Position numbers and translations under genes: made by a program
Assembly (NCBI GenBank): GCA_018714245.1
Contig: DVNQ01000054.1
Location: 1-47,789, forward strand
Source of the DNA: Candidatus Avilachnospira avicola
Lineage (GTDB): Bacteria > Bacillota > Clostridia > Lachnospirales > Lachnospiraceae
Length of the DNA stretch: 47,789 nt
Reading direction: 5' to 3'
Notes under the pieces: generated by a model
What the model was told of the DNA's origin: nothing
The model's input: the letters and a program-made list of their open reading frames with translations, nothing else
Databases searched by the model: none
Part shown: piece by piece, positions 1 to 47,789 of the stretch
Position numbering within the stretch: position 1 is the first letter of the stretch
Layout: every line of letters begins with the position of its first letter

Positions 1-1575
1 GTTGGGATTGGCCCTGTTCACCAGATCCCGGTTAAAGGTAAAGGGAGTTCCGGTCTCAACGGCGGATTTCAGTATGAGCCGCACCAGATCCTTGATGCTT
101 ATGACTCTCTTATCGATGCGGGGATCCCTTACACAGTCCAGATATCTCTTTTCCCATTCCTCGCCATAATAGTCCTCAAGGCAGTAGCCTTTGACGGTCT
201 CAATGTCATGGGGACACATGAGGTACCAGTCCTGGTCAAGGCTCTCCTTCGCCATCTTCCAGAACAGATCCGGATAGCAGACTGCCGGAAATACGTCATG
301 GGCCTTCATCCTGTCATCGCCGTTATTTGTACGGAGGCTGAGGAACTCGGGAATATCCTTGTGCCATATGTCAAGGTATACGGCCACGGCTCCCTGTCTC
401 ATGCCCAGCTGATCCACTGCCACTGCGGTATCATTTATGATCCTGATCCAGCGGATGACACCGCCTGCCGCACCCTCAAAGCCTCTGATGGAGCTGCCCT
501 TGGATCTGACCTTTCCGAAGTAAAGGCCCATGCCTCCTCCGAATTTGCTGACCTCCGCAAAGTTATCCACTGACCTGAAAATGCCTCTCAGAGAGTCAGG
601 GACCGTATCGATGAAGCAGCTGGAAAGCTGATGATAGGGCTTCCTTGCATTGGAGGTGGTGGGGGTGGCCATGGTGACCTCAAGCTTTGAAAGCATGTCA
701 TAAAACTCAGACACCCAGTGCATCCTGTCCTTCTCCTTCATGGCAAGATGCAGCGCTATGCCCATGAACATCTCCTGGGGAGTCTCCAGGGCCACATGGC
801 TGTGGGTCTTTATGACGTAGCGTCTGAGCACCAGGTCCAGGCCGGAATAATCAAAGAGATGATCCCTGCCGTCATCCAGCAGCTTTTCCGCCTCGTCTAT
901 CTCTTTCCTGCTGTAGTTCTCCAGTATATAGCTTCCGTAAAGCCCCTTATCGGTAAGATAGCGGAGCTTGTCATAAAAGCTTCCGATCCCCCGCTTTTCA
1001 AGCTCCATCGAAAGTTTTCCATGGAATGAAAATGACAGTATCCTGGCTGCTATATAGCCCCATCCTGAAGCATTTTCATCCGTAAGCTCAACGGCGGCCT
1101 TGGTCAGGGCCTCCAGCTTTTCCTCCCTGTCCATATCAGGCTTAAGGAAGCTTCTGAACTTTTCTCCCAGACGGATCAGGGAATAGTTGTCCCCGGGAAA
1201 ATCCTTTTCGACCCCGAGAAGGACATCTGAAAGCCCCGGGGTCCCACAGAGGAGCTCAATATTGCTGCGCACCTCCCTGATCTCTGCCCGCTTTCTGCGA
1301 TATAGTATGTAAGCCCTTGCCACATCGAACCAGCCGCTCTGCATCAGGGCCTCTTCCACCTTGTCCTGGATCAGCTCCACGGACAGCCTGCCGCTGTCTT
1401 CATTTTCTGATCCGCCATTTATATGAAGGCTGTCCTCTACTGCCGAGAGCAGCCGCTTTATCTCTCCCTCATCTGTACTGGTACCTGTTCCGTCAAAGGA
1501 TTTCCTGATGGCATTTTCTATCTTTGACGGATCATACGCCTCCTTCTGGCCGTTTCTTTTCTGTATATATATCAT
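1..1575 (-). CDS. Ribonucleoside-diphosphate reductase alpha subunit, class I-like, with N-terminal ATP-cone (3' end outside window)
   Basis: Manual reverse-strand translation gives MIYIQKRNGQKEAYDPSKIENAIRKSF (ATP-cone) ... LSSCFIDTVPDSLRGIF ... GGGMGLYFGKVRSKGSSIRGFEGAAGG. Open to the window edge, so absent from the ORF track. Confidence 0.88.
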   Translation of the reverse strand, partial: MIYIQKRNGQKEAYDPSKIENAIRKSFDGTGTSTDEGEIKRLLSAVEDSLHINGGSENEDSGRLSVELIQDKVEEALMQSGWFDVARAYILYRRKRAEIREVRSNIELLCGTPGLSDVLLGVEKDFPGDNYSLIRLGEKFRSFLKPDMDREEKLEALTKAAVELTDENASGWGYIAARILSFSFHGKLSMELEKRGIGSFYDKLRYLTDKGLYGSYILENYSRKEIDEAEKLLDDGRDHLFDYSGLDLVLRRYVIKTHSHVALETPQEMFMGIALHLAMKEKDRMHWVSEFYDMLSKLEVTMATPTTSNARKPYHQLSSCFIDTVPDSLRGIFRSVDNFAEVSKFGGGMGLYFGKVRSKGSSIRGFEGAAGGVIRWIRIINDTAVAVDQLGMRQGAVAVYLDIWHKDIPEFLSLRTNNGDDRMKAHDVFPAVCYPDLFWKMAKESLDQDWYLMCPHDIETVKGYCLEDYYGEEWEKRYLDCVRDPRIDKRVISIKDLVRLILKSAVETGTPFTFNRDLVNRANPN

Positions 1576-1612
1576 CCAAATCTCCCATACATGATCGTTT
1601 TCCTGAAAGATT

Positions 1613-1649
1613 AAGGAGTATGGGTCCAGAAAACAGATCCGTACTCCTT
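1613..1649 (-). terminator. Hairpin between asd and the reductase gene, possible intrinsic terminator/attenuator
   Basis: AAGGAGTA ... TACTCCTT 8-bp arms with inner GGTC/GATCC pairing; weak U-tract on the minus strand. Confidence 0.45.
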
Positions 1650-1664
1650 TTCTATTCTTTGGCC

Positions 1665-2681
1665 TTATGCGCCGAACGATCCCCTCTTTATAAGTTCTTC
1701 AAGTATCTGTACCGCATTGGTTGCAGCTCCCTTCCGAAGCTGATCAAAGGATATCCACATGTTAAGTCCGTTTTCGTTGACCGTATCCTTTCTTATTCGT
1801 CCCACATAGGTCTTATCCGTATCCGTGCTGGTTATGGGCATGGGATAGAGCAGGTGCTCAGGATCGTCCTGAAGCACTATATAATCCTCTGCGGAAAACA
1901 GCTCCCTGCATTTTTCTACGGATACCGGCTTTTCAGTCTCTATATAAACTGCCTCACAATGGCTCCTCATGACAGGTATGCGGACTGCACACACAGGCGT
2001 CACTCCGATGGAGTCATCTCCCATGATCTTATGGGTCTCCCATACCAGCTTCATCTCCTCCTTGGTATAGTCTCCGTCTACCCAGACATCTATCTGAGGT
2101 ATGACATTGAAGGCTATCTGATAAGGAAAATGCTCAGGATGCACCGGTTCTCCCTTAAGTACCTCCATGGACTGATCCCTAAGCTCATCCATGGCTTCCT
2201 TTCCTGCACCGGAGCAGGCCTGGTAGGTGGATACTATGGCTCTCTTTATCTTGGAATACTTATGTATGGGCCAGAGGGCCGTCACAAGCAGTATGGTAGA
2301 GCAGTTCGGATTTGCTATGAGGTTATGGTGTCCCTCCAGTGCATCCGCATTTACCTCAGGCACGATAAGGGGCACATCCGGTTCATAGCGGAAGGTGCTG
2401 GAGTTATCGATGACAATGCATCCCATTTCAGCTGCAGCACGTCCAAAGGCCTTGGATGCAGGCCCTCCTGCAAAGAGAGCAGCATCACAGTCCCTGAAGG
2501 ACTCCTCAGTAGCCTCTTCTACCGTATATTCCTTTCCGTTTACCGAAAGCTTTGTGCCCGCACTCCTTTTTGATGCAAGAAGCCTGAGCTCCGTATAGGG
2601 CACCTGCCTCTCCTCTATTATCTTGATAAGCTCACTTCCTACCGCACCGGTAGCTCCAACTATGGCAAGTCTAAGCTTCAT
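1665..2681 (-). CDS. asd: Aspartate-semialdehyde dehydrogenase
   Basis: MKLRLAIVGATGAVGSELIKII, active-site ANPNCSTI, STYQACSGAGKEAMDEL. Confidence 0.96.
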   Translation of the reverse strand: MKLRLAIVGATGAVGSELIKIIEERQVPYTELRLLASKRSAGTKLSVNGKEYTVEEATEESFRDCDAALFAGGPASKAFGRAAAEMGCIVIDNSSTFRYEPDVPLIVPEVNADALEGHHNLIANPNCSTILLVTALWPIHKYSKIKRAIVSTYQACSGAGKEAMDELRDQSMEVLKGEPVHPEHFPYQIAFNVIPQIDVWVDGDYTKEEMKLVWETHKIMGDDSIGVTPVCAVRIPVMRSHCEAVYIETEKPVSVEKCRELFSAEDYIVLQDDPEHLLYPMPITSTDTDKTYVGRIRKDTVNENGLNMWISFDQLRKGAATNAVQILEELIKRGSFGA

Positions 2682-2715
2682 ATCGATCCCTCTTTCTTTC
2701 TGCTGAAGTTTTTTC

Positions 2716-3297
2716 TTAAAGCATTATATCCTCAAGTTTTCTCTTGGGGACATGATGGGCCTTTTCTTCGTCCCTGTAATATGCGGTGCTTCCTCCAGCC
2801 TCCATGTCCTCGATGATCACTGTCTCGATCCCCTTTCCCAGAGCCAGCACAAGCACCGGTTCCAGTTCATCCCTGTCGATCCCGCAGGCAGACTTGAGCC
2901 TGTCCTCCCGGATGTTCTGAAGCATGCATCCGGAATAGCCCATGACATTGGCACCAAGGAGCATGGCCTCCGCGCATATGCCCACGTCCTCATGCTTGCA
3001 GGGGCCTATGGAAGCATCATTGAAAAATACTATATATGCAGAAGGCCTCTCAGCGGGTTCGGGCGTCCCGGCTTTTCCAAGAGCAGCTGCAAAGACAATG
3101 CTTTCAAAGACCTTCCGGCAGGCTTCTTCATCATTTACCGCTTTGAACTTAAGCTTCTGCTGATTGGTGGCTGAGGGACAGAACCTTGCAAGCTCTACAA
3201 GATCCCGAAGCTCCCCGTCAGAAATGTGCCTGCTGTGATCGTATCTCCTTACGGATCTGGCTTTTGCGATAAGCTCTCTGTAATCTCTGAAATCCAT
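2716..3297 (-). CDS. Nitroreductase family protein
   Basis: MDFRDYRELIAKARSVRRYDHS...ELVELARFCPSATNQQ...GKAG pattern; start trimmed from 3363 to an ATG with RBS AAAGGAG. Confidence 0.85.
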   Translation of the reverse strand: MDFRDYRELIAKARSVRRYDHSRHISDGELRDLVELARFCPSATNQQKLKFKAVNDEEACRKVFESIVFAAALGKAGTPEPAERPSAYIVFFNDASIGPCKHEDVGICAEAMLLGANVMGYSGCMLQNIREDRLKSACGIDRDELEPVLVLALGKGIETVIIEDMEAGGSTAYYRDEEKAHHVPKRKLEDIML

Positions 3298-3424
3298 GGC
3301 CTCTCTCCTTTGGCCTTTGCCTGACCTTTGTAAATACAAATCATAGTCTACTTTTCTTTTCATTCCATGTCAATAAAAGGCATCATGCTTATATGCAAAG
3401 TTTTGATCCTGATATGCATATAAC

Positions 3425-3456
3425 AAAAAAGCGCCTCCCGAAACAGGGGGGCGCTT
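3425..3456 (-). terminator. Rho-independent terminator
   Basis: Minus strand AAGCGCCCCCCTGTTTCGGGAGGCGCTTTTTT: GC stem plus U6, downstream of the CW-repeat gene. Confidence 0.9.
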
Positions 3457-3481
3457 ATGATGTGCATTTTTTAAACTTTGA

Positions 3482-4807
3482 TCAGTTCTTTCCGCTCTGG
3501 ACCCAGACTCCGTTCTGGTCCACATAGAAGACTCCGTCTATGACCGTATTTCTTGCCATGTAGCCATAGGCTCCTCCGGTACTTCCTTCCGGATAGAAGT
3601 AATACCAGTTGCCGTTTACCTGATACCAGCCCGTTACCATGACTCCATCGGAGTTGAAATAATAGGTCCTGTCACCCACCGTCCAGAAGAGGTTCCTGAC
3701 AAGGCAGCCTTCAAATTCATCCTTTGTGGTATTCATATAATACCACTTGCCATCATCATGGACCCAGCCGGTCCTCATGTCTCCATTCTTGGGATCAAAG
3801 TAATACCAGATCCCGTTTTTATCCTGGGCCCAACCTGTATACATCCTTCCGTTCTGATCAAACATATAGCTTTTGCCGTTGATCGTAAGCCAGCCGTTGG
3901 TCACAAGCTGTCCATTGGGATAGCGGAAGTACCAGTAGCCTCCGGTCTGTACCCATCCGGCGGAGTTTGCAGAACCGGTTCCCGTTGAGCTGGAGTTTCC
4001 GCTCACCACGGAATCCAGGCTGCTGCCTCCGTTTTCATCCAGAGTGGTCTGGCCCGTACCATCTGAAACATCCCCGTCTCCGATGGTCATGATATTGGAC
4101 TCCGTCCATTCGGAGTTCCTGCCCACCGTAGAGCTTATGCTCGGCGGCGCCACAGCCCTTACTCTGAAGGAATAATCACCGGCCTTGGTCATATAGGGAT
4201 AAAAATTGTACATGGTCCCATGATAGTTCGTAAGCTTCTTTACTACGCTCGAGCCCCTGTAGCAGGTAACATCGAAATAGCCTGAGGAATTCTGTGATTC
4301 CGTCCAGACCGCAGTTCCCTTTGCAGAGGACCAGTAGGCCTCATAGGGCGGATCATAGGTCCCCTTTATAGATTTGATCCTGACCGTGATCTCAAGGGTA
4401 TATCCGCTGTCCCTCACGGCAGCCGAAATGAACTCACCGTTTGTGATATGCACGTTGCTGGAGTTATAGGATCCCCTGAACAGATATATGGTATTGAGCC
4501 TCTCCGTATAGGTCTCCTTGGGAAGGGCGTTGATATATATCTTGATCCTGGGCTGGTCTCCCACGTTCAGCATATTGACCATGTCGAGCCAGTCAGCGGA
4601 CTCAAGATAATAATACTGATTGTCCATCTGTACGCTGACATAGGAAGAAGCATCATCTGCCAGATAATCTCCTGCAGTCAGGTCTCCGGTATTGATAGTA
4701 AGCCTGACGGAGGGAATGGGCCTGATGCGTTCTGATGCCTGGACAGGCATGACCCATGAAAGCATTAGCATGGCCAGCATATATATTATGAACAGATGTT
4801 TTTTCAT
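3482..4807 (-). CDS. Secreted cell-wall-binding (choline-binding-type) repeat protein with N-terminal Fn3-like region
   Basis: Signal peptide MKKHLFIIYMLAMLMLSWVMPVQA; repeats GWLTINGKSYMFDQNGRMYTGW / GWVHDDGKWYYMN / GWYQVNGNWYYF. Start trimmed from the ORF at 4885. Confidence 0.88.
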   Translation of the reverse strand: MKKHLFIIYMLAMLMLSWVMPVQASERIRPIPSVRLTINTGDLTAGDYLADDASSYVSVQMDNQYYYLESADWLDMVNMLNVGDQPRIKIYINALPKETYTERLNTIYLFRGSYNSSNVHITNGEFISAAVRDSGYTLEITVRIKSIKGTYDPPYEAYWSSAKGTAVWTESQNSSGYFDVTCYRGSSVVKKLTNYHGTMYNFYPYMTKAGDYSFRVRAVAPPSISSTVGRNSEWTESNIMTIGDGDVSDGTGQTTLDENGGSSLDSVVSGNSSSTGTGSANSAGWVQTGGYWYFRYPNGQLVTNGWLTINGKSYMFDQNGRMYTGWAQDKNGIWYYFDPKNGDMRTGWVHDDGKWYYMNTTKDEFEGCLVRNLFWTVGDRTYYFNSDGVMVTGWYQVNGNWYYFYPEGSTGGAYGYMARNTVIDGVFYVDQNGVWVQSGKN

Positions 4808-4947
4808 GATCGACCTCCAGGAGCTTCTTAACGTCAAAGTACCCCTTTGTAATTTGATTATATAGTTTCCACTTTGATAAGTCAATTTACGAAAAACTAT
4901 CGTATATCTTACGATTGAGTAACCTCCTGCGCCGTCCGCAGGACAGC

Positions 4948-4980
4948 AAAAAAGAGCAGCCGCATACTGCGACCGCCCTT
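4948..4980 (-). terminator. Rho-independent terminator after rplQ (end of ribosomal supercluster)
   Basis: Minus strand AAGGGCGGTCGCA-GTA-TGCGGCTGCTCTTTTTT; 13-bp stem with three G-U pairs and U tract. Confidence 0.85.
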
Positions 4981-5014
4981 TATTCCATGATCATGATCAA
5001 AGATCAATCCCGGA

Positions 5015-5563
5015 TCAAACCAGCTCGAGTACAACCTCCATGGCTGCATCACCCTTACGGGGTCCGATCTTTATGATACGGGTATATCCGCCATTACGGC
5101 TTGCATACTTGGGAGCATACTCATCAAAGAGCTTTCCTACGATGTCTGCTTCCTTGGTTCCCTTCTTGCGTCCTGCAAGCTTCTCGGGAACTTCAGTTAC
5201 ATCATAAAGCATTGAGAGCATCTTACGTCTTGCATGAAGTCTTGAAGGCTTGTCCTTCTTTACAGTCTTCTTTACTTCATCGTAAACGGTAACCTTCTTC
5301 TGTTTGCCGTTTATCTCCTTGACTTCCTTTACTCTCTTGCCATCCTTATCCTTGCGGGGAACCTTGGCTGTAACCTCGACTGTGTCGAAGTTGTCCTTTT
5401 CCCTTACTGCAAGAGCTATAAGGGGCTCAACAAGTCTGCGGACTTCCTTGGCCCTTGCCTCTGTGGTAACGATCCTTCCATGATATAAAAGAGCTGTTAC
5501 CTGGTTGCGGAGCAGAGCCTTTCTCTGTGATGAAGTCTTTCCTAATTTTCTGTATCCCGGCAT
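5015..5563 (-). CDS. rplQ: 50S ribosomal protein L17 with large internal insertion
   Basis: [26 protein letters not shown] ... [34 protein letters not shown]; 182 aa with a Lys-rich internal insertion. Confidence 0.96.
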
Positions 5564-5643
5564 GTCTGTTTTCCTCCTATTGTGCCTGTGGTCTTATCAA
5601 TGGGATCCCGCTTCACCGGATCCTTGTCCGGCAGTCGGTATCA

Positions 5644-6600
5644 TTACTCCTGAGTATTGAGGGAGAGTCCCAGCTCCTTGAGCTTCGCAAGCACTTCATC
5701 CAGTGACTTGCGTCCAAGGTTACGGACCTTCATCATCTCATCGGGAGTCTTGGAGCAAAGCTCCTGAACGGTATTGATGCCCGCTCTCTTAAGGCAGTTG
5801 TATGAACGTACCGACAGCTCAAGCTCGTCGATATTGATAGCCATCACCTTGCCCTTCTCATCGTCTTCCTTCTCGATCATGACCTCTGCCTCCTTGGCAT
5901 TTTCAGAAAGGTCTATGAACAGGTTCAGATGCTCGGCAAGTACCTTGGCTGCAAGGCTCACTGCCTCATCGGGTGCAAGGGTACCGTTCGTATATACATC
6001 GAGGGTCAGCTTGTCGTAATCAGTCTGCTGTCCCACACGTGTATTTTCAACGTTCATATTTACACGCTCTACAGGTGTAAATATGGAATCTATGGCGATG
6101 CTGCCTATGGGCATGTCATCAGCCTTGTTCCTATCCGCTCCGGCATAGCCGCGTCCGTCGGTTATGGTCAGCTCCATATTGAGCTTTGCGTCAGGTCCGC
6201 TGAGTGTTGCTATGACCTGATCGGGGTTCATGATCTCAATATCACTGTCCACCTGTATGTCAGATGCCCTGACTACGCCCTCGCCTTCAAAATCGATATA
6301 GGCCGTCTTCTGTACGGATGTATCTGCAGCATGGTTCTTTATGGCCAGCTCCTTGACATTCATCACGATCTCGGTAACGTCTTCCTTGACTCCGGGAATG
6401 GATGAAAACTCATGGAGCACACCGTTTATTTTGATCCTGCTGACAGCAGTACCCGGAAGAGATGAAAGCATGATGCGTCTTAAGGAGTTTCCAAGGGTGA
6501 TCCCGTAACCCCTTTCAAGAGGCTCGCATACAAACTTGCCATACTTCTTATCATCCGAAATCTCAACGATCTCGACGTTGGGTTTCTCAAAATCAAGCAT
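5644..6600 (-). CDS. rpoA: DNA-directed RNA polymerase subunit alpha
   Basis: [26 protein letters not shown]; alpha-[23 protein letters not shown]. Confidence 0.98.
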
Positions 6601-6651
6601 TTAACGCACTCCTCTCTTCGAAGCTGACAAAATAATGCCTTTATGAGGGCA

Positions 6652-7245
6652 TTATTTTGAATACAGCTCGACTATAAGCATCTCGTTGACGGGTACGTCT
6701 ATGGCTTCTCTCTTAGGAAGCTCCTTGACGGTGCCTCTGAGGTTTTCCTTGTCTGACTCAAGCCAGTCAGGAACGAGACGGCTGCCCGTTACCTCCATGA
6801 CATCCTTATATCTCTGAGATCCCTTGTACTTTTCCTTGATCTCGATAACATCTCCGGCCTTTACAAGATATGAGGGGATGTTGACCTGCTTGCCGTTTAC
6901 AAGTACATGCTTGTGGTCAACGATCTGTCTTGCCTCTTTCCTTGTACGAGCCCAGCCAAGACGGAAGAGTACGTTGTCCAGCCTTGATTCCAGCATCATC
7001 ATAAGATTCTCGCCGGTCTGGCCTTCCATACGCTCAGCCTTTGCGTAGTAGTTACGGAAAGGCTTCTCAAGTACTCCGTAAATGAACTTAGCCTTCTGCT
7101 TCTCACGAAGCTGTGTCCCATACTCCGAAAGCTTCCTTCCGGCTCTCTGGGTCTTTCTGTTAGATTTTTTGTCTATTCCCAAATATACAGGATCCAGATC
7201 AAGAGATCTGCATCTTTTAAGAACAGGAACTCTATCTACTGCCAT
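6652..7245 (-). CDS. rpsD: 30S ribosomal protein S4
   Basis: S4 domain ESRLDNVLFRLGWARTRKEARQIVDHKHVLVNGK. Confidence 0.98.
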   Translation of the reverse strand: MAVDRVPVLKRCRSLDLDPVYLGIDKKSNRKTQRAGRKLSEYGTQLREKQKAKFIYGVLEKPFRNYYAKAERMEGQTGENLMMMLESRLDNVLFRLGWARTRKEARQIVDHKHVLVNGKQVNIPSYLVKAGDVIEIKEKYKGSQRYKDVMEVTGSRLVPDWLESDKENLRGTVKELPKREAIDVPVNEMLIVELYSK

Positions 7246-7259
7246 TTCTTACCTCCAAA

Positions 7260-7664
7260 TCAGACTCTTCTACGCTTCGGCGGACGGCATCCGTTATGGG
7301 GAACAGGAGTAACGTCCTTGATGCTCGTTACCTGCAGGCCTGCTGCCTGAAGGGCACGAATAGCAGCCTCACGTCCCGAACCCGGGCCCTTGACCATGAC
7401 GTCTACTGTCTTAAGGCCGTGTACCAAAGCTGCTTTGGTAGCAGTCTCGGCAGCCATCTGTGCTGCATATGGAGTAGATTTCCTTGAACCTCTAAATCCC
7501 AGACCGCCGGCACTTGCCCATGACAGAGCGTTGCCCTGAGCATCAGTCAATGTAACGATGGTATTGTTGAATGATGACTGGATATGTGCCTGTCCGTGTT
7601 CAACGTTTTTTCTGACGCGCTTTTTTGATGCTTTCTTTGCGCCTGCTGACACTTTCTTTGCCAT
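7260..7664 (-). CDS. rpsK: 30S ribosomal protein S11
   Basis: [16 protein letters not shown]...[44 protein letters not shown]. Confidence 0.98.
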
Positions 7665-7740
7665 ATAAAACTAACCTACTTTCTTTCCAACCGGTTTCTG
7701 TGCTTAAAACATGCTGATCATGCTTGAATCAGATACCTGT

Positions 7741-8109
7741 TTACTTCTTCTTGTTTGCTACTGTCTTCTTGGGACCCTTACGTGTCCTTGCGTTGGTCTT
7801 AGTCCTCTGACCGCGAACGGGCAGACTTCTTCTGTGACGGATTCCGCGATAGCATCCTATCTCCTGAAGTCTCTTGATGTTCATGGCGATCTCTCTTCTG
7901 AGATCTCCTTCTACGACCTGAGACTGAGCGATAACGTCAGCTATCCTTTTAACTTCGTCATCAGTAAGATCCTTGACGCGAGTATCCGGATCGACATTTG
8001 CTTCCTTGAGGATACGGTTTGATGAAGGAACTCCTATACCATAGATATAAGTAAGTCCGATCTCGATACGCTTCTCTCTAGGAAGATCCACGCCAGCTAT
8101 ACGAGCCAT
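7741..8109 (-). CDS. rpsM: 30S ribosomal protein S13
   Basis: [26 protein letters not shown] ... [18 protein letters not shown]-type motif. Confidence 0.98.
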
Positions 8110-8123
8110 GTTTTACCTCCTGA

Positions 8124-8237
8124 TCATCCTTGTCTCTGTTTATGCTTAGGGTTCTCGCAGATAACTCTGACAACACCCTTTCTCTTAATAACCTTGCATT
8201 TTTCGCATATAGGTTTTACCGAAGATCTAACTTTCAT
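8124..8237 (-). CDS. rpmJ: 50S ribosomal protein L36 (zinc-binding type)
   Basis: [37 protein letters not shown]; start trimmed from the ORF at 8306. Confidence 0.97.
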
Positions 8238-8328
8238 TTCAAATCTCCTTTCTAACACCTGACAGAGTTGCCGAAATATTATAGCAAAATAATATTCCTT
8301 TTGCAAGCTGTACTTTATCAGGCATTTA

Positions 8329-8547
8329 TTATTTATCTCTCCAAATTATGCGGGCTTTGGAGAGGTCATAGGGGCTCATCTCAAGAGTCACCTTGTCTCC
8401 CGGCAGTATCCTGATGTAGTTCATCCTGAGCTTGCCGCTTATATGAGCCAGTACCTGATGGCCGTTTTCAAGCTCTACCTGAAACATGGCATTGGGGAGC
8501 TTCTCGACTACGGTGCCCTCAAGTTCGATCACGTCTGCTTTTGACAT
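8329..8547 (-). CDS. infA: Translation initiation factor IF-1
   Basis: [62 protein letters not shown]. Confidence 0.98.
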
Positions 8548-8565
8548 CCTTACCTCCTGATATCC

Positions 8566-9345
8566 TCAAAGTACTCCATAGAGCTTTTTCTCATCTTCCG
8601 TCAGGGAAAGTACCTCCGGCTGACCGTTCCTTATAAGGATCGTATTTTCATAATGGGCGGAATAGCTTCCGTCTTCTGTCACATACGTCCAGCCGTTATC
8701 TGTCTCCCTTACTGCCCAGGTGCCGAGATTTATCATCGGCTCCACGGCTATGGTCATGTTCTCACGAAGCTTGGGGCCCCGTGTGGTACAGGTGAAATTG
8801 GGGACCTCCGGGTCCTCGTGCATTTCCTGTCCGATCCCATGGCCTACGAGATCCTCAACTATACCGTATCCGTAAGGGATTATATAGTCCTCTATGGCCT
8901 TCCCGATATCATTTACATGATTTCCGGCAACTGCTGCCTTGATGCCCTCAAAGAAGCTCTGCCGTGTTACATCTATGAGCTGCTGTGCTTCCGGGCTTAT
9001 CCTTCCCACTGCATGGGTCCTTGCGGCATCTGACTGCCAGCCCTTATAGATAACTCCGGTATCGACCGATACTATGTCGCCTTCTTCGAGATATCTGTGC
9101 TTTGAAGGTATGCCGTGAACTACCTCCTCATTCACTGATACGCAGGCGGATGCGGGAAACCCCTCATAATTTTTGAATGAGGGGATGCATCCCATGGACC
9201 TGATGGTCTTTTCACATATCCGGTCCACATCCAGCGTGGTCATGCCGGGCTTTATGGCATCGGCTATCTCAAGATGTACCTTTGCCAGTATCTCCCCGGC
9301 CTTTCTCATCAGCTCTATCTCATGCTCCGACTTGATCGTGATCAT
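8566..9345 (-). CDS. map: Type I methionine aminopeptidase
   Basis: KSEHEIELMRKAGEI..., VGHGIGQEMHEDPEVPNF, MTIAVEPMI. Confidence 0.97.
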   Translation of the reverse strand: MITIKSEHEIELMRKAGEILAKVHLEIADAIKPGMTTLDVDRICEKTIRSMGCIPSFKNYEGFPASACVSVNEEVVHGIPSKHRYLEEGDIVSVDTGVIYKGWQSDAARTHAVGRISPEAQQLIDVTRQSFFEGIKAAVAGNHVNDIGKAIEDYIIPYGYGIVEDLVGHGIGQEMHEDPEVPNFTCTTRGPKLRENMTIAVEPMINLGTWAVRETDNGWTYVTEDGSYSAHYENTILIRNGQPEVLSLTEDEKKLYGVL

Positions 9346-9986
9346 CAGCCGATCGCCTCCGTGATGGCGGTAAATACTTCACTGGGGCTCTTTGTGCCGT
9401 CTACCTCCCTGAGTATGCCCTCAGCCTTATAGAAATCTATCAGGGGCTGAGTCTGCTCATGGTAGGTGGCAAGCCTTGCCTTTACGGTCTCGGGCTTGTC
9501 ATCTGCTCTCTGCACAAGTTCTGTGCCGCAGTGATCACATATGCCTTCCTTCGCGGGAGGTGTAAATACTACATGATAGGAAGCTCCGCACTTGGGGCAG
9601 CTTCTTCTTCCGGACATGCGCCCTTCGATGACCTCATCAGGCACATCGATGTTGACTGCCACATCCAGTGCGTCTCCCTTGTCCTTAAGTGCCTTCTTCA
9701 GGCTTTCTGCCTGAGGTATGGTACGGGGGAATCCGTCGAGCACATAGCCGTTTTTGCAGTCAGGCTCGGCTATACGGTCAAGGAGCATGCCTATGGTGAC
9801 CTCATCGGGCACCAGGGCACCCTTGTCCATGTACTCCTTTGCCTTCATTCCCAGCTCAGTACCGTTCTTTATGTTAGCACGGAAGATATCCCCTGTACTT
9901 ACGTGGGGGATATCATACTCCTTTGCTATATTGACTGCCTGTGTTCCTTTGCCCGCTCCGGGCGCTCCAAGCATGACTATCTTCAT
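9345..9986 (-). CDS. adk: Adenylate kinase
   Basis: MKIVMLGAPGAGKGTQA; zinc LID CPKCGASYH...CDHCG; 4-bp overlap with map. Confidence 0.98.
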   Translation of the reverse strand: MKIVMLGAPGAGKGTQAVNIAKEYDIPHVSTGDIFRANIKNGTELGMKAKEYMDKGALVPDEVTIGMLLDRIAEPDCKNGYVLDGFPRTIPQAESLKKALKDKGDALDVAVNIDVPDEVIEGRMSGRRSCPKCGASYHVVFTPPAKEGICDHCGTELVQRADDKPETVKARLATYHEQTQPLIDFYKAEGILREVDGTKSPSEVFTAITEAIG

Positions 9987-9999
9987 CTCTGCCTCCGGA

Positions 10000-11319
10000 T
10001 CAATCGTTCAAAAATCCCTTATAGTTACGAACCAGGAGCTGTGACTCTATTGACTTGATAGTCTCTACTATAACGCTCACTATGATGATCAGGCTGGTAC
10101 CGGTAAATGAGAGATGTCCCATGCCGGATATGCCGGTCACTATGATGGGCGCTACGCAGGCTATCAGAAGCCCGATCGCTCCAATGAAGATCACATAGTT
10201 AAGTATATGATTGAGATAGTCACTGGTAGGCTTTCCGGGCCTTACGCCGGGGATGAAGCCACCGTTCTTTTTCATGTTGTTGGCTATCTCAAGCGGGTTG
10301 AAGGTGATGCTTGTATAGAAATATGCAAACAGCACCACGAGCACTATATAGATGAGCAGCCCTATGGTAGGGAAAAGATCCGACGGATTGCACCAGTTGT
10401 TGGAACTGAGTACGCTCAGTATCCTTCCTGCCGTGCTTGTGGAATCAACTCCCATGAAGGAGCCGATGACCACCGGCATGGACATGATGGAAGATGCAAA
10501 TATTACGGGGATGACTCCTGCCGTATTCACCTTAAGGGGAATGTTGGAGCTCTGTCCGCCTACCATGCGTCTGCCCTGCATCTTTCTTGAATACTGGACG
10601 GGAATGTTCCTCTGCGCATCATTCAGCACGATGGTATATACCACAAGGGCTATCACTGCCACGAAGGTTATGATAAGCGCTATGGCTATCACCGGGACTG
10701 ACTTTCCATATATGAAGGAATAGTAGATGGTGCTGAGGTCCTGAGGCATTGAGGAAAGGATGTTGAAGAGCAGGACCATGGAAATACCGTTTCCAATACC
10801 CTTGTCAGTTATCTGCTCGCCTATCCACATCAGGATCGCAGTACCTGCCGTCATGGTGATGACGCAGACGATAACGCTTCCGGCATTGTAATCATACAGA
10901 AATCCGCTTCCGCCGAAGCCTATAGCCATGGCTGCTGACTCAATGAGCGCCAGCCCTACGGTAAGATATCTCGTGTACTCGGCTATCTTCTTACGTCCTG
11001 TCTCTCCGTCCTTCTGCAGCTCTTCCAGAGCAGGTATGGCTATGGTGAGCAGCTGCATGATGATGGAGGATGTGATGTAGGGAGATATGCTGAGTGCAAA
11101 TACCGAAAGCTGGTTGAAGGATCCGCCCGTCATCGCATTGAACCATCCAAAGCCGTCAAGTCCGCCTATATTTGCAAAAAGCAGATCAAAATAGTAGGCA
11201 TTGACTCCCGGGATGGGTATAACGGAGCCTATCCTTATCACTATCAGCATAAGGAAGGTAAAGATCAGTTTTTTCCTGACCTCATCTACCCTCCATGCAT
11301 TCTTCAGCAGTTTCCACAT
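10000..11319 (-). CDS. secY: Preprotein translocase subunit SecY
   Basis: FTFLMLIVIRIGSVIPIPGVN; QLLTIAIPALEELQKDGETGRKKIAEYTRY; multi-TM. Confidence 0.98.
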   Translation of the reverse strand: MWKLLKNAWRVDEVRKKLIFTFLMLIVIRIGSVIPIPGVNAYYFDLLFANIGGLDGFGWFNAMTGGSFNQLSVFALSISPYITSSIIMQLLTIAIPALEELQKDGETGRKKIAEYTRYLTVGLALIESAAMAIGFGGSGFLYDYNAGSVIVCVITMTAGTAILMWIGEQITDKGIGNGISMVLLFNILSSMPQDLSTIYYSFIYGKSVPVIAIALIITFVAVIALVVYTIVLNDAQRNIPVQYSRKMQGRRMVGGQSSNIPLKVNTAGVIPVIFASSIMSMPVVIGSFMGVDSTSTAGRILSVLSSNNWCNPSDLFPTIGLLIYIVLVVLFAYFYTSITFNPLEIANNMKKNGGFIPGVRPGKPTSDYLNHILNYVIFIGAIGLLIACVAPIIVTGISGMGHLSFTGTSLIIIVSVIVETIKSIESQLLVRNYKGFLND

Positions 11320-11320
11320 A

Positions 11321-11764
11321 TCAGATTACCTCACAGGTTCCGCCGCATCCTTCGATCTTTGTTTTTGCAGTCTCGGAGAACGCATCTGCCTTAACGGTAA
11401 GCTTCTTTGTGATCTCACCGTTTCCAAGCACCTTGACCCCATCCATGAGGTCCTTGATTATCCTCTTCTCAAGGAGAGCTGCTGCATCTACGGTAGCTCC
11501 CTCCTCGAAGTACTTATCAAGGGTGCTGAGGTTGATAACTGCGTATTCCACTCTGCCTCTGTTATTGAAGCCCCTCTTGGGAAGCCTTCTGTAAAGAGGC
11601 ATCTGGCCTCCTTCGAATCCGGGCCTGGGTGCTCCTGAACGGGCCTTCTGCCCCTTATGGCCGTAACCTGCAGTCTTTCCGTTTCCGGATCCATGTCCAC
11701 GGCCTTTTCTGAAATTATTGCTGTGCTTAGAGCCGGCTGCCGGCCTTAAATTTGATAATTCCAT
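11321..11764 (-). CDS. rplO: 50S ribosomal protein L15
   Basis: [44 protein letters not shown]. Confidence 0.98.
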
Positions 11765-11775
11765 CCTGAACCTCC

Positions 11776-11958
11776 TTACAGCTCTTCGACTTTAACGAGG
11801 TGCTGAACCTGCTTCAACATGCCTCTGACAGCCTGGTTGTCAGGAAGCTCATTTACAGAGTTGATCTTTCTGAGTCCCAGTGCAGCGACAGTCTTCTTAT
11901 TCTTGGGGACCGCACCTATAGGAGATTTTATCAGCGTAACCTTTAACTTATCTGCCAT
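11776..11958 (-). CDS. rpmD: 50S ribosomal protein L30
   Basis: [30 protein letters not shown]. Confidence 0.97.
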
Positions 11959-11973
11959 CGCTCTGTCCTCCTG

Positions 11974-12483
11974 TTATTTCAGTATCTCGTCAACCGACTT
12001 GCCTCTTAATGCAGCATACTGCTCGGGTGACTTCATGGCCTTAAGGCCCTCAAGTGTTGCAAGCACACAGTTCACCTTGTTGTTTGAACCAAGGGACTTG
12101 GTACGGATGTTCTTTATGCCGACCATCTCGATGACTGCACGGGCAGGACCGCCTGCAATGACACCGGTACCTTCGGGAGCTCTCTTAAGAAGTATGGTAG
12201 AGCTTCCGAATACTCCGAAGAAATCATGGGGAACGGACTGGTTCTTATCAAGGGGGATCTCAACGAGATTCTTCATCGCTGCTTCCTTACCCTTTCTGAT
12301 GGCCTCGGGAACCTCGGCTGCCTTGCCAAGTCCTGCTCCTACGTGTCCGTTTCCGTCTCCTACTACTACCAGAGCGGAGAATCTCATGGTACGTCCGCCC
12401 TTAACGGTCTTGGATACTCGCTTGATGGCTACGACTCTGTCGTTCAATTCTAATGTCTTAGGATCAATAATTGTACGTCTCAT
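11974..12483 (-). CDS. rpsE: 30S ribosomal protein S5
   Basis: [54 protein letters not shown]. Confidence 0.98.
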
Positions 12484-12494
12484 CTTTCTCCCCC

Positions 12495-12860
12495 TTAGAA
12501 TTCAAGTCCGGCTTCGCGTGCCGCCTCTGCAAGTGCCTTGACTTTTCCGTGATAGATGAAGCCGCCTCTGTCGAATACCACTTCCTTGACGCCCTTTTCA
12601 AGAGCCTTCTTGGCAATGGAGGTTCCTACGAATGCAGCTGCCTCTACATTGTCAGTATACTCAAGATCCTTTGCATCCTTGTCGAGGGTGGATGCTGCGC
12701 AGATGGTATTGCCTGCAACATCATCTATGATCTGAGCATACATGTGCTTATTTGATCTGAATACGCAAAGACGCGGTCTCTCAGCTGTGCCGGAGATACG
12801 ATTGCGAAGTCTTGCGTGCTTTTTGTGACGGATCTCACTTCTTGACTTTTTGCTTATCAT
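12495..12860 (-). CDS. rplR: 50S ribosomal protein L18
   Basis: [63 protein letters not shown]. Confidence 0.98.
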
Positions 12861-12877
12861 GTCATTCTCTCCTTAGC

Positions 12878-13420
12878 TTATTTCTTACCGGTCTTACCGA
12901 CTTTACGCCTGATGGTCTCAGTCTCGTACTTGATTCCCTTGCCCTTATAAGGCTCCGGAGGTCTCTTCATCCTGATCTCGGCTGCGTACTGTCCTACCTT
13001 TTCCTTGGAGATGCCCTTGACAAAGATCTTGTTCTGTCCCTCAAGGACGGTCTCTATGCCTTCGGGATCCTCCATCTCTACGGGATGGGAATATCCAAGG
13101 TTAAGCACGAGCTTCTTGCCCTGCTTTGCAGCTCTGTAACCTACACCGTTTATCTCAAGCACCTTCTGGTATCCCTCGGAAACTCCGGTCACCATATTGT
13201 GGATGAGGGTCCTTGTAAGTCCGTGAAGAGCCTTGATCCTCTTAAGATCGTTGGGACGGGTAACAACTATCTTGCCGTCCTCCTCGGTTATGGTGAGCTC
13301 ATGGGCGAACTGCCTTACAAGCTCTCCCTTGGGTCCTTTTACTGTCACTACGTTGCCGTCAGCTATGCTTACGGTAACGCCGGCCGGTATGGTCACCGGC
13401 TGCTTTCCTATACGTGACAT
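12878..13420 (-). CDS. rplF: 50S ribosomal protein L6
   Basis: [15 protein letters not shown] ... [17 protein letters not shown]. Confidence 0.98.
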
Positions 13421-13475
13421 TCTATGTTCCTCCTTCTTAGATTGTCAGCCTTTCGGCCGTTTTCAGATGTGTTTT

Positions 13476-13877
13476 TTACCAAACGAAGCAGAGAACCTCT
13501 CCGCCGATGCCCTTTGCTCTGGCTTCCTTATCGGTCATGATGCCCTCGTTCGTGGAAATAATTGCTATGCCGAGGCCGCCAAGTACCTTGGGCATATTTT
13601 CCTTGCCGGCATATACGCGGAGTCCGGGCTTAGATATCTTCTTGAGCCCTGTGATGATCCTCTGGGATCTGTCCTGGGTATACTTAAGCGTTATTCTGAT
13701 ATCCTTGAAGTTTCCGTTGTCGACGAGCTCATACTTTTCGATGTAGCCCTCGTTCTGAAGTATCTCGGCAATGGCGTTCTTCATCTTTGATGAGGGAACG
13801 TCCACGGTCTCATGCTTACGCATGTTTGCGTTGCGGATTCTTGTAAGCATATCCGCGATAGGATCACTCATAGTCAT
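13476..13877 (-). CDS. rpsH: 30S ribosomal protein S8
   Basis: [16 protein letters not shown] ... [31 protein letters not shown]. Confidence 0.98.
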
Positions 13878-13934
13878 AATGATACACGATATCCTTTCTT
13901 TTCTGTCCTTTATGGAGCCCTGTGCTCCCTCTTA

Positions 13935-14120
13935 TTACCAGCTAGCCTTCTTAACTCCGGGGATCTCACCCTTATATGCCAGCTCACGGAAGCAGATACG
14001 GCATATTCCATACTTTCTGAGATAAGCATGGGGTCTTCCGCATATCCTGCATCTGTTGTACTCTCTGGTAGAGAACTTAGCCGGACGCTGCTGCTTGATC
14101 TTCATGGATGTCTTAGCCAT
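13935..14120 (-). CDS. rpsN: 30S ribosomal protein S14, type Z (zinc ribbon)
   Basis: [38 protein letters not shown]. Confidence 0.97.
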
Positions 14121-14139
14121 CTCTTAATTTGCTCCTTCC

Positions 14140-14679
14140 TTATCTCGCGAAAGGCATGTTGAAGAGCCTCAACAGCTCCTTTGCCTCTTCATCCGTCTTA
14201 GCGGTGGTAACGAAAATGATGTCCATACCTCTGGTCTTATCAACCTTGTCATACTCGATCTCGGGGAAGATCAGCTGCTCCCTGAGTCCAAGAGCATAGT
14301 TTCCTCTTCCATCGAAGGAGTTGGGGTTAACGCCTCTGAAGTCACGTACACGGGGAAGTGCAAGATTGATGAGACGATCTGCAAAATCGTACATCTTTTC
14401 TCCGCGGAGGGTGACCTTGCATCCTATGGGCATGCCCTCACGGATCTTGAAGTTTGCAACTGACTTCCTTGCCTTGGTCACAACAGCGTGCTGTCCTGAG
14501 ATGATCTCAAGATCCCTGACAGCAGAGTCCAAAACCTTGGCATTTTCCTTAGCTTCACCAACGCCCATGTTGATGACTATCTTCTCGAGCTTGGGGATCT
14601 CCATGGCGTTCTTGTATCCGAACTTCTTCTGCATGGCTTCCCTGATCTCGGAATTGTAGATTTCCTTTAATCTGGCCAC
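14140..14679 (-). CDS. rplE: 50S ribosomal protein L5
   Basis: [15 protein letters not shown] ... [43 protein letters not shown]. Confidence 0.98.
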
Positions 14680-14698
14680 AGTTTTTTCCTCCTTTCGC

Positions 14699-15004
14699 TT
14701 ATGCTATGACCTTGCCGGTCTTCTTTGCATAGCGGACTTTCTTGTCGCCTTCCATCCTGAATCCAACCTTGGTGGGCTGTCCGTCGGAAAGCAGCATAAC
14801 ATTTGAGATATCTATAGGGCTCTCGCTCCTTACGATGCCGCCCTGGGGATTGGCCTGTGAAGGCTTCTGGTGCTTAGTCACCATGTTGATGCCCTCAACT
14901 ACGACCCTGCCGGTCTTGGGATCAACGCTCAAAACCTTGCCGTCTCTGCCTTTGTCCTTGCCTGCAATGATCCTGACCATATCGTCCTTTTTGATCTTAC
15001 GCAT
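14699..15004 (-). CDS. rplX: 50S ribosomal protein L24
   Basis: [50 protein letters not shown]. Confidence 0.98.
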
Positions 15005-15015
15005 CGGGCACCTCC

Positions 15016-15384
15016 TTACAGTACTTCCGGAGCAAGAGATACGATCTTCATGAACTGATGGTCACGAAGCTCTCTGGCTACCGGCCCAAATATACGGGTC
15101 CCTCTCGGGGTCTTGTCATCCTTGATGATAACGGCTGCATTCTCATCGAAACGGATGTATGAGCCGTTTGCGCGGCGGGTCTTCTGAACGGTGCGGACCA
15201 CTACCGCCTTAACTACGTCGCCCTTCTTTACCACGCCGCCGGGTGTGGCGTCTTTTACGGAAGCGACTATCACGTCACCGATACGTGCATATCTTCTGGT
15301 TGAGCCGCCCATGACGCGGATGCAAAGGAGTTCCTTAGCACCGGTATTGTCGGCTACCTTAAGTCTGGTCTCCTGCTGTACCAT
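15016..15384 (-). CDS. rplN: 50S ribosomal protein L14
   Basis: [28 protein letters not shown] ... [12 protein letters not shown]. Confidence 0.98.
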
Positions 15385-15402
15385 AGTATTGCTCCTCTCT
15401 CC

Positions 15403-15657
15403 TTATCTGGCCTTCTCAACTATCCTGACGAGTCTCCATCTCTTTGTCTTTGACAGAGGCCTTGTCTCCATAACTTCTACGAGATCTCCCTCGCCGCACT
15501 CGTTGTTCTCGTCGTGCGCCTTGAGCGTATATGTGCTCTTTACGATTTTACCGATCAAAGGATGCTTGACATTATCCTCGATAGCAACCGTGATAGTCTT
15601 ATCCATCTTGTTGCTTATCACCTTACCGGTACGTGTCTTTCTTAGATTTCTTTCCAC
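15403..15657 (-). CDS. rpsQ: 30S ribosomal protein S17
   Basis: [78 protein letters not shown]. Confidence 0.98.
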
Positions 15658-15681
15658 GGTTAATGCTCTCCTTTCCTACGA

Positions 15682-15897
15682 TCAGCTAACTTTCTGCTTC
15701 TCAGTGATAACAGTCTGTATCCTGGCTATATTCTTGCGAACCTCGTTGATCCTTGCAGTGTTATCAAGCTGATTGGTAGCATTCTGGAATCTGAGATTGA
15801 AAAGTTCCTTCTTGGCCGTAACGAGATCCTCGTTCAAAGCCTTGACGTCCTTAGCCTTAAGCTCATCTAAATACTTCTTACTTTTCACTGTCATCAC
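15682..15897 (-). CDS. rpmC: 50S ribosomal protein L29
   Basis: [35 protein letters not shown]; start overlaps the rplP 3' end by about 20 nt. Confidence 0.97.
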
Positions 15898-16309
15898 CGC
15901 CTTCTAAATCTGCCTTAGAAACGATCTTGCATGTAAGCGGTAACTTATGCATGGCAAGACGAAGTGCTTCTCTGGCTGTCTCCTCCGGAACGCCTGCGAT
16001 CTCAAAGAGCACACGGCCCGGCTTAACAACTGCTACATAAAATTCTACGGCGCCCTTTCCGGATCCCATACGTACTCCGATAGGCTTCGAAGTTACGGGC
16101 TTGTCAGGGAATACCTTTATCCATACCTGACCGCCACGCTTGATGTAACGGGTCATGGCAACACGGGCTGCCTCTATCTGGTTTGCCTTAAGCCAGCAGG
16201 ATTCGGTAGCGACAAGGCCGTACTCGCCGTACGCGATCTTGTTTCCGCGCTGAGCTCTGCCCTTCATGGAACCACGCTGCTGCTTACGATATTTTGTTCT
16301 CTTTGGCAT
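15878..16309 (-). CDS. rplP: 50S ribosomal protein L16
   Basis: [23 protein letters not shown] ... [43 protein letters not shown]; start trimmed by two codons. Confidence 0.98.
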
Positions 16310-16317
16310 TAACATGA

Positions 16318-16974
16318 TTATTTATCGCTCCCTTCCTTTTTCTTCTCAGGAAGTATCTCCCCTTTGTAGATCCATACCTTGATACCGAGCTTTCCGTAAG
16401 TAGTATCAGCCTCAGCAAATCCGTAGTCGATATCGGCACGGAGTGTCTGAAGGGGTATGGTTCCCTCTGAATAGAACTCTGACCTTGCAATATCTGCGCC
16501 GCCAAGTCTTCCGGATACTGCTGCCTTGATGCCCAGCGCTCCGGCCTTCATGGTCCTCTGCATTGCCTGCTTCAGGGCACGCCTGAAGGATGCACGGTTC
16601 TCAAGCTGCTGAGCGATGCTCTCTGCTACGAGCTGAGCGTCACGGTCGGGCCTCTTGATCTCCTTGATGTCCACAAAGAGCTTGTTCTTGGTGTACTTCT
16701 GAACTTCTGCCTTAAGCTTGTCGATCTCTGATCCGCCTCTTCCGATAACTACTCCGGGCTTAGCGGTGTAGATGATCACTCTTACTCTGTCAGCCGTCCT
16801 CTCGATCTCGATCTTGGAAATTCCGGCCGGAGCAAGCTTATTCTTAAGGAACTTTCTTATATTGTAGTCTTCCACGAGGTTGTCGGCAAAATCTCTGCCC
16901 TCTGCATACCACCTGGAATCCCAGTCTTTAATAACGCCGACTCTGAGGCCGTGCGGATTAACTTTCTGTCCCAT
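16318..16974 (-). CDS. rpsC: 30S ribosomal protein S3
   Basis: [41 protein letters not shown]. Confidence 0.98.
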
Positions 16975-16989
16975 GCTTTCCTCCTCCGA

Positions 16990-17379
16990 TTACTTCTTCT
17001 CGTCCAGGATAACCGTGATGTGGCTGGTGCGCTTCTCTATGCGGTAAGCCCTGCCCTGCGCTCTGGGGTGTATCCTCTTCATGGTAGGTCCTTTGTTTGC
17101 AAAGCACTCTGCAACGTAAAGTCCCTCTCTGTCCATATTGTTATTGTTCTCTGCATTTGCTGCCGCAGACTCAAGTAACTTCTTGACAAGAGTCGAAGCA
17201 TATCTGGGGTTGTAGGTCACGATACCAAGTGCGGTATTGAGATCCTTTCCTCTGATGGCATCCAGTATGAAGCATGCCTTCTGCACGGAAACTCTCGCAT
17301 ATGAAAGCTTAGCGCTGGGTCTCAAATCCTTAACGGCATTTCTTTCTCTCTTTATCTGTGATCTGTGTCCTTTTGCCAT
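16990..17379 (-). CDS. rplV: 50S ribosomal protein L22
   Basis: KLLESAAANAENNNNMDREGLYVAECFANKGPTMKRIHPRAQGRAYRIEKRTSHITVIL. Confidence 0.98.
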   Translation of the reverse strand: MAKGHRSQIKRERNAVKDLRPSAKLSYARVSVQKACFILDAIRGKDLNTALGIVTYNPRYASTLVKKLLESAAANAENNNNMDREGLYVAECFANKGPTMKRIHPRAQGRAYRIEKRTSHITVILDEKK

Positions 17380-17407
17380 AGTAGATCTTTCCTCCTTTCA
17401 GCCAAGC

Positions 17408-17692
17408 TTATCTTGCGCCGGTCTTCTTCTCGTCCTTGCCATGGCCCCTGTAGGTCCTTGTGGCAACGAACTCACCGAGCTTATGACCGACCATATCCTC
17501 TGTTACAAATACCGGTACGTGCTTCCTGCCGTCGTGTACTGCTATCGTGTGGCCTACCATCTGAGGGAAGATAGTAGAACGGCGTGACCACGTCTTTATA
17601 ACGGACTTCTGTCCGGAAGCGTTCATAGCGTCGATCTTTTTAAGGAGCGATGCATCAGCGAACGGTCCCTTCTTTAATGAACGATTTGCCAT
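17408..17692 (-). CDS. rpsS: 30S ribosomal protein S19
   Basis: [17 protein letters not shown] ... [43 protein letters not shown]. Confidence 0.98.
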
Positions 17693-17711
17693 AATCTTTT
17701 ATCCTCCTATA

Positions 17712-18557
17712 TTACTTAATGGCTCTGCCATCACGTCTTCTTACGATCAGCTTGTTGGAAGCCTTCTTTCTCTTCCTGGTCTTAAGTCCAAGAGCGGGCT
17801 TGCCCCAAGGAGTCGAAGGACCGGGACGTCCGATAGGAGCTTTTCCTTCACCACCACCATGAGGGTGATCGTTGGGGTTCATGACGGAACCTCTTACGGT
17901 AGGCCTGATGCCCATGTGTCTCTTACGTCCTGCCTTACCATAGTTGATAAGGTTGTGCTCTCCGTTTCCTACCACACCGATGGTAGCGCGGCAGCTGATG
18001 GGTACCATACGCATCTCGCCTGAAGGAAGACGAAGTGTTGCATATGCTCCCTCCTTAGCCATAAGCTGTGCGGAGTTTCCGGCTGAACGGACCATCTGTC
18101 CGCCCTTTCCGGGGATCATCTCGATGTTGTGCACGTTTGCACCAACGGGGATGCCTGAAAGGGGAAGGCAGTTGCCGACCCTTGCCTCGGCATGCTCGCC
18201 GCTCATGACGGTCATGCCGTCTGTAAGTCCTGCAGGAGCAAGGATGTAGGACTTTGTGCCGTCTGCATAGCAGATAAGTGCTATGTTGGCTGATCTGTTG
18301 GGATCGTACTCGATTCCGATGACCTTAGCCTCGATGCCGTCCTTGGAATTTCTCTTGAAATCCACTATCCTGTATTTCTGTCTGTTTCCGCCGCCGTGAT
18401 GTCTGACGGTTATCTTACCCTGGTTATTACGTCCGGAAGTCTTCTTCTTTCCGGCAAGAAGGGATCTCTCCGGGCTCTTCTTTGTGACCTCTGAGAAGTC
18501 AGAGCCGGTCATGTTCCTTCTTGAAGGTGTATAAGCCTTATATGTCTTAATACCCAT
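17712..18557 (-). CDS. rplB: 50S ribosomal protein L2
   Basis: [21 protein letters not shown] ... [16 protein letters not shown]-type motif ([34 protein letters not shown]). Confidence 0.98.
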
Positions 18558-18614
18558 GACTTAGTTCTCCTTATGATTTATTGTCGCAGTCTCATCTGCA
18601 TATTTCGCGGTCGA

Positions 18615-18914
18615 TTACAGTCCCTGGAATATCTCTATGGACTTGGAATCCTTTGCAAGAGTCACAATGGCCTTCTTGGTCTGTGCGGTCTTGCCTACGT
18701 TCATGCCGCGTCTCCTGTCCTTGCCGGGCCTGCGCATGGTGTTGACTGAGTCAACCTTGGTCCCGGGGAACATCTTCTCTACAGCTTCCTTTATCTGGGT
18801 CTTGGTCGCTTCGGGTGCAACGAGGAAGGTGTATTTGTTCTGAGCCATCGCATTCATGGAAGACTCCGATACGACCGGCTTAAGGATAACGTCGTAATAA
18901 TTTATCGCTGCCAT
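18615..18914 (-). CDS. rplW: 50S ribosomal protein L23
   Basis: YYDVILKPVVSESSMNAMAQNKYTFLVAPEATKTQIKEAVEKMF. Confidence 0.97.
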   Translation of the reverse strand: MAAINYYDVILKPVVSESSMNAMAQNKYTFLVAPEATKTQIKEAVEKMFPGTKVDSVNTMRRPGKDRRRGMNVGKTAQTKKAIVTLAKDSKSIEIFQGL

Positions 18915-19534
18915 TATGCGTATACCTCCTCAATGTCTGATACCGCCTGCTTTGTGAGCACTACGGTAGAGTACTTCATAACATCGTAAGTATTGAGCGC
19001 GCCCACCTGAGTGGTCTTTACTCCCTCGATGTTCCTTGCTGAGAGGATCACGTTCCTGTCAACACTGTCAAGTACTACGAGAGCCTTGTTCAGCTTGAGG
19101 GCTTCCATGACCTTCCTGAACTCCTTGGTCTTTATCTCGGGAAGGCTGAGCTGATCAAGAACGATAAGCTTTCCTGCCTCGACCCTGCTGGTGAGTGCTG
19201 ACTTGAGGGCAGCCCTCTTTTCCTTCTTGTTGATCGACATCGAGTAATCCCTGGGTACGGGTGCGAATACTACTCCGCCGCCCTTCCACTGAGGAGCTCT
19301 GATGGATCCCTGCCTTGCATGACCGGTTCCCTTCTGTCTCCAGGGCTTTCTTCCGCCTCCGGATACTTCGGATCTGGTCTTGGCCTTCTGAGTTCCCTGA
19401 CGCCTGTTGGCAAGCTGGGCAACTACGGCCATGTGCACGAGATGTTCATTGACTTCGACTCCGAATACGGCGTCGTTAAGCTCTATGGTATCAACCTGCT
19501 CACCCTGCATGTTGTATACAGCTACATTTGCCAT
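18914..19534 (-). CDS. rplD: 50S ribosomal protein L4
   Basis: RRQGTQKAKTRSEVSGGGRKPWRQKGTGHARQGSIRAPQWKGGGVVFAPVPRDY. Confidence 0.98.
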   Translation of the reverse strand: MANVAVYNMQGEQVDTIELNDAVFGVEVNEHLVHMAVVAQLANRRQGTQKAKTRSEVSGGGRKPWRQKGTGHARQGSIRAPQWKGGGVVFAPVPRDYSMSINKKEKRAALKSALTSRVEAGKLIVLDQLSLPEIKTKEFRKVMEALKLNKALVVLDSVDRNVILSARNIEGVKTTQVGALNTYDVMKYSTVVLTKQAVSDIEEVYA

Positions 19535-19563
19535 GTTAAGTTTCCTCCTTTCCTTCCACCAAG

Positions 19564-20199
19564 TTACTTAGTTACCTTAACTGTCTCTTTGATGGTTATA
19601 AGGGATTTCTTCGGTCCCGGAACTGAGCCCTTAACCAACAGCAGATTGTTTTCAGCATCAACTCTGATGACCTCAAGGTTTTCGATGGTCCTCTGTACGG
19701 ATCCCATGTGTCCGGGCATGCCCTTACCCTTGAATACGCGTCCGGGGGTGGTGGCAGGTCCATTGGAACCCTGATGTCTGTGGAACTTGGAACCGTGCAT
19801 CATGGGTCCTCTGTGCTGTCCGAGTCTCTTGACTGCACCCTGGAATCCCTTACCCTTTGTGATGGCGGTCGCATCCACATGATCTCCTACTGCGAAGATG
19901 TCAGCCTTGATCTCATCAGCTACCTTATACTCTGAAGAGTTCTCGAATCTGAACTCCCTGATGTATCTCTTCGCGGAAACTCCGGCCTTCTGGAACACTC
20001 CCTTCCTGGGCTTGTTCACAAGCTTCTCCCTGATGTCGCCGAAACCTACCTGTACGGCATCATAGCCATCATTGTCTGCGGTCTTTACCTGTGTTACCAC
20101 GCAGGGACCTGCCAGAAGGACGGTTACGGGCACCAGCTCGCCGTTCTCAGCGAAGATCTGAGTCATACCGACTTTTGTAGCAAGTATTGCCTTCTTCAT
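19564..20199 (-). CDS. rplC: 50S ribosomal protein L3
   Basis: [28 protein letters not shown] ... [23 protein letters not shown]. Confidence 0.98.
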
Positions 20200-20371
20200 T
20201 AAATGTTTCTCCTCCTTATTAATCTACAGCGGAACGCCCGGTATCCCGGACATTCGTGAAAGACCAGCGCATCGCAGTGCGATGAAAGGTGCTTTCAGTT
20301 TATATCTCAACGGCTTCCGAAGCTGCCGGAGGATCTCCGGTGTTGTCGGTCATCGCCGTTATGAGCTTTAT
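20200..20371 (-). promoter_or_regulatory. Structured 172-nt intergenic RNA between rpsJ and rplC (candidate cis-element)
   Basis: Minus strand contains AACGGC...GCCGTT enclosing CCGGAG-ATC-CTCCGG and GCTTCGGAAGC, then GAAAG..ACC..CATCGC-ACT-GCGATG..GGT-CTTTC; unusually long for a ribosomal operon gap. Confidence 0.5.
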
Positions 20372-20836
20372 TTATGCTTCCTCTTTGCTCTCAGCCTTCT
20401 CAGCCTTTACTGCCTTCTTTGTCTCAGGCTTCTGAGCTCTGGGCTTCTGGGCTCCTCTGGGCTTTCTGGGAGCGGGCTTTGTGATGAGCTGCTTCCTGGG
20501 AGCTCTCTTTCCCTTGTCTGCCTCGTTCTTCATCTGAACATCAATGTATACTCCGGCAGGCATATCCAGCCTCTGAAGTGACTCCATGGTCTTGGGGCCG
20601 GGGTTGATGATGTCGATGAGCCTCTTGTGGGTCCTCTGCTCGAACTGCTCACGGCTGTCCTTATACTTATGAACTGCCCTAAGGATAGTAACCACTTCCT
20701 TCTTTGTGGGAAGGGGCACGGGTCCGCTGACCTCTGAACCGGTCTTTCTGCAGTTCTCAACGATCTTTGCCGCTGACTGATCTACCAGCTGATGATCGTA
20801 AGCCTTGAGTGTGATCCTCATGATCTGATTTGCCAT
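20372..20836 (-). CDS. rpsJ: 30S ribosomal protein S10 (NusE) with about 50-aa C-terminal extension
   Basis: Canonical S10 to [12 protein letters not shown], then [51 protein letters not shown]. Confidence 0.97.
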
Positions 20837-21090
20837 AAAAAAAGTCGCCTCCTATTCGTACTCTTTTAATGCAGTACGACAAGTGGTGACTGTACACGCT
20901 GTCGGGTGTGTCGCGAACGTCCTCGCGAAGCTATCCGACTCCGAACCTGATCGGACTTTTCTGTTTCGGTACAGTGACTTGTCGCCAACGATATGTCTTG
21001 ACATTTACTCCCCGCAAAAACCTGAGGGCACTTATGTATTCGTGCCGGCAGCAACCTTGCGGATCAACGCTATCATGCCACAGCCTTGTA
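20837..21090 (-). promoter_or_regulatory. Long structured 5' leader of the S10 operon
   Basis: Closing helix CGACAAGT (20877-20884)/ACTTGTCG (20977-20984) plus CTGTAC (20890-20895)/GTACAG (20969-20974), enclosing GTCGG/CCGAC and TCGCGA-n6-TCGCGA hairpins. Confidence 0.65.
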
Positions 21091-21119
21091 AGGATAACAT
21101 AAAAGCGCCTGCCGGGCAA
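21091..21119 (-). promoter_or_regulatory. Putative sigma-A promoter of the S10 operon
   Basis: Minus strand -35 TTGCCC, 17-bp spacer, -10 TATCCT; -35 and spacer lie inside the hairpin at 21097-21132. Confidence 0.45.
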
Positions 21120-21132
21120 GCGCTTTTTATGT
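21097..21132 (-). terminator. Strong inverted repeat, probable terminator of the upstream CW-repeat gene
   Basis: ACATAAAAAGCGCTTGCC-C-GGCAGGCGCTTTTATGT, 17-bp stem with one bulge. Confidence 0.6.
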
Positions 21133-21184
21133 CTGGATATATTGTGTTTTGTATTTTTTTTAGTACTTTAGATCTCACTGCATA

Positions 21185-22534
21185 TTATATATAGGAAATC
21201 TCGAAAACGGGGGTAAGGAGCTCGCTGGGCTCTTCATAAGCACCCTCCATCCAGCGTCCCTGGGAATCCGACTTATAGTCAGCTTCCTCCTTGTTGGAGT
21301 TATAGTTCTTGCGGATGACACCGCTCTTGTTTACAAGATAGGTCTCTCCGTTCACCGTATAATATGCATAGCTGGTATCCACCGCTCTCTGAAGGAGTCC
21401 CATGTAATAGAGCCTTCCGTTCTTTACGCCGGTATAGCCGTAGCCCGAGCTGTCAAAGTAGAAAGTATAGGTATTGCCCTCTGCATCAGTGATGTTGCGG
21501 TCACCCTTCTGCAGGCAGCTCTGCTGCTTCGTTCCGAAGTACATGCTGGTTATCTGGCCGCTGGAGCGTCTTACCTTCCTGAGTCCGTATACGGGATTGC
21601 CGTATTCATTGAACAGATAGGACTCGGTCTTTCCGTCTTTCGTAAGCCTCTTGAACTTGGCCTCCAGGGTCTCGTCATCATCGCTGTCGGAAATATCCGT
21701 TCCGTAGTAAGGCTGTCCCTTGGAATCGAAGTAATACCACTCCACGTTGCCCAGGTATCCTTCCTCCTGAGGAGGATATGCGGAAAGCCAGCCCTGGTGT
21801 GCTGCTCCGTAGGTGCCTATGGCTTCGCTGTCATTGAAGTACCTGTATCCGGCTATGGCGGGGGTGGTCTCCTCTACCTTTACCCAGCCGACCTGCATCC
21901 TTCCCACGTCATCAAAGGCGTAGCGGTTGTTGTTGATGACCATCTGCCTGTATTCGCCGTAATTTTCAGCCTTGCAGACCTTTCCGGAGGAAAGGAAATA
22001 GAACCAGTACTTTCCGTCTGCTGAATAGGGATCATCATAGCCGTCGTCAACTATATATTCCTGAGGGGGCTCGATATAGCGCCAAGTGGTGGTCACCATG
22101 CGTCCTCCCGCCTCCGGATCGCAGTAATAAAGGGATCCGTTATCCTCTACCCAGCCGGTCCTCATGGAGCCGTCATAGTCAAAGAAGTACCAGAGCCCGT
22201 TGATCTGTCTGGAACGGTTCATGATCAGCTGGCCGTTATTGTCAAAGTAATACCACTTGCCGTTGATCTGACGCCATGCGTTGGTCACCATCTTGCCGTC
22301 ATTATCAACGTAGCGTTCCTCATTGACAAAGGTGTTGGTCACCATGTAGCCGTTGCTGCCGAGATAGTAATAGTTGTTGTCGGCAGAAAGGCGCCAGTCA
22401 TTGGTCACCCTGTACCCGTTTTCATAATACGCCCACTGGCCGTTTTCCATGGTCCAGCCGTCTGCAAGGGCAGTAACCGCAAATGCAGCGCTCAGCCCCA
22501 CCGCCAGGAGCAGGCTCTTAAGTACTTTTCTCAT
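21185..22534 (-). CDS. Secreted cell-wall-binding repeat protein
   Basis: Signal peptide MRKVLKSLLLAVGLSAAFAVTALA; repeats WRQINGKWYYFDNNGQLIMN, SRQINGLWYFFDYDGSMRTGW. Confidence 0.88.
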   Translation of the reverse strand: MRKVLKSLLLAVGLSAAFAVTALADGWTMENGQWAYYENGYRVTNDWRLSADNNYYYLGSNGYMVTNTFVNEERYVDNDGKMVTNAWRQINGKWYYFDNNGQLIMNRSRQINGLWYFFDYDGSMRTGWVEDNGSLYYCDPEAGGRMVTTTWRYIEPPQEYIVDDGYDDPYSADGKYWFYFLSSGKVCKAENYGEYRQMVINNNRYAFDDVGRMQVGWVKVEETTPAIAGYRYFNDSEAIGTYGAAHQGWLSAYPPQEEGYLGNVEWYYFDSKGQPYYGTDISDSDDDETLEAKFKRLTKDGKTESYLFNEYGNPVYGLRKVRRSSGQITSMYFGTKQQSCLQKGDRNITDAEGNTYTFYFDSSGYGYTGVKNGRLYYMGLLQRAVDTSYAYYTVNGETYLVNKSGVIRKNYNSNKEEADYKSDSQGRWMEGAYEEPSELLTPVFEISYI

Positions 22535-22811
22535 AGTCCCTCTCTCCGCTAAAAAGGATATGACATCCTCTCTTACCTGTTAAGCTATAATGAAGTATAG
22601 CAGTATTGAAAACTTTTAACAATGAAATATTTAGGTCTAAATTCTTACGATAAGATTATAGCCTTCGGCCTGGAGTTTAATATTGAACAAAAACCTTTCA
22701 TTATGATAGTATTTAATGAAGGATCTATATCATATACTAAATATATTGTCCTCCGTACCCCTGCGGCACAAAATAAGGCATGGGCCGGATACAGATAAAA
22801 GAGGTAAAGAC

Positions 22812-23705
22812 ATGCTTACAGCAGACAGATGGAAGGAATACACGGTACTGGATACGTCCCGGGGCGAAAAGCTCGAGGACTTCGGAGGATACAGGCTCAT
22901 AAGGCCAGACCCTCAGGTGATCTGGGATACGGAGCGCAGCCTGCCCGAATGGAAAAAGCCGAATGCCCATTATCACCGTTCAAAAAACGGTGGCGGCAGC
23001 TGGGAGTTCTTTGATCTTCCGAAGCAGTGGCAGATATGCTACGAGCTTCCCGGAAAGGAAAAGATCACCTTCAACCTGAAGCCCTTTTCATTTAAGCATA
23101 CTGGAGTATTTCCGGAGCAGGCAGTAAACTGGGACCGCTGCTCCACGCTCATAAAGGAACGGATCAGAAAAGGCGGAGAGGCACCCAGGGTGCTCAATCT
23201 GTTTGCCTATACCGGCGGAGCCACCATGGCTGCTGCCGCGTCCGGGGCCAGACTTACCCATGTGGATGCCTCGAAGGGCATGGTGACCTGGGCAAAAGAA
23301 AATGCTGCCGCATCCGGCCTTTCCGAAGCTCCCATACGCTATCTCGTGGACGACTGCACCAAATTCGTGGAGAGAGAGCTGCGCCGCGGCAACACCTATG
23401 AGGCCATCATCATGGATCCTCCCTCCTACGGAAGGGGACCCAAGGGAGAGCTCTGGAAGATAGAGGATGACATATTTGACTTTGTAAAGCTCTGCGAAAA
23501 GCTGCTTTCTGACAAGCCCCTTTTCTTCCTGATAAATTCCTACACCACAGGACTTCAGGCCGGCGTCCTTACCTATATGCTGGATACGGTCATAAAAAAA
23601 CGACACGGCGGACATACCGTGTCGGACGAGATCGGCCTGCCCGTAAGAAAAAGCGGGCTCGTACTTCCCTGCGGTGCCGCAGGGCTCTGGTCAGCCGAAG
23701 CCTGA
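22812..23705 (+). CDS. Class I SAM-dependent methyltransferase, RlmI/RlmK-like 23S rRNA cytosine methyltransferase family
   Basis: VLNLFAYTGGATMAAAASGARLTHVDASKGMVTWAKENA; IIMDPPSYGRGPKGE; start trimmed to an ATG with GAGG RBS. Confidence 0.85.
   Translation: MLTADRWKEYTVLDTSRGEKLEDFGGYRLIRPDPQVIWDTERSLPEWKKPNAHYHRSKNGGGSWEFFDLPKQWQICYELPGKEKITFNLKPFSFKHTGVFPEQAVNWDRCSTLIKERIRKGGEAPRVLNLFAYTGGATMAAAASGARLTHVDASKGMVTWAKENAAASGLSEAPIRYLVDDCTKFVERELRRGNTYEAIIMDPPSYGRGPKGELWKIEDDIFDFVKLCEKLLSDKPLFFLINSYTTGLQAGVLTYMLDTVIKKRHGGHTVSDEIGLPVRKSGLVLPCGAAGLWSAEA
23594..23624 (-). terminator. Intrinsic terminator-like structure antisense within the 3' end of the methyltransferase CDS
   Basis: Minus strand CGACACGG-TATGTCCG-CCGTGTCG-TTTTTTT (perfect 8-bp stem plus U7). 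Confidence 0.7.
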
Positions 23706-23738
23706 GGCGGTCTAAAGATCAAAAATACTATCTTGCAT

Positions 23739-23772
23739 CATATGCAGGATCCGGATCTCCGGATCCCATATG
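23739..23772. repeat. Long hairpin between convergent genes
   Basis: CATATG(CA)GGATCCGGA-TC-TCCGGATCC-CATATG; no U tract. Confidence 0.7.
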
Positions 23773-23776
23773 CCGA

Positions 23777-24202
23777 TCAGAGGCCAAGCTCCGTCCTGAG
23801 CTTTTCGGCCTCTTTTCTTATCTCTTCCGCCTCAGGATAGCGCAGATCCTCTCCCACAGCGGCATCTGCTATCACAAGGGCCAGATAGTAAGGGATATAT
23901 GCGGCGTTTTTCCCTCTGAGCTGTCTTTTCAGGACCCAGAGTGCCCCTGCAAGCTTATCTTCCTCAGTACGGGCCTCCCGATCTTCCGCATCCAGCTTGA
24001 AGGATCCCAGGTATCCCTCCTTTCCCATCAGAAAGACCGCCATGGCAGTCGTGTCCGGCTCATTGGGAAGGAGTTCGGCTATGAGCTTTGCAAGGGCCTC
24101 CCTCTGAGCTTCTCCGTAAGGAAAGGCAAAGCGTGTATATTTGCGGGCTTCCCTCTCCCTTTCTTCCTTTGATTTAAATGAAAACCAGTCAGCTATGCTC
24201 AT
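23777..24202 (-). CDS. Uncharacterised cytoplasmic protein
   Basis: MSIADWFSFKSKEEREREARKYTRFAFPYGEAQ...; 3 nt after the acyltransferase gene; coherent ORF. Confidence 0.75.
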   Translation of the reverse strand: MSIADWFSFKSKEEREREARKYTRFAFPYGEAQREALAKLIAELLPNEPDTTAMAVFLMGKEGYLGSFKLDAEDREARTEEDKLAGALWVLKRQLRGKNAAYIPYYLALVIADAAVGEDLRYPEAEEIRKEAEKLRTELGL

Positions 24203-24205
24203 ATC

Positions 24206-25264
24206 TTATCTTCCTCCGCTCAGGATCCTGTAAACTCCCGGTAAAAAGCGCCTCATGACCACCGATGCCCCATATGCCAGCGATATGCATATTGCCGGCA
24301 TCAGCAGGAATGAAAGAAGGAGCGCAGGCACATTTTCCGGAAGGAACAGGCTCACTGCCCTGATGATCCCATAATGGGTAGCATAGATGAAAAAGGCTGT
24401 CCTCATCCAGGGTCTGGGCTCCTCTCCGCCTATCCTCTGCCAGGCCATAAATGCCCAGAGTCCCAGCACTCCGGCGATACGCTGAAGGATAACTGCTCCC
24501 GTAAAGAAAGCCGCCGATGTGGAAAAAGGCGGGATCAGCCTGAGTCCCTCTGCTCCGATAAACAGCAGCAGGCAGACAAGCGTCATGTTCCTGTGTATGT
24601 CTTCTCCCTCGGATTCCAGCACATCATCAAAAAACAGGGCTCCCACCATGCCGCAGCTGTAATAGAAAAGAGCATCCTCATTTACCGCATGGAAGGTCAG
24701 GGTCTGATAATTTGAAGCAACGATAAAGATCATGGCGGTTATGAACAGCGCAGATTTTGCTTTGCCGTCGCAGAATACCGCATAGAGGAAGGGCGCCAGC
24801 ACGGAAAGGATGATAAGTTCCTTCATATACCAGAATACCGGATCGCAGCTGTGATTAATAAGCGCATCAAAAAGTGCCCCAGCGGAAAGCTCCGCCTCTC
24901 CGAAGGCAAGATAGATCACATAATAGATCAGGTTCCATAGAAGATAGGGGATGACCAGCGAAAAGATCCTGCGTCCCCATTTCCCCTTGATATCCGTGAC
25001 CGTGATGCGTCTTCCCGACAGGCCTCTGGAAAAAAGATATCCGCTCATAAAGAAGAAGCCGGGAACGGCTATCTGCCCCAGCTCCTCTCCGAAAAATCTC
25101 TCTATATATGATAAAACCGAAAAGGCTGCTCCAAAGGCCTGGCTTCCTCCCTCCAGCATATGGAGGTTCACGGAATGGACGGCTATGACCAGAACCGTAA
25201 GCACAGCCCCGAACCAGACCGCCCTGTTTTCAAAGCTCCCCTGCCTTTTGTCACCACTCATCAC
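24206..25264 (-). CDS. Acyltransferase family 3 (OafA/YrhL-like) membrane protein
   Basis: ENRAVWFGAVLTVLVIAVHSVNL; PGFFFMSGYLFSRGLSGR; VIPYLLWNLIYYVIY; multi-TM. Confidence 0.85.
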   Translation of the reverse strand: MMSGDKRQGSFENRAVWFGAVLTVLVIAVHSVNLHMLEGGSQAFGAAFSVLSYIERFFGEELGQIAVPGFFFMSGYLFSRGLSGRRITVTDIKGKWGRRIFSLVIPYLLWNLIYYVIYLAFGEAELSAGALFDALINHSCDPVFWYMKELIILSVLAPFLYAVFCDGKAKSALFITAMIFIVASNYQTLTFHAVNEDALFYYSCGMVGALFFDDVLESEGEDIHRNMTLVCLLLFIGAEGLRLIPPFSTSAAFFTGAVILQRIAGVLGLWAFMAWQRIGGEEPRPWMRTAFFIYATHYGIIRAVSLFLPENVPALLLSFLLMPAICISLAYGASVVMRRFLPGVYRILSGGR

Positions 25265-26478
25265 TGTTTTAAAGCTTCCCTTCTTTCCTTATATGCCTTG
25301 AGCCTTCTGTTTATCCTGGTCACCGGGTTAAGAAGGCTGCTTATGGAATAGTCATGATTCAGCGAATCTATGATAAGGGCCAGATACTTCGCCATGTCTA
25401 CATTTTCATACCATTCCTTATTAATGAGCTCAGGATTCTGATATATGAGATTGGTAGTGAAGATCTTCTCGATAAGGCCCTGCTCATAGGCCTTGTCAAA
25501 CACGCCCAGGCCGCCGGTAAAGAGCCCAAAGGTGGCGCAGCCATATACCCTGTTTGCCTTCATCCTCTTAAGCTCTGCAGCCACATTGACCATAGTCTCA
25601 CCGGAAGAGATCATGTCATCCACGATGATCACGTCCTTGCCTTCCACAGAAGCTCCCAGGAATTCATGGGCCAGCACGGGGTGGTGTCCGTTTACCATCC
25701 TGGAATAATCTCTCCTCTGGTAGAACATGCCCATGTCAAGGCCGAGAACGTTTGCAAAATATATCGCCCTTGACATGCCGTTTTCATCCGGGCTTATGAT
25801 CATCATATGCTGAGGGTCCACATCAAGGTCATCCACCGTGTTGAGGAGCGCCTTTATGTACTGGTAGGTAGGCGAGATGGTCTCAAAGCCGTAAAGCGGG
25901 ATGGCATTCTGCACCCTGGGATCATGGGCGTCAAAGGTGATTATGTTGCTCACGCCCATGACCGTCAGCTCCTTAAGCATCTGAGCGCAGTCCAGGGATT
26001 CCCTTTCCTCCCTGGTCTCCTGCCTGCCCTCGTAAAGGAAGGGCATGATAACGGTCATGCGCTTGGCTCTTCCGCCGGCAGCAGCTATGACCCTCTTAAG
26101 ATCCTGGAAATGGTCATCCGGAGAATAATGATTCTGGATGCCGCCCATGGGATAAACTATGGAATTATTGGTAACATCCACAAGAAAATAAAGGTCGTCG
26201 CCTCTTACGGAGGTCTTGATGACGCCCTTTGATTCTCCTGATCCAAAGCGGGGACAGTCCGCCTCTATGATATAGCTGTCCTTCTGATATCCTGCAAAAA
26301 GGATGCTCTCCTTATGCCTGGACTCCCTCTCCCGTCTCCAGTTTACAAGATATTCATCTATCTTGTCCGTAAGCTTCTGCATCCCCTTAAGGGGCACCAG
26401 CCCCAGGGGGCCAACCGGTATGGATTCTATCTCATCCTCCGCATAGACCGCGGAATTGTTCCTTATCTCATCTGCCAT
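25261..26478 (-). CDS. prs: Ribose-phosphate pyrophosphokinase, divergent long form
   Basis: DVTNNSIVYPMGGIQNHYSPDDHFQDLKRVIAAAGGRAKRMTVIMPFL; ITFDAHDPRVQNAIPL; VEGKDVIIVDDMISSGETM. Confidence 0.88.
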   Translation of the reverse strand: MADEIRNNSAVYAEDEIESIPVGPLGLVPLKGMQKLTDKIDEYLVNWRRERESRHKESILFAGYQKDSYIIEADCPRFGSGESKGVIKTSVRGDDLYFLVDVTNNSIVYPMGGIQNHYSPDDHFQDLKRVIAAAGGRAKRMTVIMPFLYEGRQETREERESLDCAQMLKELTVMGVSNIITFDAHDPRVQNAIPLYGFETISPTYQYIKALLNTVDDLDVDPQHMMIISPDENGMSRAIYFANVLGLDMGMFYQRRDYSRMVNGHHPVLAHEFLGASVEGKDVIIVDDMISSGETMVNVAAELKRMKANRVYGCATFGLFTGGLGVFDKAYEQGLIEKIFTTNLIYQNPELINKEWYENVDMAKYLALIIDSLNHDYSISSLLNPVTRINRRLKAYKERREALKQ

Positions 26479-27481
26479 GGGGCGATCCTCCTCTCAGCCT
26501 AAGATCATTTCCATAAAAAGGTATAAGCACATAGCTCTCCATAAGCCTTGACACTATCCTCTCACCGTAGATCTGGCTCATCTGATTGAGCCTGAGGTTT
26601 GAGGAAATGATGGTCGAGGCTCCGGTCTTAAGCCTGTGCGACAGCAGCATGAACAGCCTGGAATTAGTAAATGCGGAAGGGACCTCAGTCCCGAGATCAT
26701 CGATGATCAGAAGCTCACAGTCGTATATCTCCCTTATCCTGGAGGAAAGGCTCTCGTCATCGTTCCTCTGGAAGCTGTCCTTTGAAAACCGCTCAAACAT
26801 CTCTGCAGCGCTCTCATAAACTATACTCCTGCATCTGTCTATGGCCTCGTTTGCAATGCAGTTTGACAGGAAGGTCTTTCCTGTCCCCGGAGGGCCGGTC
26901 ATCAGCAGGTTTCCGCTCCCGTCACCGAGGAAGGCACTTAAAAAACTCTGTATCTTTGGAAGGACGATCTCCTCCATATATGCCCTCTGGGTTATGACCA
27001 GGTTGGGCATAAGTTCCCTGATCTTCTCCTCATCGTCAAACAGGCTCAGATCGAAGCTGTCGAAATTTTCCCTTTTAAGCACTGCGGGAAGTCCGGAACT
27101 CAAATATATGGTCTCCGACTCCAGCTTTTTCAGGCAGCCGCACTTTTCCGCACCGATATATCCTGTATCCCTGCAGTAAGGACAGCTGTAATGGGGTTCC
27201 AGGTAATCCGCCGGAAGCCCGGCATCCCGGATGAGCGCTTTCTTTTTCTCAAGGAGCCGCTCTGTCTCGGCACGAAGCTGCCTGGAGGCTTCCCTGTCCC
27301 CCTTAAGGAGGGCCCTGGTCTCCTCCACGGCATTTTCCGCGATCCGGTCCGAACAGGCCTTTAGCTTGGGGAAACGCTCAAAGGCCTCTTCCCTCCGCCT
27401 TTCAAGCCCGGCATCCGCCCGCATTCGCCGTTCGTCATATATGCGCATTATTCGGTTATACTGCTCTCTGGTGAGTGCCAT
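26468..27481 (-). CDS. DnaC/DnaI-like helicase loader ATPase
   Basis: Zinc motif CPYCRDTGYIGAEKCGC; Walker A MTGPPGTGKTFLSNCIANE; Walker B ELLIIDDLGTE. Confidence 0.92.
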   Translation of the reverse strand: MALTREQYNRIMRIYDERRMRADAGLERRREEAFERFPKLKACSDRIAENAVEETRALLKGDREASRQLRAETERLLEKKKALIRDAGLPADYLEPHYSCPYCRDTGYIGAEKCGCLKKLESETIYLSSGLPAVLKRENFDSFDLSLFDDEEKIRELMPNLVITQRAYMEEIVLPKIQSFLSAFLGDGSGNLLMTGPPGTGKTFLSNCIANEAIDRCRSIVYESAAEMFERFSKDSFQRNDDESLSSRIREIYDCELLIIDDLGTEVPSAFTNSRLFMLLSHRLKTGASTIISSNLRLNQMSQIYGERIVSRLMESYVLIPFYGNDLRLRGGSPHGR

Positions 27482-28266
27482 CAGCTCTGCTTTCTTCCTA
27501 TCACCTTATCAAAAATGATCGAATCATAGTCGGTCCCGTGTCTCTGTCCCTGAACGGCCTGTTTCCTCGCGGCACGCTTCCTTGAACCTGCAGCCCGTTC
27601 TTCAAATTCCTTTGTGCGCTTCTTTGCGGACTCCACGTCCCGGATCCCGGAGGTCACCCAGTCCAGTCCGACCGTTTCAATATATTTTATATTATTTTTA
27701 CCCTGTTGTACACAATAGTCCACCAAATAATCTATGACCTCACAGGGCATGTGAAGACCATCATAAAGGTAGGCGAAGACCTGCTGGTCCCTGTTTGAAA
27801 GGATCCTGGACATATATCTCTGCACGACAAATAAAAGCTGGGTAAATTCGGCATCCTCCGAGAGCCGGTCCAGAGCCTCCTTGCCTGAGAGGCTTTTATA
27901 CCTGTCCCTGAGGGCAGCATCATCGAGAGGCTTTTCTCCGGGATCTCCGGCCTTTGCTTCCGAAGCCTCTGAAGCCACTGCAGCCTTCCTTTCCTGCCTT
28001 CTGGCAGAAGGAGCCTCCTCTGTCTTTGCCGTCTCCTGTCCCTTAAATACTCCAAGCTCCTCCCAGTATCTTATGGCCCGGCGGACATCTCCCTCCGTAA
28101 GTTCCAGCGCCTCTGCGGTCTCAGGAATATCAGTACCCTTCCTGCCGTTGCGCAGGAGATAAAGGTATACCTTTACATAGTCTCCGTTTGCCTTTGGCAT
28201 AAACTTATCCAGAAATTCATTTGCCACCAGTGTTACATCTATCTTGAAATTATCCTTATAAGTCAT
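27481..28266 (-). CDS. DnaD-domain replication initiation protein
   Basis: VANEFLDKFMPKANGDYVKVYLYLLRNGRKG; C-terminal YIETVGLDWVTSGIRDVESAKKRTKEFEER. Confidence 0.9.
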   Translation of the reverse strand: MTYKDNFKIDVTLVANEFLDKFMPKANGDYVKVYLYLLRNGRKGTDIPETAEALELTEGDVRRAIRYWEELGVFKGQETAKTEEAPSARRQERKAAVASEASEAKAGDPGEKPLDDAALRDRYKSLSGKEALDRLSEDAEFTQLLFVVQRYMSRILSNRDQQVFAYLYDGLHMPCEVIDYLVDYCVQQGKNNIKYIETVGLDWVTSGIRDVESAKKRTKEFEERAAGSRKRAARKQAVQGQRHGTDYDSIIFDKVIGRKQS

Positions 28267-28303
28267 CGCTTTTCGACCCGTCCCCGTCTTTTCCTGTCCG
28301 CCT

Positions 28304-28332
28304 ATAATAGCATAAGCCCGGATAAATGTGAA
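28304..28332 (-). promoter_or_regulatory. Putative sigma-A promoter of dnaD-dnaI-prs operon
   Basis: Minus strand TTCACA - 17 bp - TATTAT, 38 nt upstream of the dnaD ATG. Confidence 0.65.
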
Positions 28333-28472
28333 TAGACCGCTCCTGGAGCCGGAAAGCTGTGGATAAAGTGGATAAATCCCCCTTATCCCCTGTCTTCAAG
28401 GGTTTCAGGCAAAAAATATCCACAGAATGATATTCACAAAATTGTGAACATCTCTGTGGATAAAGTGGATAA
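28327..28472. promoter_or_regulatory. DnaA-box cluster
   Basis: TGTGGATAA perfect boxes at 28358-28366 and 28455-28463; AGTGGATAA at 28367-28375 and 28464-28472; ATATCCACA 28416-28424; ATATTCACA 28430-28438; TGTGAATAG 28327-28335. All have at most 1 mismatch to TTATNCACA or its complement. Confidence 0.8.
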
Positions 28473-29855
28473 CTATCTGGAAATCAGGTCTTCCGCCACA
28501 TCTACGATGTTTCCGGCACCCATGGTTATCAACAGATCGCCTGTTTGTAAATTTTTTAAAACAAATTTTTCAATGTCCGGAAAATCCTTTATATAGGTGA
28601 CGCTGCCACCCTCCTCCCGGATCTTCTCCGCAAGGTCGAGAGAGCTGATCCCCACGGTATTCTGCTCCCTGGCAGCATAGATATCCGTAAGTATGACCTC
28701 GTCAGCTGCTGAAAGGGCCTTGGCAAAATCGGACAGAAGAGCCTTGGTCCTGGTATAGGTATGTGGCTGGAAAGCGACCCAGAGCTTCTTATGAGGATAA
28801 TGCCTGGCCGTGCTTATGGTAGCCTCTATCTCCTGGGGATGGTGTGCATAGTCATCTATGACCGTAAAGCCTGAGACCTCTCCCTTATATTCAAATCTCC
28901 TCTCCGTACCCGTAAAGCTGCTAAGCGCACGCTTTGAATCATAGAGGGATACTCCCAGCCTGTCTGCCACTGCAATGGCAGCAAGGGAGTTATATACGTT
29001 ATGAAGCCCGCTTACCCCGAGCTCTACCCTTCCAAGCTCTTCGCCGCCTATGATCAGCGTATAGGAAGGACGTGCCAGCTCATCAAAGCTTATGTCCCTG
29101 GCACTGTAGTCGAATTCGGAGGCGCTTCCGAAGGTCACATAGTCACAGCCAAGGTCCGATACGAAATAATCCAGATCCTCTATGTCTCCGTTGATCACCA
29201 GGAAGCCCTTGTCTGACTGGGGCAGTCTCTTTATGAACTGTCTGAAACTGTGTCTTATGTCATCGATGTCCTTGAAGAAATCCAGATGGTCTGCCTCAAC
29301 ATTCAGGACAACCTCGATCGTGGGCCAGAAGCTCAGGAAGCTGTTGGTATATTCGCAGGCCTCTGCCACAAATACATCCGAGCTGCCGACTCTTATATTG
29401 CCTCCGATGGAATCCAGTATGCCTCCTACGGTAACGGTAGGATCCTTTTCGGCATGCATGAGTATCTCCGTGATCATGGAAGTGGTAGTGGTCTTTCCAT
29501 GGGTGCCCGCCACATTTATGGCCTCACCGTAATTGTTCATGAGCTCACCGAGAAGCTCTGCCCTGGTAAGAAGCGGTATCTCCCGTCTCCTGGCCTCCGT
29601 AAGCTCCTCATTGTCGGGGTGTATGGCAGCCGTATAGACCACCACATCGGGATCCTCGATGTTTTCCGCCACCTGGCCTATACTGACCTTTGCTCCCTCA
29701 GTCCGAAGGTGCTCCGTAAGGCTGGTCTCCTTGATGTCCGATCCGCTTACAGTAAAGCCCTGGCGGAGAAGTATCTCCGCAAGCCCGGACATGCTTATTC
29801 CCCCTATGCCGATGAAATGGACCCGGCAGGGATCATTGAAATCGATCTGATACAT
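28473..29855 (-). CDS. murC: UDP-N-acetylmuramate--L-alanine ligase
   Basis: VHFIGIGGISMSGLAEILL; NVAGTHGKTTTTSMI; VIDDYAHHPQEI. Start trimmed from TTG 29867 to ATG with GGAG RBS. Confidence 0.97.
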   Translation of the reverse strand: MYQIDFNDPCRVHFIGIGGISMSGLAEILLRQGFTVSGSDIKETSLTEHLRTEGAKVSIGQVAENIEDPDVVVYTAAIHPDNEELTEARRREIPLLTRAELLGELMNNYGEAINVAGTHGKTTTTSMITEILMHAEKDPTVTVGGILDSIGGNIRVGSSDVFVAEACEYTNSFLSFWPTIEVVLNVEADHLDFFKDIDDIRHSFRQFIKRLPQSDKGFLVINGDIEDLDYFVSDLGCDYVTFGSASEFDYSARDISFDELARPSYTLIIGGEELGRVELGVSGLHNVYNSLAAIAVADRLGVSLYDSKRALSSFTGTERRFEYKGEVSGFTVIDDYAHHPQEIEATISTARHYPHKKLWVAFQPHTYTRTKALLSDFAKALSAADEVILTDIYAAREQNTVGISSLDLAEKIREEGGSVTYIKDFPDIEKFVLKNLQTGDLLITMGAGNIVDVAEDLISR

Positions 29856-29883
29856 ATCATTCTCCAATCATTAAGTCAAATGG

Positions 29884-29892
29884 ATTATATCA
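29884..29892 (-). promoter_or_regulatory. Extended -10 promoter of murC
   Basis: Minus strand TGATATAAT (TGnTATAAT), about 30 nt upstream of the murC ATG. Confidence 0.5.
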
Positions 29893-29898
29893 CATAAC

Positions 29899-29934
29899 AA
29901 AAAAAGCTGCGATGCTTATTTGCATGCGCAGCTT
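29899..29934 (-). terminator. Rho-independent terminator upstream of murC
   Basis: AAGCTGCGCATGC...GCATCGCAGCTTTTTTT. Confidence 0.85.
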
Positions 29935-29992
29935 CCGATATCATCTCCGGGAAAAGAGGAGACCCCGGAGGCCTTGGGCCTGCCGGGGCAAA
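29899..29992 (-). ncRNA. Candidate small RNA (about 90 nt or longer) between rny and murC
   Basis: GCCCCGGCAGGCCCAAGGCCTCCGGGG hairpin, TCTCC-TCTTTTCCC-GGAGA hairpin with pyrimidine loop, then terminator; AT-rich promoter-like upstream DNA; flanked by the rny terminator and the murC promoter. Confidence 0.45.
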
Positions 29993-30103
29993 TTATGAAA
30001 AATCTATGTGCAATCAAATCCATTTATGAGTAAAGCTTCTGACTGATTATATGATAGATTCTGAATGTGAACTTGGTATGAACAAATATGAAACATTCTC
30101 CGT

Positions 30104-30135
30104 AAAAAAGCCGGAGCGTCATGCTGCGCTCCGGC
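30104..30135 (-). terminator. Rho-independent terminator of rny
   Basis: GCCGGAGCG...CGCTCCGGC-TTTTTT on the minus strand. Confidence 0.9.
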
Positions 30136-30168
30136 CATATCTTTCTTCCATTATCAAAAATTCAGTTA

Positions 30169-31722
30169 TTACTTTGCAGTGGCTGTTGCCCTGGTCTCCC
30201 TTATGACATTGACCTTGATCTGTCCAGGATAGGTCATCTCATCCTCTATCCTCTTTGCTATGTCATGGGAAAGGATGACCATATCATCCTCACTTACTTC
30301 GGAAGGAACTACCATGATGCGTACCTCTCTTCCGGCCTGGACTGCAAAGGACTTTTCCACTCCCTTATAGGAGTTGGTGATGTCCTCAAGCTGCTTGAGC
30401 CTCTGGGTATATGTCTCCAGAGATTCCCTTCTTGCGCCGGGCCTGGATGCGGAAATGGCATCCGCAGCGGCTACTATGAAGGATATGGGATTGGTCGCAG
30501 GTACGTCTCCATGATGGGACTCCACTGCATTTACCACCACGGCAGGCTCCTTGTACTTCCTGCAGAGCTCTGCTCCCAGGCTTACATGGGTGCCCTCCAT
30601 CTCGTGGTCCACTGCCTTTCCTATGTCATGCAGAAGTCCGGCACGCTTTGCGAGCCTTACGTCATAACCCAGCTCTGAAGCCAGAAGTCCCGAAAGCTGA
30701 GCCACCTCGATGCTGTGCTTAAGTCCATTCTGTCCGTAGGATGTCCTGAACTTCATGCGTCCGAGAAGCTTTACAAGCTCGGAATTGATACCGTGTACTC
30801 CGACCTCAAGGACGGCTGACTCACCTTCCTGACGGATGGTGTTCTCCACTTCCTTTCTGGCCTTTTCAACAGTCTCTTCTATACGTGCGGGATGGATCCT
30901 TCCATCCACTATCAGTTTTTCAAGAGCGACTCTTGCTATCTCCCTGCGTATGGGATCAAATCCTGAAAGCACCACTGCCTCCGGGGTATCATCTATGATG
31001 AGCTCAACTCCGGTGAGAGTCTCGAGGGTCCTTATGTTCCTTCCCTCACGGCCTATGATCCTTCCCTTCATCTCATCGTTGGGAAGCTGTACCACCGATA
31101 CGGTGGATTCTGCCACATGGTCTGCAGCGCATCGCTGTATGGCAGTAACTATATATTCCTTCGCCTTCTTATCCGCTTCCTCCCTGGCAATATTGTCGTA
31201 TTCCTTGATGAGCTTTGCCGTATCATGCTTTATGTCTTCCTTTACGGAAGCAAGAAGCTCTGCCTTTGCCTGGTCTGCAGTAAGGCCCGATATCCTCTCA
31301 AGCTCGGTGACCTTCTGCTCATGAAGGGCCCTGATCTCTTCTGCCCTTTTGCTCAGGGAACTGTCTCTCTGGTTCAGCTCCTTTTCCTTGCGGTTGAGCT
31401 CTGACTGGAGCCTGTCTGCATTTTCCTCCTTTTTCAGGATCCTCTGCTCCTGCTGCTGGAGCTCTCTTCTTCTTTCCCGCTGTTCCTTTTCAAACTCATT
31501 CTTATTTTTCAGAGCCTCCTCCTTGGCTTCCAGGAGGGCTTCTCTTTTCTTGGTCTCCGCTGTCTTGACTGCGTCGTCTATGATAGCGCGTGCTCTGGTC
31601 TCAGCTGAGCCGACCTTCTGTTCATATTCACCGGTAGCCTTGTTCTTTCCGCAGATAAAGGCTATGACGGCGGCAATGACGGCTGCGATCAGAGCGACCC
31701 CGATAGATAATGGTGTCATCAC
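30169..31722 (-). CDS. rny: Ribonuclease Y
   Basis: N-terminal TM, long coiled coil, [61 protein letters not shown]. Confidence 0.97.
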
Positions 31723-31921
31723 ACACCTCCTTCAGTATTTATATGTCAATGTTCACTATAGCCATGACAATATGATGCCCCTTCATCCTGCTTCGGGCAT
31801 CATACGCCTTATATCGTAAATATATCTGAAACGATCCGTGCTTATAGTAAAATTTACTAATCAATTTTAACTTTTTTGCATGGGGCTGTCAAGAATGGAC
31901 GAAGCCATGTAAACATCCGGT

Positions 31922-31960
31922 AAAAAAACAGAGAAGGATACTATATCCTTCCCTGTTTTT
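31922..31960. terminator. Terminator-like hairpin downstream of the FeoB-associated gene
   Basis: AAAAACAG-ag-AAGGATA-cta-TATCCTT-cc-CTGTTTTT; A and T tracts on both sides. Confidence 0.7.
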
Positions 31961-32026
31961 CACATCAATATATCTAAAGAGGTTACGTCTTGGCAATGTC
32001 ATGGCCCTTTAGGCCTGTTTATGTCT

Positions 32027-32209
32027 TTAAATCTTGTTTTTTATCCTGTCCGATCCCTTATCCGGGGCTGAATGGCATCCGCAGCAGCTTCCGCAGTTTC
32101 CTCCGCAGCCCGTGCATCTGCCTTCGGCATGATCCTTGAGCACCTTTTTAAGCGCCATCACCGCAAGGCCGGCTATGATCAGCAGGATGATCAGATCTAC
32201 CAGTGTCAT
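32027..32209 (-). CDS. FeoB-associated Cys-rich membrane protein
   Basis: One TM then CTGCGGNCGSCCGCHS (60 aa). Confidence 0.85.
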   Translation of the reverse strand: MTLVDLIILLIIAGLAVMALKKVLKDHAEGRCTGCGGNCGSCCGCHSAPDKGSDRIKNKI

Positions 32210-32237
32210 ATGATTACTTCCTTTCCTGTTGCATATA

Positions 32238-32259
32238 TAGGTTAGCTTAAACTAACTAA
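32238..32259. promoter_or_regulatory. Putative DtxR-family operator
   Basis: TAGGTTAGCTTAAACTAACTAA, resembling TTAGGTTAGSCTAACCTAA; downstream of a TTGACA -35 element for the minus-strand gene. Confidence 0.6.
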
Positions 32260-32273
32260 TTTGTCAAGCTTTA

Positions 32274-32302
32274 TTGTAAAAAATTTTTTTTGATGCTATT
32301 AT
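32274..32302 (+). promoter_or_regulatory. Putative promoter of the DtxR-family gene
   Basis: TTGTAA - 17 bp - TATTAT. Confidence 0.55.
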
Positions 32303-32391
32303 AGTTCATAGCAATCTGTCTTGCCCCATCGGTCTGTCCCCTGTGTCGGCCGGGGGCAGGCACAGCACAAGTCATGAAAAGGAGCCCGTAA

Positions 32392-32772
32392 ATGTCAGTA
32401 AAAAAGAATCGTGAATCTGAGGAGATGTATCTCGAGACCATCCTCAGGCTCTCAAAAAGGAATCCTGAGGTCCACAGCATAGATGTGGCAAACGAAATGG
32501 GTTTTTCCAAACCCAGCGTCAGCGTAGCCATGAAGCATATGCGTGAGGACGGGCTCATAACCATGGATGAATTCAATCATATCCATCTGACAGAGAAGGG
32601 CCAGAGCCTGGCAGAATCCGTATTTGAACGCCACAGCGTGCTCACCGCCCTGTTTGAGCGGCTGGGCGTGAGTCCGGAGACCGCTGAGGAGGACGCCTGC
32701 CGGATAGAACATTTCATTTCGGATGAGACATTTTCAGCCATAAAGGCCCACGCAGAAAAGAATATCAGCTAA
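32392..32772 (+). CDS. DtxR/MntR-family metal-dependent transcriptional regulator
   Basis: ESEEMYLETILRLSKRNPEVHSIDVANEMGFSKPSVSVAMKHMREDGLI...LTEKGQSLAESVFERHSVLTALFERLGV. Confidence 0.92.
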   Translation: MSVKKNRESEEMYLETILRLSKRNPEVHSIDVANEMGFSKPSVSVAMKHMREDGLITMDEFNHIHLTEKGQSLAESVFERHSVLTALFERLGVSPETAEEDACRIEHFISDETFSAIKAHAEKNIS

Positions 32773-32775
32773 GAA

Positions 32776-32804
32776 AAAGGGAGCTGTCATACGCAGCTCC
32801 CTTT
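32776..32804. terminator. Bidirectional terminator between convergent dtxR-like gene and pepD
   Basis: AAAGGGAGCTG-tcatacg-CAGCTCCCTTT with A/T flanks. Confidence 0.88.
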
Positions 32805-32828
32805 AAAAATATCTGTCAGTTATACTTT

Positions 32829-34289
32829 TTATCTCCTGCAGAGTTCCTCAAATACCGCAAGCAGGCAGTCATACATCCGTCCGAAGGACTCAAGGTTGAG
32901 AGCTTCGTCGGTGGTATGGGCCTCTCTTGCCGTAGGACACATGCAGACGATGTCAAGATCGGGGATCTTTGCCTTAAGCTCTCCGCACTCCAGTCCTCCA
33001 TGGCTGGTGGTGTATCTCATGTCCTTTCCGAACATGTCCTTATATACCTTTGAGCATACCGCGCGAAGCTTGGATCCTGCATCATACTTCCAGGCTCCGA
33101 AGCTGGTGCCTTTTACTGCCTCGAATCCGCAGAGGCGGGCAAGGGTCTCAAATCTGTCTGAGAGAGCCTCCTTAAGACTTTCGTCCGTGCTCCTTATGCA
33201 GTCAAGCACATGTATCCTTCCGTCGGGGAGAAGTTCAAGTACTCCCACATTGCTTGAGCAGAGGATCAGGTCCTTCATCTCCTGGCTCATGTTATGTATG
33301 CCGTCGGGAAGGAGCTCCATGAAGTGAAGAAGGGCATCGCTGCATTCTGCAGTCATGACCTCATCCACGGCCTTGGGAGCCATGGTAAGCTCAAATCCGG
33401 GATCACTGATCTTAAGCTCCTCCTTTATGTCGCTTCCGATCCTGCCGGCTATCGCCATGGCCTCGCCGACCCTGCCTTCAGGCACATTGATCACTGCATC
33501 CGAAGCGCTTACTATGGCATTCATCTTCATTCCGCCTGAAAATGATGATATGCGGACATTCATCTCCTTTGCAATGGCGGTTATGATCCTTGCCATAAGC
33601 TTGAGTCCGTTGCCTCTGCCCTGATTCATGACTATGGCAGAGTGTCCGCCGAGAAGCCCCCTTATGGACAGCTCTACTCCTTCTCCGGAAACCTTTTCAA
33701 GATCTGCCTTCCGGTAAAAATCGTATACCTGTCCTCCGGCTGAGGAAACTACGGAATCACAGTCTTCCGAAGCTCCGCCGTCCATATTGATCATCCTTCT
33801 GCCCTGAAGAACGGAAGCATCCAGTGCTGAAGCACCCAAAAGCCCGATCTCCTCCATGCTGGTAAATACGCACTCAAGAGCAGGATGCACATAGTCCTCC
33901 TTTGCAAGGAAGGCAAGCATATAGGCAACTGCCACGCCGTCATCAGCTCCCAGGGTAGTCCCCTTTGCAGTAAGCCATCCGTCCCTGATCTCAAGCTCTA
34001 TGGGATCTTTGTCAAAATCATGATCGCATTCGGGAAGCTTTACGCATACCATATCCGTATGTCCCTGGAGGATAACGGGAGGCACATCCTCATATCCCTT
34101 TGAAGCAGGCTTTTTCACGATGACGTTATGCACATCATCCCTGTGATACTCCAGGCCATGCTCCTCTGCAAACCTGCATATGTAATCCGCCACTGCCTTC
34201 TCATTTCCTGAGGCTCTGGGTATGGCGGAGATCTCCTCAAAATATCCAAGAGCGTCTTCGGGCTTATAGCCCTTGGTAACAAGCTCCAT
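32829..34289 (-). CDS. pepD: Aminoacyl-histidine dipeptidase (M20 family)
   Basis: ISAIPRASGNEKAVADYI; LQGHTDMVCVK; GADDGVAVAYMLA; INMDGGASED; TTSHGGLECGEL. Confidence 0.93.
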   Translation of the reverse strand: MELVTKGYKPEDALGYFEEISAIPRASGNEKAVADYICRFAEEHGLEYHRDDVHNVIVKKPASKGYEDVPPVILQGHTDMVCVKLPECDHDFDKDPIELEIRDGWLTAKGTTLGADDGVAVAYMLAFLAKEDYVHPALECVFTSMEEIGLLGASALDASVLQGRRMINMDGGASEDCDSVVSSAGGQVYDFYRKADLEKVSGEGVELSIRGLLGGHSAIVMNQGRGNGLKLMARIITAIAKEMNVRISSFSGGMKMNAIVSASDAVINVPEGRVGEAMAIAGRIGSDIKEELKISDPGFELTMAPKAVDEVMTAECSDALLHFMELLPDGIHNMSQEMKDLILCSSNVGVLELLPDGRIHVLDCIRSTDESLKEALSDRFETLARLCGFEAVKGTSFGAWKYDAGSKLRAVCSKVYKDMFGKDMRYTTSHGGLECGELKAKIPDLDIVCMCPTAREAHTTDEALNLESFGRMYDCLLAVFEELCRR

Positions 34290-34356
34290 TTTGGTACCTC
34301 CTCTTGATGGCCTGCAGCATGACGCCGCCTCCGGCCAGATTTTATCTCACCGTAAA

Positions 34357-34911
34357 TTATACCTCACCCGCGGTATTATTGCCACCGGAAGGAAGATCTG
34401 AATGATCATTTTCACTGGATCCGGTATCCTTTGGCTCGTCCTTATGCATATCAGGCTCATCCCTGTGTATGTCATGATACTTTCCCGTGCTTCCTCCGCC
34501 TGAAAACATATCCCTTACCTGACGCTCCAGATCCTGGGATCCAATATACTGAGCCCCTCCAAAGCCTGCTACCAGCTCGGCTATGGTAGGGAAGAAGAAA
34601 TAAAGCACTCCGTAAAGCACTGACTGGCCGTAGGAAAGGGTCACCTCAAGGGCATATATCGCATTCATGAAAAATGAAAGCACGGGAATCCACCCGAAAA
34701 TGAAATACCAGCCTGCTCCCATGGTGATCCTGCAGAGCACATAATCCCTGTAGAAAGGCACCCAGGCCTTCCAGCCGTTCTCTCCCGCCTTCTGGAACAT
34801 GCGCATGCGTCCTATGCAGGTCAGGGCATATATGCCTACGATTATCAGGATCACAAATCCTAGCAGCGAAAATGTAACTATAAGACTAACTAATGCACCG
34901 ATGATGTCCAT
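34357..34911 (-). CDS. DUF5684-like membrane protein
   Basis: MRMFQKAGENGWKAWVPFYRDYVLCRI with several TM segments. Confidence 0.7.
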   Translation of the reverse strand: MDIIGALVSLIVTFSLLGFVILIIVGIYALTCIGRMRMFQKAGENGWKAWVPFYRDYVLCRITMGAGWYFIFGWIPVLSFFMNAIYALEVTLSYGQSVLYGVLYFFFPTIAELVAGFGGAQYIGSQDLERQVRDMFSGGGSTGKYHDIHRDEPDMHKDEPKDTGSSENDHSDLPSGGNNTAGEV

Positions 34912-34941
34912 GTCTCATCCCCCATTTCTGAATAATATATG

Positions 34942-36201
34942 TTAATCCAGGCTTACCACTCCGTTCAGTGCCCATTTGTAATTGTTTATGGACTGAACGA
35001 GGTTGAGCCCGGCAAGTTCTGCGGAAGCCCTGTAGCTCGTATATGCCAGCATCTGTGCCTGGTATTCTGAAATGCTCAGCATGCCAAGCCCATACATCCT
35101 GTCAGCAGATGCCCTGGTGCGTTCGGCCTTCTGAAGGGTGGTCTGTGCCGCATCATAGAGGAGCTTCTTCTCCTTCATGTCCGCATAGAGCTCCGAAAGC
35201 TTTGCAGAGAGTTTTCCCATGGCCTCATTTTCCCTGCGGTCACGGCTCTCTGTGCCGGCAGTGGTACCGTCGGACCTTCCGGCATCCTTCACGGTACTGT
35301 TTTCTCCCGCAGCCTTCTGAAGGTCCCGGCTGGGATCCGCTGATTCCAGGTAAGAAATATCCGGCTCCGGCACCTTTCCTATGACGGGCACCGACTGTTT
35401 ATATCCAAGCTGGAGTCCTATGGCCCCCGCAAGCTGCCCTATGGATGCCTCAAGCTGCTGAAGATCGCCTCTGGCAGAAGAGAGGTCCGCCGAGGCAGCA
35501 TTTACCTCCGCCTGGGTACAGAGGCCCTGGGCATAAAGGCCCTGCTGTGTCGCAAGGAGCTTCTCATAAAGGCTGACCTGCTCACTGAGCATGTCCCTGG
35601 ATATGGAAAGCTGCTCATAGGATATGAACAGGCCCTCTACTGCCGACTGAAGCTGCTCCAGTATGGGATAAAGTTGAAACTCCATGGCCTCCCTGGATCT
35701 TACTCCCGTAGAAGTCCCGGAAACATACAGCCTTCCGTCCAGCTGGGCATCCGTGGATGCCAGGGTGTCAAGCCCAGCAATAAGCTCTGCCCTGCCTGTT
35801 ATGGCAGTATCGATCTGCCCCTTAAGGTAAGAAAGATATTCATCCTTCCCGGGGGTCCCCGGCGGCAGAGCCTCCAGTTCCTTCTGCCCTTCGTAAAGGC
35901 TCTCAAGAGCCTTATCTACGCTGGAGAGCTGTTCCTTATACTCCATGAAGTCCGTGCCTATGGAACTCTCAAGGTCCTCCATGGATGCATCTATCTCCGT
36001 CATATAGGATGTATAAAGAGGATTGTAGTATCTTATCAGATCCCCGATCTCATCCCACTCTGCAGTGCCATCATTGAGCCTGTCATAGGTCTCCTGATCC
36101 ATGCCCTCCGGAAGGTTGTCATAGGGAGGTATTGCAAAGGCCGGGACCGACAGGGCCATAAGCATGGCTCCTGAAAGGAGAGTTGCAATAGTTTTTTTCA
36201 T
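34942..36201 (-). CDS. TolC-family-like exported helical protein (1)
   Basis: Signal peptide MKKTIATLLSGAMLMALSVPAFA; tip-like motifs LYAQGLCTQAEVNAAS and MYGLGMLSISEYQAQ; start trimmed from 36267. Confidence 0.72.
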   Translation of the reverse strand: MKKTIATLLSGAMLMALSVPAFAIPPYDNLPEGMDQETYDRLNDGTAEWDEIGDLIRYYNPLYTSYMTEIDASMEDLESSIGTDFMEYKEQLSSVDKALESLYEGQKELEALPPGTPGKDEYLSYLKGQIDTAITGRAELIAGLDTLASTDAQLDGRLYVSGTSTGVRSREAMEFQLYPILEQLQSAVEGLFISYEQLSISRDMLSEQVSLYEKLLATQQGLYAQGLCTQAEVNAASADLSSARGDLQQLEASIGQLAGAIGLQLGYKQSVPVIGKVPEPDISYLESADPSRDLQKAAGENSTVKDAGRSDGTTAGTESRDRRENEAMGKLSAKLSELYADMKEKKLLYDAAQTTLQKAERTRASADRMYGLGMLSISEYQAQMLAYTSYRASAELAGLNLVQSINNYKWALNGVVSLD

Positions 36202-36220
36202 CAAACCGTATCTCATGACT

Positions 36221-37423
36221 TTATGTCGTGCTCCCCGCGGAGGCAAGACCGTCCACGCAGGCGTCATAATTTACCTTGGCAGTCATCACGCCTATCCTCG
36301 CTATCTCTTCATCATATCCGGCACTCTCAAGCTGCTTTACCGCCGTCTGATACTCGCTCTGGCTGATGGAGCCTATCGCAAGGTTCCGTTCTGCGGAGGC
36401 CGCTGCATCAGCCGCAAGCTGCCTTGCGGAAACGGCATCGTTATAGGCATTCCTTGCACTCACAAGGGCATCGTATGCCGATCTTACGGAGGCCCTGACC
36501 TGATCCGTATCATCGGATATCTTCTTTTCATATTTTTCCCGAAGCTGCACATAGTTGTTGCTTGTGTTTGTATTCTGAAGCATCCGCTCATCAGTCCTGA
36601 GGGTATAGTTCTGCTTTATGGCAGTCTCTGTGTCGGCAGCAGGATCTGTGGCGTCGATCTCTGCGATATCGATCTCCGGAAGAGCCCCTATCTCCACGAC
36701 AGAATCATAGCCCCAGCCGCAGGTGACCAAAAGCAGCTTTTTCGTGCTGTCCACCGCAGCATCCGCGGTTATGATCGAAGCCTCTGCCTGCAGCATGCTT
36801 TCCCTGGCCGTAAGCACCTCCGTCTCGGTAGCCATGCCCACATTGAAGCGGTTCACCGCCGAATCATAGGTAAGCTTTGCCGTATCAAGGGCAGTCCGGG
36901 CCTTCTTCTGTTCTTCGATGGAGCTGTAATAATCCAGGAAGGTAAGCCTTGCGTTCTGTACAAGGGAATCCTCTATCCGGTCATAGTTCCATCTGAGGAT
37001 GTCCTTATCGGTCACGTTGTCATCGGCCTGGTCCCTCATGCTGTTGGCCTGGGCACGGTACTGGGCTGCCGAAGCTTCACTGCTCCCGGCTATGTCCATG
37101 GCCATGTTGTCATAGTCATCAGCCTGATCAATCATGGCCTCCCTGATATCCTGGGCATCCATCAGATTGCGTTCATCATCCGCATAGGCCTGCTCATTGT
37201 CCCGTACCGTGGCATTGTATTCATGTATAAGATCCGGTATCTCATCCCAGGTAAGTTTGTCATCCTGAAGCACCGCCCACTCTTCCGCCGTCCGGGAAAA
37301 AGTGGGTGAGGCAAGGGCCGTGAACTCTCCCTGGAAAAGCGCCGCAGCGCTTGCCGCCAGGACCCCGCAGACAGCCAGAGCCCTTTTGGCATCATATCCG
37401 TATCTTCTTTCCTTATGTCTCAT
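36221..37423 (-). CDS. TolC-family-like exported helical protein (2)
   Basis: Exported N-terminus; RFNVGMATETEVLTAR and NLAIGSISQSEYQTAVKQLE; shares the WDEIxDLI motif with protein 1. Confidence 0.75.
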   Translation of the reverse strand: MRHKERRYGYDAKRALAVCGVLAASAAALFQGEFTALASPTFSRTAEEWAVLQDDKLTWDEIPDLIHEYNATVRDNEQAYADDERNLMDAQDIREAMIDQADDYDNMAMDIAGSSEASAAQYRAQANSMRDQADDNVTDKDILRWNYDRIEDSLVQNARLTFLDYYSSIEEQKKARTALDTAKLTYDSAVNRFNVGMATETEVLTARESMLQAEASIITADAAVDSTKKLLLVTCGWGYDSVVEIGALPEIDIAEIDATDPAADTETAIKQNYTLRTDERMLQNTNTSNNYVQLREKYEKKISDDTDQVRASVRSAYDALVSARNAYNDAVSARQLAADAAASAERNLAIGSISQSEYQTAVKQLESAGYDEEIARIGVMTAKVNYDACVDGLASAGSTT

Positions 37424-37499
37424 ATATCTGTTCTCCTGTTCCCATATACTGATTATAAGGGATACAAAACCGGATTCAACTTATATTTATCTTACGAAA

Positions 37500-40400
37500 T
37501 CACAGGCTGTCAAAATCCACCGGCTCAAGCCTTCTCTTCCTGTCGCTGTTGAGCACCGCATATGCCACAGGCAGGACTATGAGGGCCATGATGGTCGCAG
37601 CCGTAAGTCCTCCGATATTGACCAGGGACAGTCCCTGCATGAGCTCTCCCGAGTCCCCGTAACCTACCGCAAGGGGCAGCATGGAAAGAACGGTGGTAAG
37701 GGTAGTCATCATGATGGGCCTGAGTCTGGTAGCGCCCGCCTCTATAAGGGCAGTCGTGATATCCATGCCTTCTCCTCTGTACTGATTTACCGTATCCACA
37801 TAAAGTATTCCGTTATTTACAACGGTACCTATAAGCATAAGGAAGCCTATGAGCTCCACCATGGTTATCTTTACGTCAGTCACCCACAGAAGGAAGAAGG
37901 ATCCTATAAGTCCGAAGGGCACGGTGGCCATGACCATGAATGAGAACTTGGGAGACTCAAACTGGGCTGCCATTACCACAAATACCAGGAACACGGCGAT
38001 AAGGAGACAGGTATAAAGATTTCCGAACTCCTCATTCATCATCTCCGTCATGGTATTTTCCTGGATCTCCACTCCCTCCATGAGATTTGGCTCCACATAT
38101 GCTTCGTAAAGATCCCCGTAGGTCCCCGCATCAGCAAGCTCCGTATATCCGGCAGATATCGTGGCCTGATACTGCCTGTCGGAGCGCATGATGGTCTCGG
38201 GGCTGTCCTTATAGCTTATGTCCGCTATATCCTTGAGAGCGACCTTCCTTCCGGTCTGGGAGGTAAACATGAGATCCTCCACCTCAGCGATCTCATCCAG
38301 CTCCTCTTTGGGGTATTCCACTATGACGGACATGCTGAGTCCATCCACATCCATGGTGTCCACGTCACTTCCGCCCATGATGGAATAAAGGGATGAGGAT
38401 ACTGCTGCCGCATTGAAGCCTTCGGCAGCTGCCCTGATCGGATCTATGTCTATCTGTATCAGCGGAGCTGAATTAGCAAGGGTCGAGGTGGCTCCCGTTA
38501 CCCTCTCATCCAGCATGAGCTCATCGGTTATGGCGTCCGTAACAGCTTTAAGATCGTCATAATCCGGGCTCACCAGGCTCAGCGAAAATCCTCCGCCCTC
38601 ATTGAGTATGCCCGTGGTGGAATATTCCTCCACGCTGATATCGCAGTCGCTTACTGACTGAAGCTCTTTCCTCCAGTCTGCAGCCACCTCTTTTGAGGAT
38701 CTTTCCCGGTCGGATCTCAGGTAAGCCGTAAGGCTTCCGGTACCGGAACTGGAGGTGATCATATAGTCTTCCAGATCTCCGTCCTCAGTTACTATCGCCT
38801 CCACGGTTCTGAATATCCTGTCCTGCTCCTCTATATTGAGGCCTGGCCTTGTCTCTATGGAAATGTTTATGGTGCCTTCATCAGTCTCCGGCATCATCTG
38901 TACGCCTATATCCGCAGCCATTACGAGTGAAGCCACGAAAAGTCCGAGTGTCGTTATGAGAGTCAGCTTCCTGTGTCTGAGGATCTTCTTCATCAGGCTC
39001 CGGTATCCTGACTGGAGGCTCCTCATGAAAGAATATGCGGGAGCCTTCGTTCTCTCTTCAGGCCTGTAATAGGTATAGCAGAGAGGTACTATAGTGACCG
39101 CAGACAGAAGTGACGCAGCCATACAGAATACTATGGTCATGCCGAGGGGCTGGAAGAACTGGCCCGCAAGGCCGCTCATCATGCCAAGGGGGAAGAATAC
39201 GACCACTGTGGTCGCCGTAGAGCCGAATACCGAAGCACCCACGGTCCTTACTCCGCCTACCGCAGCCCTCACGTAGTTTTTGAAGTTCCTCTCCTTTTCA
39301 TTGTCCATGGCCCTGAAGCAGGCCTCAAGTACGACTATGGAGTTGTCCACCATCATGCCGACTCCCAGTACCACTGATCCCAGAGTGATGACGTTATAGG
39401 AATATCCCATGAACCACATCATAATCACTGCCGCAAGTATGGATATCGGTATGGAGGTAGCGACTATGAGAGATGCCTTTACATCTCCGAAGAAAAGATA
39501 AAGTACAAGCGTGGAAATGACTATGGCAAGCGCCATGGTGCTCACTACTGACTTCACCGAGCTCAGGATCTGATCGGCGCTGTCATTTATGACACGGATC
39601 TCTATGTTGGGGTTCTCTGCCTCCAGCTTCCTTATGGCTTCGGTTGCCTGTCTTGACACATCCACCGCCGTATATTTCTGGTTCCTGCTGATGGAAAGGA
39701 TGATCGTATCGCTGCCGTTGAATCGGCCTATGGCAGAAGCGTCCTCACTTGTCCTCCTGACCTCCGCGATATCCCGGAGGTATATGATATTGCCTCCGCC
39801 TATGGTGATCGGTATATTTTCAAGGTCCTCAGGAGCAGCATATTCTACTCCGCTTGAGATACTGAGCTCCGTATTTCCTACTCCGGTGGAGCCTCCGGGC
39901 ATGGTATAGGAGGCTGCTCCCACAAGCTGTGCCACCGTCATCATGTCCAGATGATACTGCTCCAGCTTTTCAGGGATCAGGCTCACGCTTATATATTCCT
40001 CAGAACCTCCGGAAAGGGTCACGGAAGCTACGGAGTACAGCTTCTCGAATTCCGGGACTATCTCCTTTTCCGTATAATTATATATGTTGTTGATACCCTC
40101 CACGTTTATGCTCAGGGACATGGATGCCACCTGATTTATATCCATCTCTATGATGGTAGGGTCCCCCACATCCTCGGGAAGTGAGGAAAGCACCAGATCC
40201 AGTCTCTTTCTCAGGTCCGAATAGGCGTTGTCCATATCCGTACCGTATTCATACTGGATAAGCACCATGGAGACATTTTCCGAGGACTGGCTCGTAATGG
40301 TATCTATATCCCCAAGGGTGGATATCTGCTCCTCTATGGGCTGGGTGACCAGCTCATCTATATCCTCCGGCGAGGCGCCTGCATAGGTAGTCGTAACGAT

Positions 40401-40538
40401 CAGCATGGGCATGCTGATCTCCGGAGTCAGCTCAAGCCTGCTGTTTATCACTGCCATGGCTCCGAAGAAGATCATGCAGAGGACTCCCAGCAGTGTGGTC
40501 ACCGGCCTTTTCAGGACGAATTTGCTTATGCCTGTCAT
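37500..40538 (-). CDS. RND (HAE1/AcrB-like) efflux permease
   Basis: ISKFVLKRPVTTLLGVLCMIFFG; GASPEDIDELVTQPIEEQI; TM4 GVGMMVDNSIVVLEA; 1012 aa. Confidence 0.96.
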   Translation of the reverse strand: MTGISKFVLKRPVTTLLGVLCMIFFGAMAVINSRLELTPEISMPMLIVTTTYAGASPEDIDELVTQPIEEQISTLGDIDTITSQSSENVSMVLIQYEYGTDMDNAYSDLRKRLDLVLSSLPEDVGDPTIIEMDINQVASMSLSINVEGINNIYNYTEKEIVPEFEKLYSVASVTLSGGSEEYISVSLIPEKLEQYHLDMMTVAQLVGAASYTMPGGSTGVGNTELSISSGVEYAAPEDLENIPITIGGGNIIYLRDIAEVRRTSEDASAIGRFNGSDTIILSISRNQKYTAVDVSRQATEAIRKLEAENPNIEIRVINDSADQILSSVKSVVSTMALAIVISTLVLYLFFGDVKASLIVATSIPISILAAVIMMWFMGYSYNVITLGSVVLGVGMMVDNSIVVLEACFRAMDNEKERNFKNYVRAAVGGVRTVGASVFGSTATTVVVFFPLGMMSGLAGQFFQPLGMTIVFCMAASLLSAVTIVPLCYTYYRPEERTKAPAYSFMRSLQSGYRSLMKKILRHRKLTLITTLGLFVASLVMAADIGVQMMPETDEGTINISIETRPGLNIEEQDRIFRTVEAIVTEDGDLEDYMITSSSGTGSLTAYLRSDRERSSKEVAADWRKELQSVSDCDISVEEYSTTGILNEGGGFSLSLVSPDYDDLKAVTDAITDELMLDERVTGATSTLANSAPLIQIDIDPIRAAAEGFNAAAVSSSLYSIMGGSDVDTMDVDGLSMSVIVEYPKEELDEIAEVEDLMFTSQTGRKVALKDIADISYKDSPETIMRSDRQYQATISAGYTELADAGTYGDLYEAYVEPNLMEGVEIQENTMTEMMNEEFGNLYTCLLIAVFLVFVVMAAQFESPKFSFMVMATVPFGLIGSFFLLWVTDVKITMVELIGFLMLIGTVVNNGILYVDTVNQYRGEGMDITTALIEAGATRLRPIMMTTLTTVLSMLPLAVGYGDSGELMQGLSLVNIGGLTAATIMALIVLPVAYAVLNSDRKRRLEPVDFDSL

Positions 40539-40539
40539 A

Positions 40540-41694
40540 TCAGCCCTCCTTGGGAAGCACCTGTACCTGCGCTCCTTCGTAAAGCTGTGCGGTCCAGCTC
40601 ACTATAACTTCCGCATCATCCTCTATGCCGCTTATGATCTCCGTACGCTCTCCATCGGAAAGCCCGGTCTCAACGGCTGTCTTATGTACCGTGGCGAGCT
40701 TGTTCTGCTCTGAGATCATGGCTTCCTCAGAGAGGCTTTCCCCGGAGTCCCCATCATAGGTGACCGTATATACATAAGTCAGGCCTCCGTCATAGGTCAC
40801 CGCATCAGTCGGTACCGTCAGGGCATCCTCTGCCCTTTCCGACACAAAATATACCTTGATGCCTGATCCTACTGCTATATTTTCAGCTCCTTCTATGGAA
40901 GCTTCAACTCCGAAAAGCCCTGTCTGCGTATTCGGCATCAGATCCACTGAAGTTATGGTGCCTTCATACTCCGTTCCCTGCCTTTCCATATGTACGGGGA
41001 CTCCGGCCTCAACCGCTGAAAGCAGCCTGTCCGGCACGGAAAACTGTACCTTGCGGGCACCTTCTCCTGAAATCACGCAGAGCTGTGATGAAGGCGCTGC
41101 CATGGCATTGAGCTCCATACTCTCAGATTCTACCGTACCGCTTACAGGAGCAGTGACTACTGAAAGCTCAGACTGAGAATCATAGGAAAGCTGCGCTGCA
41201 TCCAGCTGAGCGCAGGCCTGATCATATGCCGTCTTTGCCTGCTCGTAGGTCTGCCTGGACACATCTCCGGTCTGCAGAAGGGCACTCATCCGATCCAGGC
41301 TGGTCTTTGCCGTATCTACGGCTATCCTGGCAGTATCCCTCTGTATCCTTGCAGCCTCCACCTGGTCCTCATTGTCGATGCGGCAGATGGGATCTCCTTC
41401 ATTTACGGTATCTCCCTGGGATACATAGATCTCCCTGATCTCTCCTGAGGTCTTGGGCATAACATAATAGACGCTGGCAGGCATAAGCGTGCCTACCATG
41501 CTGGTCTCAAGCTCTATGTCCGTCCGCTCGGGAGCCTCCGTCGATACCGAAGACAGGGGGACCGTCACTATGGGATCCTCCGGTTTCATAAACCTTTTTA
41601 TGACTGCCGCAGCAATGATGATAAGACATGCCGCAAGCATGATGCGCCATATCCTGCGGCCTCTGTTGTCTGCCTTTATCTCTTCCGTACTCAT
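40540..41694 (-). CDS. RND efflux periplasmic-type adaptor (HlyD/AcrA family)
   Basis: N-terminal TM; split lipoyl GEIREIYVSQGDTVNEGDPICRID / VTAPVSGTVES; helical hairpin with DRMSALLQTGDVS. Confidence 0.93.
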   Translation of the reverse strand: MSTEEIKADNRGRRIWRIMLAACLIIIAAAVIKRFMKPEDPIVTVPLSSVSTEAPERTDIELETSMVGTLMPASVYYVMPKTSGEIREIYVSQGDTVNEGDPICRIDNEDQVEAARIQRDTARIAVDTAKTSLDRMSALLQTGDVSRQTYEQAKTAYDQACAQLDAAQLSYDSQSELSVVTAPVSGTVESESMELNAMAAPSSQLCVISGEGARKVQFSVPDRLLSAVEAGVPVHMERQGTEYEGTITSVDLMPNTQTGLFGVEASIEGAENIAVGSGIKVYFVSERAEDALTVPTDAVTYDGGLTYVYTVTYDGDSGESLSEEAMISEQNKLATVHKTAVETGLSDGERTEIISGIEDDAEVIVSWTAQLYEGAQVQVLPKEG

Positions 41695-42302
41695 TTTATG
41701 ATCAGTCCTTTCTTAATAATGTCAAGCATCTCATAGTATCGTCTCATGGCCCTGTCCCTGTCCTCTCCATATACGATGAGCCTTCCCGCCGTCATGAAGA
41801 TAAGCATCATCAGATGCAGAAACACGTCCCTGAATATGTCCATGTCCTTTACCCGGTAACGGCTTCTGTCGATCCGTTCCCAGATCCAGCAGCAGAACTC
41901 CCGTGTCAGCTCATCCTCCTCTGGTTTGGAATCCATGAACTGTATGACACCCTTCTTTATGGCAGTATTATGGGTGAGGTCGCAGACGCCGAAGCGCCGG
42001 AATACCTCTTCATAATGCCCGATGGACTTGAGCATCAGTGCATCCACATCAAAATCATGGTCCACAAGATAAGCCTTTGCAGTCTCATACTCCCTTTTCC
42101 TGAAGGTCCGTATCAGATGATCCAGCACGTCCTGCTTGTCCCTGAAATACGTATAGAAGCTGCCCCTGCTTATCCCGGCATCCTTTATGATCCGGTTTAT
42201 GGAAATGTCTTCCATGGGATGGGCACTGAATTCCCTTACAGCGGCAGCCATTATCTTTTCCTGTTTTTCTTCTCCAAGATGCAGGAATCTCTCCGTGGGC
42301 AT
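41691..42302 (-). CDS. TetR-family regulator
   Basis: AAAVREFSAHPMEDISINRIIKDAGISRGSFYTYFRDKQDVLDHL; start trimmed to an ATG with AAAGGAGG RBS. Confidence 0.93.
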   Translation of the reverse strand: MPTERFLHLGEEKQEKIMAAAVREFSAHPMEDISINRIIKDAGISRGSFYTYFRDKQDVLDHLIRTFRKREYETAKAYLVDHDFDVDALMLKSIGHYEEVFRRFGVCDLTHNTAIKKGVIQFMDSKPEEDELTREFCCWIWERIDRSRYRVKDMDIFRDVFLHLMMLIFMTAGRLIVYGEDRDRAMRRYYEMLDIIKKGLIIK

Positions 42303-42335
42303 GAGGGCCTCCTTTCCACGGTGAAAAATAAAATA

Positions 42336-42370
42336 GTGACAGTTTGTCATTTTAGATGACAGACTGTCAC
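42336..42370. promoter_or_regulatory. Probable TetR operator
   Basis: GTGACAGTTTGTCAT-tttag-ATGACAGACTGTCAC, 14/15 arm match. Confidence 0.85.
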
Positions 42371-42377
42371 TTGTCAA
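42349..42377 (-). promoter_or_regulatory. Sigma-A promoter of the tetR-RND-tolC operon
   Basis: TTGACA - 17 bp - TAAAAT on the minus strand, overlapped by the operator. Confidence 0.82.
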
Positions 42378-42389
42378 TAAATCCAAGGT

Positions 42390-43121
42390 TTATTTCATGG
42401 AATGTTTATATTTTCCAGGCCTTTTCTGAGCTGCCTGCTCTTTTTCCAGTTCCTCCTGGCGGAGCTTCTCCATGACTGCCTTTTTCTGGTTCTCGATATG
42501 CTTCTCAACCACCTTTATGCCGGCTTCACGGTCACCCGTCCTGAGAGACTCTATGATCCCTGCATGCTCCCTTGTAAGGCTGTCACGGTAGTTCTGGTCC
42601 TTGAGATACTCCAGACGGTAGCGGTACATATTTTCCTTGAGGTTGTTAAGTATCTCCCTCAGCTTTTCATTGTCCGCCACATCATAGATGATAAAATGGA
42701 AGGCCTCATCCGCATTTGTCATATCTATGAGGGTGCCCTTGCTCACCGCGTCCGCAAATACCGTCTCCGCCTTTTCGAGCTTTACGATATCCTCCGGCTT
42801 TATGTTATCCATGGCAAGGGAAAATGCCAGCTTTTCAAGGGTCATGCGGACCTCCAGCACGTCCTTCAGCATCTTTTCCGAGATGCCTGCAACCTCAGCT
42901 CCCTTTCTGGGCACCATTATGACCAGGCCCTCTTTTTCAAGCTTTCTGATGGCTTCTCTTATCGGGGTGCGGCTCACCCCCATCTTTTCCGCCAGCTGGA
43001 TCTCCATGAGCCTTTCTCCCGGCTGAAGCTCTCCTTTCAGTATGGCCTGGCGAAGCGTGGTGAAGACCAGGTCCCTAAGGGGCATATATTCATTGAAATT
43101 AACTGTAAAATCCGTACTCAT
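42390..43121 (-). CDS. GntR-family regulator with FCD domain
   Basis: TTLRQAILKGELQPGERLMEIQLAEKMGVSRTPIREAIRKLEKEGLVIMVPRKGAEVAGIS; FCD-like EVRMTLEKLAFSLA. Confidence 0.94.
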   Translation of the reverse strand: MSTDFTVNFNEYMPLRDLVFTTLRQAILKGELQPGERLMEIQLAEKMGVSRTPIREAIRKLEKEGLVIMVPRKGAEVAGISEKMLKDVLEVRMTLEKLAFSLAMDNIKPEDIVKLEKAETVFADAVSKGTLIDMTNADEAFHFIIYDVADNEKLREILNNLKENMYRYRLEYLKDQNYRDSLTREHAGIIESLRTGDREAGIKVVEKHIENQKKAVMEKLRQEELEKEQAAQKRPGKYKHSMK

Positions 43122-43165
43122 CTATATTGCTCCTATCTCTGTCAACAAAAATAGTGTACAAAAAA

Positions 43166-43204
43166 AAGTACAATTTTTCAAGTTGTTTCCCAAAAATTGT
43201 ACTT
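43166..43204. repeat. Perfect 13-bp inverted repeat upstream of gntR
   Basis: AAGTACAATTTTT - 13 nt - AAAAATTGTACTT, followed by T-rich sequence on the minus strand. Confidence 0.85.
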
Positions 43205-43229
43205 CATTGTTTTTTGTATACATTTTGTG

Positions 43230-43252
43230 GTCGGTTATACTATGTAACCGAC
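43230..43252. repeat. 8-bp inverted repeat between antitoxin and gntR
   Basis: GTCGGTTA-tactatg-TAACCGAC. Confidence 0.7.
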
Positions 43253-43277
43253 TATTTTGCCCGGTATAGGCTCATAC

Positions 43278-43601
43278 TTATATAACAGTTCTTTCAGACC
43301 TGATAAAAGGAACGTCCTTTATACAGTCAGAGGAAAGGATATCAAGCAGGCGGCAAGCCGAGCCTGTGGGGTGATTGGTTCCCTTTTCCCAAGCTTCCAC
43401 TGTTTTAGAAGATACACCCATATAATTGGCAAAAACTGCCTGAGTCATACCTGCATGAGTTCGGATCGCTTTGATCTCATTTTTATTATATCGTTTTACA
43501 GGCTCAATGACAAAAGTATATGTCCTTGCTTTGCCTTTCCCCTGCTCAAATTCTATCGCCTCATTCAATCCCGTAACAAGATCATTGAAAAGCTCACTCA
43601 T
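43278..43601 (-). CDS. Orphan HigA/NadS-type XRE antitoxin
   Basis: IKAIRTHAGMTQAVFANYMGVSSKTVEAWEKGTNHPTGSACRLLDIL. Confidence 0.88.
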   Translation of the reverse strand: MSELFNDLVTGLNEAIEFEQGKGKARTYTFVIEPVKRYNKNEIKAIRTHAGMTQAVFANYMGVSSKTVEAWEKGTNHPTGSACRLLDILSSDCIKDVPFIRSERTVI

Positions 43602-43720
43602 TATCCTTTTCTCCTTTCTGCAGCCTCTGCCTTCAGCTGTTTTACCAAGGCCTTCAAGACTGCCTTTTCTTTATCTGTCAGATTATCATTTTTCACAATA
43701 CTTAACAAGTAAAAAACAGC
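43601..43720 (-). pseudogene. Truncated toxin (RelE/HigB-like) C-terminal remnant
   Basis: Minus strand frame ...YLLSIVKNDNLTDKEKAVLKALVKQLKAEAAERRKG*; stop overlaps the antitoxin ATG (TAATG); frame is closed upstream by TGA at the terminator. Confidence 0.65.
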
Positions 43721-43752
43721 TCAGAGCCTGTTATATTTAGCTCTGCGCTGTT
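43711..43752 (-). terminator. Rho-independent terminator of ispE
   Basis: AACAGCGCAGAGC...GCTCTGAGCTGTT-TTTT on the minus strand. Confidence 0.88.
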
Positions 43753-43773
43753 TCCCTAAAATATGTACTATAT

Positions 43774-44673
43774 TTATTCTCCTGTTATCGTCTTGGTTCT
43801 TACAAGATCCGAAAGCTCTCCCGAGTGAAGGTCGGGAAGCAGGGCTTCATAGGCCCTGTCCATATCGGGCTCTGTATCAAAAAGTCCGTAGACCGTAGGC
43901 CCTGAGCCGCTCATAAGAGCGCCCTTTGCAGAAAGTCCGTACAGACGGTCCCGTAGTTTCATGATCTGAGGCAGTCTCCGACCTGTCACTTCCTCAAATA
44001 TATTAAAAAGATTTCCGGAAAGCATGTCCCGCTCCTGGTTCTCCACTGACTGAAGGAGCGCATCCATATGTTCCTTCCTTATCTTCCGGCCCTCCGGGTC
44101 CTCCATGAGTCCGCTCTGGTCAATAGCCTCATAGATATCCTTTGTAGATACGCCCTCTGAGGGCTTTGCAAGAAGCACGAAAAATCCCGGAGCCGGTCTG
44201 AGCCCTGTAAGCTTCTCTCCTATACCTTCTGAAAGGGCAGTGCCGTTCATTATGCAGAATGGCACATCGGCACCCAGCCTGAGGCCAAGCTCCATAAGTT
44301 CATTGTCCGGAAGCTCAGGACAGAAAAGCTCTCTCATGCCCCGAAGCACGGCTGCCGCATCGGCTGAGCCTCCTCCCAGCCCTGCCTGTGAAGGTATATG
44401 CTTTGCCGCACTTATCCTTATCCCGGAGCCTATACCGTACCGTTCCTTCATAAGCTCTGCAGCCTTATACATTATATTTCTGCCGTCTGCAGGCACATCC
44501 GGTGTCTGCCCTGAAAGCAAAAGCTCGATCCTATCCTCAGTGATCGTTTCAATCCTTATCTCATCATGAAGCTCTATGCTCTGCATGATCATCCTTACTT
44601 CATGATATCCGTCCGGCCTTCTCGCAAGCACGTCAAGTCCAAGATTTATTTTTGCAAAAGCCTTGATGTCCAT
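43774..44673 (-). CDS. ispE: 4-diphosphocytidyl-2-C-methyl-D-erythritol kinase
   Basis: AFAKINLGLDVLARRPDGYHEVRMIMQSI; IPSQAGLGGGSADAAAVL; MSGSGPTVYGLF. Confidence 0.96.
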   Translation of the reverse strand: MDIKAFAKINLGLDVLARRPDGYHEVRMIMQSIELHDEIRIETITEDRIELLLSGQTPDVPADGRNIMYKAAELMKERYGIGSGIRISAAKHIPSQAGLGGGSADAAAVLRGMRELFCPELPDNELMELGLRLGADVPFCIMNGTALSEGIGEKLTGLRPAPGFFVLLAKPSEGVSTKDIYEAIDQSGLMEDPEGRKIRKEHMDALLQSVENQERDMLSGNLFNIFEEVTGRRLPQIMKLRDRLYGLSAKGALMSGSGPTVYGLFDTEPDMDRAYEALLPDLHSGELSDLVRTKTITGE

Positions 44674-45314
44674 TCTTTTTCCAGTTTATCATCTCCCAGA
44701 GGCTCATAGCCAAGCCCCAGCCCTGCTGCAGTATAGTCGCTGCCCCTGGTCTTTTTAAGAAGCTCCCTGAGATACTTAAAGCAGGCGTCTTCGCCCTCCT
44801 CCTTCATAATCCACAGGGCCTTCTCCAGCACAGCCCTGGTATCCTTGTGCATGATGGTCCTGCTGCGCGTTCTTGAGTAATAGGTCCAGGCGTCTTCCTT
44901 CTTATAGGCCTTGCCATTATAGGCCATGCACGCAGCGCGCCTGTCACAGACCATCTCGGCCACATACTTCATCGGCATCCTGCAGTCTATGGCTATGTCA
45001 GGAGCAAATGCCGAAAAATCTATCCAATATTCAAAATGATGCCTGTTTCTCCCCTTGTGATGGAGCCAGGCCCTTGAACAGCCATAAAGCTCCCTCTCCA
45101 CTGCATTGGGAGAACGGTGCCCGTCATAATATTTTACGCTGGTCAGAAACTCAGTAGGAGAAAACTTGCTGAGATCATGCATTATGCCCTGTTTATAGAG
45201 CCCGATCCTGAAGCATCCTTCAGCAACATGATACTTATGTATCATGACCGTCCGAAGATGCCCCCTGAACCTGTGCCATAATGTGGTTTCCAAAAAAGCA
45301 TACTGTGCCATCAC
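44646..45314 (-). CDS. DUF5662-like protein
   Basis: LYKQGIMHDLSKFSPTEF...AWLHHKGRNRHHFEYW; His-rich. Confidence 0.75.
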   Translation of the reverse strand: MMAQYAFLETTLWHRFRGHLRTVMIHKYHVAEGCFRIGLYKQGIMHDLSKFSPTEFLTSVKYYDGHRSPNAVERELYGCSRAWLHHKGRNRHHFEYWIDFSAFAPDIAIDCRMPMKYVAEMVCDRRAACMAYNGKAYKKEDAWTYYSRTRSRTIMHKDTRAVLEKALWIMKEEGEDACFKYLRELLKKTRGSDYTAAGLGLGYEPLGDDKLEKEWTSRLLQK

Positions 45315-46369
45315 AAAAGCTCCATGAGCCTTTCAGCTTCTTCCAGAGCCCGGTCTCTGTCCTCGCAGCCTTCCATGTAAAGGCTGTAGCTGCCCTCTTC
45401 ATATGTCCAGGAAAGAAGTATGGCCTTCTTACCGTCAGCTATGTCAGCCAGGCCAAGGCTTATGCTTGTGCCATCTGTCTCCACCGACTCCTCTCCGTAC
45501 AGATCATAATATACTCCTGATATGTCCCCCAGGTCCTGGGCTCCGACGCGGTAGGTGCAGCTGATCCCGTCAGCCGTAACATAGCTAATCTGTCCGATAC
45601 TTCCGGATATCACATAATAACCAGTGACCGAAGCCTCCGGATATATATCCATGCTTAAGCCAAGCTCCGCTTCTATCTGGTCAGCAGAATCCTTGTCTTC
45701 CATGGGATTTGCGATCCCTGCTCCCATAACGGCATTTTCCTCCGAAATGCTGTCTTCCATCAAAGCTCCCGGTCCCTCTGAAGCATTTTCTGATGCTCCG
45801 GCCTCAGGCGCAGCTCCTATGTCATACGCTGCAGCCTTAGGCATTCCCGAAGCTTCATCAGTTCCCTCTGCCTCTGCCGCTGCGGCTTCAGGTGCTGCTT
45901 CCGCCTCCCTGGCCATATTGCTCCTTAATTCAGGGGACGCTGCTGCCGCTTCTGGCATTGCAGCCGTTTCCATGCTCCCCTCTTCAGGCGCCGAAACCTC
46001 CGCAACCATGGCAGTCGAAGATCCTGATACATTGCCCTCAAAAAGTAAGTCTGCCCCATAAAATACCGCTCCGCCTACTATAAGTACGGCTGCGGCATTT
46101 GCAAGCGCCGAAAAGCGTGATCTTTTTCTTCTGAAAGGGATTATGTCCTCTTCCTTTTTCTCTTCCGAAGCCTCGGCTTTTTCCCTGTCTTCTGCTATCA
46201 GCTGACTGATCTTGTCGGACAGAGAAGCGGGCATGGCAGGGATCTCCTCCTTAAGCCGTTCCTCCGCCCTGGCTTCCTCCCTTGCAGTCTCAAGGAGTGC
46301 GGATCTGAGGAGCGCATCAAAGCTCTCCGTCTTTTCCAGTTTTTCGTCTCTTATGTTTTTGTCTTCCAT
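45311..46369 (-). CDS. Anti-sigma-like single-TM protein with low-complexity Ala/Glu linker
   Basis: Acidic cytoplasmic N-terminus, TM ALANAAAVLIVGGAVFYGADLL, Ala/Glu/Pro-rich linker, C-terminal beta domain; directly downstream of a sigma factor. Confidence 0.65.
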   Translation of the reverse strand: MEDKNIRDEKLEKTESFDALLRSALLETAREEARAEERLKEEIPAMPASLSDKISQLIAEDREKAEASEEKKEEDIIPFRRKRSRFSALANAAAVLIVGGAVFYGADLLFEGNVSGSSTAMVAEVSAPEEGSMETAAMPEAAAASPELRSNMAREAEAAPEAAAAEAEGTDEASGMPKAAAYDIGAAPEAGASENASEGPGALMEDSISEENAVMGAGIANPMEDKDSADQIEAELGLSMDIYPEASVTGYYVISGSIGQISYVTADGISCTYRVGAQDLGDISGVYYDLYGEESVETDGTSISLGLADIADGKKAILLSWTYEEGSYSLYMEGCEDRDRALEEAERLMELL

Positions 46370-46428
46370 GGATCCGCACCTCCTTTCTTTTCTTTTTCCT
46401 GATCTGAGCCCATGATCGTAGGCTTCAT

Positions 46429-46947
46429 TTATTTCTTATCAAGCCTGTCCCTGAGGGCCTTCCTTGCCCTCGTAAGCCTGATATTTACTGAATTGGCACT
46501 GATGCCAAGCAGCTCTCCGGTCTGCTCTGCGGAAAGCTCCTGCAGGCATCTCAGCATAAGCACATCCCTGTAGGCCTCCGGAAGCTCCCCTATGGCTGCC
46601 ATAAGCTCTGATACCGTCTCTTTTGAGCTAAGAAGCTGCTCCGGCGAATCCTCCTGCTGGTCCATGGCCTCCAGGTCCAGATATATATCCTCCGAAGGGC
46701 TCATACGCCCGTTCTTTCTGGCCATATCTATGGCCGTATTTCTGACCACCACGCTGCACAGCGCCCTCGCCCTGAGCTCAGTCACGTCTTCTATGCTGTC
46801 CGCCACCTTCATGAGCTTTATGAAGGCTTCCTGGCAGGCGTCCTCCGCCTCATGAGCATCGGAAAGTACACTATATGCCTTCTGCCACATGGCATTCATA
46901 TAGTGTGAAGCTATGTAATTAAGCTTTTCCTCCCTGGTCATCGGCAT
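46429..46947 (-). CDS. ECF-type RNA polymerase sigma factor
   Basis: YSVLSDAHEAEDACQEAFIKLMK; YRDVLMLRCLQELSAEQTGELLGISANSVNIRLTRARKALRDRL. Start position uncertain. Confidence 0.88.
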   Translation of the reverse strand: MPMTREEKLNYIASHYMNAMWQKAYSVLSDAHEAEDACQEAFIKLMKVADSIEDVTELRARALCSVVVRNTAIDMARKNGRMSPSEDIYLDLEAMDQQEDSPEQLLSSKETVSELMAAIGELPEAYRDVLMLRCLQELSAEQTGELLGISANSVNIRLTRARKALRDRLDKK

Positions 46948-47789
46948 TCCTGAGGACAGACTCCTGGTTTTCCTTTTCTGCGGCAGGTTCATGGGCCTTG
47001 TTTCTCAGGCCTCTTTTGGCTGCCGTCTTTTTTAACATCCTTACGATAATATATATCAAAATCCCCGTTGCCGCAAGGATAAGGATGAAGGGCAGGCTTA
47101 TGATCAGCGCCACCGCAAAGTCAGTAGCCCCATCCTTAAGACGGGAAATATTGCTTTCAAGCCCGCTTTTTACCCTGTCAGAAAAGCTGTCCTTCGTACC
47201 GCTTTCAATGACTCTAACCTCGGAAATGCTTATGGAAATGGTATCATAGCTTACGAGGTTGTCATAATTCCTAAGCTGCGAGCCTATGCTCTCTATCTCA
47301 TATCTGACCTCAGAGAGCCTGCTCTCAATGGCTATGACGCTCTCAATGCTGTCAGCTTCCGCAAGAAGCTCCATGAGCCTGTCCTGCTCCGTTTCCAGAG
47401 CAGTCATACGGGCTTCGAGGTCCGTATACCTGAGAGTCACATCCTCCGTGGTCTCTGATCTGTAGGTGACCACAGCTCCGGAAAGAGCGGTATCGAGAAA
47501 TTCATCCGTCTTTTCAGCCGGCATGCGTACCCTGATGTCAGCTGACCTCTGATCCGAATAGCCCTCTGCTCCGCTCTGCCAGGAACTTTCCACATAGCCT
47601 CCGAGCTCCGCCACTCTCTCATTTATAAGTTCAAGAAGGCCCTGCAGGTCCCGGGTCTGTATATTAAGATCGATGGTGCGTATCAGCTTACGTTCGGAAG
47701 CGGACTCAGGCCCTTCGGGATCTGCTTCCAGGGTTTCTTCTTCCGGTACGGATCCTCCTCCGCTTGCTATCCTTACTGCCTCTCCTTCC
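46919..47789 (-). CDS. DUF4349-family membrane protein (5' end outside window)
   Basis: LIRTIDLNIQTRDLQGLLELINERVAELGGYVESSWQ...VTLRYTDLEARMTALETEQDRLMELLAEADSIESVIAIESRLSEVRYEIE, C-terminal TM; frame open to the window edge. Confidence 0.85.
   Translation of the reverse strand, partial: EGEAVRIASGGGSVPEEETLEADPEGPESASERKLIRTIDLNIQTRDLQGLLELINERVAELGGYVESSWQSGAEGYSDQRSADIRVRMPAEKTDEFLDTALSGAVVTYRSETTEDVTLRYTDLEARMTALETEQDRLMELLAEADSIESVIAIESRLSEVRYEIESIGSQLRNYDNLVSYDTISISISEVRVIESGTKDSFSDRVKSGLESNISRLKDGATDFAVALIISLPFILILAATGILIYIIVRMLKKTAAKRGLRNKAHEPAAEKENQESVLRNADDQGGKA

Follow-up and report, generated by a model that had tools for sequence, protein, structure and literature searches.

Two barrel-less TolC-like paralogues in an RND pump operon of Candidatus Avilachnospira avicola and the helical tube they may form

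TolC-family proteins are textbook outer-membrane markers, and the occurrence of two genes of this family beside an RND pump in a member of the Lachnospiraceae raises the question of what such proteins could do in a host with a single membrane. The locus lies in a window (the whole stretch of DNA that was analysed) of 47,789 nucleotides from Candidatus Avilachnospira avicola. Tripartite pumps with TolC-like proteins have been reported in monoderm Firmicutes (PLoS Biol 2022, PMC8809574), so that the general idea is already published in outline. The same study described an omission within the beta-barrel domain of one monoderm TolC-like protein and two TolC-like genes in one of 12 operons, that of L. 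gingivalis, and proposed that the proteins are housed in an S-layer (PMC8809574). What is new with respect to both that paper and the original prediction is an ancient alpha/beta pair inherited jointly across the pump operons of the Lachnospiraceae.

The minus-strand operon between 34942 and 42302 comprises TetR, adaptor, RND pump, TolC-like alpha and TolC-like beta genes, and family profiles identified all five members (a TetR regulator, an adaptor, an RND permease and two outer-membrane efflux proteins, OEP) of the array that had been predicted. The genes and their control region are as follows.

42349..42377, minus strand: sigma-70-like operon promoter TTGACA-17-TAAAAT (consensus scan, 11/12 matches, top in the region)
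42336..42370, minus strand: candidate TetR operator, a 35-bp near-perfect palindrome, GTGACAGTCTGTCATCTAAAATGACAAACTGTCAC, covering the -10 box
41691..42302, minus strand: TetR-family regulator (TetR_N/TetR_C_19; PF00440, E 5.9e-12, and PF17924)
40540..41694, minus strand: RND adaptor, an HlyD/AcrA-type membrane fusion protein (TIGR01730, E 3e-48)
37500..40538, minus strand: RND (HAE-1-like) permease, 1012 aa (PF00873, ACR_tran, E 3e-201, 671 bits)
36221..37423, minus strand: TolC-like alpha subunit, 400 aa, barrel-less (PF02321, AlphaFold, Foldseek, alpha clade)
34942..36216, minus strand: TolC-like beta subunit, barrel-less (PF02321, AlphaFold, Foldseek)

The regulator starts at the ATG at 42302, with promoter and palindrome just 5′ of it, and the same arrangement is found 5′ of TetR in L053, L055, L056, L058, L061, and L066. 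No match to the operator pattern, itself derived from the site at 42336..42370, is expected in shuffled sequence. Translation of beta probably begins at an in-frame ATG at 36216 or 36201, right after the alpha stop, and not at 36267.

Permease and adaptor thus share one operon, as in tripartite RND systems. The solved structure closest to the permease is MdtB (E 2.5e-78), and R938/R940 are conserved. A complete AcrB-type proton relay (D407, D408, K940) was sought and not found: D398 is kept, and N399 and N908 replace D408 and K940 of AcrB. Owing to this reduced D-N-N relay, AcrB-like drug antiport is not to be assumed. The adaptor scores 164 bits against TIGR01730 (cut-off 94.9), carries an N-terminal transmembrane anchor and a short hairpin, and matches MexJ, MexC-like, AcrA, and MacA chains in profile searches of the PDB. 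Its hairpin holds the RLS docking motif.

41257..41292, minus strand: adaptor hairpin tip with RLS docking motif RMSALLQTGDVS (conserved in Lachnospiraceae adaptors)

The exact RxxxLxxxxxxS read from the letters by the original prediction, DRMSALLQTGDVS, sits at this hairpin tip with R135, L139, and S146. The arginine, the leucine, and the glycine that follows the motif are invariant in all 115 Lachnospiraceae adaptors compared, for which reason the motif is not attributed to chance; the last position is S in 89, A in 24, and T in 2 (S or A in 113/115).

Both TolC-like proteins carry the family signature above the curated cut-off of 22 bits (26.1 and 39.4 bits against the OEP profile PF02321). 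The match in each covers only positions 90–182 of the 187-position profile, and matches to TolC, OprM, and VceC chains are confined to the helical repeat segments. AlphaFold models of the single chains consist of helices only, at mean pLDDT 86.9 for alpha and 85.3 for beta; intact barrel strands, which would have spoken against barrel loss, were sought in both, and no strand of at least three residues was present. In Foldseek searches the top 44 matches of either protein are all TolC-family members, with best E values of 2.1e-7 (alpha) and 8.6e-6 (beta). The distance between the two repeat tips is 149–156 residues compared with 218 in TolC, i.e., 60–70 residues are missing; the beta spacings in this comparison are one too small, the tip-1 column having been set on the residue after the glycine, which leaves the conclusions the same. 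In other Clostridia, intermediate spacings of 166–174 residues occur. One candidate for a full barrel with an inter-tip distance of 225 (L220) was rejected, as the inserted stretch is a polar linker rich in proline and BamA is missing from the genome.

Alpha and beta each keep two repeats, equatorial motifs, and two glycine tips, and AlphaFold, Foldseek, and tip conservation agree on a helical-barrel fold. All four tip motifs predicted from the sequence are present, their glycines being kept in 91–99% of 92 loci.

36815..36847, minus strand: alpha tip 1, FNVGMATETEV (G196 97%, T199 100%, A206 100% over 92 loci)
36350..36382, minus strand: alpha tip 2, LAIGSISQSEY (G351 99% over 92 loci)
35503..35535, minus strand: beta tip 1, YAQGLCTQAEV (G248 91% over 92 loci)
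35062..35094, minus strand: beta tip 2, YGLGMLSISEY (G395 96%, Y402 92% over 92 loci)

That the host has no outer membrane, as the original prediction had supposed, is supported by gene content. BamA (Omp85) was detected in none of 41 and none of 20 genomes and LpxC in none of 41, with positive controls detected in these searches; a sortase is present in this genus of Lachnospiraceae. Neither the barrel strands needed for outer-membrane insertion nor the membrane and BAM machinery that would receive them are thus found.

How the pair is distributed was asked of loci recruited with the RND alignment, which imposes no selection for TolC-like genes. This alignment was chosen because a scan of genome contigs with the alpha protein alone found no relatives and the alpha alignment offered no sufficiently conserved stretch. 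Among RND-recruited loci whose downstream sequence exceeds 2.9 kb, 70 of 71 hold exactly two TolC-like genes, and the Lachnospiraceae operons hold one alpha and one beta in 92 of 92 cases, with the gene order flipped in 13 loci; the co-occurrence of barrel-less TolC-like genes with RND operons, which the original prediction had proposed to survey in this family, takes the form of a pair. Two further alpha/beta pairs (L088 and L091) have no adjacent RND gene. In clostridial families outside the Lachnospiraceae there is usually a single TolC-like gene per operon (12/12 RND operons sampled). L087 holds a lone TolC-like gene near glycosyltransferases whose assignment to alpha or beta is ambiguous. 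Prevalence was based on the alpha profile, since many OEP matches in the family survey are frames of 650–1470 aa and probably coiled-coil cross-hits. In the careful tree, alpha forms a clade (support 95/92), whereas beta falls short of a strict clade (2 changes) and is therefore best worded as a clade or a paraphyletic remainder. As judged from these sequences, alpha and beta are ancient paralogues inherited together as a pair. Their evolutionary rates show a partial correlation of 0.61, compared with 0.71 for RND and adaptor, a known complex, and –0.05 to 0.23 for other pairs, although shared fast evolution may account for the alpha/beta value.

The presence of one alpha and one beta per operon suggests a hetero-oligomer, and we consider it rather probable that the two form one hetero-oligomeric helical tube standing tip-to-tip on the adaptor of a TetR-controlled RND pump in a single-membrane host. 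Docking, hetero-oligomer assembly, position in the wall, and substrates of the pump are what we infer from the data above, and the mechanism would run as follows. Amphiphilic compounds would enter the RND trimer either out of the membrane or out of the space overlying it, and six adaptors would form a funnel on the trimer. In place of an outer-membrane channel, two secreted, all-helical homologues of TolC would jointly build a single tube, the VGL-type tips on its lower rim meeting the RLS tips of the adaptor. Repeat 1 would bear a polar helical arm where the barrel was lost, repeat 2 a short turn or linker, and cargo would be released at a distance from the membrane surface, either inside the inner wall zone or past it.

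The same pairing also fits two separate homotrimers on one pump, e.g., one barrel-less tube per substrate or condition. Known outer-membrane factors are homotrimers, and either subunit has the repeats, tips, and equatorial motifs that such a tube would need. Nevertheless, this arrangement appears rather unlikely: the strict one-alpha-one-beta content and the order flips speak against it, as do the pump-free pairs and the near absence of single-gene operons from the family, which together fit obligate partners better than optional alternatives.

For the hetero-oligomeric tube, the length of the helices sets a limit. The long helices of alpha and beta in the AlphaFold models measure about 55–59 residues, or roughly 8–9 nm at 1.5 Å per residue; a tube of this size would span a periplasm-like inner wall zone but would not pass through thick peptidoglycan unless rings stack. 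Of the original prediction, the lack of signs of an outer membrane, the loss of the barrel, and the conservation of the docking interface on the adaptor as well as on the TolC-like side are supported, whereas physical contact between the partners and a conduit across the whole thick cell wall are conjectural. No lipobox majority or LPxTG was found in the TolC-like proteins and other transmembrane segments are almost absent, which leaves docking as the sole obvious anchor. A proteinaceous surface layer could in principle house the altered top of the proteins instead, a view based on the reported joint occurrence with S-layer genes and on the finding of a TolC-like protein among the secreted proteins of C. 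difficile (PMC8809574), and the top region is indeed hydrophilic (mean GRAVY –0.75 to –1.18). The Ca. Avilachnospira genomes lend this proposal little support and make it improbable here. SLH matches are absent from 13 of 23 genus genomes, and the remaining ones mostly have a single weak match (only one genome has 4), in contrast to 9–60 strong matches in 13 of 14 genomes that represent other families of this order; CW_binding_2 occurs in one of the 23, a genome with 5% contamination, while TolC-like genes occur in all 23. S-layers with other anchors are possible.

That the proteins are decaying, functionless remnants of a diderm ancestor would agree with barrel loss and with the intermediate spacings of other Clostridia, which resemble stepwise erosion, but is very improbable given that tip, equatorial, and N-terminal residues are invariant family-wide at about 30% mean identity and that one of each paralogue is retained in every operon. 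A diderm host or a contaminating contig encoding ordinary outer-membrane factors, which TolC-family genes would normally indicate, was rejected as exceedingly improbable, since BamA and LpxC are absent, the models lack barrel strands, TolC-like genes of the same type occur in all 25 genus genomes, and ispE-GntR synteny of the locus is kept across several genera.

The broader proposition, that obligate alpha and beta subunits make a barrel-less TolC-type tube throughout the Lachnospiraceae, would add a heteromeric channel to the tripartite pumps, a soluble trans-periplasm conduit in need of neither an outer membrane nor BAM, and would show how a channel is re-engineered after outer-membrane loss; we regard the case for it as evenly balanced. 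The vertical inheritance of barrel-less alpha/beta across this family of gut monoderms suggests that an adaptor-docking helical tube can be retained in its own right after loss of the outer membrane, and the pairing suggests that the cell wall holds a new type of export tube made of two subunits. The pump bears on the tolerance of gut Lachnospiraceae to drugs and host compounds, and the question left by the 2022 work of how monoderms accommodate and assemble TolC-like proteins becomes directly testable in culturable Lacrimispora, Hungatella, and Oribacterium.

The system shares with AcrAB-TolC and MexAB-OprM a TetR-type regulator, an HlyD/AcrA-type adaptor with an RLS tip, an HAE-1-like RND permease, and a helical channel of TolC repeats with glycine tips. 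It differs from these Gram-negative pumps in that alpha and beta lack a beta-barrel, the host lacks an outer membrane, the channel is encoded by two paralogous genes, and the relay reads D-N-N rather than D-D-K. With the monoderm pumps described previously (PMC8809574), it has in common an operon of TolC-like protein, adaptor, and pump in a single-membrane host without BamA, and a hydrophilic, altered barrel region. In contrast to those, the barrel is wholly missing in confident models, the genus has few genes for S-layer anchors, and alpha and beta stem from an ancient duplication fixed across the Lachnospiraceae pump operons. Gram-positive ABC systems of the MacAB type with an adaptor likewise provide adaptor-based export in monoderms, and single barrel-less TolC-like proteins lie beside MacB/FtsX ABC pumps in other Clostridia (L202, L209); the system described here, unlike these, is RND-driven and employs paired alpha/beta subunits.

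The paired barrel-less system, an RND pump whose operon encodes two TolC-like proteins (alpha and beta) lacking the β-barrel, is real and well conserved. Gene calls and family matches in the window reproduce the five-gene array of the original prediction, and the genes are closely packed:

42377-42349, minus strand: sigma-70-like promoter TTGACA-17-TAAAAT, 5′ of TetR
42370-42336, minus strand: 35-bp palindrome spanning the -10 box of the TetR promoter
42302-41691, minus strand: TetR, first gene in transcription order
41694-40540, minus strand: HlyD/AcrA-type adaptor, second gene
40538-37500, minus strand: RND permease of 1012 aa, third gene
37423-36221, minus strand: TolC-like alpha, fourth gene
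about 36216-34942, minus strand: TolC-like beta, fifth gene

At least six relatives have the same layout of TGACAnnnTGTCA units 5′ of TetR, so TetR likely represses its own promoter; a regulator of this family also suggests that the pump is inducible and exports amphiphiles. A DUF5684 membrane protein gene (34357-34911) lies 30 bases after beta and is a possible extra operon member; it also adjoins the operon in relative loci L052, L053, L054, and L058.

The absence of the barrel, predicted for both proteins, was confirmed by profiles and models. The OEP profile (PF02321) matches only on the helical tip side (positions 90-182 of 187), and alpha and beta profiles align with the TolC, OprM, and VceC chains in helical repeat segments only. 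AlphaFold models built without templates are all helix for alpha (pLDDT 86.9) and beta (pLDDT 85.3), with no strand of three or more residues, and the first 44 Foldseek matches of either protein are all TolC-family channels (best E 2.1e-7 for alpha and 8.6e-6 for beta). At the barrel position, repeat 1 carries polar helices instead (about 56 residues in alpha, about 67 in beta) and repeat 2 has 13-25 polar residues, these replacing segments having a mean GRAVY of -0.75 to -1.18. Whereas the two tip glycines are 218 residues apart in TolC, 118 alpha-type proteins space them by 149-156 and beta by about 149. TolC-like proteins of other clostridial families mostly show 166-174 and some 140-159, and BamA was found in 0/20 of the genomes that encode them. 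One clostridial TolC-like protein (L220:8140-9456) bears a proline-rich polar linker at the barrel position, as long as the TolC barrel segment.

The host lineage is monoderm, as had been assumed. The window comes from a draft genome of 1.58 Mb, as its contig 17; profile searches of 41 relatives, with positive Gram-negative controls, found neither Omp85/BamA (0/41) nor LpxC (0/41), and sortase occurs in 24/41, the window's genome among them.

Among 80 loci recruited by the RND pump alone, 71 extend more than 2.9 kb past it, and 70 of these carry exactly two TolC-like genes directly 3′ of the pump. The sole exception, Anaerovorax odorimutans, is named outside Lachnospiraceae; it has the clade's adaptor and RND (L169:1668-5835) and no TolC-like gene within 7.5 kb downstream. 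Sampled RND operons of other clostridial families have one TolC-like gene each, often in a different gene order. In a tree of 205 proteins, the 184 Lachnospiraceae rows form one clade (support 100), within which alpha (98) separates from beta. The alpha clade has 95/92 support in a careful 68-row tree, where beta is a clade or the paraphyletic remainder. One alpha and one beta are present in 92/92 operons, including 13 loci with reversed gene order, and the pair also occurs without adjacent RND or adaptor (L088:7295-9877, behind a TetR gene, and L091:7762-10234). A lone TolC-like gene neighbors glycosyltransferases in L087:8787-10043. In a family survey scoring at most four candidates per genome, the system was present in 32 of 334 genera sampled, and in 34 of 37 positive genomes the count of these proteins was even (2 or 4). 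Vertical descent is indicated by ispE-GntR synteny upstream of the operon in several genera. Corrected for pump and adaptor, alpha and beta distances still correlate, with a partial r of 0.61 against 0.71 for RND-adaptor and -0.05 to 0.23 for the other pairs, a supportive observation only.

The docking motifs are retained on both sides, as predicted. In the adaptor hairpin motif RxxxLxxxxxxS (RLS), all 115 of 115 Lachnospiraceae adaptors share the R and L, and 113/115 have S or A as the third residue; the VGL-type tip glycines are kept at 97% and 99% in alpha, where T199 and A206 reach 100%, and at 91% and 96% in beta. RLS-VGL tip-to-tip contact is established in other pumps (PMC13328181), and RLS conservation is also covered in PMC8277102. 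From this two-sided conservation we infer that alpha and beta dock on the adaptor tips. Docking would also be the most obvious way to retain them, since they lack a sortase motif, show little sign of a lipobox, and have hardly any further transmembrane segments. Adaptor hairpins (window 40540-41694, L052-L086) have lengths of 77/78 and 92, about two heptads apart; that of the window (78) is shorter than in several relatives of its own genus.

The base would be an RND trimer with six adaptors, as usual, on whose tips alpha and beta together most likely build one helical tube. Its helices of 55-59 residues give about 8-9 nm, so the tube would be long enough to take cargo across a periplasm-like inner wall zone but too short for the predicted passage across a thick wall. 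In the pump, D398 (AcrB D407) is kept in 129/129 homologues, N399 occupies the AcrB D408 position in 127/129, and N908 the AcrB K940 position in 128/129. Because single substitutions of such relay residues abolish transport in AcrB (PMC8277102), proton coupling of this RND clade would have to differ in detail.

TolC-dependent pumps in monoderms are already known as a concept. PLoS Biol 2022 (PMC8809574) described monoderm Firmicutes without BAM whose operons encode TolC-like proteins, including a C. difficile protein whose Phyre2 model lacks part of the β-barrel domain and an L. gingivalis operon with two TolC-like genes. The same study proposed that an S-layer houses such proteins. S-layers of unknown kind may exist in the present genus, but this housing is not supported there because SLH is absent in 13 of 23 genomes and weak, usually with one match, in the rest (against 9-60 strong matches in 13/14 genomes of the order's other families), and CW_binding_2 occurs in 1/23. 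What is added here is that confident models show the barrel to be lost completely, and that alpha and beta form an obligate pair, a pairing for which the open-access literature searched gave no earlier report. The barrel-less conduit is not limited to RND pumps, since MacB/FtsX-type ABC systems of other Clostridia also combine barrel-less TolC-like proteins and an adaptor in operons (L202:5002-9499, L209:4806-9425).
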